Shown here: positions 1 to 44,066 of the stretch, one piece after another
Layout: each line of letters opens with the position of its first letter
Numbering within the stretch: the first letter of the stretch is position 1
Source of the DNA: a virus
DNA: 44,066 nucleotides
IMG/VR virus record: IMGVR_UViG_2162886015_000005
Coordinates: 1-44,066 of that record
Strand: one strand, 5' to 3'
Notes under the pieces: model-generated
The model's input: only the letters and a program-made list of their open reading frames with translations
Told to the model about the DNA's origin: nothing
Databases searched by the model: none
Translations under genes and position numbers: made by a program

Positions 1-872
1 CCGCAACCACATCGAGCCAGAGCTTTTTAGAATCAAGCTCCGATGCTGTCGGCAGCACGATGACCGTCGAGTACAACGACTTCATCAATGTCAACGTCGT
101 TCGGATTTCCAACGGCCTGACCAATATGTCTTGGAAGGCTGATTACAACTATATCGAAGGTATCAACAATCTTAAAATAACTAGTGTCCACGGCGAGGTC
201 ATGCTGCGGAATTGTACCGGCCCACGAAGTGGATGCTCGTCCTCAGAAGAGGACGTTGGTAATTTCATTGTCTGGGATAGGCTTTCAAACTCTGGCCAGA
301 ATAATACGACTTTCTTTCCGAGTGACGGAAACAGCGACGGGGTCACAATAACTTCCGAGAATATCCAGAACAATATCGTTGTTATTAATCAGGCTGCCGA
401 TGGCTCAAATCCCGTGGGAAATGGTCTTTTTGGGCAGCGCGCGGCCACTCTTGGTAACGTCACTATTTCAGGTAACTGGCTAGACGCGAGCGGTACCGGC
501 GATTGCGGGATCAGCGGTGCGGTCAGCGGCGGAAATACTGTCACGGCCCAGCAAACGGGAACGGTGCTCAACGTCACGGGCACAAGCAGCAGCTTTAACA
601 ACAACCCAATTGAGGTTGGCTGGCAGGCTTTCCATTCCGCCTATAGCACGTCTTCCATTGTTTCTCCGGGGACAGGCGGCGGCAACACAGGCACGTACAA
701 CATGAGCGGTGGTTCGCAGTCGGCTGGGCCAGATAGTAACTGGACGCTTGTGCCGGGCTTCACGAGTTTCACATCGACTGGGAATTACCTGCTCAACGAC
801 CCAGGCCACACAGGTGTGCCGACAGCGATTGGTTACACCGCCCCGCAAATGGCGGCGACGAACTGTTTCTAA
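1..872 (+). CDS. Secreted beta-helix-like tail/receptor protein, C-terminal part (continues from the right edge)
   Basis: The frame is open from base 3 to the stop at 872 (about 289 codons). The last base of the window plus bases 1-2 make one GCC codon, so this joins in frame to the ORF starting at 43463, for 491 aa in total. The visible part is rich in Asn, Gly, Ser, Thr and Val, with recurring short turns (NNL, SGNWL, NNNP) typical of right-handed parallel beta-helix proteins such as tailspikes. The internal ATG at 60 is not the true start. Function is inferred from composition, fold type and position before the tail adaptor genes; a tailspike or secreted surface protein is the likeliest role. 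Confidence 0.75.
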   Translation, partial: ATTSSQSFLESSSDAVGSTMTVEYNDFINVNVVRISNGLTNMSWKADYNYIEGINNLKITSVHGEVMLRNCTGPRSGCSSSEEDVGNFIVWDRLSNSGQNNTTFFPSDGNSDGVTITSENIQNNIVVINQAADGSNPVGNGLFGQRAATLGNVTISGNWLDASGTGDCGISGAVSGGNTVTAQQTGTVLNVTGTSSSFNNNPIEVGWQAFHSAYSTSSIVSPGTGGGNTGTYNMSGGSQSAGPDSNWTLVPGFTSFTSTGNYLLNDPGHTGVPTAIGYTAPQMAATNCF

Positions 873-880
873 TCCATCGG

Positions 881-1078
881 CTACCCAAATATCCGCATAG
901 CACTGCGCATTTCCGAAGAGTCTATAAATTCTCGATAGCGCCATTCGCCTGAAATAAGTTTCCGCATGACGGGCCGACTACGGACTTCTCTGCCGTCTAC
1001 TAACCGCACACCACGCCACCACGAGACGTAATGGAGATGCCATTCCTCAAGGCTGGGGCACTTCTCCTTCGCTGTCAT
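881..1078 (-). CDS. Small hypothetical protein, lone minus-strand gene among late genes
   Basis: A 65-aa ORF (MTAKEKCPSLEEW...) lies opposite to the late genes on both sides. The ATG at 1078 is chosen because GGAGG sits 5 bases upstream; an ATG four codons earlier lacks this. The protein is charged and Trp-rich (EEWHLHYVSWW, then a basic region). No family is recognised. Position and orientation fit a moron, an accessory gene inserted between late genes. Real gene is likely because of the ribosome-binding site and protein-like composition. Confidence 0.55.
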   Translation of the reverse strand: MTAKEKCPSLEEWHLHYVSWWRGVRLVDGREVRSRPVMRKLISGEWRYREFIDSSEMRSAMRIFG

Positions 1079-1166
1079 CGCTACCTCCATCCCCCGACCC
1101 TACCACCCTCCATTTCGACAGGGCAAATCAGCCGCTAACGCGGCCATAACCGCTTGGATCTAATAG

Positions 1167-1811
1167 ATGACAATCTCGACCTTTGTTGACCTGAAGTCGC
1201 AGATTGCCACCTATCTCAACCGTTCAAACCTGACCTCTCAAATCCCGGTCTTTGTCCAGCTTGCCGAAACCCGCATTTATTATGGCAACAAGGAGGCCCC
1301 ATTCGTCTCTGAGCCCCTTCGTATTCAGGCAATGGAACAGAGTTATGACGTTGCCATATCGGCCCAGACCGCTGCCCTCCCCAGCGATTATCTTGCCCAT
1401 AGGCGGCTTTACCTGACCAGCGATGGCGGCCGGCTTGATTTTATGATGCCGACAGCTTTCTGGGACAGGTACAATTACGGCGCTTCCGGGCAGCCCAAGA
1501 AATTCACGATTGAGGCTGGTAATCTCGTTTTTGGCCCCATCCCTGACACCACCTATACCGGCAAGCTTCTCTACTACAGGAAATTCAGCGCCCTTGCAGC
1601 CGACTCCGATACCAACTGGATACTGGCCAATGCGCCGGGCGTCTATATTCAGGGCGCCCTTATTGAGGCGTATCGCTTCGTCCGCAACATGGAGCAGGCT
1701 CAAGCGGCGCTGAATGCCTTTACTGGGATCGTCAACGCCCTGAATGGCGCTGACAAGAGCGATGTGTATGCCGCGCCGTGGGCCGCGACACCGGATAGCT
1801 CAACGCCGTGA
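1167..1811 (+). CDS. Tail adaptor / head-completion-like protein
   Basis: A 214-aa protein beginning MTISTFVDLKSQIATYL. The pattern fits the phage adaptor group: an N-terminal helical region, a central stretch ending in LLYYRKFSAL, then NWILANAPGVYIQGALIEAYRF, a helix seen in gp4-like or tail-tubular adaptors that connect portal and tail in podoviruses. It is followed with a 4-base overlap by the tail stabilisation gene, which supports a role in the neck. Assignment is from remembered family pattern and context. Confidence 0.6.
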   Translation: MTISTFVDLKSQIATYLNRSNLTSQIPVFVQLAETRIYYGNKEAPFVSEPLRIQAMEQSYDVAISAQTAALPSDYLAHRRLYLTSDGGRLDFMMPTAFWDRYNYGASGQPKKFTIEAGNLVFGPIPDTTYTGKLLYYRKFSALAADSDTNWILANAPGVYIQGALIEAYRFVRNMEQAQAALNAFTGIVNALNGADKSDVYAAPWAATPDSSTP

Positions 1812-3268
1812 AGCGCATCCCGCTTGCGAAATGGACGCCAGACCTTTTCGGGCTGGCCAATCCCGGCCAGACAGATGCCAAGAACGTATTCGGGACCGGG
1901 AGTGGATATTCGCCATGGAAGGCGTTCTCTGCCATCTCGACAACGCCTCTCAGCGCCCAAGCCAAGGGCGCGATCTCGGCACAGGATTCGACCGGATCTA
2001 CCAATACCTTCGCGGGCGATTCCTCCAATCTCTACAAACTCACTGGAGGGACGTTCGCAGACGTTTCAAAGGTGGGTGGCTATACCCTATCGACTACAGA
2101 TCGGTGGAGCGCAGCTCAGTATGGCCAGCGGGTTATCTTCACTCAGATTGGCGATCCCGTTCAGTATTATGACTTGGGCTCATCAACCATCTTTGCTGAT
2201 CTTGGGGGCAGTCCTCCGCAGGCAAAATACGTAGCCGTTGTCCGTGATTTTGTTGTTCTGGCAAACACTACGACCTCTCCTAATCAGCTTGCATGGTCTG
2301 GGTTCAATGATTCGGCCGGCTGGACGCCAGGAACGAACCAGAGTGACAAGCAGACGCTACAAGGCGGTGGCTTAATCAACGGCATCATCGGGGGGGATGT
2401 AGGTTACATCTTCCAAGAGCGGGCGATAACCCGCATGACCTACGAGGGTCCGCCGCTTTATTTCCGGTTCGATCTTCTGGAGGATAAGCGTGGGTTGGCT
2501 GCTCCGGGCTCATTGGTCCGCGTCGGCTCCTCGATGTTCTTCTATGCCCAGGACGGGTTTTACCGGAAGGACGGCGATACAGAAAGCGTCTCTATCGGCA
2601 ATCAACGGATTGATGATTGGTTCGCGGCGCACATTCAGTCGAATACGCTTGCACAGGTTACGGCGGCTCTTGATCCGGCAAACAAGCTCGTCATCTGGTC
2701 TTTCGTCTCTACCGATGCGACGGATACCAGCCACCCCGACACGCTGCTGATTTTCAACTGGCAGAATGAAGAATGGTCATACGCCAAGATTGATCATGAG
2801 ATGGTCTTTTTCCCGGCTCTGACCGAGGGCTATACACTAGAACAGCTTGCGGCGGTCTATTCGGATCTCGAAACCGTGCCGTTCAGCCTTGATGACAGGG
2901 CGTGGGCCGGCGGATCAGTTTATCTAGGACTATTCGACACTACGCATAATCTCGGGCGATGCGCCGGCGATACGTTGGCGGCGAACATAACCACGGCTGA
3001 TTTTGAGGGTGTGCCGAGCAGGCGGTCCCTGATCGTCAATCTTCAGCCACTGACCGATGCTTCTGCCATGACTGCGATTTGCCAGAGCCGGGAGCGGTTT
3101 GCTGATAGCGTGGCAAGCACGGCCTCTGCATCTATGCAGCCCAATGGCGATATCCCGCTCATGTCATCGGGTCGCTATCATCGCATGCAGCTATCGGTTC
3201 CTGCCGGCACCGTATGGACGTTCGCAAACGGGGTGGACGTTGATGCGCAAGATGACGGTGAGATGTGA
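1808..3268 (+). CDS. Tail needle-base / packaged-DNA stabilisation-like protein
   Basis: 486 aa starting at a GTG (1808) that overlaps the previous stop. The sequence begins KRIPLAKWTPDLFGLANPGQ and continues with repeated beta-rich blocks (VGYIFQERAITRMTYEGPP; SSMFFYAQDGFYRKDG; VIWSFVS). This resembles the P22 gp10-like stabilisation proteins, which are propeller-like and close the portal channel. Context between an adaptor and virion proteins agrees. The C-terminal third (about residues 370-486) is a separate beta-rich region. Confidence 0.6.
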   Translation: MKRIPLAKWTPDLFGLANPGQTDAKNVFGTGSGYSPWKAFSAISTTPLSAQAKGAISAQDSTGSTNTFAGDSSNLYKLTGGTFADVSKVGGYTLSTTDRWSAAQYGQRVIFTQIGDPVQYYDLGSSTIFADLGGSPPQAKYVAVVRDFVVLANTTTSPNQLAWSGFNDSAGWTPGTNQSDKQTLQGGGLINGIIGGDVGYIFQERAITRMTYEGPPLYFRFDLLEDKRGLAAPGSLVRVGSSMFFYAQDGFYRKDGDTESVSIGNQRIDDWFAAHIQSNTLAQVTAALDPANKLVIWSFVSTDATDTSHPDTLLIFNWQNEEWSYAKIDHEMVFFPALTEGYTLEQLAAVYSDLETVPFSLDDRAWAGGSVYLGLFDTTHNLGRCAGDTLAANITTADFEGVPSRRSLIVNLQPLTDASAMTAICQSRERFADSVASTASASMQPNGDIPLMSSGRYHRMQLSVPAGTVWTFANGVDVDAQDDGEM

Positions 3269-3597
3269 CGACACGCTCACCGTCCAATACACGGCCCCTG
3301 CCTGTCACAGGAGGTGAGCCGCGCGATGTGGCGCAAGTGGTCAACAACATACTTCAGGGCAAGATCAATTCGGTTGGGACCGTCACGCTTGCGGCTAATG
3401 CCGCCACGACCACGGTCAATGACTCACGAGTGACGGCCAATAGCGCCATCATCTTTACCCCACAGACCGCGCACGCCGCTGCAATCGCTCTGCCATACGT
3501 CCTCAAGGCGAATATCACCGAGGGCGTAAGTTACGTCATCACGCACGCAAACGACGCCAACAGCGACAAAGTTTTCGTAGCAACACTTTTGGGCTGA
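3265..3597 (+). CDS. Small hypothetical virion protein
   Basis: 110 aa, GTG start at 3265 overlapping the previous stop by 4 bases. The N-terminus is Thr/Ser/Pro-rich, with a short helix (DVAQVVNNILQGKIN) and then a beta-rich region (TVTLAANAATTTVNDSRV... YVITHANDANSDKVFVATLLG). This layout is common for small proteins next to podovirus tail genes that may decorate the tail, but no named family is claimed. Confidence 0.65.
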   Translation: MTTRSPSNTRPLPVTGGEPRDVAQVVNNILQGKINSVGTVTLAANAATTTVNDSRVTANSAIIFTPQTAHAAAIALPYVLKANITEGVSYVITHANDANSDKVFVATLLG

Positions 3598-3600
3598 AAC

Positions 3601-4074
3601 ATGGACATCAACGCGCTTCTTCAGATGCTTCAGGGTGGGGGCGGACCAAGCCTTCAGGGCGGATCGGGCGGTATCTCTGCGCCTCAAGCCGCGCCCATGG
3701 GCAACCCAACTTTGCAGATGCCGCAGTTCCCGGGGGCTGGGTCCAATGCAGGGGTTCAGCAGGTGGCAGCAGCGGCCCATCAAGCGCTTTCCCAGCCGCA
3801 GCAGCCACCGCCCTCAATGAGTGGCCTAATGGGAAGCTCCAATCCCATGATGATGGCGATGCTGATGAAGAGAATGCAGGGCCAGAATACAGACCAGCCG
3901 GGTCAGCAGAATGTCGCGACGCCATCAATGACCGTTTCGCCCGGGTCAATTGGTGGCCAGCAGCTTCCAAGCTTCACCGTCCCGTCCCAAGCCTCTCCGC
4001 TTGACAGCCAATCACCGCAGGGTGTCGGCGGCTTATTCCACAGTGGCTTTCTGAGCAGGCTATTCGGGGGCTAA
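3601..4074 (+). CDS. Gln/Met/Pro-rich virion-associated protein
   Basis: 157 aa of low complexity: MDINALLQMLQGGGG, then Gln-Pro and Met-rich tracts. Residues about 110-123 (MTVSPGSIGGQQLP) nearly match a segment near residue 50 of the protein starting at 5997 (MTVNPGSIGGQQLP), so the two genes share a duplicated module. It lies at the head of a run of internal virion proteins. Function unknown; an ejected or scaffolding-type role is inferred from neighbours. Confidence 0.65.
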   Translation: MDINALLQMLQGGGGPSLQGGSGGISAPQAAPMGNPTLQMPQFPGAGSNAGVQQVAAAAHQALSQPQQPPPSMSGLMGSSNPMMMAMLMKRMQGQNTDQPGQQNVATPSMTVSPGSIGGQQLPSFTVPSQASPLDSQSPQGVGGLFHSGFLSRLFGG

Positions 4075-4511
4075 TGCACCTTATCCAAATACCGGCCACG
4101 GCAGACCAATCAGGGGTTTCGCCGCTAGAGAAGCTTTGGCCCGTGGTTGCGCCACTGCTTGAGAAGGCAGTTGAACTCTCAGGCGGCGTTACGACGCTTG
4201 CCGAGGAATATCAGGCCCTAATCGGCCTCAGAAAGCAGCTCTGGGTGATCGTGGTGGAGGATGGGGCCACTAAGACCATCTCGGCTGCCGGGATCACATC
4301 GCTACAGAAGTTCAGCGGTTCTCAAGTCGCCAATATCGAAATGCTCGGCGGCGACAATATGAAAGCATGGTTCTCCCTCAAGGAAAAGTTTGAGGAATGG
4401 GCCAAAGACGAAGGCTGCACCGAAGTCCGGCTCTACGCCCGGAAAGCGTGGGCTAAGCATCTGTCAGATTACAAGCTGACAGCCTACGTGATGAGCAAAA
4501 CACTGTCATGA
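4074..4511 (+). CDS. GNAT-like internal virion protein (T7 gp13-type)
   Basis: 145 aa. The core has LWPVVAPLLEKAVELSGG, then RKQLWVIVVEDGATKTISAAGIT, then EKFEEWAKDEGCTEVRLYARKAWAKHL. This is the acetyltransferase-fold pattern common in small podovirus internal virion proteins related to T7 gp13, in which a GC-x-x-V-x-L-x-x-R strand precedes a final aromatic segment. Start overlaps the previous stop by one base. Whether it is enzymatically active cannot be seen. Confidence 0.6.
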   Translation: MHLIQIPATADQSGVSPLEKLWPVVAPLLEKAVELSGGVTTLAEEYQALIGLRKQLWVIVVEDGATKTISAAGITSLQKFSGSQVANIEMLGGDNMKAWFSLKEKFEEWAKDEGCTEVRLYARKAWAKHLSDYKLTAYVMSKTLS

Positions 4512-5530
4512 ATGGCGGCGGCGGCACTACTACCACAACCCAGAAATCAGATCCGTGGTCGGGCGCACAGCCTTACCTCACCGATCTCATGTCTCAGGCG
4601 CAGCAGACCTACCAGAATGCGCAGGGCCAGAACCAGATGCCCGGCACATATGCGGGACCGTCTCAGACCACGCAGAATGCGCTTCAGGCCATTACCAACC
4701 GCGCGCAAGCCGGCTCCCCGCTCATCAACCAAGCCGATCAATCGCTTTCCAATATCCTACGGCCCCAGACTGCCCCCGGCTCGGACGCGCTTCAGAGCCT
4801 TATCAGCGGCAACAATATGGGCGCGGCCTATACGCAGGCGGGCGCTGGCTCTAACCCGGCACTGAGCGCGGCCACGCGTGTTCTGGGAGCCAATACCGGG
4901 CCTAATCCCTATCTAGACCAGATGTTCGCGTCTGAGGCCGCTCCGATCACGGATGCGGTCAACGCACAGGCGGGGCTTGCGGGGCGTACTGGCTCCGGTG
5001 CAGATCAGCAGTTGCTCACCCGCAACCTCGGGCAACTTGCCGGCCAGGTCTATGGCTCCAACTATCTCGGAGAGCAGCAGCTAGGCCAGAACGCTGCCTC
5101 CATCCTTTCCGGTATTGGCGAGAACTCGGCACAGCGTCAGCTATCGGCCGGCAACCAACTCAGCAGCAACATTCTTGGTGGTGCAAGCGGGCTCAACAAT
5201 CAGTTCAACACCCAGAACCAGCAGGCCATCCAGGGCGCGACGGTGGCCCCGACTTTGGCAGGGCAGGACTACACCGATCTTCAAAACATGCTCACGGCGG
5301 GCGGTGCGTACGATACCCAGAGCCAGAACCAGCTCAACAGCCTTCTAAGCCAGTTCCAGTACAAGCAGCAGCAGCCTTGGAACATCCTTGCCGGGTACGG
5401 GGGGGCGCTCAGTGGCCTTGGGGGCTTGGGTGGGTCTAGCACTGGCACATCCACGCAGCCGAGCCAGTCCGCGATTCCCGGCCTTGTCGGGACGGGCATC
5501 TCCATGCTTCCGTTCATTCCCGGCCTTTAA
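4508..5530 (+). CDS. Gln/Asn/Gly-rich internal virion protein
   Basis: 340 aa, overlapping the previous gene by 4 bases. The N-terminus is GGGG-Thr-rich, then QKSDPWSGAQPYLTDLMSQA, a signature often seen in podovirus virion proteins next to ejection proteins. The rest is Gln/Asn/Ala/Gly-rich helix (QNQNAL, QAGLAGRTGSGADQQL). No catalytic motif is visible. Likely packaged in the capsid and ejected with the DNA, by context. Confidence 0.6.
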   Translation: MNGGGGTTTTTQKSDPWSGAQPYLTDLMSQAQQTYQNAQGQNQMPGTYAGPSQTTQNALQAITNRAQAGSPLINQADQSLSNILRPQTAPGSDALQSLISGNNMGAAYTQAGAGSNPALSAATRVLGANTGPNPYLDQMFASEAAPITDAVNAQAGLAGRTGSGADQQLLTRNLGQLAGQVYGSNYLGEQQLGQNAASILSGIGENSAQRQLSAGNQLSSNILGGASGLNNQFNTQNQQAIQGATVAPTLAGQDYTDLQNMLTAGGAYDTQSQNQLNSLLSQFQYKQQQPWNILAGYGGALSGLGGLGGSSTGTSTQPSQSAIPGLVGTGISMLPFIPGL

Positions 5531-5532
5531 TA

Positions 5533-6006
5533 ATGGCGATACCGGCGACGATACGGGAGCCGCGCGCCGATATAGAGGCGCAGATTGCAGCGGTGGCAAA
5601 TCCGAGGAGCCCGAAGGCGACTGCCTTCATAGCATCTGGCAGCCCGCTAGTGGACGTACCGGAGGGGCTGTTTGTTGGCCGCCGCTCTGAGGGCACGTTG
5701 ATTTCCCGCGATAGCTCAACCGCAGAATGGTTTTCCTCTGCGCCAGATGTAACGCCGTCAGATATGGCGGGGGTCTTGGGGTATCCAGAACCAAACGATG
5801 CAGTCGAGGCGAGCGGAAGCGCTGTAGCGGTGCAGGCCCTAGATGAGAATGGCAACGTAGTAATGGAATCCGCCTCAACCATCCCAATGGCGAAACGTAC
5901 TTCAGAAATGTACCAGCATTTCGGAACGGTTGTAATTCTTCCGATGGCGGTCGCGCTGGCTAGAAGGCGCGAAAGAGTTTTGCAGGAGGACGCGACTTGT
6001 CGGTAA
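5533..6006 (+). CDS. Hypothetical virion-region protein
   Basis: 157 aa starting with ATG just after the previous stop. Mixed composition with no recognised domain: an N-terminal helix (ADIEAQIAAVANPRSPKAT), an acidic middle region (DVTPSDMAGVLGYPEPNDAV) and a hydrophobic stretch near the C-terminus (GTVVILPMAVALARRR) that could be one membrane segment followed by positive charge. A longer antisense frame exists but breaks the operon pattern. Function unknown. Confidence 0.55.
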   Translation: MAIPATIREPRADIEAQIAAVANPRSPKATAFIASGSPLVDVPEGLFVGRRSEGTLISRDSSTAEWFSSAPDVTPSDMAGVLGYPEPNDAVEASGSAVAVQALDENGNVVMESASTIPMAKRTSEMYQHFGTVVILPMAVALARRRERVLQEDATCR

Positions 6007-7445
6007 CTTACGACTGGAATCCGGTATTCAGCGCCATCCAGGGCCTCGGCCAGCGGATGCAATATCAGAAGGCGCTAGAGGCCATGATGGGCGGTCAAAG
6101 CCCCCAGCAGACGCCGCAGCAGCCTCCGCAAGCTGCCCTGCCCACACCGCCCATGACGGTCAATCCCGGCTCTATTGGTGGCCAGCAGCTTCCGACGCAG
6201 AACATCCCGTCTCAGCCCGCGCCCGCTCCCGCACCGCAGATGGCGACGCCGCAGTCCGCATCCAACCCCTACGCTTCCATGCTTCCGATGCTGAAGTTCA
6301 TGGACCCGTCCATCGGTATGCCGTTGCTTATGCAGATGCAGATGCGTCAGGCAGAGCACCAGCAGAATATCCAGGACCGCGCCGTCAAGCCGCTGGGTGA
6401 TGACGAAGCAAAGGCTATGGGATTGCGCCCCGGTGGCGTCTATGGCCGTGACGTATCTGGCAATGTGGTCACTATCCAGCCTTCCGATATGCACTCTGCC
6501 GGAGCTATGCAGCAGGATCTTCAGGAGAAGATTGACGAGGCGAGCAAAGTCCCGACTACGGCTTATCAAAAAGCTGCGCTTGGCATCGAGCAGCAGAATG
6601 CGAATACGCAGGCTGCGGCGCTTAACAAGCCGGTTTCTGTCGGCTTTGGTGATACGCTTGTCAACCCGCATACGGGCAAGCCTATCTATAGCGGCAATAT
6701 GGGCAGCGGCACGGTCACAACCGACCCTAAAACAGGTATGCCGATAAGTGGCGATGCCTTTCTTAACACGGTGGTCCCGGCTCAATATCGCAATCAGGTG
6801 AAGGCGCTGGGGGAGTATCGCCAAGCGCCCCTTACCGCCATGTCTCTGCGCTCACCAATCGGGGCGCAGCTTTCGACATGGGTCAATCAGGCATACCCGG
6901 CTTATGACGCCAGCCAATATGGTGCTAAGACCAAGGCGCGCGCGGATTTCGTTTCCGGCCCTGATGGGAAGTCTCTCACCGCCATCAATACGGTTGTGGA
7001 TCACCTTGGCACGCTGGGCCAGCTTTCCACGGCTCTCGGCAATGGCGATGTGCAGGCCCTCAATTCTTTAGGCCAAGCCTGGGCGCAACAGACCGGCTCC
7101 CCCGCGCCAACGAACTTTGATGCGCTAAAGCAGATTGCGCAGGACGAAATTGTAAAGGCACTCGTGGGGACGGGCGGTGCTAAGAGCGACCGTGATGCAG
7201 CGGGCGCGACTATCAGCCGGGCTAGCTCTCCGCAGCAGCTGGCCGGCGCAATCCAGACTTATCAGAAGGCACTCGCTGGAAAGCTCGGGCCGCTTCGCCA
7301 GAAGTACAGCTACAACACCAAACTGACTGACTTTAACGATATGCTGACGCCTGAAACCGCGTCTGTTCTGGGCGCGTTGCCGCAGGGCGGCAGTGCTGCG
7401 CCGGCTGCCGGTGGTAGCAAAAATGACCCGCTGGGCATCCGCTAA
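5997..7445 (+). CDS. Internal virion / DNA ejection protein
   Basis: 482 aa, TTG start at 5997 chosen because GGAGG lies 7 bases upstream and no other start precedes YDWNPVFSAI. Residues 1-100 are Pro/Gln-rich and include the duplicated MTVNPGSIGGQQLP module. Residues 270-460 form a helical domain (YRNQVKALGEYRQAPL; INTVVDHLGTLGQLSTAL; IVKALVGTGGAKSDRDAA) of the type found in podovirus ejection proteins, where it may resemble a lytic transglycosylase carrier or channel component. It overlaps the upstream gene by 10 bases and abuts the next. Confidence 0.6.
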   Translation: MSVTYDWNPVFSAIQGLGQRMQYQKALEAMMGGQSPQQTPQQPPQAALPTPPMTVNPGSIGGQQLPTQNIPSQPAPAPAPQMATPQSASNPYASMLPMLKFMDPSIGMPLLMQMQMRQAEHQQNIQDRAVKPLGDDEAKAMGLRPGGVYGRDVSGNVVTIQPSDMHSAGAMQQDLQEKIDEASKVPTTAYQKAALGIEQQNANTQAAALNKPVSVGFGDTLVNPHTGKPIYSGNMGSGTVTTDPKTGMPISGDAFLNTVVPAQYRNQVKALGEYRQAPLTAMSLRSPIGAQLSTWVNQAYPAYDASQYGAKTKARADFVSGPDGKSLTAINTVVDHLGTLGQLSTALGNGDVQALNSLGQAWAQQTGSPAPTNFDALKQIAQDEIVKALVGTGGAKSDRDAAGATISRASSPQQLAGAIQTYQKALAGKLGPLRQKYSYNTKLTDFNDMLTPETASVLGALPQGGSAAPAAGGSKNDPLGIR

Positions 7446-9328
7446 TGGCGACAATCGCTGAAATCCGCCAGCAATACCCGCAATACAACGACATGAGCGA
7501 TAAGCAGCTTGCGGACAAGCTTTATGCTGCCCATTACAGCGATATGCCGCGCGAACAGTTTGACGCGAAGGTTGGCTTGTCCGCCGCTCCCCAAGACGCT
7601 TCCCAGCCCTCCATCATGGACCGCATTGCGGCTAGCCCCATTGGCCGCTTCGCACATGACGCAATCTTACAGCCTGCCGAAGCGGCTATAAGCACGGTAT
7701 TGCCTGCCGCCATGACAGCCAACGCATCCCTTCTAAATGGCCAGATGCCGACGCTAGTCGGACCCGACGCGCCCAATAATGTATTGGCAGCAAAGGGCGC
7801 GAAGGCGTTCGATGACCCATATCAAAACGCACTTGCCCGCAATCGGAATACACCCGGCTACGCCGCCGCGCGTGCGCAGGCAGATAAGCAAATTGCCCTT
7901 GCTCCAACCCCACTTACATCTCAGTTTACCGCCCCATTCAATTCTGCCATTCACGGCCTTGGCGGGCTCGCGCTTAGCGGAGGGTCTCTGGATGCATCCA
8001 ATGCAGCAGCGGATGCCCAAACTGCCGCCCAGCAGGGATATAGCGCGCAACACCCGGTTCGGTCGGCGGTAGCACAAATGGCTGGCGGCTTGCTATTATC
8101 TCCGAAGATGCCGGGGCTGTCAGACGCGACGGCGACTATAAAGCCCCCGAGTATTCCTGACCTGAAAGCCGCAGCCAAGGCTTCCTATGATGCGGTGGAT
8201 AATTCCGGGGTTCGCGTCTCAACCGATGCGCTTAACCGTCTTGGCGACAACGTTCAGGACTCATTTGGCTCACGCCTTGACCCCACGCTCCATCCAGACG
8301 CTACGGCTGCCTATAACCGTATTACGCAGTTTGCGACGGATGGTGCTAAGGGTGATGCCCCCGCCACGTTCCAAGACCTCGATAATCTCCGTCGTGTGGT
8401 TGGCGATGCTGCGCAATCCGTCAAGCCAGCCGACAAGGCGATGGCGCGCATGATGATGGATAAGATTGATGACTTTGTTGACAATCTAAAGCCTGGCGAT
8501 CTCGACACATCGCTTCAAGACCAGTTGCGCTCGGAACTGACTTCCGCGACTGGCGCTAAGGGCCAGATTGCGAAACAGATCAAAACTATTGAACAGAATA
8601 AGCCGGGCGCGCTGGCGGCTCGTGGTGCAGCCGGGGCGGATACTCGCGCAACATACATGGATCTTCATGCTCAACTTCCACAGGCCGAAGCTGCCCGCCA
8701 GAATGCGCTGAGCGCCTTCCAGAGCGAATCCGACCTCATCAACCAAGGTCCCCAAGCCACGATTGATGCACTCAACCATGCCCGCGAAATGTGGAGCCGC
8801 GCCAGTCAGGCCAGCTTGATCCAACAGCAGATTGATAAGGCAAGCCTAAAGGCGAGCGCCAATTATTCGCAATCGGGCATGGAGAACGCGCTGCGTCAGC
8901 AATTTAAGAGCTTGGCGCTCAATGACCGCGCCATGTCTCGGCTAAGCCCGGAAGTACAGCAAGCCGTTAAAGACGTAGTGAGTGGTAGTCCAGTTGGGAA
9001 TGTCCTCCGCGCTGTCGGCAAATACGCCCCGCACGGACCCGTTTCCACGGCTGCCGGTCTTGGCGTTGGCGCAATGCTCGGTGGTCCTATGGGAGCCGCA
9101 GAGGGCGGTATGGCGAGTCTTGCTGTCCCGATGGCCGGTGAGGCTGCCCGCAGAGGTGCAACGGCTATAACGCAGGCGGCGGCTCAAAGGGCGCTTGATA
9201 CCGCTGCGCTTGGGCAGGCCCCAACTATCACATCGGCATTCCGTGCCCCGACATTGGCTGCACAACTGCCTTACGGCCTGCCAGCGCCGCTGCTCTTACA
9301 GCTACAGCGTCAAACTCAGCATCAGTGA
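7445..9328 (+). CDS. Internal virion / DNA ejection protein, large
   Basis: 627 aa. The first 40 residues (IAEIRQQYPQYNDMSDKQLA... YSDMP...F..KVGL) match a short N-terminal module frequently found on large phage ejection proteins. The remainder is Ala/Gln-rich helix with long coiled stretches (residues 250-520) and a Gly/Ala-rich hydrophobic segment near 545-575 (STAAGLGVGAMLGGPMGAAEGG) that could insert into membrane. The start overlaps the upstream stop (TAATG). Role inferred: component of the conduit that carries DNA across the cell envelope. Confidence 0.6.
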   Translation: MATIAEIRQQYPQYNDMSDKQLADKLYAAHYSDMPREQFDAKVGLSAAPQDASQPSIMDRIAASPIGRFAHDAILQPAEAAISTVLPAAMTANASLLNGQMPTLVGPDAPNNVLAAKGAKAFDDPYQNALARNRNTPGYAAARAQADKQIALAPTPLTSQFTAPFNSAIHGLGGLALSGGSLDASNAAADAQTAAQQGYSAQHPVRSAVAQMAGGLLLSPKMPGLSDATATIKPPSIPDLKAAAKASYDAVDNSGVRVSTDALNRLGDNVQDSFGSRLDPTLHPDATAAYNRITQFATDGAKGDAPATFQDLDNLRRVVGDAAQSVKPADKAMARMMMDKIDDFVDNLKPGDLDTSLQDQLRSELTSATGAKGQIAKQIKTIEQNKPGALAARGAAGADTRATYMDLHAQLPQAEAARQNALSAFQSESDLINQGPQATIDALNHAREMWSRASQASLIQQQIDKASLKASANYSQSGMENALRQQFKSLALNDRAMSRLSPEVQQAVKDVVSGSPVGNVLRAVGKYAPHGPVSTAAGLGVGAMLGGPMGAAEGGMASLAVPMAGEAARRGATAITQAAAQRALDTAALGQAPTITSAFRAPTLAAQLPYGLPAPLLLQLQRQTQHQ

Positions 9329-9443
9329 GGCTTGCTGCCCAGTATGTAGAGGAATCGGAGAAGCAATAGCCCTCCGAAGATGGCGGCGTTTCGCCATGAC
9401 CCAATAATCGGTTCTCGCATCCACACAATCTAACACGGCCCAA

Positions 9444-9462
9444 CGGCCCCCGCAAAGGGCCG
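9444..9462. other. GC hairpin in the 157-bp gap before the tail-fibre-like gene
   Basis: CGGCCC and GGGCCG arms with a 7-base loop lie about 20 bases before the start at 9486. No T-run follows, so this is not a clear terminator. The rest of 9329-9485 holds no gene that I can support; only 14-17-codon frames exist. Confidence 0.35.
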
Positions 9463-9485
9463 CTTAAGCCATTGCAGGACAAGGT

Positions 9486-10301
9486 ATGACAACCCCCGCA
9501 GTCTCAGCCTATTCCACCACCCCCGCCAATAATACCCAGGCCAATACGGGCGTTAATTGGGACGAGGGGATGTCCCCGGCTGCGGTGAACAATTCCGCGC
9601 GCCAGAACATGGCCGATCTGCGGAGCTTCGCCAACGATCTGATCTGGTTTCCGTATGGCTCTGGCACCAGCCCCGTTGTCACCCCTGTTTATGTCGGGGC
9701 CACCCAGTTCAAGATTGCCGGGGTAGATGTCAGCGCGGTCTATCATGTCGGCCGGCGCGTCAAGGCTGTTGGCTCTGGGACTGGGACGATCTATGGCCGG
9801 ATTTCCGCCGTAGCGTTTTCAACTGACACCACGGTTACGGTCGTTTGGGATTCCGGTTCTCTCAGCAATGAGACGCTGACTATCTATATCAGCCAGATTC
9901 CCGTGACTGGCAATCCGCTCCCCTACGTCCCGGGAACATTCACGCCTACAGACGGGAGCCCCGCGGCTCTTACATTTACGAGCGCCTTCGGCTTTTCGCG
10001 TACAAGCCCCGGCTTTATCACCGTCTGGGGCAGATGCACCTACCCGGTAACATCTGACTCGAACGAGGCTGCCATAGCGGGCCTTCCAGTCGCTGCGGCC
10101 AACCTATCCGTTGGTAGTGGGTTTCAGGGAATAGTGCAGTTTGGTGGCGGTGGCGGGTTACCAGGAGGTTCCGGACCTAACTGGGCATTTGTGCAGCCTA
10201 ACACCTCCAATATCAGCTTCCGATATGCAGGCGGCCTGATCATCACAAACGCCATGCTCTCAACGTATATCGTCAATTTCTGCATCACATATCCCATCTA
10301 A
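9486..10301 (+). CDS. Tail fibre / tail protein
   Basis: 271 aa. The N-terminus (YSTTPANNTQANTGVNWDEGM then VNNSARQNMADL) is a module often seen at the head of phage tail fibres and collar proteins. The middle is beta-rich and the C-terminal 110 residues (FTPTDGSPAALTFTSAFG... to the end) resemble a compact beta-sandwich tip, Gly-rich around residue 220. It sits alone between the ejection proteins and lysozyme. A receptor-binding role is inferred. Confidence 0.6.
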   Translation: MTTPAVSAYSTTPANNTQANTGVNWDEGMSPAAVNNSARQNMADLRSFANDLIWFPYGSGTSPVVTPVYVGATQFKIAGVDVSAVYHVGRRVKAVGSGTGTIYGRISAVAFSTDTTVTVVWDSGSLSNETLTIYISQIPVTGNPLPYVPGTFTPTDGSPAALTFTSAFGFSRTSPGFITVWGRCTYPVTSDSNEAAIAGLPVAAANLSVGSGFQGIVQFGGGGGLPGGSGPNWAFVQPNTSNISFRYAGGLIITNAMLSTYIVNFCITYPI

Positions 10302-10732
10302 TGGCCCGGATGATTAACAGCGCCGGGCTGGCTCTTATCAAGGAATATGAGGGCCTTCGGCTGGAGGCGTACCCAGACCAAGCGGACCCGCCCATCTGGA
10401 CTATTGGTTATGGCCACACTCACGGGGTCAAAGAGGGCGATACCTGCAATCAATTTCAGGCTGATGAATGGCTTGAGCAGGATCTGATCGAAGCCGAGTC
10501 CAAGGTTCTGAGACTGGTGAAAGTGCCACTCACGGACAATCAGTTCTCCGCGCTGGTTTCGTTCGCCTTCAACGAAAAGGATTTCCCGGTCAGCACGCTT
10601 CTCAAGAAGCTGAACGCTGGCGATTACGAAGCGGTTCTAACCGAACTCCCGAAATGGAAATACGCCGGCCACAAAGTTCAGCCGGGATTAGTCAAACGCC
10701 GTGCCGCCGAGGCAGCGCTTTGGACGGCCTGA
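10301..10732 (+). CDS. Endolysin, T4-type lysozyme (GH24)
   Basis: 143 aa. It cuts the glycan strands of peptidoglycan to release progeny. The T4-lysozyme active site is visible: Glu17 in KEYEGLRLEAYPD, Asp26 nine residues later, and Thr34 in WTIGYGHT. The length matches small members of the family. There is no signal peptide or SAR helix, so release to the periplasm should need a holin; several small membrane proteins follow directly. The start overlaps the upstream stop. Confidence 0.92.
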   Translation: MARMINSAGLALIKEYEGLRLEAYPDQADPPIWTIGYGHTHGVKEGDTCNQFQADEWLEQDLIEAESKVLRLVKVPLTDNQFSALVSFAFNEKDFPVSTLLKKLNAGDYEAVLTELPKWKYAGHKVQPGLVKRRAAEAALWTA

Positions 10733-10812
10733 TCTACCGGCACTACCGGCTCGTGTTTTTCCTCTCAGGCTCTTTCTTTGGCTTTCTCCTAGCAGCGGTG
10801 GTGTTCGCATGA
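10720..10812 (+). CDS. Tiny single-pass membrane protein (lysis region)
   Basis: A 30-aa frame starting at TTG 10720 inside the end of lysozyme, with GAGG 6 bases upstream. After a basic head (DGLIYRHYR) one hydrophobic helix runs to the end (LVFFLSGSFFGFLLAAVVFA). Its stop overlaps the next ATG (ATGA). Size and place suggest an accessory lysis peptide, but nothing proves translation beyond the ribosome-binding site and the overlap chain. Confidence 0.45.
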   Translation: MDGLIYRHYRLVFFLSGSFFGFLLAAVVFA

Positions 10813-10928
10813 AACCAAGACAGATCGGGAATTTCAACACGGGCACGTCAGGTCTATTGCTGGCGTTCGCCCTCATCGCATCTCCCATCGCCGTAATCAA
10901 AGCCTGCCTGAGTAAGCAGCAGAAATAA
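10809..10928 (+). CDS. Small membrane protein (lysis region)
   Basis: 39 aa starting at ATG 10809, which overlaps the previous stop. A polar head (KPRQIGNFNTGTSG) is followed by one membrane helix (LLLAFALIASPIAVIKACL) and a basic tail (SKQQK). Likely a lysis-cassette component such as an antiholin or accessory peptide; no family is recognised. Confidence 0.55.
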   Translation: MKPRQIGNFNTGTSGLLLAFALIASPIAVIKACLSKQQK

Positions 10929-10938
10929 GGAAAGAACG

Positions 10939-11193
10939 ATGTTCCAATCCCTCATCAAGAATATCGCCCTCGGTGCAGTTCGCCATTTCCTGACTGGCCT
11001 TGGTGCCGCAGCCGTGACCTACGGCTACATGTCAGCCGATGATAGCAACCAGGCTGTCGGCGCAGCGATGCTGCTTGTCGGCTTCGCGTGGTCTGGATGG
11101 CAAAAGTATCAGACCCATAAAGCTACAGGTCTTACAGGCGCAACGGTGGTGGATACGCCTGTTGAAGTTAAACCACTTCCGCCAGTTCAATAA
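10939..11193 (+). CDS. Holin-like protein (Pam3 gp28 type)
   Basis: 84 aa. An amphipathic N-terminal helix (FQSLIKNIALGAVRHFL) runs into hydrophobic segment one (TGLGAAAVTYGYM). A second segment (AVGAAMLLVGFAWSGWQK) follows, then a soluble Pro/Val-rich tail. This matches the Pam3 gp28-like putative holins found beside phage lysozymes. AAGGAAAG lies 5 bases before the ATG. A holin makes the membrane lesions through which the upstream lysozyme escapes. Confidence 0.7.
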   Translation: MFQSLIKNIALGAVRHFLTGLGAAAVTYGYMSADDSNQAVGAAMLLVGFAWSGWQKYQTHKATGLTGATVVDTPVEVKPLPPVQ

Positions 11194-11215
11194 CCCCAAC
11201 AGATAGGACACTAAA

Positions 11216-11581
11216 ATGGCGACTACCTTTGCCCAGCTATGGGAAGAAATCAAAACCGACGCCCTGAACGTGGTTCAGAACCTGAAGGCCGAGTTTAAGG
11301 TCTTTGAGACCAAGGCCGTTCCAGTCATCGAAGCCGATCTTGCGGCCATTCTCTCACAGGTCAAGAATGTGGCCACCCAGACCGCCGCGACCTTGGCGAC
11401 GCAGGAGTTTGCCAATCTGACCGGCGGCCAGAAGCAGAGCATCACGATCAATTCCGTGATGGCAACTGCTGTCGCGCTCGGCAAGCCCATCGCCCAGCAG
11501 GACGCGCAGATGCTCGCTCAGCAGGCTTACTATGGCACGCAGGATGCGATTGCGACCCTTGCCGCGAACGCCGGCCACTAA
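11216..11581 (+). CDS. Helical hypothetical protein, lysis region
   Basis: 121 aa, almost all helix and Ala-rich. An amphipathic N-terminal half (FAQLWEEIKTDALNVVQNLKAEFKVFETKAVPVIEADLAAIL) is followed by an Ala/Gln-rich region. No membrane span is evident. It lies between a holin-like gene and a lipoprotein gene. Similar small helical proteins accompany Pam3-type holins, but no function is known to me. Confidence 0.6.
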   Translation: MATTFAQLWEEIKTDALNVVQNLKAEFKVFETKAVPVIEADLAAILSQVKNVATQTAATLATQEFANLTGGQKQSITINSVMATAVALGKPIAQQDAQMLAQQAYYGTQDAIATLAANAGH

Positions 11582-11597
11582 AGCACCGGAGGGCCAG

Positions 11598-11996
11598 ATG
11601 CGTTCATTGCTTTTGGCCCTCCCGCTTTGCCTCGGTGGCTGCACCACGCTCACAGATGCGCTTGCACCGCCGTATGTTCCAGAGCCCATCCATATCTACG
11701 ACCAGATGTCGTTTGCTTCCGACGTGATCGAATGCCGGAAAGCTGGCGCTAACTACAAGCCGCACTTCTCATTCGGTAACGTGGCAACGGCAGCCATCAG
11801 GGGCGCATCGTCCGATACGTCCCTGGTTCCGTTGTCACCGCTTGTCCCCGTCTATGGAGCGGCTGGTGGCGCGGCAGGCGCAGCAGCTGATGGCCTTGAT
11901 GTGATGAGCGGCAGCCATGCAAACGTCTACCGTCATTGCCTACATGACGAGACGTTGATCGACCACTCGGCTGTTTTAGCCAATCCAGGCCCATAG
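11598..11996 (+). CDS. Outer-membrane lipoprotein (possible spanin-type lysis protein)
   Basis: 132 aa from the ATG at 11598, preceded by GGAGG at 6 bases. The N-terminus is a lipoprotein signal: MRSLLLALPLCLGGC, with the lipobox Cys at residue 15. The mature part has a Gly/Ala zipper (VYGAAGGAAGAAADGL). A lysis-cassette lipoprotein could be an outer spanin subunit, though it is longer than usual and no clear inner partner embeds it. An alternative is a surface exclusion lipoprotein. Confidence 0.6.
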   Translation: MRSLLLALPLCLGGCTTLTDALAPPYVPEPIHIYDQMSFASDVIECRKAGANYKPHFSFGNVATAAIRGASSDTSLVPLSPLVPVYGAAGGAAGAAADGLDVMSGSHANVYRHCLHDETLIDHSAVLANPGP

Positions 11997-12005
11997 GGGA
12001 TAATT

Positions 12006-12245
12006 GTGACGGACACCGACCAATTGGCGAGAGACACCAGCCAAAGGGCCATATCATTGATTGAATCGCATGAGCGAGTTTGCACCGAACGTCAGGGGCA
12101 TATCATTGAAAGCCTGAACGACCTGAAGCGCGGCGTAGAGGGTCTTTATAGACGGTTTTGGGCCGCCGCGCTTGGCATCATCACCCTCTTGCTGGGGACA
12201 CTTGGGGCGCTGATCCATCTCATCATAACACGGGCTGGCGGTTAG
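12006..12245 (+). CDS. XhlA-like membrane-anchored coiled-coil protein
   Basis: 79 aa, GTG start. A charged helix (SQRAISLIESHERVCTERQGHIIESLNDLKRGVEGLYRRFW) is followed by a C-terminal membrane helix (AAALGIITLLLGTLGALIHLI). This order matches the haemolysin XhlA family, small phage lysis proteins with an N-terminal coil and C-terminal anchor. It probably joins the lysis machinery at the inner membrane. Confidence 0.6.
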   Translation: MTDTDQLARDTSQRAISLIESHERVCTERQGHIIESLNDLKRGVEGLYRRFWAAALGIITLLLGTLGALIHLIITRAGG

Positions 12246-12247
12246 GG

Positions 12248-13087
12248 ATGGGAGAGGGGCGAAGTAAGCACCTGTTCATTCCAGATGGGCAGGTGAGAAA
12301 AGACGTTCCTCTAGATTGGATTGATTGGGTCGGGCAGGCCATCGTTGACTATCTCCCCGATGTCGTTGTCGAGGGTGGCGACTGGCACGACTTCCCGTCC
12401 CTGAATAGTCATGCGGCGCCCGGCTCTGTCCAACTTGAGGGCACTCGCTACGCAGACGATCTGGCTGCGGGCAACGAGGCGTTCGCGCGCCTCTGCAAGC
12501 CGATGGAAGCGGAGATCGAGCGTAGGCGCCGGAATAAAGACAAGGGCTGGAAGCCTCGGAAAGTAGCCCTGCTAGGCAACCACGAAGCCCGCGCCGATAG
12601 AGAGGCCGCCAATAATCCAAAGCTGAAGGGGACGATTGGCAGCGAGGACTGCGACTTCCGAGATTGGGAAGTCCACCCGTTCCTGAAGATCGTGGAAATA
12701 GACGGCATTTGCTACAGCCACTATTTCCAATCATCGCACAGCAACCGCCCCATTGGTGGATCTATACCGAATAAGCTTTCCCGCATCGGTTCATCATTTG
12801 TGCATGGGCATGTTCAAGGATTGGACATGGGCACAAAGATGATGGCGAACGGAAAGACGCTATGGGGTGTCCAGGCTGGGAGCTGTTACCTCCACGAGGA
12901 GAGCTATCGCGGCGCGCAGGGCCAACGGCACTTCAGGGGCATAATTATTTTAAATGAAACGCACGACGGGGAGTGCTGCCCGATGGTGCTTTCGTTGGAT
13001 TACCTATGCAGGCGGTACACAGGCATGGGGCTGCACAGGTACATGGTCCTGAAGTACGCGCATCAGGGATGGGATCATTTGATATGA
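12248..13087 (+). CDS. Metallophosphoesterase (calcineurin-like)
   Basis: 279 aa from ATG 12248, just after the previous stop; a frame extends upstream only through the preceding gene. Metal-binding motifs are visible: VVVEGGDWHD (Asp pair), VALLGNHEAR (the GNHE block) and HGHVQG near residue 195. These belong to the calcineurin-like phosphoesterase superfamily. Substrate is unknown; phage members may act on nucleotides or nucleic acids. Placement after the lysis genes suggests an accessory role. Confidence 0.75.
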   Translation: MGEGRSKHLFIPDGQVRKDVPLDWIDWVGQAIVDYLPDVVVEGGDWHDFPSLNSHAAPGSVQLEGTRYADDLAAGNEAFARLCKPMEAEIERRRRNKDKGWKPRKVALLGNHEARADREAANNPKLKGTIGSEDCDFRDWEVHPFLKIVEIDGICYSHYFQSSHSNRPIGGSIPNKLSRIGSSFVHGHVQGLDMGTKMMANGKTLWGVQAGSCYLHEESYRGAQGQRHFRGIIILNETHDGECCPMVLSLDYLCRRYTGMGLHRYMVLKYAHQGWDHLI

Positions 13088-13094
13088 GGGAAGA

Positions 13095-13325
13095 ATGTCG
13101 GAACAAGTCTGGCGGTGGCCGGCCGTTATCGTATCGCATCCAATCAAGGACGATGGGCCACTTGCGGAATTAAGCTGTCGCATGGACGTAAACCCCAAGA
13201 CCGGGAAGGCTCATGGGGTGATGTTGTGGCGGACCAATGGCCCCGGTAAAGGCCACGACATAGACCACGCTCTAGACAAGATCGGCCGTAAGATCAGCCG
13301 CGTGATGCAGGGGAGGGAGCCATGA
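13095..13325 (+). CDS. Hypothetical protein
   Basis: 76 aa. Starts MSEQVWRWPAVIVSHPIKDDG and ends in a helix (DHALDKIGRKISRVMQG). It overlaps the next start by 4 bases. No family is recognised. It is the first of a chain of four small genes running to the late terminator. Confidence 0.6.
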   Translation: MSEQVWRWPAVIVSHPIKDDGPLAELSCRMDVNPKTGKAHGVMLWRTNGPGKGHDIDHALDKIGRKISRVMQGREP

Positions 13326-13561
13326 GCCAGAATCCCACGCTCTGCTACTTCATACAGGAGACGAAGGATTCGCCCGTCTATCTGTGCGTGAGGGATTTTG
13401 CGGAGGGCGGGTTCTATCGCTTCCCGGTATCGGTATCGAATATATCCCGGCTTGCATCTGAAGGATGTGCCATCGTTCATTCAGCCATTACAGGCTATAG
13501 CGAGAAGCACGCGTTTCAGGAAGTTGCGGCTGTTCTCTCCAAGAAGTTTGGCGAGCCGTGA
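13322..13561 (+). CDS. Hypothetical protein
   Basis: 79 aa, overlapping genes on both sides by 4 bases, which indicates translational coupling. Beta-rich first half (CYFIQETKDSPVYLCVRDFAEGG), then a helical end (KHAFQEVAAVLSKKFG). Function not recognised. Confidence 0.6.
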   Translation: MSQNPTLCYFIQETKDSPVYLCVRDFAEGGFYRFPVSVSNISRLASEGCAIVHSAITGYSEKHAFQEVAAVLSKKFGEP

Positions 13562-13908
13562 CCCTTCGCCTCACGCCAGACATGCTGGCAGCGGCCTACA
13601 ATTTCATAAGAGAAACCCAGCCGTTCAAAGGCTGGAAATTACCGGATGCGGATGAGATCGGGTTTGCCGTGGTCAAGGATACGACCATGTATGCCGACTT
13701 CTGCCTCTACAACGGAGAACCGTTAATCCGAGTCAGTGAAAAGCTGCACGGTCATACCGTGACGCTCATAGCTACGATTGCCCATGAAGCCATCCATCTC
13801 CACCAGCATCTAAATAAGCTGGACCGGGGCGGGGAGCATAACGCCGATTTCAAGCGGCGGGCCAAGAAGGTCTGCGACGTGCATGGCTTCGACCCCCGTA
13901 CATTTTGA
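13558..13908 (+). CDS. SprT-like small zinc metalloprotease
   Basis: 116 aa, GTG start overlapping the previous stop. The zincin motif HEAIHLHQ (HExxH, residues about 77-81) lies in a helix after TVTLIATIA, as in SprT-like and related minimal metalloproteases. A later HNADFKRRAKKVCDVHG segment could supply the third zinc ligand. Substrate is unknown; phage proteins of this type are usually accessory. Confidence 0.7.
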   Translation: MTLRLTPDMLAAAYNFIRETQPFKGWKLPDADEIGFAVVKDTTMYADFCLYNGEPLIRVSEKLHGHTVTLIATIAHEAIHLHQHLNKLDRGGEHNADFKRRAKKVCDVHGFDPRTF

Positions 13909-13917
13909 GGAGAGAAG

Positions 13918-14142
13918 ATGAAAGCGAAAGTATCTGTCTATTTGGATGATGGGCGCGTGTTCGATTACGAGGTTTCTGACCCAATGAAGGGCCGCGAACA
14001 CGCTAGTGCCATTATCAAAACCGGCTACCGACACACAGACGGCAATGACCTTGAATGGTATCCGCCGCACCGGATCGAAAAGGTGAAGGTTGGGGGCGCC
14101 TGCGAGTCAACCAGATACCGGGATAAACCCAGAGCAACATAA
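13918..14142 (+). CDS. Hypothetical protein, last late gene
   Basis: 74 aa preceded by GAGGAGAGAAG, a strong ribosome-binding site. Starts KAKVSVYLDDGRVFDYEVSD, probably a small beta-rich fold. The C-terminus is basic. It is the last rightward gene before the 14.2-kb terminator. No function recognised. Confidence 0.6.
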   Translation: MKAKVSVYLDDGRVFDYEVSDPMKGREHASAIIKTGYRHTDGNDLEWYPPHRIEKVKVGGACESTRYRDKPRAT

Positions 14143-14203
14143 CTGAACTGCGTCCGCGCGCGCTGTCATGACCCCCTCTCATGATAAGCTGCTGTGCGAC
14201 ACT

Positions 14204-14240
14204 GGCCCCGGGTCCTTAATTGGGCTCGGGGCCTTTATCT
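14204..14240 (+). terminator. Rho-independent terminator of the late transcript
   Basis: A 12-bp GC-rich stem (GGCCCCGGGTCC with GGGCTCGGGGCC, two wobbles) and the loop TTAATT are followed by TTTATCT. It lies where the rightward late genes meet the leftward early genes, so it should stop late transcription before the integrase side. Confidence 0.8.
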
Positions 14241-14242
14241 AT

Positions 14243-14272
14243 GGAAGAGCCGCTCATTTCATTCGCTTGAAG
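14243..14272. repeat. Palindromic repeat, copy 1 (GAGCC ... CTTGAAG orientation)
   Basis: GGAAGAGCCGCTC through TTCGCTTGAAG. On the minus strand it overlaps the last codons (TSSE-stop) of the gene at 14259-14429. Together with the inverted copy at 14439-14470 it brackets that gene. Confidence 0.75.
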
Positions 14273-14429
14273 TAGAAGGTGCGCGCTCAAGGTCGGCCAC
14301 GTTCCAGAAGCGAAAGCCTTCGAGGTAATCATCTAGCCTTACGCCGCCCTCAATGTCGTCGAGCATCTGTATGACCTTGGCGGTTTTGGTTTGGCCCTTG
14401 AGGCGAACAACAGTTCCAACGCGGATCAT
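14259..14429 (-). CDS. Small SH3/KOW-like hypothetical protein bracketed by inverted repeats
   Basis: 56 aa. The ATG at 14429 is chosen because AAGGAG lies 6 bases upstream. Its sequence MIRVGTVVRLKGQTKTAKVI suggests a small beta-barrel of SH3/KOW type, often seen in phage accessory proteins. The last codons are read from a palindromic repeat, and the region upstream of the start is an inverted copy, so the gene looks like a cassette between two repeats. Last gene of the leftward block. Confidence 0.6.
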   Translation of the reverse strand: MIRVGTVVRLKGQTKTAKVIQMLDDIEGGVRLDDYLEGFRFWNVADLERAPSTSSE

Positions 14430-14438
14430 CTCTTTCTC

Positions 14439-14470
14439 CTTCAAGCGAACGTAGTGAGCGGCTCTTCCAT
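14439..14470. repeat. Palindromic repeat, copy 2 (CTTCAAG ... GGCTCTTCC orientation) with leader ORF
   Basis: Read on the minus strand it gives the 9-codon frame MEEPLTTFA-stop, preceded by AGAGGG at 5 bases, and its CTTGAAGGAG end supplies the ribosome-binding site of the gene starting at 14429. Confidence 0.75.
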
Positions 14471-14488
14471 ATATCCCTCTATTACTAT

Positions 14489-14515
14489 GAGCCGCTGCGC
14501 CTGCGGCTTGCTTGG
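14489..14515. repeat. Palindromic repeat, copy 3 (degenerate)
   Basis: GAGCCGC-TGCGCCT-GCGGC followed by TTGCTTGG. The outer stem GCCGC/GCGGC is kept; the CTTGAAG end is altered. It lies between the stop of the gene at 14527 and copy 2. Confidence 0.55.
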
Positions 14516-14526
14516 TGGGAAGTAGG

Positions 14527-14754
14527 TTATTGGTTCAAGTGCTTCGCCAAGGTCGCTTCGCCCGCTGGTGTCAATCCTTCGACCGTGAAGCTGTTCACAC
14601 CCCTCAGCATCGGTTCGCCAAATTTGAACCCCAGTAGTTCAAGAGCTGCGGCATGGAGTTTTCCTTCGTTCCTCCGAGGGCTAAAGTCCGTCTCGCCATC
14701 CCGCGCCAATAGCAGGATCGTGTAATGCGTCTCGGTCAATCTGTGGCGCGCCAT
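14527..14754 (-). CDS. Hypothetical protein downstream of the integrase
   Basis: 75 aa, MARHRLTETHYTILLLARDGE... with a helical core and a middle that could be winged-helix-like (HAAALELLGFKFGEPMLRGVNSFTVEGLTPAGEATL). The TLTPAG-like turn resembles short phage wHTH proteins. GGGAGATGAAGG precedes the ATG. DNA binding is only a suggestion. Confidence 0.55.
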   Translation of the reverse strand: MARHRLTETHYTILLLARDGETDFSPRRNEGKLHAAALELLGFKFGEPMLRGVNSFTVEGLTPAGEATLAKHLNQ

Positions 14755-14779
14755 TCCTTCATCTCCCTATACGTTGTAA

Positions 14780-14806
14780 GAGCCGGGCACTACGTGCCCT
14801 TGGTAG
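14780..14806. repeat. Palindromic repeat, copy 4
   Basis: GAGCC then stem GGGCAC-TAC-GTGCCC then TTGGTAG. The stem differs in sequence from the other copies but pairs perfectly. It lies 26 bp upstream of the minus-strand gene starting at 14754. Confidence 0.65.
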
Positions 14807-14828
14807 TAAGAACAGGTCCGGAACGATA

Positions 14829-15010
14829 GGTGCGGGGTTCGTCCTAAATAACCCTTACCGTTCAAAGCCCCCCAATTCCCCCGCACCATACTATAACCCA
14901 TTGTATTGCCTCATTATGGCACCTTTCTTGACCGCACCAGCGATAAATTATCCTCTTGATTTTGCTCAACTAAATAGGCGGTGCGGGGCTCGTGCCGCTC
15001 AGGTGCGGGG
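14829..15010. other. Candidate attP region with four GGTGCGGGG arm-type repeats
   Basis: GGTGCGGGG occurs at 14829, inverted at 14879-14887, and again at 14980 and 15002 within the 3' end of the integrase gene. The copies at 14829 and 14980 extend to GGTGCGGGGyTCGT. Repeats around the integrase 3' end are expected of arm-type integrase sites flanking the crossover core. The core itself cannot be identified without host junctions. Confidence 0.4.
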
Positions 15011-16053
15011 ATAGAACGTCCCAGCATGTGCGCGGATTCGCGCCCAAGCCGTCTGCGGTTTGCCTCTCGCGTGTAAAGCTCTGCCATCTGGATTGTTTTC
15101 CAGCCAAAGATGGCCATGAGCTGATGCGCAGTCGCGCCGTTATCAGCCATTGTGGTTGCGGCGATCTTCCTCACCCCATGCGCCGACTTCTTCACGCCTG
15201 CCATCCGCGCGGCGCTGCTAAACGCATTCCCGAAGCTCTCCTTGGTGAAGGACTTCCCCTTCGCGCCGACAATGAATGTCAGATCCCCGCACGGGCCGGC
15301 CGCAAGCGTCGCCTCCAAAACCGGGAGCAGGGGAATGGTGACTTCGATCAACTCCCCACCCTTCTCCGTCTTGAAAGCGATCTCTCTGCCGTCAAGGCAA
15401 TTCCTGACATGCTGGCGGCCTAGCCTGGACACGTCGCCACGCCTGGGGCCGGTGTAGAGAAGCATGTCCAGCCAGACGCGCTCACACGTCCCAAGGGGCC
15501 AGCGGGCATGATAGGCAACCACATCGGCTTCCGTCCATTCCGGGAAGCCCTTTGTCTTGGGACGCTTGGGATTATCAACGTCCCGCGTCGGGTCGGTTTT
15601 GACATGCTGGGCTTTCTTGGCCCACCGAAATAGGCCCTTCATGGCGTCCAACCAGTTACGGGCTTGGGACGGGGTTGCGCGCCTAGCGTCCTTCCCGGCC
15701 TCTATGTCGCCCTCGGTGATGGCCGCGAACGGCTCACCCCCCGACTTGGCCAGGACGTGAAGCATGATGTTTTCCCGCTGGCGACGGGTGGCGGGTGAAA
15801 GTGACGCCCAAGCTGCCGTCTCGCGGTATTGTTCCCAAAGCCATTGGAGAGTCCCGGAGGCGGCTATAGCGGCCCGTGGAGACTCGTTCTCGATTGCCGC
15901 GTGGTAAGCAGTCCAAAACTCATCGCTGCCGTACTCGCCTTTTATACGAGTCCTGGGGCCGTCTCCGCGCCTGACATACCAGACGGTGCGGCCATGCCGG
16001 GTTCTCTCCTTGAGCAGCAGGGGCGGGGAGGGGCGGGGCATCTCCTCTATCAA
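14914..16053 (-). CDS. int: Tyrosine recombinase integrase
   Basis: 379 aa from a TTG at 16053 that overlaps the upstream stop (TTGA); an ATG at 16041 is an alternative. Integrates the phage into the host chromosome. Catalytic residues of the tyrosine recombinase family are visible: Arg in YTGPRRGDVSRL (residue 204 or 205), His292 and Arg295 in AHGVRK, and the nucleophile Tyr327 in AELYTREANRR. The first 80 residues form an arm-binding-like domain and 80-150 a SAM-like core-binding domain. It shows the phage is temperate. Confidence 0.93.
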   Translation of the reverse strand: MIEEMPRPSPPLLLKERTRHGRTVWYVRRGDGPRTRIKGEYGSDEFWTAYHAAIENESPRAAIAASGTLQWLWEQYRETAAWASLSPATRRQRENIMLHVLAKSGGEPFAAITEGDIEAGKDARRATPSQARNWLDAMKGLFRWAKKAQHVKTDPTRDVDNPKRPKTKGFPEWTEADVVAYHARWPLGTCERVWLDMLLYTGPRRGDVSRLGRQHVRNCLDGREIAFKTEKGGELIEVTIPLLPVLEATLAAGPCGDLTFIVGAKGKSFTKESFGNAFSSAARMAGVKKSAHGVRKIAATTMADNGATAHQLMAIFGWKTIQMAELYTREANRRRLGRESAHMLGRSIPAPERHEPRTAYLVEQNQEDNLSLVRSRKVP

Positions 16054-16226
16054 AGCGTGATTCTCCGCTTCGTAGCATTATCATTGGTGGCCGGGAGGGG
16101 TTCCGTGGTGACGCGAATCGGCCCCGTAGTGGGGATTTCCACAACTACCCGCGTTCCGGGTGATGAAGCAGCCTTGATGACCCTCTTAAGGTCAGCCTCG
16201 GTGCATCTCGCAGGGCGGCGGCTCAT
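16050..16226 (-). CDS. Small basic protein upstream of integrase (possible excisionase)
   Basis: 58 aa from the ATG at 16226, which overlaps the preceding stop (ATGA). Sequence MSRRPARCTEADLKRVIKAA then a beta-rich tail. Small proteins of this type are common immediately upstream of integrase in alphaproteobacterial prophages. Position suggests a recombination directionality factor, but no clear helix-turn-helix is visible, so this remains an inference. Confidence 0.6.
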   Translation of the reverse strand: MSRRPARCTEADLKRVIKAASSPGTRVVVEIPTTGPIRVTTEPLPATNDNATKRRITL

Positions 16227-16441
16227 TCCGAATATTCTTTGAGTTCTTGGTGCCAGCGGATCATTTCGACCACGTCGCCAGCAGCACAAGCGCGGGTGGC
16301 GCTTTGGATGGCGTGTTCCATCATGGCGATCTGAGGTTCGACAATGACGTTCGGCAGCCTCCGCAACTCCTTGTAGTGATCCTGGATGGAGCGGACCCGG
16401 GCAATCTCATTCGGCAGCGCGTCGGCAAGTGTCTCAGCCAT
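16223..16441 (-). CDS. Helical hypothetical protein
   Basis: 72 aa, helical throughout (ARVRSIQDHYKELRRLPNVIVEPQIAMMEHAIQSATRACAAGD). The ATG at 16441 follows a palindromic repeat whose TTGAAG end leads into AAAAAAGAGG. It is coupled to the gene before the integrase. No function recognised. Confidence 0.6.
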   Translation of the reverse strand: MAETLADALPNEIARVRSIQDHYKELRRLPNVIVEPQIAMMEHAIQSATRACAAGDVVEMIRWHQELKEYSE

Positions 16442-16457
16442 TCCAAACCTCTTTTTT

Positions 16458-16489
16458 CTTCAAGGCCGCTTTAGCGGCCGGCTCTTCCA
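16458..16489. repeat. Palindromic repeat, copy 5
   Basis: CTTCAA, stem GGCCGC-TTTA-GCGGCC, then GGCTCTTCC. A near-perfect hairpin 17 bp upstream of the minus-strand start at 16441. Confidence 0.8.
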
Positions 16490-16533
16490 AATCACTTCAC
16501 ATTAGCTTTGCTAAGGGTGGGGTAAGGGCTCCG

Positions 16534-16797
16534 TTACTTTTTGTGGTTTCGTGAAATGGTGGGGTCGCCGTACGGCAGCACCGCGAACTCAAATTCCAGG
16601 GCATTGCCCTCAAGGAAGGCGCAGCCAGTCAGCACTACGGCCATGCGCGGTCCATCTTCGCAGGCGGCGGCCTTCACCAGCCCAGCTATCGCGGTGATCT
16701 GCTTTCCGATCATGGCCGCATCCATCCAGCCCGCATTAACCGGCGTGACCCGGTATACGAACTTTTGGTCTTTCGGGATGGTGGCGACGACTGACAT
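16534..16797 (-). CDS. Hypothetical protein
   Basis: 87 aa, MSVVATIPKDQKFVYRVTPVN..., GGGAG 6 bases upstream. Ala-rich centre and a beta-rich end (ALEFEFAVLPYGDP). No family recognised. Part of the leftward block. Confidence 0.6.
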   Translation of the reverse strand: MSVVATIPKDQKFVYRVTPVNAGWMDAAMIGKQITAIAGLVKAAACEDGPRMAVVLTGCAFLEGNALEFEFAVLPYGDPTISRNHKK

Positions 16798-16806
16798 AGG
16801 GCTCCC

Positions 16807-17163
16807 TTACGCAGCCGCCCGGATCAGATAGAGCCCGATCCCGTTGGCGATGTGGTTTTCAATAAATTCAGCGGTAAAGCCGCGAAGATTGGCTTCAGGA
16901 TAGGTGACGCTTACGATAGTCGGGCCGTCCGGCATCCTGTCGCCGCTGCGTGTCTTGGAATGGGTGGCAATCCGCAACGTCCCGCGACGACCAGGGAAGC
17001 GATAATAGCAAGCCTCGCTTTTCATGCTCGACCAGACATGGACGAACCCAGCCCGCTTTGCCATATCCGCCGCCATGGTGCAGGCGACAAGAGCGGCGAT
17101 GCGGTCCTCATCGAACCGCCGCCTGGGTCTTATAGTCAGTGCACCGCGCCCGTTCACAGCCAA
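16807..17163 (-). CDS. Hypothetical protein
   Basis: 118 aa if a TTG at 17163 is used; GTG 17157 is an alternative and neither has a strong ribosome-binding site. The N-terminus is basic (RPRRRFDEDRIAALVACTMAADMAKRAGF). Beta-rich centre (VHVWSSMKSEACYYRFPGRRGTLRIATHS). Function unknown. Confidence 0.55.
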   Translation of the reverse strand: MAVNGRGALTIRPRRRFDEDRIAALVACTMAADMAKRAGFVHVWSSMKSEACYYRFPGRRGTLRIATHSKTRSGDRMPDGPTIVSVTYPEANLRGFTAEFIENHIANGIGLYLIRAAA

Positions 17164-17170
17164 CGCTCGT

Positions 17171-17374
17171 CTAAAGTTGCTGCTGGCAGCGAATGAGGAA
17201 CAGCGCGAACTCTTCCTTGCTGAAGACGCCTAGCGCCATGTCCTGCGATCCATCCGGCTTCTTGTCACCGCGCAATGTGACGTTCAGCTTCTCGGGGTTA
17301 CCGCCATCACGCTCGACATTCAGGAATGCGGGATCAAAGCCGCCGACTGTGACGGCACCAACTGTCTTGTTCAT
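17171..17374 (-). CDS. Hypothetical protein
   Basis: 67 aa from the ATG at 17374 (NKTVGAVTVGGFDPAFLNVE...), with GGAG 9 bases upstream. A compact predicted beta-rich protein ending in a helix (KEEFALFLIRCQQQL). It overlaps the stop of the upstream zinc-ribbon peptide gene by 4 bases. Confidence 0.6.
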   Translation of the reverse strand: MNKTVGAVTVGGFDPAFLNVERDGGNPEKLNVTLRGDKKPDGSQDMALGVFSKEEFALFLIRCQQQL

Positions 17375-17484
17375 GACTTTCTCCACATTTTTGGTTTCTT
17401 GCGGGGCTTAAGTTTTTTGCCGCAGTCCGCGCAGGTGACGGTGCCGTCGCGGTCCTTAACTCTCATCGTGCAAGCGCACTGCAT
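17371..17484 (-). CDS. Tiny zinc-ribbon-like protein
   Basis: 37 aa (MQCACTMRVKDRDGTVTCADCGKK...). Cys3, Cys5, Cys18 and Cys21 suggest a single zinc site, followed by a Lys/Arg-rich tail (KLKPRKKPKMWRK). GGAGGGTCTG sits directly before the ATG; the same leader motif precedes several other genes in this block. Stop overlaps the next ATG. Confidence 0.6.
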   Translation of the reverse strand: MQCACTMRVKDRDGTVTCADCGKKLKPRKKPKMWRKS

Positions 17485-17494
17485 CAGACCCTCC

Positions 17495-17527
17495 AAAAAG
17501 TGTGGGCCGAGCAGTGACGCCCGGCCC
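17495..17527 (-). terminator. Rho-independent terminator after the Acb2-like gene
   Basis: On the minus strand a 9-bp stem (GGGCCGGGC with GCTCGGCCC, one wobble), loop GTCACT, then ACACTTTTT. It begins 7 bases beyond the Acb2-like stop and divides the leftward operon. Confidence 0.7.
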
Positions 17528-17533
17528 GAATTG

Positions 17534-17782
17534 CTACGAGGTCAATTCCTTGACCACCCACATGACGGACTGCTCCAGGCTGGTGATGGCCAGGGAGTTG
17601 TACCGGCCCGGCTTCACGCGACCGAACAGGGCTTCCAGTTCTGCCGCCTTGGTCTTGATCTCGTCATGCAGGGCTTTCTCGTCATCCGCCAGCGCACGAT
17701 AGGTGGGGCGGAACCGGGAGACGGGGTGCGCCTGGTCAGCGCTTTGCCGGGCATCCGGCTTGCCTTCAAATAGATCTGCCAT
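17534..17782 (-). CDS. Acb2/Tad1-like cyclic-nucleotide sponge (anti-CBASS)
   Basis: 82 aa. After a flexible head, residues 27-80 read YRALADDEKALHDEIKTKAA, then ELEALFGRVKPGR, then LAITSLEQSVMWVVKEL. This two-helix hairpin pattern, with Arg60 before a LAxTxLExxxMWxVK helix, is that of the Acb2/Tad1 hairpin domain. Known members oligomerise and sequester cyclic di- and trinucleotides or related signals, blocking CBASS and similar immunity. Placement among small accessory early genes and the terminator directly downstream fit an anti-defence gene. Ligand cannot be told from sequence. Confidence 0.75.
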   Translation of the reverse strand: MADLFEGKPDARQSADQAHPVSRFRPTYRALADDEKALHDEIKTKAAELEALFGRVKPGRYNSLAITSLEQSVMWVVKELTS

Positions 17783-17783
17783 G

Positions 17784-18128
17784 TCAGTTCAGGTCCTTCT
17801 TGGTTACACGGCCAAACATGATTGCTTGGACGTCTGGTGATAAATGCCCCAGGCACTCTTGGCCGGCAGGGCTCGCGGCCCATTCGTCGCTTTCTTCCTT
17901 GGTGGCGTCGAACTCGCCTTGCGCCACGCGGGCGGCAAATTTGGTGAAACCCGCCGCCGACAGTTCTTTGTGAAGCTGGGTGATCGGACAATCGTAGGTG
18001 TCGGCATAGTCGTCAAACTCGCCGGTCAGGGCGCGCACGGCGAAGGCTTCATACTTCGCGGCGTTCTCCTGCGAAGCGATGGCGGCCACCTTCCGCAACT
18101 CCGCCGCCAGTTTTTCGGATGTTCTCAT
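17784..18128 (-). CDS. Hypothetical protein upstream of the Acb2-like gene
   Basis: 114 aa, mostly helical (SEKLAAELRKVAAIASQENA; DYADTYDCPITQLHKELSAAGF; KFAARVAQGEFDATKEESDEW). The stop is 1 base from the Acb2-like start, so the two are probably translated together. No recognised domain; guilt by association makes it worth testing as an accessory anti-defence gene. Confidence 0.6.
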   Translation of the reverse strand: MRTSEKLAAELRKVAAIASQENAAKYEAFAVRALTGEFDDYADTYDCPITQLHKELSAAGFTKFAARVAQGEFDATKEESDEWAASPAGQECLGHLSPDVQAIMFGRVTKKDLN

Positions 18129-18139
18129 TGCCGCTCGCT

Positions 18140-18310
18140 TTATTTTGGATATTGTATTGGTTGGTCTGTCGCCGCCTGCGGCTCCGGCGCATCAAAAAGC
18201 CCAACGGTGAAAACCACACCTTCAGCGAAGGCTTTTCGTTTCTCTCCATCTTCTGGAAAGCGTTTCTGGGCTTCGGCTGCAGTCAATCTGAAAATGTTCG
18301 GCACTTGCAT
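18140..18310 (-). CDS. Small hypothetical protein
   Basis: 56 aa (MQVPNIFRLTAAEAQKRFPE...DAPEPQAATD...). The ATG overlaps the 3' end of the upstream gene by 28 bases in another frame. The C-terminal codons cross a degenerate palindrome (GAGCCGC-AG-GCGGC) that may belong to the repeat family. Function unknown. Confidence 0.5.
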   Translation of the reverse strand: MQVPNIFRLTAAEAQKRFPEDGEKRKAFAEGVVFTVGLFDAPEPQAATDQPIQYPK

Positions 18311-18480
18311 TTTGTCGTCCTCTGCTGTTTTGCGTTCGCAACGATGATGTTAGCGACGACCGCTTCAAGCCCGCGCTTCATCTGGTATCGCCTGATGGCC
18401 TTTTGCTGATCCGCCATCTGGTGGAAACGCGGCCACGCTGCCCGGCAAGCCGCCTCAATTCTCGGGTCTTCATAATTCAT
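18283..18480 (-). CDS. Hypothetical protein
   Basis: 65 aa, basic and helical (ACRAAWPRFHQMADQQKAIRR), with GGGGAG 9 bases upstream. The C-terminus has KCKC. Similar short helical proteins are common in alphaproteobacterial phages, with no known role. Confidence 0.6.
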   Translation of the reverse strand: MNYEDPRIEAACRAAWPRFHQMADQQKAIRRYQMKRGLEAVVANIIVANAKQQRTTKCKCRTFSD

Positions 18481-18493
18481 GAAAAGCGCTCCC

Positions 18494-18703
18494 CTAGCAG
18501 AGGCGGAAATCGCGAGAGGCTTTGCACCGCCCGCAACTTACCTGCCGCTTGTTGGTTGTGAACTCGTATATGTCACCCAATGCCACTTCAAATTCCCCGT
18601 CGCAGTTTTCGATGCGAAAGCCGTTGACGCCGCAAGCTGTGATGATGGTATGCGGATATTCCGGCGTCGCGGTGCCTTCAAAGTGGATTTTGTTTTGCTT
18701 CAC
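18494..18703 (-). CDS. Small Cys-containing hypothetical protein
   Basis: 69 aa from a GTG at 18703 directly preceded by GAGGGTCTG. Beta-rich centre and CGRCKASRDFRLC at the C-terminus, with one Cys earlier (TACGVNGF), so a zinc site is possible. Function unknown. Confidence 0.6.
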   Translation of the reverse strand: MKQNKIHFEGTATPEYPHTIITACGVNGFRIENCDGEFEVALGDIYEFTTNKRQVSCGRCKASRDFRLC

Positions 18704-18737
18704 CAGACCCTCGCCTATGTTTGGGTTTTGGTATTGG

Positions 18738-18812
18738 TGGAGCGGACAGCCGGGATCGAACCGGCGACACCCAGCTTGGAAGGCTGGTGTTCTACCGCTG
18801 AACTATGTCCGC
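18738..18812 (-). tRNA. tRNA-Gly (anticodon UCC)
   Basis: A complete cloverleaf on the minus strand: acceptor GCGGACA with TGTCCGC, discriminator T and encoded CCA, D-arm with AGCGGTAG, anticodon arm CCAGC-CTTCCAA-GCTGG, and T-arm with GGTTCGATCC. Anticodon TCC reads GGA and, with wobble, GGG. It sits inside the leftward early block rather than at a genome edge, so it is probably a carried tRNA rather than the trace of an attachment site. Confidence 0.92.
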
Positions 18813-18964
18813 GAAATTGTGCCGGGTTCATTGCCACGCGACCCGGCGCGCGCTTGGACAGGATGTGACCGCCGTCTGCGGACGTACCGCAACCTCGCGC
18901 GCTGGTGGTAAACGGGCCAGCGTAGCAATCCTTCTCCATGGGCAATCTCAAATTACGCTCCAAT
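18813..18964. other. Non-coding spacer upstream of tRNA
   Basis: About 150 bases between the tRNA and the gene at 18965. It contains one 7-bp stem (GCCGGGT with ACCCGGC, 13-base loop) at 18822-18848, with no T-run. Frames here continue through the tRNA and do not look like genes. Confidence 0.4.
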
Positions 18965-19282
18965 CTATTCCGGGTTGAATTGACGCTCGATGGCGTTCAG
19001 GGCGTAGCCGTATAGCCAGCTTGAGCCTTCGACATACAGGCGGCGGCTGACCCATGGCCTGCCCTCGCAAACTACATCGGGGTCATCGCCCGGAATATCG
19101 ACTTCAGCCGTGCGACCGTCCCGCACGAAGCGAAAACCAAACCATCCGCGATTGTCGGTTTCCGGGTGGCGCGAGGCCGTCGATCCAGTGTCGGCGCAAA
19201 TGCGCTCCGCGATCTTCAGTGCATTGTCCTCGGTGGCCGTGTCGCTTGCCTCGGTGCCGGGATTAATAAAGACAGTTGCCAT
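18965..19282 (-). CDS. Hypothetical protein
   Basis: 105 aa from the ATG at 19282 with GGAG upstream (MATVFINPGTEASDTATEDN...). An aromatic, beta-rich core (GWFGFRFVRDGRTAEVDIPGDD) and a C-terminal helix (SSWLYGYALNAIERQF). Function unknown. Confidence 0.6.
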   Translation of the reverse strand: MATVFINPGTEASDTATEDNALKIAERICADTGSTASRHPETDNRGWFGFRFVRDGRTAEVDIPGDDPDVVCEGRPWVSRRLYVEGSSWLYGYALNAIERQFNPE

Positions 19283-19292
19283 TTGATGCTCC

Positions 19293-19475
19293 TCAGTTGA
19301 AGGCTTCTTTGGGCCAGCAGATGATGTGCAGACCTTTTCCAAAAGGGTCAGTTGAAAGAGCGGGCTTGCCGCCACCATCGCGGCACACCTTCATATCTTT
19401 GGTGACGGTCGCCACGTCATCGTCTTTCCCGCAACCTGCGAGGGCTAGAATCGCGAAGAACATGACCATTCTCAT
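19293..19475 (-). CDS. Small lipoprotein
   Basis: 60 aa. Lipoprotein signal MRMVMFFAILALAGC with lipobox LAGC and Cys at residue 15, followed by KDDD, then a short mature part with two further Cys. An early-expressed phage lipoprotein could act in superinfection exclusion; that is inference from location and class. Confidence 0.65.
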   Translation of the reverse strand: MRMVMFFAILALAGCGKDDDVATVTKDMKVCRDGGGKPALSTDPFGKGLHIICWPKEAFN

Positions 19476-19485
19476 TTGCGGATCC

Positions 19486-19656
19486 TTAAACGGGAATTAT
19501 TTTGGTAATGGTTTTCGTGCAGCCGTCAAAAAGCGTGTAGTCACCACCACGCTTGCGGCAGGCCGTGCTCGCTGGGCACCACGTTTGATAAGCCAGCACC
19601 ACCAGAAATGCCCCGACGATAATTAGGACAATGGGGTTCTTAAATTCATCTGGCAT
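19486..19656 (-). CDS. Small membrane protein
   Basis: 56 aa from the ATG at 19656, which is preceded by GGAGGGTCTG; a longer frame upstream is not protein-like. One membrane helix (NPIVLIIVGAFLVVLAYQTW) and then a Cys-containing tail (CPASTACRKRGGDY...FDGC). Followed directly by the lipoprotein gene, so both may act at the envelope. Confidence 0.6.
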   Translation of the reverse strand: MPDEFKNPIVLIIVGAFLVVLAYQTWCPASTACRKRGGDYTLFDGCTKTITKIIPV

Positions 19657-19666
19657 CAGACCCTCC

Positions 19667-19903
19667 CTATTGCGCGTCGCAAACCGTGGCGGTGCGCGCC
19701 TCGGTGTCAATTTCGACGGTGACGTATTCGCTGTACCTGAACCACTTGGCTGCGATCTTGGCCGTGGCCTCGCGCCGGTTCTCGAAAAGCGCCTCGCGGT
19801 CTTCTCCGGTAAGGCCCGGGATTTTGGCGATGTCTTCGCGGACCGCTTCGTCAATCGCGTCGCCCAGTGTGTCGGGGTCCTTCATGGTGACTTTGAACTT
19901 CAT
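19667..19903 (-). CDS. Hypothetical protein
   Basis: 78 aa from the ATG at 19903 (MKFKVTMKDPDTLGDAIDEA...), GGAG 9 bases upstream. A small mixed alpha-beta protein with an acidic helix and final strands YVTVEIDTEARTATVC. Proteins of this look are common in alphaproteobacterial prophages. Function unknown. Confidence 0.6.
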   Translation of the reverse strand: MKFKVTMKDPDTLGDAIDEAVREDIAKIPGLTGEDREALFENRREATAKIAAKWFRYSEYVTVEIDTEARTATVCDAQ

Positions 19904-19919
19904 GGTTTCGGCTCCGTTC

Positions 19920-20126
19920 TTAAAGTCCGATAAATTCGACTTGGCGCTGTTCGTCGCCGGAGAAATAGAACCGCTCGCCCGCCGCCTGTCGGACACTGAC
20001 AAGCTGGTAAAGCCGCAGCGCCTGCCGCATCACCTGCGTCTTGCTCAAATCTTTTTCAGCGGCCAGCGTGTCGAGCGCGGCCATTTCCTTTTCGTTCAGA
20101 TTGAGCGTCATGGTGGTGGCTGGCAT
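19920..20126 (-). CDS. Ribbon-helix-helix DNA-binding protein
   Basis: 68 aa with GGAG 6 bases upstream. MTLNLNEKEMAALDTLAAEK, then DLSKTQVMRQALRLYQL is the ribbon-helix-helix layout: an N-terminal strand, two helices, and the SKTQVMRQAL turn. The C-terminal tail (GERFYFSGDEQRQVEFI) may bind a partner. It is probably a transcriptional regulator or an antitoxin-type protein; no toxin gene is recognised next to it. Confidence 0.75.
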   Translation of the reverse strand: MPATTMTLNLNEKEMAALDTLAAEKDLSKTQVMRQALRLYQLVSVRQAAGERFYFSGDEQRQVEFIGL

Positions 20127-20135
20127 ATGGGCTCC

Positions 20136-20435
20136 TCAAAAATTGCCGTTGTTGGCTTTGCACTTGTCGCAGGCACGGGGCTGTCCCGGCTCCTGCTGAT
20201 CCTCAAATTCCTGACCGCAGAGCTGGCAGGCGCTTCCATACTTCTTCATCCATGCTTTGCTGCCGGCGAAAAGTTCGCTGTCCCGGTTGGGGCATGAGAA
20301 GTCGCAATCCTCCGAGCCGGCCATCGTGCATTGGCCGTCAGCCATCAGGCCGCAGTCGAAGTCGTCCGCATCTTCGTCATCCTGCTCATCGTTGAGCATG
20401 TCGAAATAGTCATCATCCTCGCCTGGGTGGCTCAT
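20136..20435 (-). CDS. Acidic Cys-rich zinc-binding-like protein
   Basis: 99 aa. The first 27 residues are very acidic (DDDYFDMLNDEQDDEDADDF). Then follow several Cys pairs, ending in CQLCGQEF...RACDKCK, a zinc-ribbon-like knuckle pair. GGAG precedes the ATG. Function unknown; perhaps a protein-interaction or DNA-mimic type role, which is speculation from charge alone. Confidence 0.6.
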   Translation of the reverse strand: MSHPGEDDDYFDMLNDEQDDEDADDFDCGLMADGQCTMAGSEDCDFSCPNRDSELFAGSKAWMKKYGSACQLCGQEFEDQQEPGQPRACDKCKANNGNF

Positions 20436-20447
20436 GTTTTTCGCTCC

Positions 20448-20726
20448 TTATTCCACGATCTTGATGCTGGCGGGACGGTATTCGACAGCAACCGCCTCGA
20501 TGCTTTCCGGCGTCGGCTTGTAGAACCAGGGACCGGGGCAACTACTCGCCGCGCGCAATGCCCTCTCTGGAGTGTCGAACGGGCGCGCTTGCATGATGCC
20601 GTCTCGCCACTGATACCAGCCGCCTCCTTCATTGCTCCACCCAAGCCAAACGGTGTCGCCCGCTTTAATACCTTTTAGGTTCCCTGGTGTTTCCGCGACT
20701 TTCGCACGCACCACAAATTCCGGCAC
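20448..20726 (-). CDS. Hypothetical protein
   Basis: 92 aa from a GTG at 20726 preceded by GAGGGTCT. VPEFVVRAKVAETPGN is followed by a Trp-rich beta region (DTVWLGWSNEGGGWYQWRDG), then a helix and a final strand. No family recognised. Confidence 0.55.
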   Translation of the reverse strand: MPEFVVRAKVAETPGNLKGIKAGDTVWLGWSNEGGGWYQWRDGIMQARPFDTPERALRAASSCPGPWFYKPTPESIEAVAVEYRPASIKIVE

Positions 20727-20736
20727 AAGACCCTCG

Positions 20737-20916
20737 CTATTCGTTGATGGGTTGCAGAGAAAGGCCAGGCAGCGCAGCGCGCGCCCGCTCATACCCAGTG
20801 TGGTCGCAGCCTTCCGTGCCGTGACAGATGGGGCACGGCAGGAACGGGAAGCCCGGCAGCGCAGGCAGTTCGCTCCATCCCTCGTAATAGGCTTGGGCAG
20901 CTTCGGCCTTGTTCAT
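20737..20916 (-). CDS. Small CPxC zinc-knuckle protein, paralogue of the gene at 24457
   Basis: 59 aa from the ATG at 20916. Residues 20-45 (ALPGFPFLPCPICHGTEGCDH then YERARA) closely match residues 18-45 of the protein at 24457-25080 (AIPGYPFLPCPICKGVEGCNH). Cys, Cys, Cys, His form a likely zinc site. The two genes share this domain by duplication. Function unknown. Confidence 0.6.
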   Translation of the reverse strand: MNKAEAAQAYYEGWSELPALPGFPFLPCPICHGTEGCDHTGYERARAALPGLSLQPINE

Positions 20917-20954
20917 AGGAGCCTGCCCCAAAAGTCCCTGTCTGGATCGCGCAT
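20913..20954 (-). CDS. 13-codon ORF with strong ribosome-binding site (leader peptide candidate)
   Basis: GGGAGGGCCTT lies just before ATG, the frame reads MRDPDRDFWGRLL, and its stop overlaps the ATG of the gene at 20916 (ATGA). It may serve to couple translation of that gene, which has a poor site of its own. Confidence 0.4.
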   Translation of the reverse strand: MRDPDRDFWGRLL

Positions 20955-20964
20955 AAGGCCCTCC

Positions 20965-21168
20965 CTATCCGCCAAGTGGCGTACGGCAATTTTCAGGCAG
21001 CCCCCGGCAATTGCATTTGTGAACCATCAGGCAGTGCCCGTCATCGCCGTGATAGCCTTCGTGATGACCGCACGGACACATGCGCGGCCCTTTGACGTAG
21101 CACCATGCGGGCACATAGGGCGTCTCCGCGTTCGGCCCTGGATTGCTGCGGCTGATTTCTCCCGGCAT
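20965..21168 (-). CDS. Small Cys/His-rich zinc-binding-like protein
   Basis: 67 aa, ATG at 21168 after GAGGGTCTT. Cys and His clusters (MCPCGHHEGYHGDDGHC, then HKCNC) suggest one or two zinc sites. Function unknown. Confidence 0.6.
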   Translation of the reverse strand: MPGEISRSNPGPNAETPYVPAWCYVKGPRMCPCGHHEGYHGDDGHCLMVHKCNCRGLPENCRTPLGG

Positions 21169-21178
21169 AAGACCCTCC

Positions 21179-21304
21179 TCAGAAATCCTTGCTGCATTGA
21201 CCGGTCATCTGCTTGCGCCAGATGCGGAGTTGAACACCGATAGCCCACAGCGCCCACGCTATCGCGCCTTTCAGGATAAGGTCGGCAGCTTCATAGCGGG
21301 TCAT
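21179..21304 (-). CDS. Tiny membrane-like protein
   Basis: 41 aa (MTRYEAADLILKGAIAWALWAIGVQLRIWRKQ...). One hydrophobic helix flanked by charges. It fills the gap between the gene at 20965 and the HNH gene, and its own stop leads into the next gene's leader. No family. Confidence 0.5.
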   Translation of the reverse strand: MTRYEAADLILKGAIAWALWAIGVQLRIWRKQMTGQCSKDF

Positions 21305-21362
21305 TGGCGTGGCTTTCTTTAGCGGTGGGCGGTTCAGGAGTGGCGAGGCTGAAGACGGTCAT
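21291..21362 (-). CDS. 23-codon ORF coupled to the HNH gene
   Basis: MTVFSLATPEPPTAKESHANDPL starts at the ATGA overlap with the HNH stop. It runs over the next start. It may be only a coupling frame; composition gives no function. Confidence 0.3.
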   Translation of the reverse strand: MTVFSLATPEPPTAKESHANDPL

Positions 21363-21691
21363 GTTTCGATCCTCCGCGTCCATGCGTTGTATCCGGGTGG
21401 CGCTTTCCGAAATCCGCTGCGCTTCTTAAACCCGAGATGCTTGGCCTTGATGTTGTCGGCCTTCTGCATCATCGGGCGATCTACAGTGTGGGTTTTGACG
21501 CTGTGATGGGCAGAGCAAAGAACGGCGCAGTTCTCTAGCGTAGGCTCTCCACCAAGCCCGTCAGGCACGATATGGTCGTACTGGAAATGACCTACCATCA
21601 GCTTGATGCCGCAGTCCTTTGCCTCGCAGCGACCCTTACAGCGCTCCCAAGCCGCTTTCCTGACCTTGGCTGAGAACTCTGTCCTAGCCAT
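21359..21691 (-). CDS. HNH endonuclease
   Basis: 110 aa from the ATG at 21691, overlapping the end of the upstream gene. RCEAKDCGIKLMVG is followed by FQYDHIVPDGLGGEPTLENC, then AVLCSAHHSVKT. This is the HNH fold with its DH, N and HH residues and zinc-type Cys. It lies in the recombination cluster rather than beside the terminase, so it may be a DNA-processing nuclease or free-standing HNH. Confidence 0.75.
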   Translation of the reverse strand: MARTEFSAKVRKAAWERCKGRCEAKDCGIKLMVGHFQYDHIVPDGLGGEPTLENCAVLCSAHHSVKTHTVDRPMMQKADNIKAKHLGFKKRSGFRKAPPGYNAWTRRIET

Positions 21692-22130
21692 GACGGGCCC
21701 TGTATAGGTTGTATAAGGCGACAAACTCATCCCAGAGCCCATGCTTCTGCGGGTCGTCTAATTCTTTGCGGCTGGAGATGCGGAAGTGTTCCTTGAGGCG
21801 CTTTGTGGCGTCGCCTTCACTGGCGCAGATGAAATAGCGCCAGAAGTCAGGATCACCGCAAAGGATGGCCGCTTGCTGAGAGCGGGGATATTCGGCCCAG
21901 GATTTCTTAGGAGAGCCGCCTTCGGCTTGGCCTTCGGCCTTCGCAGCTTCAGGTTCGAGCAGGGCAATAGCGCACCAGCGCGACTCCCCCGGCCGTGGCA
22001 TACCACCAAGCTTCTTTAGCGCATCATCGCCCTCCTCAATTGCCACTTCCAGAACGAGCTGCAAGACCTTGCGCCCCTGCACAGGACGGAAGGACGCGAA
22101 GTCAGCTTTGATGATGCAATGCTCAGTCAT
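21684..22130 (-). CDS. Recombination-region hypothetical protein with repeat-derived segment
   Basis: 148 aa. The N-terminal strands (CIIKADFASFRPVQGRKVLQLVLEV) and C-terminal helix (WDEFVALYNLYRARHG) are of a type often found beside Rad52-like genes in alphaproteobacterial phages. Residues about 70-76 (AEGGSP) are read from a palindromic repeat (21913-21930), inside a variable linker (EAAKAEGQAEGGSPKK). Function unknown. Confidence 0.6.
   Translation of the reverse strand: MTEHCIIKADFASFRPVQGRKVLQLVLEVAIEEGDDALKKLGGMPRPGESRWCAIALLEPEAAKAEGQAEGGSPKKSWAEYPRSQQAAILCGDPDFWRYFICASEGDATKRLKEHFRISSRKELDDPQKHGLWDEFVALYNLYRARHG
21913..21930. repeat. Palindromic repeat inside a CDS, copy 6
   Basis: GAGCCGCC-TTC-GGC-TTGG on the plus strand; on the minus strand it is read in frame as part of QAEGGSP in the protein at 21684-22130. 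Shortened stem but the family ends are kept. Confidence 0.5.
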
Positions 22131-22132
22131 GG

Positions 22133-22366
22133 CTAAAACGGGATCTCATCGTCAAGTTCGGCCGGATTCTTCGTGGCCGCGCCCTGGCCGGCCGGCGCCC
22201 GCTGCCGCTGCGGCACGATGGCGAACTGACCATCTGGCGGAAGGGCGTCGAGATAGACAGAAAAGCCGCCGTCATCCCGCTTCTTGGCTGAGCCAAGCTG
22301 GCGGGCGAACTTCTTGCCGTTCTTGGTTTCGATGAACTTCACACAGTCGAAATAGTCGGCGCTCAT
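22133..22366 (-). CDS. Small ssDNA-binding-like protein with SSB-type tail
   Basis: 77 aa. MSADYFDCVKFIETKNGKKFARQLG, then a beta-rich stretch (FSVYLDALPPDGQFAIVPQR), a linker, and the end DDEIPF. That end is the conserved SSB C-terminal tip that recruits repair partners. A short OB-like beta region plus an SSB tip beside a Rad52-like annealase (4-base overlap upstream) suggests a phage single-strand-binding partner. It is shorter than classical SSB. Confidence 0.65.
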   Translation of the reverse strand: MSADYFDCVKFIETKNGKKFARQLGSAKKRDDGGFSVYLDALPPDGQFAIVPQRQRAPAGQGAATKNPAELDDEIPF

Positions 22367-23088
22367 TCTGCTGCTTCCTTCTGGTTTCTGTTGATGGCCA
22401 TGAGTTGGGCTTGGAAAGCCTGGACGACTTGGCCGTACATCTCGGGCGACTTCACCTTGAGCTTGTCCATGTCGCTGCTGGTGTTGGGGTCAGAGATTGT
22501 GCCGCCATCGCCGCACCTCTTTGAAAGCCAAAGGTAAAGAGCCGGGAGCGTGGCGCTACCCTTGATGAGAGTTATCTGGCGCGTCACCCACTCCCGCGCC
22601 TGCCCATCCTCATCGCCATACCGAACCGGCGCAGACTTGCCGCCCAGCAGCGCCTCAAGCTTCTTGTATTCGCTCTGGATAATCCGCTTCTTATCGTCCA
22701 ACTCGACCCAAGGGCTGTCGAGATCGTAGAGATATTGGCCTATGCCAAACAGGACAGCTGCACGCTTGAAGGCGTCGCTATAGCTTCCCTTCTCAGCCAT
22801 TTCCTTGGCGTCCACCGTGTCACGGTCGCTGAGGGTTAGAGCGCCGTTGGAACGCCAGATCCATTCCTCGCCAACCTTGATCCCGATGCGGCAACAGCAC
22901 GTGCCATTCGGCATCGGGATATATTCGCATTGCCAGCCGGCGCCACAGACTTCATCCAGGCGCCCCATAACGTCTCGGGCGTCGATGTAGGCCAGGGCCA
23001 TACCCTTCTTCTTATCCTGGGTCATGCTTCCAACGCGCCACGAGATGCGGTCTGGCGGGAATGGCTTCTTCAGGTCAGCGAGATTCAT
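22363..23088 (-). CDS. Rad52-like single-strand annealing protein
   Basis: 241 aa. The Rad52/22 family core is visible: YIDARDVMGRLDEVCGAGWQ, then CCCRIGIKVGEEWIWRSNGA, then GSYSDAFKRAAVLFGIGQYLYDL. Such proteins anneal complementary ssDNA in phage recombination and replication. The C-terminal 80 residues are an interaction region. It overlaps the SSB-tail gene by 4 bases, giving a two-gene recombination module at the middle of the leftward block. Confidence 0.85.
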   Translation of the reverse strand: MNLADLKKPFPPDRISWRVGSMTQDKKKGMALAYIDARDVMGRLDEVCGAGWQCEYIPMPNGTCCCRIGIKVGEEWIWRSNGALTLSDRDTVDAKEMAEKGSYSDAFKRAAVLFGIGQYLYDLDSPWVELDDKKRIIQSEYKKLEALLGGKSAPVRYGDEDGQAREWVTRQITLIKGSATLPALYLWLSKRCGDGGTISDPNTSSDMDKLKVKSPEMYGQVVQAFQAQLMAINRNQKEAAE

Positions 23089-23260
23089 GGCTATTTTCCT
23101 TTACTTGGCCCCGCGCAGCGGCCTTCCTAAGAACTTCCTTGGCCTTTTCTATTTCTATTTCCGCATAGAACTGCTCTGCATCATCTGGTTCCTGTCCCCA
23201 CGGCTCATCATTTGCGCGCTCGCAAATCTCGTCGTGGTAGAAGTCTTTGACGCGGCCCAT
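23075..23260 (-). CDS. Hypothetical protein upstream of the annealase
   Basis: 61 aa from the ATG at 23260 (MGRVKDFYHDEICERANDEP...), overlapping the preceding stop (TGATG). Acidic helix EEAEQFYAE-like then IEIEKAKEVLRKAA. The VKDFYHDEI head recurs in small phage proteins. Function unknown. Confidence 0.6.
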   Translation of the reverse strand: MGRVKDFYHDEICERANDEPWGQEPDDAEQFYAEIEIEKAKEVLRKAAARGQVKENSHESR

Positions 23261-23505
23261 CACAACCCCCTCAGAGCGTTGGCCAGCATGAACATGGCGA
23301 TGCAAAACAGGATGTATCCGAAGCCGCCCGCGATGACTTTCCACCAGGGCTCAGGCCTCGCGCAGCGATCTTCCCAATCACATAATTTGGAAACCTGTGA
23401 TTGCTCTCGCGGAAATATGTAATGATCCCGTTTGTATTCTGTCTTTGGGAGGATGCCGATTTTCTCGGCTCGGTCCTGAATATAGGGGGAGATGTAGTCG
23501 GTCAT
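23260..23505 (-). CDS. Small membrane-anchored protein
   Basis: 81 aa from the ATG at 23505 (TAATG overlap). Soluble first 50 residues and a C-terminal membrane helix (WKVIAGGFGYILFCIAMFML). Its ribosome-binding site GGAGCGG is part of a palindromic repeat and could be masked by pairing with GCTCC next to it. Confidence 0.6.
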   Translation of the reverse strand: MTDYISPYIQDRAEKIGILPKTEYKRDHYIFPREQSQVSKLCDWEDRCARPEPWWKVIAGGFGYILFCIAMFMLANALRGL

Positions 23506-23756
23506 TAGGAGCCGCTCCGCTTCGCGTCGCTTGAAGAAGTAAGCCAATCAGTCACGCCCGAGAAACACATACCGATGACGAAGATGCCCCAACAGCCAGT
23601 GCAAAACAGGATGAACCAGTAGACTTCGCTGCGGGGAAGCGGATCGCCTCTCATGGCCTCTAGTTTTGCTACCGTCGCGCCAAAGATCAGACCGACGACC
23701 AGATAAACACTGACCAGCACCCAAACGAGCGTAGCGAGTGGCTCTTCCATACTCAT
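23505..23756 (-). CDS. Two-span membrane protein with repeat-derived ends
   Basis: 83 aa, ATG overlapping the previous stop. Membrane helices at about residues 9-29 (LVWVLVSVYLVVGLIFGATV) and 47-66 (YWFILFCTGCWGIFVIGMCF). Residues 3-11 (MEEPLATLV) are read from one palindromic repeat and the last ten residues from another in opposite orientation. The gene therefore sits between inverted copies. Function unknown. Confidence 0.6.
   Translation of the reverse strand: MSMEEPLATLVWVLVSVYLVVGLIFGATVAKLEAMRGDPLPRSEVYWFILFCTGCWGIFVIGMCFSGVTDWLTSSSDAKRSGS
23508..23536. repeat. Palindromic repeat, copy 7 (provides RBS of the next gene)
   Basis: On the minus strand it reads CTTCAAG through GGAGCGGCTCC, directly before TAATG. 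It is identical over 29 bases to the copy at 31871 on the other strand and encodes the C-terminus SSSDAKRSGS of the upstream gene. Confidence 0.85.
23722..23750. repeat. Palindromic repeat, copy 8, forms the start of a CDS
   Basis: Shares 23 bases exactly with the copy at 26023. On the minus strand it reads ATGGAAGAGCCACTCGC..., but its stop has become TTTGGG, so translation continues into the membrane protein. Confidence 0.8.
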
Positions 23757-24448
23757 CTCAGCGAGATCCCATTTCCAGCAGCCTCTAGTTCTGTCTCCCC
23801 GCTTGTATGAGTGCGGTGGAGGATGGCGCGCATGGCGGAGAGGATCGCCTGAACGGGGTACATGCCGCTCGGGCCTTTGTTCAGATCGCGGGCTATCATT
23901 GCGAGTATATCTTCGTCACCGACGCGCCAGATCCTTGCGACTTCATGTGCCAACACCTCCCGCAATTCATCTTCTGATGGGGAAGGTGTGGAAGAGCCGC
24001 GCGCTTCGCTTGCTTGAAGGGCGGAAAGAGTAGACTGCGCGTATTCGATGGCATGACGCTTGCCGTCCCAGCGAAGGTTGGCAGGTTTGTCAGACCAATT
24101 CTTTTCGTCAGCGAAGTTTGCGACCACGGCCTGAAGTTGCATTCTGACTTCACGCTCTCGGCGAAATGCGGTACGGAAGTCCGCACGACCCCTCACAGCG
24201 CTCAGGTACACTTCTTCTGTTACTTCAAGCCGCGAATGTGGCGGCTCTCCCAAATCTCCTTCTCCAGTAAGAGATTCGATAGCGTTGGCAAGTTTGTCGG
24301 CTTCCATTATTCTTTCGCGTACCCAAATTGATGGGGGCTGGCAATAATCGTGTTCGCTGTAGACGCGCTTAAGAACGATGCGTAGTTCCGCAACCAACTC
24401 TTTCATGCTGGTGGTTCTAGAGCTTGGCGATGTGATACGGTCGGTCAT
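23753..24448 (-). CDS. Hypothetical protein with internal repeat insertion
   Basis: 231 aa. The N-terminal half is helical (MKELVAELRIVLKRVYSEHD; RADFRTAFRREREVRMQLQAV). Residues about 143-153 (LQASEARGSST) are read in frame from a palindromic repeat at 23991-24019. The second half (ELREVLAHEVARIWRVGDED...AILSAMRAIL) resembles separate small phage proteins. The repeat may mark a fusion of two once-separate genes. Confidence 0.6.
   Translation of the reverse strand: MTDRITSPSSRTTSMKELVAELRIVLKRVYSEHDYCQPPSIWVRERIMEADKLANAIESLTGEGDLGEPPHSRLEVTEEVYLSAVRGRADFRTAFRREREVRMQLQAVVANFADEKNWSDKPANLRWDGKRHAIEYAQSTLSALQASEARGSSTPSPSEDELREVLAHEVARIWRVGDEDILAMIARDLNKGPSGMYPVQAILSAMRAILHRTHTSGETELEAAGNGISLR
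23991..24019. repeat. Palindromic repeat inside a CDS, copy 9
   Basis: GAAGAGCCGCGCGCTTCGC followed by TTGCTTGAAG. In frame within the 231-aa protein, between two domains. Confidence 0.75.
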
Positions 24449-24456
24449 GGGGGGCC

Positions 24457-25080
24457 CTAGCTGGCCTCCCGGCAGAGCAAGATTGCTCGCCCAACGAAAT
24501 TGCGCTTGTCGATATTTCCAGCCTGATCCTTTGCGGCGCTGTCGCGGAGAAGCGTGGTTTCGATCAGCCCAATGAGCGCCTTAAAGCGGGCAATCTGTTC
24601 GCCAGCGTCGTCCATGCGGGCGGTGGCCCGCTCCGCCAGCTCAGTCATTCCCCGGATCAACTCTTCGATCTCACTTTCCAGCGGCTCTACTTCCTCGCGG
24701 ACGATTTGGAACAGCGTTTCGTAATGGCCGTGTTTGCCAGCCGCTGATAATTCATCCCAGCGCGCGGCAACGCGCCGGTTGCGCTCCGACTTTCCGCCAC
24801 ATGGGGCGCATAGACCGTCTATCAAGACCGTTTCGTGGGTTGGGCAGACGGTCCCAACAACATCCATGTTGTTAACATCGCCGGTTTTAACAACATGGTC
24901 GTGGTCGTGCGGACCAGAAAAAAGCGTCTGGCGTGTTTGATAGGCTTCGGCCCGCTCCGGCACAGAGTGGTTGCAGCCTTCTACGCCCTTGCAGATCGGG
25001 CACGGCAGGAACGGATAGCCCGGAATAGCGTCCAGCGCCTTCGTCACCATCGCGTCGTGCTCTTGTTCGCTCATGCTCAT
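24457..25080 (-). CDS. Zinc-knuckle and coiled-coil hypothetical protein
   Basis: 207 aa. Residues 18-45 hold CPICKGVEGCNH, duplicated in the gene at 20737-20916. Residues 79-94 hold a second pair CPTHETVLIDGLCAPC. A long helix follows (EVEPLESEIEELIRGMTELAERATARMDD). GGAG lies 9 bases before the ATG. A 12-bp inverted repeat lies within the region for residues 61-72. Function unknown. Confidence 0.6.
   Translation of the reverse strand: MSMSEQEHDAMVTKALDAIPGYPFLPCPICKGVEGCNHSVPERAEAYQTRQTLFSGPHDHDHVVKTGDVNNMDVVGTVCPTHETVLIDGLCAPCGGKSERNRRVAARWDELSAAGKHGHYETLFQIVREEVEPLESEIEELIRGMTELAERATARMDDAGEQIARFKALIGLIETTLLRDSAAKDQAGNIDKRNFVGRAILLCREAS
24864..24898. repeat. Perfect 12-bp inverted repeat inside a CDS
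   Basis: Arms CCATGTTGTTAA and TTAACAACATGG, separated by 11 bases. It differs from the dispersed palindrome family and could be an operator or an RNA hairpin. Confidence 0.7.
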
Positions 25081-25129
25081 TTTGTGGTCTCCCCCTATCT
25101 CTCATCTATTGAAGTGACTGGCGCGGGGG

Positions 25130-25366
25130 TCATAGCTGTCTCGCTTCGTCCAGCTTCTCGTTCCACTGCTTCTCGTCAGGAAGCCAGTCGTGGGCGAAAT
25201 CATCCCAAGCGTTCAGGTTGATCTTCACCAAGCTGGAGGAGTGATTTACCAGCCGGATTGCCTTGCGCATGATCCGCATGGCGCAGAATATCTCTTCCTG
25301 AGCACGCCTTTCGTCGGCGAGTTCGTCATCTGACATTCCGGGATCAAGTTTGATGTGCTGATTCAT
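25130..25366 (-). CDS. Hypothetical protein
   Basis: 78 aa from the ATG at 25366 (ATGA overlap). Acidic, helical (DDELADERRAQEEIFCAMRIMRKA) with Trp-rich C-terminal part (NLNAWDDFAHDWLPDEKQW). Function unknown. Confidence 0.6.
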   Translation of the reverse strand: MNQHIKLDPGMSDDELADERRAQEEIFCAMRIMRKAIRLVNHSSSLVKINLNAWDDFAHDWLPDEKQWNEKLDEARQL

Positions 25367-26007
25367 TTTGCACCTGAAGGATTGTGGGATGAGCCGCTCA
25401 GCTTCGCTTCGCTTGAAGAAGAAGTGGCCGGGAGCCATGTCGGCCATTCTGTTGCGGAAAACTTCTGCTCCTGCGTTTTGTGGATGCGCGCACCGTTGAT
25501 GGCCGTGTAAAAATCCGCTGTGTCTCCCCACTGGCCCGAATAGGCGCACCGCTCACGGCGGTCAGGGAACATCTTCACCAGCAAATCAATGCTGTGCTTC
25601 ACATCGCGCTCAAGGTCAGACTTGCCCTCCCAGTATCCGCCGTCGCGGTCCCATGAGTGGGCGTAGTCGCAACCGACCTTTACCTTTTCGTGCTCCTTGC
25701 CATCAGCACCGAGATAGGTTTCCATCTCGCCGAATGTCCAGCCGCCGTGCGGGTCAAGATCGGGGAATGTTTCGTAACCCCAGTACCGCCGCCAATTTCC
25801 GGCGTATTCGCGGTCTTGCCGTTCTAGGCGCAGCTTCACCCAATCCTCCGGATAAAATTGCTCGCTCGTCAGCAGGATATACCAGCACCAGATGCCTTGC
25901 GGCTGGTATTCGCTTGCACCGTGCCACGACAGCTCGTAGCTGATCGCATCGTGCGTCCCATGCCAGCGGCAGCTTGCGGCGTCGAAATCAGCGAGTGACG
26001 GCTTCAT
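25363..26007 (-). CDS. Hypothetical protein with repeat-derived C-terminus
   Basis: 214 aa from the ATG at 26007, preceded by AAGGGG. Trp- and Tyr-rich soluble protein (YELSWHGASEYQPQGIWCWY; NWRRYWGYETFP; DYAHSWDRDGGYWEGK). The last 20 residues (SSSSEAKLSGSSHN...) are read from a palindromic repeat, and an inverted copy lies just upstream of its start. No family recognised. Confidence 0.6.
   Translation of the reverse strand: MKPSLADFDAASCRWHGTHDAISYELSWHGASEYQPQGIWCWYILLTSEQFYPEDWVKLRLERQDREYAGNWRRYWGYETFPDLDPHGGWTFGEMETYLGADGKEHEKVKVGCDYAHSWDRDGGYWEGKSDLERDVKHSIDLLVKMFPDRRERCAYSGQWGDTADFYTAINGARIHKTQEQKFSATEWPTWLPATSSSSEAKLSGSSHNPSGAK
25391..25418. repeat. Palindromic repeat at a CDS 3' end, copy 10
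   Basis: GAGCCGCTCAGCTTCGC then TTCGCTTGAAG. Encodes SSSEAKLSGS near the end of the 214-aa protein; about 25 bp before the next start. Confidence 0.8.
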
Positions 26008-26022
26008 TGCTTTCCCCTTTTT

Positions 26023-26048
26023 CTTCAAACGAGCGTAGCGAGTGGCTC
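26023..26048. repeat. Palindromic repeat with leader ORF, copy 11
   Basis: CTTCAAACGAGCGTAGCGAG then TGGCTC. On the minus strand it holds the frame MGEPLATLV-stop; TTGAAG then leads into AAAAAGGGG, the ribosome-binding site of the gene at 26007. Confidence 0.8.
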
Positions 26049-26074
26049 ACCCATTCCTTGCGCGGGGTGGGGCA

Positions 26075-26275
26075 TTAGCGGGACTCCGGAGAAATCGTGA
26101 TGGTGAGGATGCGGCCCAAGTGATAGGTTTTGAGGTTCGTCGGCGTGTCGTCGATTTCGATGGCCTGTACGCCCATCGGCCGCCAATCCGCGCCCTTCGG
26201 ACGCGCGCCCTGCAGACGCAGCTTCAACGTTGTGCCGTTATTCTCGGCGGCAGTGATCTCGCATCTGAGCTTCAT
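26075..26275 (-). CDS. Small hypothetical protein
   Basis: 66 aa, beta-rich (MKLRCEITAAENNGTTLKLRLQG...RILTITISPESR), with GGGAGAG upstream. Composition suggests a small beta barrel. Function unknown. Confidence 0.6.
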   Translation of the reverse strand: MKLRCEITAAENNGTTLKLRLQGARPKGADWRPMGVQAIEIDDTPTNLKTYHLGRILTITISPESR

Positions 26276-26283
26276 TCTGCTCT

Positions 26284-26310
26284 CCCATCACGCCGCTGAA
26301 GGCAGCGCTG
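26284..26310. repeat. Short palindrome variant (GCCGCTGAAGGCAGCG type)
   Basis: GCCGCTGAAGGCAGCG just upstream of the gene at 26275. Related short forms occur at 26606-26626 and 27289-27310, each before a minus-strand gene; their ends lack CTTCAAG. Confidence 0.5.
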
Positions 26311-26324
26311 TTACAAATATTTAG

Positions 26325-26352
26325 TAGCCGCTCAGGCCGCTTGGGCCTTAAG
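26325..26352. repeat. Palindromic repeat, degenerate copy 12
   Basis: TAGCCGCTCAGGCC-GCTT-GGGCCT then TAAG. It overlaps the stop of the S15-like gene. Confidence 0.5.
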
Positions 26353-26557
26353 CCTTCATCTCTGCGATTTGACCCTCAAGCTTTGAAAGGTGCTTCTTGC
26401 TCACGGCGTCACGCGGATGCCGTTCCAAGTGCTGCGAGATCGCATCAATGATGCGGGCGACCGTCACGCGCTGCTTCCGCTTCGAGGTGTTGACCTTCGG
26501 GTGAGCGGTCTTGCCGTTGACGACCCTCGGATGAATGCTTTGATTGAGGACGTTCAT
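26348..26557 (-). CDS. Ribosomal protein S15-like mini-protein
   Basis: 69 aa. Residues about 36-64 (IDAISQHLERHPRDAVSKKHL and on) align without gaps to the centre of ribosomal protein S15 (INHLxxHFxEHKKDHHSRRGL). They keep the two His, the Asp and the Ser that in S15 (His41, His45, Asp48, Ser51) lie in the rRNA-contact loop. The N-terminus is basic (KTAHPKVNTSKRKQRV). It lacks the first and last helices of full S15. RNA binding is plausible; a chance helical match is the alternative. Confidence 0.5.
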   Translation of the reverse strand: MNVLNQSIHPRVVNGKTAHPKVNTSKRKQRVTVARIIDAISQHLERHPRDAVSKKHLSKLEGQIAEMKA

Positions 26558-26570
26558 TTCTTTCTCCCTA

Positions 26571-26599
26571 CTTCAAGGGCCCGAAGGGCCCGGCTCCTA
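26571..26599. repeat. Palindromic repeat, copy 13
   Basis: CTTCAA, stem GGGCCC-GAA-GGGCCC, then GGCTCCTA. It lies 14 bp upstream of the S15-like start; on the minus strand its TTGAAG end runs into TAGGGAG, the ribosome-binding site. Confidence 0.85.
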
Positions 26600-26605
26600 A
26601 TCCAT

Positions 26606-26626
26606 CCCGCTGAAGGCAGCGGCTAT
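26606..26626. repeat. Short palindrome variant
   Basis: CCGCTG-AAGG-CAGCGG then CTATG, next to copy 13 in the same gap. Confidence 0.5.
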
Positions 26627-26635
26627 GTGTTTCAG

Positions 26636-27061
26636 TTAGGCTGCGTTAGCGCCCTTAAGCTCTATGATCGCGAAAGGCCCGTTCTCGGCCATCTTGTTCG
26701 CCAACGTCAGTGCCTCCGCAGAAAATTGCTCCAGTTCGCGCGTTGTAAATTCGGCCCGGAGGGCCGCATCTGTGCATTGCCCTTGTTCGTGCGTGATGCG
26801 GATAATCGCGAGGGCCAGTTTTTTGAGTTGCTGGTCATGGACGCGGGCGGACATTTCCTTCCACTTTTCCGCGACCTTGGAAATCGCCTCTTCTGGCGTC
26901 GCGCCATATTCCAAGAGCATCGGGTGATCGCTGCCCCAGCCAAGCGGGCGAAAATAGGCGTGTAACTCGCCGCCTTTGATTGTCAGAGACGCATCAGCCT
27001 CTTTGCTTGAAGAAGTCGCTTGGAGGTCGCGAAGAAGTTTTTGGATGAGCGCGAGTTCCAT
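26636..27061 (-). CDS. Hypothetical protein
   Basis: 141 aa, ATG 27061 immediately after the previous stop. An N-terminal helix (MELALIQKLLRDLQ) is followed by TSSSKEADAS, whose DNA (CTTCAAGCAAAGAGGCTGA on the minus strand) resembles a worn palindromic repeat without its stem. The remainder has GGELHAYFRPLGWGSDHP and two long helices. Function unknown. Confidence 0.6.
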   Translation of the reverse strand: MELALIQKLLRDLQATSSSKEADASLTIKGGELHAYFRPLGWGSDHPMLLEYGATPEEAISKVAEKWKEMSARVHDQQLKKLALAIIRITHEQGQCTDAALRAEFTTRELEQFSAEALTLANKMAENGPFAIIELKGANAA

Positions 27062-27271
27062 TTAAGCCGCCATCGCTTCATCAAGATTGAAGCAGCGCAC
27101 CAGACCGTTGTGCGGAACGAAGCGGTAGAATGTGCCAGCCGCGTTCTTCAGCGCATAAGCATCCGGCATGTAGTCGCCGGGCGTCGGGACTTTCGCCACG
27201 ACCTGCAGGCTCATGAAGCCCACCTTCACCGTCTGGCCCACTTCCCACTTCTGCTTGCTGTTCTGGATCAT
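27062..27271 (-). CDS. First gene of the leftward early operon
   Basis: 69 aa (MIQNSKQKWEVGQTVKVGFM...). A beta-rich SH3-like region, then RFVPHNGLVRCFNLDEA. GAGGAG precedes the ATG. It is the first gene after the PL-like promoter, about 40 bases from the expected transcript start, so it should be made earliest. Function unknown; a role in host takeover or antitermination is possible from position only. Confidence 0.6.
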   Translation of the reverse strand: MIQNSKQKWEVGQTVKVGFMSLQVVAKVPTPGDYMPDAYALKNAAGTFYRFVPHNGLVRCFNLDEAMAA

Positions 27272-27288
27272 CTCGGTCTCCTCATTTC

Positions 27289-27310
27289 GCCACCGGAAGG
27301 CAGCGGCTAT
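27289..27310. repeat. Short palindrome variant in the PL leader
   Basis: CCACCGGAAGGCAGCGGCTATGGG; partial stem. It would form the very 5' end of the leftward early transcript. Confidence 0.4.
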
Positions 27311-27316
27311 GGGTGG

Positions 27317-27346
27317 ACGTTACACCCGGCGTAAACGAGGGGTCAA
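27317..27346 (-). promoter_or_regulatory. PL-like promoter
   Basis: On the minus strand TTGACC, 18-base spacer, TAACGT. The spacer contains operator OL1. It would drive the whole leftward block. It lines up base for base with the PR-like promoter apart from one extra spacer base. Confidence 0.65.
27320..27334. promoter_or_regulatory. Operator OL1
   Basis: TTACACCCGGCGTAA, a near-perfect palindrome and one of four copies around the repressor gene; it lies between the -35 and -10 of PL. Confidence 0.75.
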
Positions 27347-27354
27347 GCGAAAAG

Positions 27355-27369
27355 TTACGCGGGGCGTAA
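27355..27369. promoter_or_regulatory. Operator OL2
   Basis: TTACGCGGGGCGTAA, 35 bp from OL1 and just upstream of the PL -35. Confidence 0.75.
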
Positions 27370-27410
27370 AATAGTTCGTATGGGAGAGCCGGGGCCCTGA
27401 ATCGGGCCCC

Positions 27411-27740
27411 TTAGGCTGCCTTGGTCTGCTTTAGGGCTTTGAGGACGGCCAGGGCTTGGGCCTGATCCTCGGGTGCCATCCCGTCTATAACCTCCCGGAG
27501 GGCGTCAGAAACCCCCGGTGGGCGGCTTATGAGGTCGCCTGGCCGGCACGTCAGGGCGTCAGCCAAAGCCTCTAGGAAGGGTTGGGAATAGGGCTGGCGG
27601 CGGTTTTCGAGCCGGGAGATGCTGGCGGCGGTGGAACCCACCCGGGAAGCCAGCTGTTCCAGGGTCAAGTTCCGGGCCAACCGCCATTCCTTAAGGAACC
27701 ACGGCCCGAAAATCTTCCGCTTCTTACCGGACTTCGCCAT
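27411..27740 (-). CDS. XRE-family lysogeny repressor (CI-like)
   Basis: 109 aa from the ATG at 27740. Helix-turn-helix of the XRE/Cro-CI class: LARNLTLEQLASRVGSTAAS, then ISRLENRRQP, residues about 20-70. The C-terminal 35 residues are a short dimerisation-type helix region (APEDQAQALAVLKALKQ). There is no Ser/Lys peptidase domain, so induction is probably not by CI-type self-cleavage. It is flanked by two operators on each side. No ribosome-binding site is visible, and TATTAT ends 5 bases before the ATG, so the mRNA may be leaderless. Confidence 0.85.
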   Translation of the reverse strand: MAKSGKKRKIFGPWFLKEWRLARNLTLEQLASRVGSTAASISRLENRRQPYSQPFLEALADALTCRPGDLISRPPGVSDALREVIDGMAPEDQAQALAVLKALKQTKAA

Positions 27741-27776
27741 CGCAATAATATTGCGCGCGGCCGAGCTAGGGGTCCA

Positions 27777-27791
27777 TAACACCGGGCGTAA
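27777..27791. promoter_or_regulatory. Operator OR2
   Basis: TAACACCGGGCGTAA, upstream of the PR -35 and about 37 bp upstream of the repressor start. Confidence 0.75.
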
Positions 27792-27799
27792 ATCTCCGC

Positions 27800-27828
27800 T
27801 TGACGCCAGTTTACCCCGGGCGTAAATA
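27800..27828 (+). promoter_or_regulatory. PR-like promoter
   Basis: TTGACG, 17-base spacer, TAAATA, with OR1 covering spacer and -10. It would drive the Cro-like gene and the rightward early block. The expected start of transcription is at or next to the ATG at 27835, even though GGAGG lies just before that ATG. Confidence 0.7.
27811..27825. promoter_or_regulatory. Operator OR1
   Basis: TTACCCCGGGCGTAA, 34 bp from OR2; overlaps the PR -10. Confidence 0.75.
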
Positions 27829-27834
27829 GGAGGC

Positions 27835-28044
27835 ATGAGACTAGGCGAATGGCTGGATTCCAAGGGCGTTAAGCAGGCCGCGTTTGCCCGCCGCATTGGT
27901 TCGACCTCGGCAACCGTGCATCGCATCGTCGCGGGCACTCAAAACATTCCCCTAAGCCTGCAGGATGCCATCATCCGCGAAACGGACGGCGAGGTTACGG
28001 CCAGCGATTTGCATGCCGCATACGCGGAGGCGAGGGAGCAGTGA
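27835..28044 (+). CDS. Cro-like helix-turn-helix regulator
   Basis: 69 aa, divergent from the repressor. MRLGEWLDSKGVKQAAFARR, then IGSTSATVHRIVAGTQ is a helix-turn-helix of the Cro/YdaS type; the rest is a short helix tail. GGAGG lies 6 bases before the ATG. By position it should bind the same TTAC-GTAA operators and favour lytic growth. Confidence 0.8.
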   Translation: MRLGEWLDSKGVKQAAFARRIGSTSATVHRIVAGTQNIPLSLQDAIIRETDGEVTASDLHAAYAEAREQ

Positions 28045-28045
28045 C

Positions 28046-28291
28046 CTACTCCGCTGCCTCGGCCATCGTCGCTTCCCGGCACTTGCCGCACAATCGGCAA
28101 TGGGATTCGAGGAGCTGTACAGATCGCAGCGTATCTCTTCGGTATAGCTCCACCGCTGGCGACTCCAGATGCCCGCGCAGTTTTCGGATCATGCCGCCGA
28201 CGCCTTTGCGCGCGCATTTCTTCTGGCCCATTTGCTCGGCCTGCAATTCGGCCCAAGCCAATAGAACCGGCCTGAAATCCAAGTGTTCCAT
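28046..28291 (-). CDS. Possible minus-strand gene opposite the rightward early transcript
   Basis: 81 aa (MEHLDFRPVLLAWAELQAEQ... CRLCGKCREA) with GGGGAA just before the ATG. The helical character and CxxC pair look more like a protein than the overlapping plus frame. It converges on the Cro-like gene. No promoter is evident. Phage proteins with this HLxFRPVLLAWAEL-like head occur, but I cannot name the family. Confidence 0.5.
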   Translation of the reverse strand: MEHLDFRPVLLAWAELQAEQMGQKKCARKGVGGMIRKLRGHLESPAVELYRRDTLRSVQLLESHCRLCGKCREATMAEAAE

Positions 28292-28385
28292 GTGTTCCCC
28301 GCTCGGCCCCAACTTGGGTAGCGTAGCGGGCATCAAAAGATATTCCCAGCGACATTTCAGTCCCGATTTGAGACAGGGGCATTAG

Positions 28386-28505
28386 ATGAAACCGGGGGCT
28401 GGGGAGCTTTCAATCTCACACATGACCAACGGCCAATACGCCGTGCTGATCGTCATTTGTCTGATCCTGGCTTTTCTGCTGAGCGGAGCTGCTGCTGATG
28501 ATTAG
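28386..28505 (+). CDS. Tiny membrane protein
   Basis: 39 aa; GGGG 7 bases upstream. After a polar head, one membrane helix (YAVLIVICLILAFLLSG) and an acidic end. It partly overlaps an antisense frame at 28453-28638, so only one of the two may be real. Confidence 0.45.
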   Translation: MKPGAGELSISHMTNGQYAVLIVICLILAFLLSGAAADD

Positions 28506-28638
28506 CAACGCGCTCAAGCCATCTCTCAACTGTCTGGGGGTCTTGCCGCGATGAATTGCGCGCCATTTCCCCAAGCCTTTTCATCACCCCACGCTCCGGC
28601 TGGAACCGGGTTTGTGGCTCGTCCTTTTCCGTCTGCAT
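28453..28638 (-). CDS. Possible small minus-strand gene
   Basis: 61 aa (MQTEKDEPQTRFQPERGVMKRLGEMARN...TVERWLERVANHQQQL), hydrophilic and helical, more protein-like than the plus strand here upstream of 28683. The ribosome-binding site is weak. With the frame at 28046-28291 it could make a short minus-strand pair. Confidence 0.4.
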   Translation of the reverse strand: MQTEKDEPQTRFQPERGVMKRLGEMARNSSRQDPQTVERWLERVANHQQQLRSAEKPGSDK

Positions 28639-28682
28639 TTGAATCTAATCCGACTCTGTCCCAACCACTATGCGAGGGACAG

Positions 28683-29009
28683 ATGGTAAATTCTTTCGGG
28701 ATCGTTCCCCAGAAACAGGGACCGGCAAGGCGTGCAGACGGGCGAGATTTGCCCGCGCGGATTCAGGCGGCAACGCGAAACATACCGGCAAAGGTTCTGG
28801 CCAAAGCTGCCAAGTGCAGCGTCAGGACGGCAGAGAACGCCAAGCAGGGGGTTACGACCCTTTCCACAGAATACTTCCTCAACGCCGCCAAGGACATTCC
28901 AGAACTAAAGGCGCTTGCGATGGAAGCGCTGGGGCTTGATCCGGTCAATGCAGACCGTGAGCGCGCGCTAACAATGTTGGTCAACAGCTACATCGTGAGG
29001 GGCAAATGA
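28683..29009 (+). CDS. HTH-like early regulator (CII-position)
   Basis: 108 aa from ATG 28683, preceded by GAGGGACAG. Residues 33-75 (NIPAKVLAKAAKCSVRTAEN, then TTLSTEYFLNAAKDIP) look like a helix-turn-helix. The second helix AKCSVRTAENAKQG could contact DNA. Its place after Cro and before the replication genes is that of lambda cII, so a regulator of the lysis-lysogeny choice is possible. An upstream ATG at 28551 gives a less protein-like head. Confidence 0.6.
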   Translation: MVNSFGIVPQKQGPARRADGRDLPARIQAATRNIPAKVLAKAAKCSVRTAENAKQGVTTLSTEYFLNAAKDIPELKALAMEALGLDPVNADRERALTMLVNSYIVRGK

Positions 29010-29287
29010 CAGCAACCATAGTTCCGATCAAGCGCAACAAACGCTGCGATACATTCGCCCTTGCGTTAGTTCGCGCTGCGGTAGTTGCCGATCTCAGGGC
29101 TGAACTTTCTACCAAGCCTGCGAAGCAGGCGGCTCCTACAGAATCTAAATTCATGACAGCACTGCTGTTCATAACCCGTCTCTACATCGCAACGGGATGG
29201 CTTCTCACAGTCCTTTTGCTTTCGGTTCTGACATTAGCGTTACCGGCTTATTGCGTCGGATATGTATTTGGATTGCTGACGAAATAA
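29006..29287 (+). CDS. Membrane protein with internal repeat insertion
   Basis: 93 aa, ATGA overlap with the previous gene. Soluble head, then residues 37-44 (KPAKQAAP) read in frame from a palindromic repeat, then two hydrophobic stretches (FMTALLFITRLYIATGWLLT; VLLLSVLTLALPAYCVGYVFG). Function unknown. Confidence 0.55.
   Translation: MTATIVPIKRNKRCDTFALALVRAAVVADLRAELSTKPAKQAAPTESKFMTALLFITRLYIATGWLLTVLLLSVLTLALPAYCVGYVFGLLTK
29112..29138. repeat. Palindromic repeat inside a CDS, copy 14
   Basis: CCAA, stem GCCTGC-GAA-GCAGGC, GGCTCCTAC. Perfect stem. Lies in frame between a soluble and a membrane segment. Confidence 0.75.
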
Positions 29288-29330
29288 CAGCGTTCCACGG
29301 CTTAGGGCGTACAGAGTTCGAAGGGCGGGC

Positions 29331-29732
29331 ATGTCATACAGTAAATACTCGGCTAAGCCGACAATCGTTGATGGCATCAGGTTTGCCTCAAAGGCTGAAA
29401 GCCGCCGTTACGGGGAATTGAAAACCCTGGAACGTGCCGGCGTCATATCCCACCTTGAGCTTCAGCCCCGCTTTCCCCTGATCGTCAACGGCACAGTAGT
29501 TTGCACCTATATTGGTGACTTCCGCTATCTGGAAAACGGCAAGTCCGTGACCGAGGATGTTAAGGGCGTAAAGACCGACGCCTACAGCATCAAAAGAAAA
29601 CTGCTCTTTGCCACGCACCCCGGAATCGATCACCGCGAGATTGGCATCCAGAAGAAGCGCGGCGCCAAGGCTGACCGGATAACTACCGAAGTCGCCCAAG
29701 TGTTCCGCGAAGCACAGCGGAGGCGCGCATGA
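29331..29732 (+). CDS. DUF1064 (PD-(D/E)XK nuclease-like) protein
   Basis: 133 aa. The family pattern is clear: MSYSKYSAKPTIVDGIRFAS, then KAESRRYGELKTLERAGVIS, LELQPRFPLIVNG, YIGDFRYLENG, VTEDVKGVKTDAYSIKRKLL. The order E...Y-x-x-DF-x-Y...V-x-DVKG-x-x-T matches a PD-(D/E)XK nuclease core as assigned to DUF1064 phage proteins. Likely acts in DNA recombination or junction processing. Confidence 0.8.
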   Translation: MSYSKYSAKPTIVDGIRFASKAESRRYGELKTLERAGVISHLELQPRFPLIVNGTVVCTYIGDFRYLENGKSVTEDVKGVKTDAYSIKRKLLFATHPGIDHREIGIQKKRGAKADRITTEVAQVFREAQRRRA

Positions 29733-30088
29733 AACCCAGACCCCAAGATATCATCAGCGCCGTGAGCGTCGTCTTTGAGATCAAGCGGGAGGATCTGCTC
29801 AACGCCACTAGGGGCCAATTCCGCATCGCCTATGCCCGCCAGGCTGCCATGACCCTATGCCGCGAGCTTACAGACTGGAGCTTGCCCAGGATCGGCAACC
29901 AATTCGGGCGGGACCACACAACAGTCCTCCATGCCGTCAAGAGGACAATGGAACGGGCGGCCGGTAGCCCATCGCTGAGAGACGATCTGGAACGCTGTCG
30001 CGGGCTCGCAGCCGTCGCGGTGGCGAACAGGGAACGTAACCTCGCTGAGATCATCGGCCGCCCACTCGTCATGGAGGCGGCTGAATAG
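29729..30088 (+). CDS. DnaA domain IV-like DNA-binding protein
   Basis: 119 aa, overlapping the previous gene by 4 bases. IISAVSVVFEIKREDLLNAT, then IAYARQAAMTLCRELTDWSL, then GNQFGRDHTTVLHAVKR is the C-terminal DNA-binding domain of DnaA, including the signature helix. The ATPase domain is absent. It sits directly before the iteron-bearing initiator gene, so it may bind DnaA-box-like sites at the phage origin or divert host initiation. Confidence 0.85.
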   Translation: MKPRPQDIISAVSVVFEIKREDLLNATRGQFRIAYARQAAMTLCRELTDWSLPRIGNQFGRDHTTVLHAVKRTMERAAGSPSLRDDLERCRGLAAVAVANRERNLAEIIGRPLVMEAAE

Positions 30089-31027
30089 ATGGCTAGAGAC
30101 TTCGGCCGCGTCCATACCGCCTTCTGGAACGATCCTGTCATTCGTGGCCTGAATGACCGTGGCAAGCTGTTAGCCAATTACCTGCTGACTGGACCCCATT
30201 CGAACACCATAGGCGGCTATCTGCTGCCCGATGCCTATGTGGCCGATGACCTTGGCTGGAGTCTGGCGACCGTCCGTGAGGTTATGGGCGAGCTCATCAA
30301 GGCTAACTTCTGTGTCCGCTGCGCCGATGGCCGGCACATCATTATCTGTAAGTTCTTGAAATGGAATCCAATTGAGAACCCAAACGTGGGGAAGGCGGCC
30401 CTGCGCCAGCTTGACCATCTCCCCGTTGATCCTGCGGTTGAACATATCCTGAACGGCTTGGAGCAATACGAGAAACAGTTTCCGAACGGTTTCGGAACGG
30501 TTTTCGAACGGTTTCGAAACACTAAGCCTAAGCCTAATCCCGAGACTAATCCCGAACCTAAGCACGATATGGCAAGGTCCGCTGACGCGGACGAAACCGC
30601 CGCTGCCATCATTGCCTACAACCGCATCGCAACCGAGCTCGAGTGGCCGCAGGCAGTTCGCATCACGCGGGGCAGGATTTCCAAACTCAAGGAACGATTG
30701 CGCGAGGCTGGCGGCATCGAGGGCTGGGACGCAGCAATGGTCCGAGCTCGAGCGTCGCCGTTCCTACGGGGCGACACCGGGCGCGGCAAAGGCCACGAGA
30801 AATGGGTGCCCGACATAGATTTTTTCTTGCAGGAATCGACATTTACGAAACTGATGGAAGGCAAATATGACGATAGACCAGACGCCGCAGGAAGCCGGGG
30901 CAAAAACGATAACTTCCTCGCTGGAGTTCTTGCCGCAGTCCGAGAGGCAGGCGCCGAGGGAGCCGGGCAGGAACGAACAGATTGGGACGATGCTGGTCCG
31001 CCTCGCATCGCACTATCACCGCCCTGA
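30089..31027 (+). CDS. Phage replication initiator (O-like) with winged-helix head
   Basis: 312 aa, ATG one base after the previous stop. Residues 1-100 form a winged-helix DNA-binding domain as in phage O-like initiators (VHTAFWNDPVIRGLNDRGKL; GWSLATVREVMGELIKANFC). A low-complexity linker at about 130-160 (FPNGFGTVFERFRNTKPKPN and on) is encoded by DNA repeats. Residues 170-260 hold AIIAYNRIATELEWPQAVRI and RISKLKERL, often found in these initiators. Origin repeats inside the initiator gene are as in lambda O. Confidence 0.75.
   Translation: MARDFGRVHTAFWNDPVIRGLNDRGKLLANYLLTGPHSNTIGGYLLPDAYVADDLGWSLATVREVMGELIKANFCVRCADGRHIIICKFLKWNPIENPNVGKAALRQLDHLPVDPAVEHILNGLEQYEKQFPNGFGTVFERFRNTKPKPNPETNPEPKHDMARSADADETAAAIIAYNRIATELEWPQAVRITRGRISKLKERLREAGGIEGWDAAMVRARASPFLRGDTGRGKGHEKWVPDIDFFLQESTFTKLMEGKYDDRPDAAGSRGKNDNFLAGVLAAVREAGAEGAGQERTDWDDAGPPRIALSPP
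30480..30572. repeat. Iteron array, probable replication origin
   Basis: First set, 30480-30520: CGAACGGTTT repeated three times with small changes (CCGAACGGTTT, CGGAACGGTTTT, CGAACGGTTT), then CGAAAC. Second set, 30521-30572: CTAAGC twice, CTAATCCCGA twice, CCTAAGC. Both lie in the linker-coding part of the initiator gene. Confidence 0.7.
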
Positions 31028-31385
31028 CTTCGGCCCAGCCCAGGTCAAATACATGGTTTTGGATTTCATCGAGGATCTTGCCGATTACACCTTGGCCGAG
31101 ATCGAAACGGCTATACGCGAGTATCGCCGCGATACCGAAAACCGTTTCTTTCCCCGCACGGCCGACATTTTGGAGATTTGCCACGAAAACCGGAAGCACC
31201 GCGCGCATGTCCTTGGCTGCGATCATGTTTCGCGCGAGCCTGAGTTTGGTGAGAGCCGGCCGATCCGTTGGTGGTCTCAGCGCCGCTCGTTCTGGAAGCC
31301 GCATTGGCGTGAGGCTGAAGTGCCGGCTGGCGAGAAATGCCGAGACGCCATCAGCAATGATTTTCGGGAGCCCGTCCGCGCATGA
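30867..31385 (+). CDS. Replication-region hypothetical protein
   Basis: 172 aa from ATG 30867, with GGAAGG 5 bases upstream; it overlaps the initiator by 161 bases in another frame. An ATG at 30990 would reduce the overlap. The core (EQIGTMLVRLASHYHRPDFG; KYMVLDFIEDLADYTLAEIE; FFPRTADILEICHENRK) is helical and resembles the replicase-loader partner that follows O-like genes in related phages. No Walker motif. Function uncertain. Confidence 0.6.
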   Translation: MTIDQTPQEAGAKTITSSLEFLPQSERQAPREPGRNEQIGTMLVRLASHYHRPDFGPAQVKYMVLDFIEDLADYTLAEIETAIREYRRDTENRFFPRTADILEICHENRKHRAHVLGCDHVSREPEFGESRPIRWWSQRRSFWKPHWREAEVPAGEKCRDAISNDFREPVRA

Positions 31386-31576
31386 TCTTCTCCTCCACAC
31401 CTCCTGATGTAGCACATGCAAGGATTAGAGCTTGGCAACGGACGAGAGAACTTAAATTCACTAGAGCCCTAACGGATTTAATAGCCGCCCACGAAAGACG
31501 TGGGCTTGAGAAGAAAAGGCTTGTGAGGGTGATTGAGGTAACAGCCAAGGCGCTGGAAAAATTGGGGGGCGCGTGA
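31382..31576 (+). CDS. Helical hypothetical protein
   Basis: 64 aa, ATGA overlap. Two basic helices (ARIRAWQRTRELKFTRALTD; RRGLEKKRLVRVIEVTAKAL). Function unknown. Confidence 0.6.
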   Translation: MIFSSTPPDVAHARIRAWQRTRELKFTRALTDLIAAHERRGLEKKRLVRVIEVTAKALEKLGGA

Positions 31577-31905
31577 TGGATATGGTTGTGCACGTTGCCA
31601 CGGCGATCAAGGATGCACTCGGCAAGGCGATGAACGCCAAGCCTCTGTTGGGAGATGCCTCATCGGGCGACTGGTACACCGAGGGCGAGGCTGGGAGCAT
31701 CAATCTTGAGGATGTTTCCCGTACTGCCATTGCAGCCATGCGCGAGCCTACTGAGGCGATGCTGGAGCGCAGGCGCTCGGTGGATAACGACGAGTATATT
31801 GGGGTGGACGAGCGATGCGCCCGTGAGTTGTGGGCAGGCATGATCGATGCTGCCTTAGTGGATTATCTTACTTCAAGCGACGCGAAGCGGAGCGGCTCCC
31901 CATGA
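31576..31905 (+). CDS. Hypothetical protein with repeat-derived C-terminus
   Basis: 109 aa from ATG 31576 (TGATG overlap; GTG 31573 is possible). Contains AIAAMREPTEAMLE and ELWAGMIDAALVDYL, a motif pair common in small alphaproteobacterial phage proteins. The last residues (TSSDAKRSGSP) are read from a palindromic repeat. The same ending occurs in the membrane protein at 23505-23756. Function unknown. Confidence 0.6.
   Translation: MDMVVHVATAIKDALGKAMNAKPLLGDASSGDWYTEGEAGSINLEDVSRTAIAAMREPTEAMLERRRSVDNDEYIGVDERCARELWAGMIDAALVDYLTSSDAKRSGSP
31871..31899. repeat. Palindromic repeat, copy 15 (before the start at 31902)
   Basis: CTTCAAG through GGAGCGGCTCC, 29 bases identical to the inverse copy at 23508-23536. 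Again it ends one CDS and places GGAGCGG just before the next ATG. Confidence 0.85.
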
Positions 31906-32450
31906 AACCATCCCCCCAGACCACAGATGAGGTTATAGGGCCTGCCATCATCACGTCAGACCATGTTCAGGACCGGACGCTGCATACACGGGCAGGGTCA
32001 AAGACCGGCTGGTCCCGCCTTACGGTATTCGAGCAAGCCCACCGTAACGGCAAGCTCATTTGCAAGGACAGGGCAAACAAATCAGCCGAGGCTTTCAAGG
32101 AGGAGGTGGGCAAGGCCCTGGACCGCTTCATGGCCGGCAAGCGCTTTATGGAGCTATGGCTAATTTCCCAGGCCAGCATAGGCGGGAGCATGGATTTCAG
32201 CCGGGTTCGGTGCGCTGGATCTGGCGTTCCGTTCTCAGATACCCAATTCGACGCCAAGACGCTGCTCAGGGCTATCGAAGCCAACTTGGGTACGAATGAC
32301 TGGATGATCTGTAGGAGGGTTCTGGGCGAGAACTGCGGCATCGCTGAGACGGTTACAGAGATCAGCCCATCCTACCGCGCCACGACGCTTGCACGCTTCA
32401 GGGAGTCGTTAGACGCGCTCTGTGAGGCTTTCAACAAGGTTCGTCGTTAG
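31902..32450 (+). CDS. Hypothetical protein, possible regulator
   Basis: 182 aa from ATG 31902 (ATGA overlap), ribosome-binding site inside a palindromic repeat. The centre (SRLTVFEQAHRNGKLICKDR) and the C-terminal helices (DWMICRRVLGENCGIAETV; TTLARFRESLDALCEAFNKV) recall DNA-binding phage proteins that end in a sigma-like helix pair. Its place just before the late-gene leader RNA would suit a late regulator. No family is claimed. Confidence 0.55.
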   Translation: MKPSPQTTDEVIGPAIITSDHVQDRTLHTRAGSKTGWSRLTVFEQAHRNGKLICKDRANKSAEAFKEEVGKALDRFMAGKRFMELWLISQASIGGSMDFSRVRCAGSGVPFSDTQFDAKTLLRAIEANLGTNDWMICRRVLGENCGIAETVTEISPSYRATTLARFRESLDALCEAFNKVRR

Positions 32451-32461
32451 GAGCATTTCCC

Positions 32462-32689
32462 GTGGAACAATCCATCCAAGATATTGCCGCGCCAGAAGAA
32501 ACGAACGATGCGCCCCGCGTTTTACATTGCTCAAAATGCTGGGGACCGCGTGACACAGTTGGGCGTTACTGTCGCTCATGTCGCGCTGCTTACATGCGCC
32601 TCGAATACCGGCCGCGTGTAAAACAATCTTTGCTTGAGCTAAGAAACTGGGTTGAAACGAAATTAATTTCGTGCAACACAAACAGGTAA
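32462..32689 (+). CDS. Zinc-ribbon small protein
   Basis: 75 aa, GTG start with GGAG 9 bases upstream. HCSKCWGPRDTVGRYCRSC forms one zinc ribbon at residues 22-40, then a basic helix. Its C-terminal codons contain a 14-bp palindrome (32658-32671). Probably nucleic-acid-binding. Confidence 0.65.
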   Translation: MEQSIQDIAAPEETNDAPRVLHCSKCWGPRDTVGRYCRSCRAAYMRLEYRPRVKQSLLELRNWVETKLISCNTNR

Positions 32690-32704
32690 TGAGCGCAATT
32701 GCGC
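32658..32704. promoter_or_regulatory. Two perfect palindromes upstream of the structured RNA
   Basis: CGAAATTAATTTCG (32658-32671) and GCGCAATTGCGC (32693-32704). They may be binding sites for the regulators encoded on either side. No clear -35/-10 pair could be fixed. Confidence 0.4.
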
Positions 32705-32719
32705 CATAAGATTTCGTAG

Positions 32720-32848
32720 TATGGAAGGTAGCGCCTTCCCGCAGACCGCCAGCGTCAGACGGTGACAGGCGGGGAAAGTCCCGCACAGATTGCTCCCGCC
32801 GTGGGCGGGGAGCCAGCAAAGGGTCCAGTTTAATCGCTGGGCCTTTTG
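32720..32848 (+). ncRNA. Structured non-coding RNA / late leader
   Basis: No gene lies in 32690-32901. The segment folds into successive hairpins: GGAAGG-CCTTCC (32722-32738), CCGCC-GGCGG, GCGGG-CCCGC (loop GAAAGT), CTCCCGCC-GGCGGGGAG, then a terminator. It may be a regulatory RNA or the leader of the late operon, stopped at the terminator unless antitermination occurs. It matches no RNA family I recognise. Confidence 0.6.
32818..32847 (+). terminator. Rho-independent terminator ending the structured RNA
   Basis: 11-bp stem AAAGGGTCCAG with CTGGGCCTTTT (two wobbles), loop TTTAATCG, T-run at its end. Confidence 0.75.
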
Positions 32849-32856
32849 CATTTCTA

Positions 32857-32882
32857 CCAAGGCCGCTTGCGGCCGGCTCCTC
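32857..32882. repeat. Palindromic repeat, copy 16
   Basis: CCAA, stem GGCCGC-TT-GCGGCC, GGCTCCTCC, ten bases after the terminator T-run and 20 bases before the next ATG. Confidence 0.75.
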
Positions 32883-32901
32883 CTAAACCCTTGGTCCTTA
32901 A

Positions 32902-33081
32902 ATGAAAGAAACCCGTACAGGTTCTAACAGACCTGTGCATTACCACAGCCCATTACCAATACGCCTCCAAACCCAAGTGCTGTTGCGCGACTGGGATGAA
33001 ATCGAGAAGGCGGAAGATCAAGCATCAGACTGGATTCGCAGGGGCCACAGTTACACCGTTGATATACCGAGGGAAACATGA
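32902..33081 (+). CDS. Small hypothetical protein
   Basis: 59 aa (MKETRTGSNRPVHYHSPLPI...QVLLRDWDEIEKAEDQASDW...). Helical acidic C-terminal half. Its stop overlaps the start of the winged-helix gene (ATGA), so the pair are co-translated. No family. Confidence 0.55.
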   Translation: MKETRTGSNRPVHYHSPLPIRLQTQVLLRDWDEIEKAEDQASDWIRRGHSYTVDIPRET

Positions 33082-33509
33082 ACGCATTCAGAGAGGTCCA
33101 ATCTCTCTTGGACCAGATCCGAACCGCAGCCAACAACCCGACGATTGAGCGGGCCAGCGACCAAATAGAGGTTCTGTGCAGGGCGCAATTCGCCCCGACC
33201 GAGGATTTCCTGCCTCACGTTCATTTCACCCGGGCAGAGCGCAGCATTCTAAACCTCCTCAGAGCCAAGATGGGCAAGACGGTCAGCAAGGATGCGTTAT
33301 TGGACGCTTATGGCTGGGCATCAGTGAATAGCCCGCATCCTGCGACATTGGGCGTCCTCATTTGCAGGATCAGGGCAACACTCAAGCGCTCCAAAGCGCC
33401 CTTCCACATCATCACTGAGCAGGGCCTTGGTTTCAGGCTTGTTGAGGGCGCGCAAGCCGATTCCAGCAGGCACCTTTGCAGCAAAACAAAATACATGATG
33501 GCAGCCTAA
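33078..33509 (+). CDS. Winged-helix (OmpR/PhoB-type) transcription regulator
   Basis: 143 aa. Residues 50-120 read FTRAERSILNLLRAKMGKTV, then SKDALLDAYG, then LICRIRATLKRSKAPFHIIT and EQGLGFRL. This is the C-terminal winged-helix of response regulators (Trans_reg_C), with the recognition helix near LGVLICRIRATL. There is no receiver domain. It sits between the early-late boundary RNA and the terminase, so it probably activates late genes. Confidence 0.8.
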   Translation: MNAFREVQSLLDQIRTAANNPTIERASDQIEVLCRAQFAPTEDFLPHVHFTRAERSILNLLRAKMGKTVSKDALLDAYGWASVNSPHPATLGVLICRIRATLKRSKAPFHIITEQGLGFRLVEGAQADSSRHLCSKTKYMMAA

Positions 33510-33646
33510 TGCCCCTCATCAAAAGCCCCTCCAAAGCAGCAGTTCCCAAGAACATCCTGACCGAGATAGCGGCAAAGAAACCCCAGAAGCAGGCGGTGGC
33601 AATTGCTCTTGCGACTCAGGACCGCGCCAAGAAAAAGCGCAAATAA
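33509..33646 (+). CDS. Small basic protein before terminase
   Basis: 45 aa (MPLIKSPSKAAVPKNILTEIA, then KPQKQAVAIALATQDRAKKK). TAATG overlap. This short Lys-rich protein with a KPQKQAVAIA centre is very common next to phage terminase genes. Its role is unknown. Confidence 0.75.
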   Translation: MPLIKSPSKAAVPKNILTEIAAKKPQKQAVAIALATQDRAKKKRK

Positions 33647-33670
33647 ATCAATGACTCACAAAATAAAATA

Positions 33671-33994
33671 ATGGCTGGAAATCTAACCCATCCAGGCAGG
33701 CCAAAGGGCTCGCCCAACAAGATGGGCAGACAACTCAAGGAAATGATCCTCAACGCCTTAGAGCGTGCCGGTGGCGAGGATTACCTGATGGCTCAGGCCC
33801 ATGAGAACCCCAAGACATTCCTCCTGCTGTTGGGCCGCGTATTGCCCCTGCAGGTAACGGGAGATGCCGAAAATCCGATCCAACAGGTGATCCGCTGGGC
33901 GACGAACGAGCTGGAGGCGACACAGGACCCGTCCAGGAAATTGTTATCCCCTATGCCCCAAGAGACATCTGGCGGCCCTTCCACAATTCAGTAA
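33671..33994 (+). CDS. terS: Small terminase subunit-like protein
   Basis: 107 aa. GRPKGSPNKMGRQLKEMILNAL starts an HTH-like basic region, then LMAQAHENPKTFLLLLGRVLPLQVTGD. This matches small DNA-recognition terminase subunits (GRPKGSPNK family). Its last 100 bases overlap the open frame of the large subunit in another frame. Confidence 0.75.
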   Translation: MAGNLTHPGRPKGSPNKMGRQLKEMILNALERAGGEDYLMAQAHENPKTFLLLLGRVLPLQVTGDAENPIQQVIRWATNELEATQDPSRKLLSPMPQETSGGPSTIQ

Positions 33995-35190
33995 AGCGGT
34001 ATCGAGTTGTTGTTGCTCACCGCAGGGCGGGCAAGACGGTTGCGGCCATTAACGAATGCATCCGGGCCACGCTGACATGCAAGTTGCCCAATCCAAGATT
34101 TGCGTATGTGGCCCCGCTGCTGGGCCAGGCCAAATCCGTCGCATGGGATTATGTCAAGCATTACGCCTCACCAATACCGGGCGTGAAATTCAACGAAGCT
34201 GAATTGAGAGCGGATTTCCCCAATGGTGGACGATTCAGGCTCTACGGAGCGGACAACTACGAAGCCCTGCGAGGGCAATATTTCGACGGAATTGTACCTG
34301 ACGAATTTGGAAACATGGACCCAAGGGCCTGGACGGATGTCATCCGGCCCGCGCTCTCAGACCGTCATGGGTGGACTGTTTTCCTTGGAACGCCCAACGG
34401 TAAGAATCATTTCTGGGATCTGAGAAACAAGGCCGAAGCCGGCGACCCGGATTGGGAGCTATTCGAGTTCAGGGCTTCCGAAACCGGCCTATTACCGCAA
34501 GCCGAATTGGACGACGCGCGCAACGCCATGTCTGAGGCGGCGTTTCAGCGCGAATACGAATGCAGCTTTGATGCGACAATCGAGGGCGCCTATTACGCCA
34601 ACGAGATGACGCAGGCGCACAAGGATGGGCGAATTTGCACCATCCCGATTGAGTCAATCCCTGTCGTAGACACGGCGTGGGACTTGGGCATTGATGACGC
34701 AACGTCCATCTGGTTCATCCAGGATGTTGGGCTAGAGCGCCGGCTGATTGATTACCTCGAGGTCAGCGGCGAGGGGCTTCCCTCGATCGTCAAGCAGCTT
34801 GAGGCTAGGAATTACCGTTATGGCCGGCATTTGCTGCCCCATGACGTTGAGGTCAGAGAACTGAACAACGGCACCTCACGCCGTGAGACGCTGGAGAAGT
34901 TGGGCCTCCGCAATATCGAGGTCATACCGCAGCAGGAAGTGGCCGATGGGCTCAACGCCGTTCGCCTCATGCTTCCCCGCTGCTGGTTCGACAAAGAACG
35001 CTGCGCCCGAGGGATTGAGGCGCTGAAGCAATACCGGAGGGAATGGGACGGCAAGCGCCAAACATGGCGTGAGCGGCCCTACCACGATTGGACAAGCCAT
35101 GCTGCTGACGCCTTCCGCTATCTGGCGTTGGCGAGTGCAAGGCCGTCAAGCAAGCCGTGGACGCAACCAGCAGTGAAATGGGTCGTATAA
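33895..35190 (+). CDS. terL: Large terminase subunit (start codon unusual)
   Basis: ATPase-nuclease that packages DNA. Walker A is HRRAGKT at 34018-34038, Walker B IVPDEFG near residue 140, and nuclease acidic residues in DTAWDLGIDD and HAADAFRYLA. The frame is open from 33805, but the first ATG, GTG or TTG is a TTG at 34084, after Walker A, so that start would kill the enzyme. The characteristic head IVIPYAPRDIWRPFHNS starts at 33940. CTG 33895 is given as start because AGGTGA precedes it; ATT 33940 or frameshifting from the small subunit are alternatives. Confidence 0.85.
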   Translation: MGDERAGGDTGPVQEIVIPYAPRDIWRPFHNSVKRYRVVVAHRRAGKTVAAINECIRATLTCKLPNPRFAYVAPLLGQAKSVAWDYVKHYASPIPGVKFNEAELRADFPNGGRFRLYGADNYEALRGQYFDGIVPDEFGNMDPRAWTDVIRPALSDRHGWTVFLGTPNGKNHFWDLRNKAEAGDPDWELFEFRASETGLLPQAELDDARNAMSEAAFQREYECSFDATIEGAYYANEMTQAHKDGRICTIPIESIPVVDTAWDLGIDDATSIWFIQDVGLERRLIDYLEVSGEGLPSIVKQLEARNYRYGRHLLPHDVEVRELNNGTSRRETLEKLGLRNIEVIPQQEVADGLNAVRLMLPRCWFDKERCARGIEALKQYRREWDGKRQTWRERPYHDWTSHAADAFRYLALASARPSSKPWTQPAVKWVV

Positions 35191-35193
35191 CTA

Positions 35194-37344
35194 TTGGCTG
35201 AGCGCAGGAAAGTCACCCAGTCCGATATCAGGGCCATCATTCGCTCTGAGATCCTGTCGGCTGACGGCCAATCCAATTCAGAACTGTCCATCGAGCGTGG
35301 GCAGAACATGGATTATTACCAGGGCAGGCCCTTTGGCAACGAAGTAGACGGCCGATCCTCGGTTGTGGACACCGCAGTCCGCGATACTGTCGAATGGATA
35401 CTGCCCACACTGGTCCGCATCTTCTGCTCCGGTGAGGATGCGGTAGAGTTTGAGCCCGAAACGGCTGATGACGTTGAGAAGGCCAAGCAGGCCACCGAAT
35501 ACGTCAATTTCATCTGGAACCGTGACAACAAAGGCTTTATCAACACCTATTCTTGGTTCAAAGACGCCCTCATCTCCAAGAATGGGCGCATCAAGATATG
35601 GTGGGATGACACGCCGCGCACCAAGCGCGAGCGCTATACCGGCCTTGATGACATGGCCTTTACCATGCTGGTCAACGACCCGCAGGTAGAGGTTTCAGAG
35701 CATACCGAGAACAAGCAGACGGTCGAGGTGATGCGGCCGGATAAGACCGGCGCAATCAGTCCGCAATCTGTTGAGTTCACCACCCACGATCTGGTCTTAA
35801 CCCGCAAGCTGACCAGTGGGCGCGTTTGTGTTCTGCCCGTTCCGCCTGAAGAGTTTCTAATCTCCAAGGATGCGCGGGACATTGAAACGGCACGTTTCGT
35901 TGGCCATCGCAGACGCCGCTTCCTATCCGATCTGGTCGAGGAAGGATTTGACCGCGAGCAGGTAGAGCGCCTCTCGGGCGATGAGACCAGCATCCAGACC
36001 GATAGCGAGGAGATCAAGCGCAACACGGTTGAGTTTGTGGTTCCCATGTCGGAATCCGCAATTAACCCCGCCATGCGGCAAGTCTGGGTCACTGAGGGCT
36101 ATATCCGTATAGACGAGGATGGCGACGGCATTGCGGAAATGCGCAAGGTCGTGGTTGCCGGTGCTGCCTATGAGATCCTGAGTGATGAGGCTTGGGATAC
36201 GCCGAGGCCGTTTGCCGATCTGACGCCCATTCCCATGCCGCATCGGTATCACGGGCTTTGCCCGGCCGATCTGGTCAAGGACATCCAGCTCATAAAGTCC
36301 ACGATCTGGCGGCAGTACCTCGACAATATGTACCTCTCGAATAATCAGCGGGAAGAGGTGGTTGAGGCCAATATCATCGACCCGTCCGAGGTTCTGTCCA
36401 GCGCGCCGGGGCGTAAGATCAGGGTTAAAGCGGCTGGCTCTGTCATCCCGATTATGGTCCCGCAGATTGGTGATGCCGCCCTTGCGGGCTTGGAATACAT
36501 CGATCAGCAGCGTGAGAACCGCACTGGCGTCTCCCCCCGAACTCAGGGCCTAGGTGCCGATGCTTTGCATGAGACGGCTGCCGGCGAGCGCATCATGCTT
36601 TCCCAGGCCATGGGCAAGATTGAACTCATTGCCCGCATCTTTGCTGAGACGGGTGTCAAGGATGCCTTCAGGCTCATTCTGAAGCTGATTTGCGAGTATC
36701 AGGACAAGGCCCGCACCATCCGCCTCCGCGACCAATGGGTTGATATGGACCCGTCGCAGTGGAACAGCGACATGGACATGACGGCCACGGTTGGGCTGGG
36801 CATGGGCGACCGCGACCAGCAGATGATGCACGCCCAGTTCTTGGGTGCCGCGCAAGAGAAGCTATTGCCCCTCGGCTTTATCTCGCCCGAGAACCTGAGA
36901 AACAGCGCCGAGATTGGCGTTCAGGCCATGGGGCTGAAGGGTGTGGATCGGTTCTTCACCTTTCCGCAGGGTCCGCAGGCCAATCAGCCTATTCAGTTGC
37001 CGCCTCCGAACCAAAAGCCGGGGGCTGATCCGCAGACGCAGATGGCGATTGCCCAGACCAAGGCCAAGGCATCTGCCGATGCAGCCGTTCAGGTTGCCCA
37101 GATCAAGGCTCAGGCTACCGCTGCCACTACGCAGCATCAGAACGCCCTGGAAGCCCAGCGAGACACACTGCACAACCAGCAGCAGATGCAGTTAGAGGCG
37201 TTCAAGGCCAAGGTTGAGGGCGCTCTGGAGATTGCTGTTGCCCATATCAGGGCTGCGGCCCAGATCGAGGCGGCAAGAGTCACGGCATCTGCCAGTGATG
37301 GGGCTGACGCAGAGGCCCGTGAAGCGGCAGGGGAGGCGGCATGA
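35194..37344 (+). CDS. Portal protein
   Basis: 716 aa from a TTG at 35194. The ring at the packaging vertex. Typical head (SSVVDTAVRDTVEWILPTLV then RIFCSGEDAVEFEP), middle (YHGLCPADLVKDIQLIKSTI; LDNMYLSNNQ), and a C-terminal Gln/Ala-rich coiled coil (about residues 590-700). The length is that of large podovirus portals. Position between terminase and scaffold supports it. Confidence 0.85.
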   Translation: MAERRKVTQSDIRAIIRSEILSADGQSNSELSIERGQNMDYYQGRPFGNEVDGRSSVVDTAVRDTVEWILPTLVRIFCSGEDAVEFEPETADDVEKAKQATEYVNFIWNRDNKGFINTYSWFKDALISKNGRIKIWWDDTPRTKRERYTGLDDMAFTMLVNDPQVEVSEHTENKQTVEVMRPDKTGAISPQSVEFTTHDLVLTRKLTSGRVCVLPVPPEEFLISKDARDIETARFVGHRRRRFLSDLVEEGFDREQVERLSGDETSIQTDSEEIKRNTVEFVVPMSESAINPAMRQVWVTEGYIRIDEDGDGIAEMRKVVVAGAAYEILSDEAWDTPRPFADLTPIPMPHRYHGLCPADLVKDIQLIKSTIWRQYLDNMYLSNNQREEVVEANIIDPSEVLSSAPGRKIRVKAAGSVIPIMVPQIGDAALAGLEYIDQQRENRTGVSPRTQGLGADALHETAAGERIMLSQAMGKIELIARIFAETGVKDAFRLILKLICEYQDKARTIRLRDQWVDMDPSQWNSDMDMTATVGLGMGDRDQQMMHAQFLGAAQEKLLPLGFISPENLRNSAEIGVQAMGLKGVDRFFTFPQGPQANQPIQLPPPNQKPGADPQTQMAIAQTKAKASADAAVQVAQIKAQATAATTQHQNALEAQRDTLHNQQQMQLEAFKAKVEGALEIAVAHIRAAAQIEAARVTASASDGADAEAREAAGEAA

Positions 37345-37493
37345 GAATGATTATATTTAGTCGCGGAAAGCATCACCTGAAGCCGTGGCGCTGGTTCATC
37401 AATTACTCCGATGTTCCTCACTATGGCCGTTATCTGGTTTTCGGACCGGTCGTCATTGAGCTGAAGAAATACCGGGGCCGGTCACTAGCTTGA
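37341..37493 (+). CDS. Small hypothetical protein
   Basis: 50 aa (MRMIIFSRGKHHLKPWRWFI...), ATGA overlap with portal and 4-base overlap with the next gene. Basic and aromatic. Small genes at this place are common but not named. Confidence 0.6.
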   Translation: MRMIIFSRGKHHLKPWRWFINYSDVPHYGRYLVFGPVVIELKKYRGRSLA

Positions 37494-37768
37494 GCGGAGA
37501 CAAGATCAACCGGGGCCTTCAGGCCCGCGCACTCCTAGAAAACGAGCTTTTCCGTGAAGTCCTCAACACGCTTGACGGTGTGTACACGGCAGCTTGGCGC
37601 GAGGCCAAAACTCCGGAAGCCCGCGAGGACTGTCACCGCTACGTCAAGCTCTGCGAGAAAATCATCATCGACATTCAGAGCGTCGCCAATACCGGCACAC
37701 TAGAGCAAGCGCGCCAGCAGGAATTGCAGCGCGGCAAGAAAGGTTTCCCGTGGCCGATAGCGATCTAG
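37490..37768 (+). CDS. Small head-region protein
   Basis: 92 aa, TTG start. Helical (QARALLENELFREVLNTLDGV; REDCHRYVKLCEKIIIDIQS). Proteins of this type lie between portal and scaffold in SU10-like head modules. Overlaps the scaffold start. Confidence 0.65.
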   Translation: MSGDKINRGLQARALLENELFREVLNTLDGVYTAAWREAKTPEAREDCHRYVKLCEKIIIDIQSVANTGTLEQARQQELQRGKKGFPWPIAI

Positions 37769-38673
37769 AGCAGTCTACCGAACTTACCGTTTCCGAAGCC
37801 GCCGCCGCGATTGAGAACCTGCTCAAGCAGCCACCCGCGCCCGAAGCGCAGGAAGAACAGACACCAGAACAACCCCATTCGCCCCAAGCTGCTGAAGCAG
37901 AGGCGGGCAATACGGAAGTTGAACAGCCAGGGGCTGTCACTTCCGAGACTCCGGCACCCGAAGCCGAGCCGGCCAAGCCTGTGCCAGTGCAAACCAGTTC
38001 TCCCGAACTGGACGCATTGCGCCAAGAGGCTACCCGCAAGGTTCAGGAAGCCGAAACCGCGCGTAATCAGTACGTCAATCAACTCAACACCCTTATCCCG
38101 CAGTTGGAAGCCTCGATCAAAGGCGAGTTCGCGGACATCAAGTCCAAGGAAGACTTGTACGCCCTCGCAGATCCCCGCTCTCCCAACTACAACGTGGAAC
38201 GCTACAACGCCGCCATCATCGCCTTCTCAAAGCTGAATGACGCCATGACTGCCCGCCAGACGGTGGTGCAGGAACAGCAGAAGCAGCGTGACGAGCAGAT
38301 GACCCAGTGGCGTCAGGCCGAACAGGAGAAAGTCAGCAAGCTCATCCCTGAACTTGCAGACCAAGTTAAAGGTCCGGTTCTGGCGAAGAAGCTGCAAGAC
38401 TTTGCGGTCAAGCAGGGCTACACGCCTCAGCAGCTATCCATGGCCTCCGCATCCGATTTTGCGATGCTGCACAAGGCCATGCAATTCGAGGATCTCACGG
38501 CCGCCCAGGCGGCTGCGAGACAGAAAGCTGCCAGCGCACCTCCGGTTCAGAAGCCGGGCGTGACACGGCCAAATACGGGTAAGGAAGAAAAGCTTCAGTC
38601 TGATTACGAGCGGCTCCAGCGCACGGGGAACGTCAACGACGCAGCCTCCGTGTTCCGTCACTTCATCAATTAG
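37750..38673 (+). CDS. Scaffolding protein
   Basis: 307 aa from a GTG at 37750 with AAAGG 6 bases upstream. The first 100 residues are acidic Pro/Glu/Ala-rich, then a long coiled coil (EATRKVQEAETARNQYVNQL and on) and a basic C-terminal tail. This composition and position just before the capsid gene mark the scaffold that directs procapsid assembly. Confidence 0.8.
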   Translation: MADSDLEQSTELTVSEAAAAIENLLKQPPAPEAQEEQTPEQPHSPQAAEAEAGNTEVEQPGAVTSETPAPEAEPAKPVPVQTSSPELDALRQEATRKVQEAETARNQYVNQLNTLIPQLEASIKGEFADIKSKEDLYALADPRSPNYNVERYNAAIIAFSKLNDAMTARQTVVQEQQKQRDEQMTQWRQAEQEKVSKLIPELADQVKGPVLAKKLQDFAVKQGYTPQQLSMASASDFAMLHKAMQFEDLTAAQAAARQKAASAPPVQKPGVTRPNTGKEEKLQSDYERLQRTGNVNDAASVFRHFIN

Positions 38674-38694
38674 CGCAGGAGCGCACCCCACACT

Positions 38695-39672
38695 ATGACC
38701 GTACAGACCAATGCCTTTGGCACTTATGCTGCCATTGGCAATCGCGAAGACTTGACCAATATCATCTACAACATCAGCCCGTCCGACACGCCTTTCATGT
38801 CGTCCATCGGCAAGGGCAAGGCCAAGGCCGTTCTGCATGAATGGCAGACCGATAGCTTGGCGGCTGCCGTTACCACCAACGCCCAGATCGAAGGTGACGT
38901 GGTTGCCGGTTCGTCTTCCAGCGCCACCAGCCGCGTCAAGAACTACTGCCAGATTGCCAGCAAGGACGTTGTGGTCACTGGCACGCAGGAAGCCGTGGAT
39001 AAGGCTGGCCGTGACTCGGAACTGGCCTACCAGATGTCCAAGCGCTCGAAAGAACTCAAGCGCGACATGGAATCGGGCCTTACCTCAAACCAGGCCGGCG
39101 CTGCTGGCTCCACCTCTTCGGCCCGCAAGTTGCGCGGTCTGGAGGCCTGGCTTCGCACCAATACCAATCGTGAAACGACCGCGACCAGCGGTGGCACGAA
39201 GGGTAAGAGCGCGACCGCCAACGGCACGACCAACGCGGCCATTGACGCGACCCATCTGCGCGCCTTGTCTGAGTCTCTGCTGAAGAAGGTTCTGGCTCAG
39301 GTCTATGCGTCCGGTGGCGATCCGTCCATCATCATGGTTGGCCCGCACAACAAGCAGACCATCTCGACCTTCAGCGGTCGTTCGAATGCCCGCACGATCA
39401 TCAACAACAAGAACGCCATCCAGGGCGCGGCCGACATGTATGCGTCGGATTATGGTGATCTGAAGGTCATTCCCAACCGCTTCCAGCGTGACCGGTCGTG
39501 CTTCATCTACGACCCGGCCTTTGCCAAGGTGGCCTTCCTCCGCCCTGTTTTTGTCAGTGATCTGGCGAAGACCGGCGACTCCACCCGCAAGGACATGCGC
39601 ACGGAGTACACCCTTGAGATGTCGAACGAGGGCGCCTTCGGCGTCATCGCAGATTTGAACACGACCTCGTAG
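38695..39672 (+). CDS. Major capsid protein (SU10/DUF5309 type)
   Basis: 325 aa. NREDLTNIIYNISPSDTPFM, then AVLHEWQTDSLAAA is the signature of the DUF5309/SU10 capsid family, an HK97-fold protein. The rest has KDMRTEYTLEMSNEGAFGVI at the end, also typical. A strong terminator follows. Confidence 0.9.
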   Translation: MTVQTNAFGTYAAIGNREDLTNIIYNISPSDTPFMSSIGKGKAKAVLHEWQTDSLAAAVTTNAQIEGDVVAGSSSSATSRVKNYCQIASKDVVVTGTQEAVDKAGRDSELAYQMSKRSKELKRDMESGLTSNQAGAAGSTSSARKLRGLEAWLRTNTNRETTATSGGTKGKSATANGTTNAAIDATHLRALSESLLKKVLAQVYASGGDPSIIMVGPHNKQTISTFSGRSNARTIINNKNAIQGAADMYASDYGDLKVIPNRFQRDRSCFIYDPAFAKVAFLRPVFVSDLAKTGDSTRKDMRTEYTLEMSNEGAFGVIADLNTTS

Positions 39673-39696
39673 ATAAGTACTTGATTTGACTAAGAA

Positions 39697-39728
39697 AACG
39701 GCCCTGGGAAACTGGGGCCGTTCCTTTT
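39697..39728 (+). terminator. Terminator after the capsid gene
   Basis: Stem AACGGCCC with GGGCCGTT around TGGGAAACTG, then TCCTTTT. It lies between the capsid stop and the HNH gene and would lower transcription of what follows. Confidence 0.8.
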
Positions 39729-39737
39729 GAGGGCTCT

Positions 39738-40214
39738 ATGAAGCGAACGTGCATCAGATCCTCGCTGGAGGATCGTATCCGACACTATTCCATGCCCGAC
39801 ATGAACTCAGGCTGCTGGTTGTGGACTGGCGGCTTATATTCAAACGGCTATGGAATGACGACGCTAGGCGGCTGGAAAGTTACCCAAGCCCACCGCGCTT
39901 CGTACACCGCTTTCAAGGGTCCGATCCCGGATGGGATGTTTGTCTGCCACACATGTGATGTGAAGGCTTGTGTAAACCCGGATCATCTGTTCTTGGGAGA
40001 ACCTGCCGACAATAGTGCCGATATGGTCAGTAAAGGCCGATCAGCCAAGGGTTCTGCTCATGGTAGCGCGAAGCTGACGGAAGATAAGGTCAGCGAAATT
40101 CGCTCGCTTCTTTCTTCTGGCGCAAAGCACCGCGAGATTTCGCAAAAATATGGAATCGCCGTGAGCAACGTTAGCTTCATAGCGACCCGAAAAGCTTGGC
40201 GTCATGTCACCTGA
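39738..40214 (+). CDS. HNH homing endonuclease
   Basis: 158 aa. CWLWTGGLYSNGYGMTTLGG, then AHRASYTAFKGPIPDGMFVC, HTCDVKACVNPDHLFLGEP is the HNH zinc-finger type seen in phage homing endonucleases. The C-terminus (LTEDKVSEIRSLLSSGAKHR, then EISQKYGIAVSNVSFI) is a helix-turn-helix that would guide it to its target. Placed between head and tail genes behind a terminator, as a selfish insert. Confidence 0.88.
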   Translation: MKRTCIRSSLEDRIRHYSMPDMNSGCWLWTGGLYSNGYGMTTLGGWKVTQAHRASYTAFKGPIPDGMFVCHTCDVKACVNPDHLFLGEPADNSADMVSKGRSAKGSAHGSAKLTEDKVSEIRSLLSSGAKHREISQKYGIAVSNVSFIATRKAWRHVT

Positions 40215-40368
40215 CGACAAGCCGGGACCAATCATCAATCAGTGTTCGCCTGAATGGAAATCCGAGTGCATGGACTGGGCGCTAAAGACTGTAGCCGCGT
40301 CAGCCGGAGCCGATGAAGTCCTAAAGGCCGCCAAGGCTTTCTACGCCTATGTCTACGAGAACAAATGA
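40204..40368 (+). CDS. Small hypothetical protein
   Basis: 54 aa (MSPDDKPGPIINQCSPEWKS...), starting inside the end of the HNH gene. The helical second half has VAASAGADEVLKAAKAFYAY. 4-base overlap with the next start. No family. Confidence 0.6.
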   Translation: MSPDDKPGPIINQCSPEWKSECMDWALKTVAASAGADEVLKAAKAFYAYVYENK

Positions 40369-40667
40369 GCACACGTAAGCTACTGCTCTCGGCCTTCGGC
40401 AATTTCCGCGAAGTCGCCTATTTCGATGACACGCGCCCGAACGATCTCCTCATCAAGACCTTCGAGGACTGCGAGCCGATCATCGAGCGCGCCAAGATGC
40501 TCTCGGAGATGGAGCCGGGCAAGGAGTTCAGGCACGCAGCCCTGATACCCAAGCATGTTCTAGACAAAGCATATCGTGAGGGATGGTTTCATGACAAAAA
40601 GAAGTGGCGCGAATGGGCGAACTCGCCAGATAACAGAGCCTTCAGAACCTGGCCCGGCCGCCTCTGA
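40365..40667 (+). CDS. Hypothetical protein
   Basis: 100 aa (MSTRKLLLSAFGNFREVAYF...). Mixed alpha-beta, with a basic end (DKAYREGWFHDKKKWREWAN). Overlaps the glycosyltransferase-like gene by 77 bases. Seen in similar head modules but no known function. Confidence 0.6.
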   Translation: MSTRKLLLSAFGNFREVAYFDDTRPNDLLIKTFEDCEPIIERAKMLSEMEPGKEFRHAALIPKHVLDKAYREGWFHDKKKWREWANSPDNRAFRTWPGRL

Positions 40668-41355
40668 GAAGCCCAGAGAACTAAGAGTTCTCATCGCCAT
40701 ACCGTGTCACGGCAGCCCCACGCTGGCCTGCCTGATCTCGGTATCTCGTGCGATGACGCATTTCGCCTTGGCGCCTTATGATGGCGTGAAGGATGTGCAG
40801 ATTAGCTCGGTTAAGGGGCCGATCCTGCCTGAAGTGCGGCGCAGATTGGTTTCTCAGGCATTCGCCATGGAAGCCACCCACATACTTTGGGTGGATAGCG
40901 ACATGGAATTTCCGGCCGATGTGATTGCGAGGTTCCTGAACCACAATCTCGCGGTAGTCGCGGCCAATTACCCGCGCAAGAACCTTGAGGCACGGCCTAC
41001 AGCGTACATAGACAGCCCTGATTTTGTCGGCCCTGTCTGGACTATGGACACCTCAACCGGGCTCCAGAAGGTCACGGTGGCCGGCATGGGCCTGATGCTG
41101 ACGGATATGCGGGTGTTCGAGAAGATCCAGCTCCCGTTCTTCGCCTTTGAGCCTCAGAAGCCCGATTTCGTCCGCGATACGGGAGAAGATGTCTATTTCT
41201 GCCGCGAATTATACAAGGCGGGAATCCCGATTCACATAGACCACGACCTGAGCAAGCAGGTCAGCCATGTGGGCGAGTTCAAATACACCAATTTCCTCTC
41301 GAAAGAGGCGGAGATTGTGAAGCAAGCCCTTTATCGGGACATGCCGGGGTCGTGA
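40591..41355 (+). CDS. Glycosyltransferase-like protein (GT-A)
   Basis: 254 aa from ATG 40591 with AGGGA 8 bases upstream. RVLIAIPCHGSPTLACLISV starts a GT-A-like fold, and THILWVDSDMEFPADVIARF carries the DxD metal-binding motif. Later GEDVYFCRELYKAGIPIHID is typical of this phage group. It may decorate capsid or tail, or change host surface sugars; placed between head and tail genes, virion decoration is an inference. Confidence 0.75.
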   Translation: MTKRSGANGRTRQITEPSEPGPAASEKPRELRVLIAIPCHGSPTLACLISVSRAMTHFALAPYDGVKDVQISSVKGPILPEVRRRLVSQAFAMEATHILWVDSDMEFPADVIARFLNHNLAVVAANYPRKNLEARPTAYIDSPDFVGPVWTMDTSTGLQKVTVAGMGLMLTDMRVFEKIQLPFFAFEPQKPDFVRDTGEDVYFCRELYKAGIPIHIDHDLSKQVSHVGEFKYTNFLSKEAEIVKQALYRDMPGS

Positions 41356-41936
41356 AGGTCGCAATAGTTGGGAAATGTAGCAATTCCCGCAGCGATGCGC
41401 CGATTGATCTGTCTGATTGGGATATCTGGGGTCTCGGCTGGGATCCATTGCCTGTCTGTCATCGCTATTTCGAGATGCACCAGAATTGGCGCAACTTCCT
41501 TGGCGGCGGTGATGCTGCGGAGGCGCATTGGCGATGGTTAGCCGGCCTGACAGTCCCGGTCTACATGCTCCAGAAGGAACAGGACATCCCGGAATCGGTG
41601 CAATACCCGATGGAGGAAGTCCGCAAGACCTTCGGCGCGACCTGTTACGGGACCGCCTATCTCGAAAGCTCCATCGCCTACATGATGGCGCTGGCAATAC
41701 TGGAGGGTGCAGACCGGATCGGAATTTGGGGATGCGATCTGGCGACGGGTGGTGAGTACGCCTATCAGCGCCCGAATATGGAATACCTGATTGGCTTCGC
41801 GCGCGGCCGGGGGATATCGGTCTATGTACCGCCCCAGAACGCGCTTCTAAGCCCATGCCGCAAAGTGCCGTACGGGATTGATGATCCCGCTGCAGGCAAG
41901 CCGGCAAAACGTCCACACTGGATGCCAACTAAATGA
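41352..41936 (+). CDS. Hypothetical Rossmann-like protein
   Basis: 194 aa, GTG start overlapping the previous stop. KVAIVGKCSNSRSDAPIDLS, then DIWGLGWDPLPVCHRYFEMH and DRIGIWGCDLATGGEYAYQR. A small alpha-beta fold known in many phages next to glycosyltransferase-like genes. Possibly a partner sugar-modifying enzyme, but no catalytic motif is named here. Confidence 0.6.
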   Translation: MKVAIVGKCSNSRSDAPIDLSDWDIWGLGWDPLPVCHRYFEMHQNWRNFLGGGDAAEAHWRWLAGLTVPVYMLQKEQDIPESVQYPMEEVRKTFGATCYGTAYLESSIAYMMALAILEGADRIGIWGCDLATGGEYAYQRPNMEYLIGFARGRGISVYVPPQNALLSPCRKVPYGIDDPAAGKPAKRPHWMPTK

Positions 41937-42679
41937 AGAGAATATTCGCGGCCCTCATTGTTGGGGCCGTTTTTCTGTCGCCCGCTATTGCGCAGGCGCA
42001 GGTAGAGCACTTTCTCGCGCCGAACGGCACTGACCCCGTTCCGGTCTCTGCCGCCAACCCACTTCCTGTCACTGGTTCGCTCTCCGTTGGCGGATTAGCC
42101 CAGGGTTCGACCACTTCTGGCCAGACCGGCAATCTGGATATGTGCGCGACCACGACCTCCGCGCCAACTTATACGACCGCTAAGACCAACCCCTGCTCTA
42201 CAGACACAGCGGGCAATATCAGGGTCATAGACGGCAACAGCGCGGCCCTTCTGTCTGCGGCACAGGCCGCGATCCCGGCTGGCACGAATGTCATTGGCTT
42301 TGTCTCTAACGATCCTTGCGGGCAGGGGACCAAGCTGGGCGCGCCATTTAGCCTAACGGCTTCCGGCCAAGTCATAACTGGCACATCAGCCAAGAAAACC
42401 TACGTCTGCTCAATCGATCTGGTTTCGGCCACGGCCCAGAATATTGCCTTGGTCGAAGGGACCGGAACGGTCTGCGCCACAAACATCTTCGGTCTTGCTG
42501 GCGGCACGTCAGCGGCAACGGGTTGGAATCTCGCGGCCAATGGCGGACTGGTAAAGGGCTCTGGCACCGGCACGGTATATTCGCCCTCTGCGGACTCTAA
42601 CGCCGCTGCTGCCAATGTCTGCATCCTGCTTAGCAGCACCGGCCAGACCTCTGGGCAAATAACCTACGTGCAGCAGTGA
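41933..42679 (+). CDS. Secreted Gly/Thr/Ala-rich protein (first of three)
   Basis: 248 aa, ATGA overlap. Sec signal peptide: MKRIFAALIVGAVFLSPAIA, then QAQ before VEH, giving an AQA-Q-type cleavage near residue 23. The mature part is beta-rich (NPLPVTGSLSVGGLAQG; SIDLVSATAQNIALVEGTG). Known phage virion proteins are rarely exported this way. It may be a secreted or periplasmic protein. Confidence 0.65.
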   Translation: MKRIFAALIVGAVFLSPAIAQAQVEHFLAPNGTDPVPVSAANPLPVTGSLSVGGLAQGSTTSGQTGNLDMCATTTSAPTYTTAKTNPCSTDTAGNIRVIDGNSAALLSAAQAAIPAGTNVIGFVSNDPCGQGTKLGAPFSLTASGQVITGTSAKKTYVCSIDLVSATAQNIALVEGTGTVCATNIFGLAGGTSAATGWNLAANGGLVKGSGTGTVYSPSADSNAAAANVCILLSSTGQTSGQITYVQQ

Positions 42680-42686
42680 GGCGCAC

Positions 42687-43469
42687 ATGCGTAAATATCT
42701 CGCGCTGTGCCTCGGAGCGTTCCTCGCTCTAGCGCCTATCCCGGCGTTTGCCGCCATCACGCAGATTGTCGGCTCCGGTACTGGCGGCAGCATTGGGGGC
42801 AACAGCTTCAGCAGTACGTCCACTCTGGGCATTGTTACGAATACGACCATACCGGCAAATTCGGCAGTAGCCGTAATCGCAGGAAGCTGTGCGACTGGCG
42901 CAGCAGCCAGCTTCGCGGTGGCCGATACCCACGGCAATACCTACACAGGACCCAGAGCGGCAGATAACGCTAATGGCGCTACCGTACAGGTTCTCTATTC
43001 CTACACGGGAACCCAGATAAATAGCGGTGACACGATCACCGTTACCTTGACGGGAACGACCGGTTGTCTGACGGGCCAGGTAATTGCTTTTAGTGGCGCG
43101 TCTCCCACACCTTTCGATGTCGCAACAGGCGCCGCAAATGCAGGCGGGACCGGAACCTTAACTGTCGGCCCGACGGCGACCCTTGCTTGTCCCGGGGGGG
43201 CTGCCGGATGCGAAGTTCTTGTTGGTGGCGTGGTTTTGCACGTGGCAGAAACTACGACAAACGATGCCAATTTTACTAGCCTCACAGCAACCGGGGCGGG
43301 CCAAACTTGGATAAACGGGTTTTGGATCGTGGGGACGAACGCTGCCCGTAGCTACGCACCATCAATTTCTGGTGGTTCGGCAAACTGGGCCGGTCAACTC
43401 ATTGCCCTTAAGGCGGCGACAGGCGCAACACCCGTATGCAAGCGATCCCTATTGGGTGTCGGGTGCTAA
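42687..43469 (+). CDS. Secreted beta-sandwich protein (second of three)
   Basis: 260 aa, GAGG 6 bases upstream. Signal peptide MRKYLALCLGAFLALAPIPA then FAA-ITQ. The mature domain (SFAVADTHGNTYTGP; VLYSYTGTQINSGDTITVTL) is a beta-sandwich often found in phage tail proteins. The C-terminus ends CKRSLLGVGC. Confidence 0.65.
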   Translation: MRKYLALCLGAFLALAPIPAFAAITQIVGSGTGGSIGGNSFSSTSTLGIVTNTTIPANSAVAVIAGSCATGAAASFAVADTHGNTYTGPRAADNANGATVQVLYSYTGTQINSGDTITVTLTGTTGCLTGQVIAFSGASPTPFDVATGAANAGGTGTLTVGPTATLACPGGAAGCEVLVGGVVLHVAETTTNDANFTSLTATGAGQTWINGFWIVGTNAARSYAPSISGGSANWAGQLIALKAATGATPVCKRSLLGVGC

Positions 43470-44066
43470 GGCGCTTCATCTCACTACTGATGGCTGCGCT
43501 AGTTATTCTGGCGACGATGCCGGTATTTATTCTGGCTCCCGCGCAGGCATGGTTTCCGCATGGCACGGCATCCGCACCGTGCCATTACGCTACTGATAAC
43601 GGCTGCGCTGCGGCCAATCCAAACGGTTCGTACTATCCCGGCACAGCAGCGCTAACGGCAGCGGTGCAGAGCGGGCAGAACAGTCTTCTGCCGACACATC
43701 CGATGACGTTCAACATCCCGGGCGTCGATTATCCCATCGGGCCGGATAAGACACTATCGCCACAAGACCCGCGCAACATCAATGATGGCGTCTGCCAATA
43801 TAATCCGCCAAGTGAGCCGGGTGATTATGTCCGCTGCAAGGGCTCGGGCACTGTCACCGAGGTCTTGAACAATTACGATTTTTCCGGGTCCAAGATCGGG
43901 AAAACCTGCATCGGAATATCTGTTGAGCATAGCAGCGAGAACACCAGTAGCACGATTACCGTCACCAATAGCTATCTGTGTATGCCGACTGTTGTTCTGG
44001 CTACACCGTTCCTGTTCGCAGGAAACTACAGTTATGTCTTCAAAAATAATGAGTTCAATGGATCGG
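43463..44066 (+). CDS. Secreted beta-helix-like tail/receptor protein, N-terminal part (continues at base 1)
   Basis: Starts at GTG 43463, overlapping the previous stop by 7 bases; an in-frame ATG at 43490 would cut the signal short. Signal peptide RRFISLLMAALVILATMPVF then ILAPAQA. The 604 bases here are 201 codons plus one base, completed by bases 1-2 of the window. Mature residues are Cys- and Asn-rich and enter beta-helix repeats (TVTNSYLCMPTVV; YSYVFKNNEFNG). Third consecutive gene with a signal peptide. Confidence 0.75.
   Translation, partial: MLRRFISLLMAALVILATMPVFILAPAQAWFPHGTASAPCHYATDNGCAAANPNGSYYPGTAALTAAVQSGQNSLLPTHPMTFNIPGVDYPIGPDKTLSPQDPRNINDGVCQYNPPSEPGDYVRCKGSGTVTEVLNNYDFSGSKIGKTCIGISVEHSSENTSSTITVTNSYLCMPTVVLATPFLFAGNYSYVFKNNEFNGS

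Follow-up and report, generated by a model that had tools for sequence, protein, structure and literature searches.

What does a short protein encoded in the early arm of a temperate phage do? The window analysed here is a virus record of 44,066 bases, and a first-pass annotation made from its letters had proposed that one of its small genes encodes an Acb2/Tad1-like anti-CBASS sponge. Members of the Acb2 family soak up the small cyclic nucleotides that bacteria use as an infection alarm. On the evidence of sequence and a modelled structure, we consider it quite likely that the gene is a minimal Acb2-type sponge carried by a temperate podophage of alphaproteobacteria. The gene and its genomic landmarks are as follows:

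17534..17782, minus strand: predicted Acb2-type cyclic-nucleotide sponge gene (82 aa, PF24729 match)
14914..16053, minus strand: tyrosine integrase (PHROG 1, 1e-28), at the distal end of the sponge gene's leftward operon
22363..23088, minus strand: Erf-like ssDNA annealing protein (PHROG 1097, 1e-45), upstream in the leftward early arm
27411-27938, minus strand: repressor

The gene content identifies the window as a temperate P22-like podophage: in addition to the integrase, Erf-like protein and repressor it encodes a DnaD/O-like replication protein, a DNA ejection protein and, at 34.1-39.7 kb, a terminase, P22-type portal, scaffold and major head protein. The ejection and tail genes are followed downstream by a metallo-phosphoesterase gene (12158-13087, plus strand; PHROG 221, 6e-42). 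The sponge gene belongs to the leftward early arm, with erf on one side and int on the other, and its reading frame opens with an ATG preceded by a ribosome-binding-like site, AAGAAGGA. Its nearest bacterial homologues, 68-79% identical over almost the full length, come from Bradyrhizobium, Phenylobacterium, Caulobacteraceae, a Rhodospirillaceae MAG and Acetobacter. Since these are alphaproteobacterial, an alphaproteobacterial host for the phage is likely.

An HMM search for the Acb2/Tad1 hairpin domain, the check suggested alongside the original proposal, returned a match of the 82-aa protein to Pfam PF24729 (E 6.6e-14; 52.3 bits, about twice the curated cut-off of 27). The LAxTxLExxxMWxVK motif and the helical hairpin pattern on which the proposal had been based are both recovered, the former as the stretch LAITSLEQSVMWVVK and the latter, together with the domain match, in an AlphaFold2 model that consists of a two-helix hairpin (residues 33-53 and 60-81; pLDDT >90, with blocks of 93-98). 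The model contains no strands of three or more residues, and residues 1-30 are coil with pLDDT blocks of 52-75; at this low confidence, the model does not show the short N-terminal helix of Acb2. A single-sequence phmmer search of the PDB with the 82-aa protein matched no solved Acb2, so a profile was needed to reach these structures. A 60-sequence profile ranked Acb2 of Pseudomonas phages PaP2/PaMx33 first (PDB 8h2j; 1.3e-5), followed by Acb2 homolog 43 (9ptq; 6e-4), T4 Vs.4 (7uq2; 0.005) and Tad1 (0.012). A Foldseek search of 350,542 PDB chains likewise placed four Acb2 chains at the top (TM 0.61, rmsd 1.8 Å over 78 columns) and Tad1 and Vs.4 after them; the E-values are weak (0.2) because the hairpin fold is so short, and the ranking is still telling. 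Against viral models, the top 20 named Foldseek matches were nearly all Acb2/Tad1 hairpin proteins. In PHROGs the protein falls into an unnamed family (phrog_1454, 4e-7), PADLOC gave no matches in the sponge region and none of the plasmid records searched matched. Membership in the Acb2/Tad1 hairpin family is solid, and the 82-aa protein adds one more Acb2-type example to a kind of protein that is already known.

Residues of the predicted ligand pocket point in the same direction. In the alignment, Y28, K43, R60 and T67 correspond to Y11, K26, R67 and T74 of PaMx33 Acb2, of which we take Y11 and K26 to bind the dinucleotide. The equivalents of K26, R67 and T74 have the same within-helix spacing as in PaMx33/PaP2 Acb2, and the 15 residues from Y28 to K43 are identical in number to those from Y11 to K26. 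The alignment also pairs Y28 and T67 with Y8 and T68 of T4 Acb2, where Y8A is binding-deficient and T68M decreases binding affinity (PMC12657230). Among 68 relatives, Y28 is conserved in 94%, K43 and R60 in 100% and T67 in 99%. The MW-x-VK stretch looks more conserved than it is, because the pattern used to find relatives covers it; the pocket argument therefore rests on these four residues, which lie outside that pattern. Upstream of the hairpin, an N-terminal arm with D10-x-R12-Q13 is invariant in the 21 closest relatives among the matches listed.

When viral contigs were scanned with a profile built from seven members, at least 260 relatives were confirmed, and their neighbourhoods distinguish the window's own clade from a sister clade that is marked by a conserved D-x-R-T-x-N-N arm and by R-H-x-Y-R-V-L. 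Members of the window's clade have varied neighbours, with hardly any family recurring among 66. The genes that flank the sponge in the window are rarely present near its close relatives, and the 82-aa protein is 75-84% identical to relatives in otherwise different phages. Hallmark genes near members of this clade are erf or int, and in some cases a portal/capsid gene (L003) or a terminase-like gene (L014, L023). Such variety is typical of a mobile accessory gene. The sister clade is found mostly in head modules, and when 102 neighbours are sorted into named families, portal, terminase, head protease and head morphogenesis proteins rank highest. Its members (L005:7944-8180, which is Sinorhizobium phage Aussie gp37, L104, L114, L115, L119, L133, L143 and others) include many from alphaproteobacterial phages and prophages. 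In phage Aussie, gp37 lies between the head-tail adaptor and the stopper, and elsewhere the sister clade is found between terminase/portal and head protease.

These locations bear on the possibility that the hairpin helps to assemble virions, or serves the phage internally in some other way, and has only its fold in common with sponges. In many phages a sister-clade gene adjoins one for a portal protein, head protease, head morphogenesis protein or head-tail adaptor, which would fit such a role, as would some close relatives near portal/capsid or terminase-like genes. The window's gene, however, resides in an early operon between Erf and integrase, far from the head genes, and its clade has no constant neighbour; moreover, the residues conserved in both clades are those of the nucleotide pocket. 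We regard an assembly role as unlikely.

For an Acb2-type sponge, carriage within head modules could have a different meaning. Mutations that escape CBASS fall in a gene for a major capsid protein (PMC10419184), and capsids are reported to be sensed by Thoeris systems (PMC12578639). We hypothesize that co-transcription with head genes would make a sister-clade sponge appear in time with the capsid trigger; our literature search found no report of the sister clade's stable head-module location. A tentative extension, which we find possible and somewhat doubtful, is that short Acb2-type sponges form a widespread lineage of alphaproteobacterial phages with two modes of carriage: a mobile accessory clade that includes the window's gene, and a clade fixed in head modules, whose sponge is produced alongside the capsid proteins that set off CBASS and Thoeris. 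In this extension, the conserved N-terminal D-x-R arm may add a ligand or interface unseen in known Acb2.

Next to be weighed is a Thoeris-type, Tad1-like sponge that would mainly bind cyclic ADP-ribose isomers. The Pfam hairpin domain is common to Tad1 and the 82-aa protein, and the hairpin motif R-E-N-A-x-A-x-T-x-x-E-E-A-x-MW of Tad1 (PDB 7uav, 8kbe) is shared, with a stretch of the form R-x-x-x-x-A-x-T-x-x-E-E-A-x-MW aligning with Tad1 chains at E 0.012. In Tad1, however, an N-terminal beta-sheet domain precedes the hairpin (PMC12043709), and this domain is missing from the window's protein, which has 82 residues against about 125-138. Foldseek TM scores are 0.27-0.36 to Tad1 versus 0.61 to Acb2, and a primarily Tad1-like sponge seems to us a rather remote reading. 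The composite Acb2/Tad1-like label of the first-pass annotation thus survives in its Acb2 part, on which the domain, the profile match to solved Acb2, the fold and the pocket residues agree, and fails for Tad1 proper; because the N-terminal beta-domain is absent, we prefer the name Acb2-type.

A comparison with solved Acb2 proteins defines what this Acb2-type protein retains. The Acb2 of Pseudomonas phages PaMx33 and PaP2 (PDB 8h2j, 8h2x, 8ixz) shares the Pfam domain and is the best fold match, both proteins have YR-L at the start of the hairpin, and the PaMx33/PaP2 gene, like the window's, is the last before a terminator. Overall identity is low (17% by Foldseek), and the 82-aa protein differs in lacking the inter-helix insertion of about 24 residues found in PaMx33 Acb2 and in having an extra N-terminal arm of 20-25 residues with a D-x-R-Q motif. 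T4 Vs.4/Acb2 (PDB 7uq2) has a TKL-EA-MWA-like motif in common with the 82-aa protein and is likewise encoded in an early accessory region, whereas its inter-helix region is longer and it carries D at the position of the R60 that is invariant in the window protein's clade. Acb2 homolog 43 (PDB 9ptq) is similarly short (76 aa) and free of the insertion, and its GREKSVFKTKLEEA motif matches the window protein's clade; its N-terminal half was unaligned in the profile search, and we found no paper on it in the literature searched. It is highly improbable that the 82-aa protein is a degenerate family member that binds no ligand. The insertion seen in PaMx33 and T4 Acb2 is absent, but the hairpin is complete, the pocket residues are retained, relatives from otherwise different phages stay 75-84% identical, and homolog 43 is also short.

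The sponge gene had also been described as coupled to an unknown 114-aa gene, as the last gene before its own terminator and as part of a possible anti-defence island. Three features bear on this description:

17784..18128, minus strand: 114-aa gene of a domainless conserved phage family, with 46 relatives in viral contigs and a one-base gap to the sponge gene
17504..17527, minus strand: intrinsic terminator directly 3' of the sponge gene, a 9-10 bp GC stem followed by ACACTTTTTG
17371..17484, minus strand: 37-aa CxC/CxxC zinc-ribbon-like ORF with a strong GGAGG ribosome-binding site, just past the terminator

The coupling geometry is real, because the stop codon of the 114-aa ORF and the sponge ATG are one base apart (TGA-C-ATG). 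The GC stem and T-run are equally real and stand right after the sponge stop codon (stem 17527-17504, minus strand; MFE -20.3 kcal/mol, z -3.5). The operon runs on past it, however: beyond the 37-aa ORF, further same-strand ORFs continue up to the integrase, which places the terminator inside the operon. The same leftward early operon contains, among its small genes, a tRNA-Gly (TCC; 18738-18812, minus strand) and a 68-aa ORF (19920-20126, minus strand) that has, judged by eye, the look of a ribbon-helix-helix regulator.

In other phages, relatives of the 114-aa gene are followed by a variable gene slot. This slot holds differing small genes, the commonest encoding a protein of about 80 aa with N-[QK]-E-A-I-[EQ]-M-M-[NK]-R-C-K, and apart from one Acb2-type case its genes have no known function. 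The exception among the 46 relatives is L147 (L147:3001-3600), an otherwise different phage in which the slot encodes an 86-aa protein that scores 67 bits to PF24729 and E 1e-11 by phmmer to a solved Acb2, and closely resembles PaMx33 Acb2 over its first 37 residues. Two diverged genes of the Acb2 lineage behind the same 114-aa gene thus modestly support an accessory slot at this position. We considered the 114-aa gene as a conserved sponge partner and rejected this role; it is absent near all other sponge relatives fetched, and only 1 of its 46 relatives has an Acb2-type gene behind it. An anti-defence island at 17.3-18.5 kb is weakly supported, in that the 114-aa neighbour's variable slot holds a clear Acb2 in L147, whereas no other gene in the interval matches a known family (nine other small ORFs around the sponge gene gave zero Pfam hits above cut-off).

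CBASS-type cyclases are commoner in genomes that carry sponge relatives. A CD-NTase (SMODS) scored above cut-off in 9 of 28 such bacterial genomes versus 12 of 150 genomes of the order to which the Bradyrhizobium genome belongs (Fisher p 0.001), and PglZ, a control defence gene that is not nucleotide-based, was not enriched (1/28 versus 3/150). The comparison is suggestive only, because the two groups are unmatched for genome size and taxonomy, and it is also confounded by sampling. A class-wide background (3/190) is unfair as a control because of the many very small genomes in it; the order-level background is better yet imperfect.

A sponge function is well supported by homology, from which we infer ligand binding and anti-CBASS activity. 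Acb2 is described as a hexamer with separate sites for di- and trinucleotides (PMC12043709). After infection or induction, the 82-aa protein would assemble into an Acb2-like hexamer and hold, uncleaved, cyclic di- and/or trinucleotides made by CBASS or the cA3 made by type III CRISPR; host suicide effectors would be kept off by the sequestration of these signals. The terminator behind the gene and the coupling to the 114-aa gene may together set the sponge level relative to that of the downstream genes.

Anti-CBASS proteins have been little studied in alphaproteobacterial phages, and our analysis adds a well-supported short Acb2-type protein and its relatives from a public viral collection, most of them linked to such phages. 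That close relatives move between unrelated phages and the sister clade stays in the head module raises a testable question, namely whether phages time the sponge with capsid production. An Acb2-type gene also occurs in Dunaliella viridis virus SI2 (L006; HQ332136), whose listed host is a green alga; this virus has an ERF-family gene and a tailed-phage taxonomy, and in truth it probably infects a bacterium present in the algal culture.
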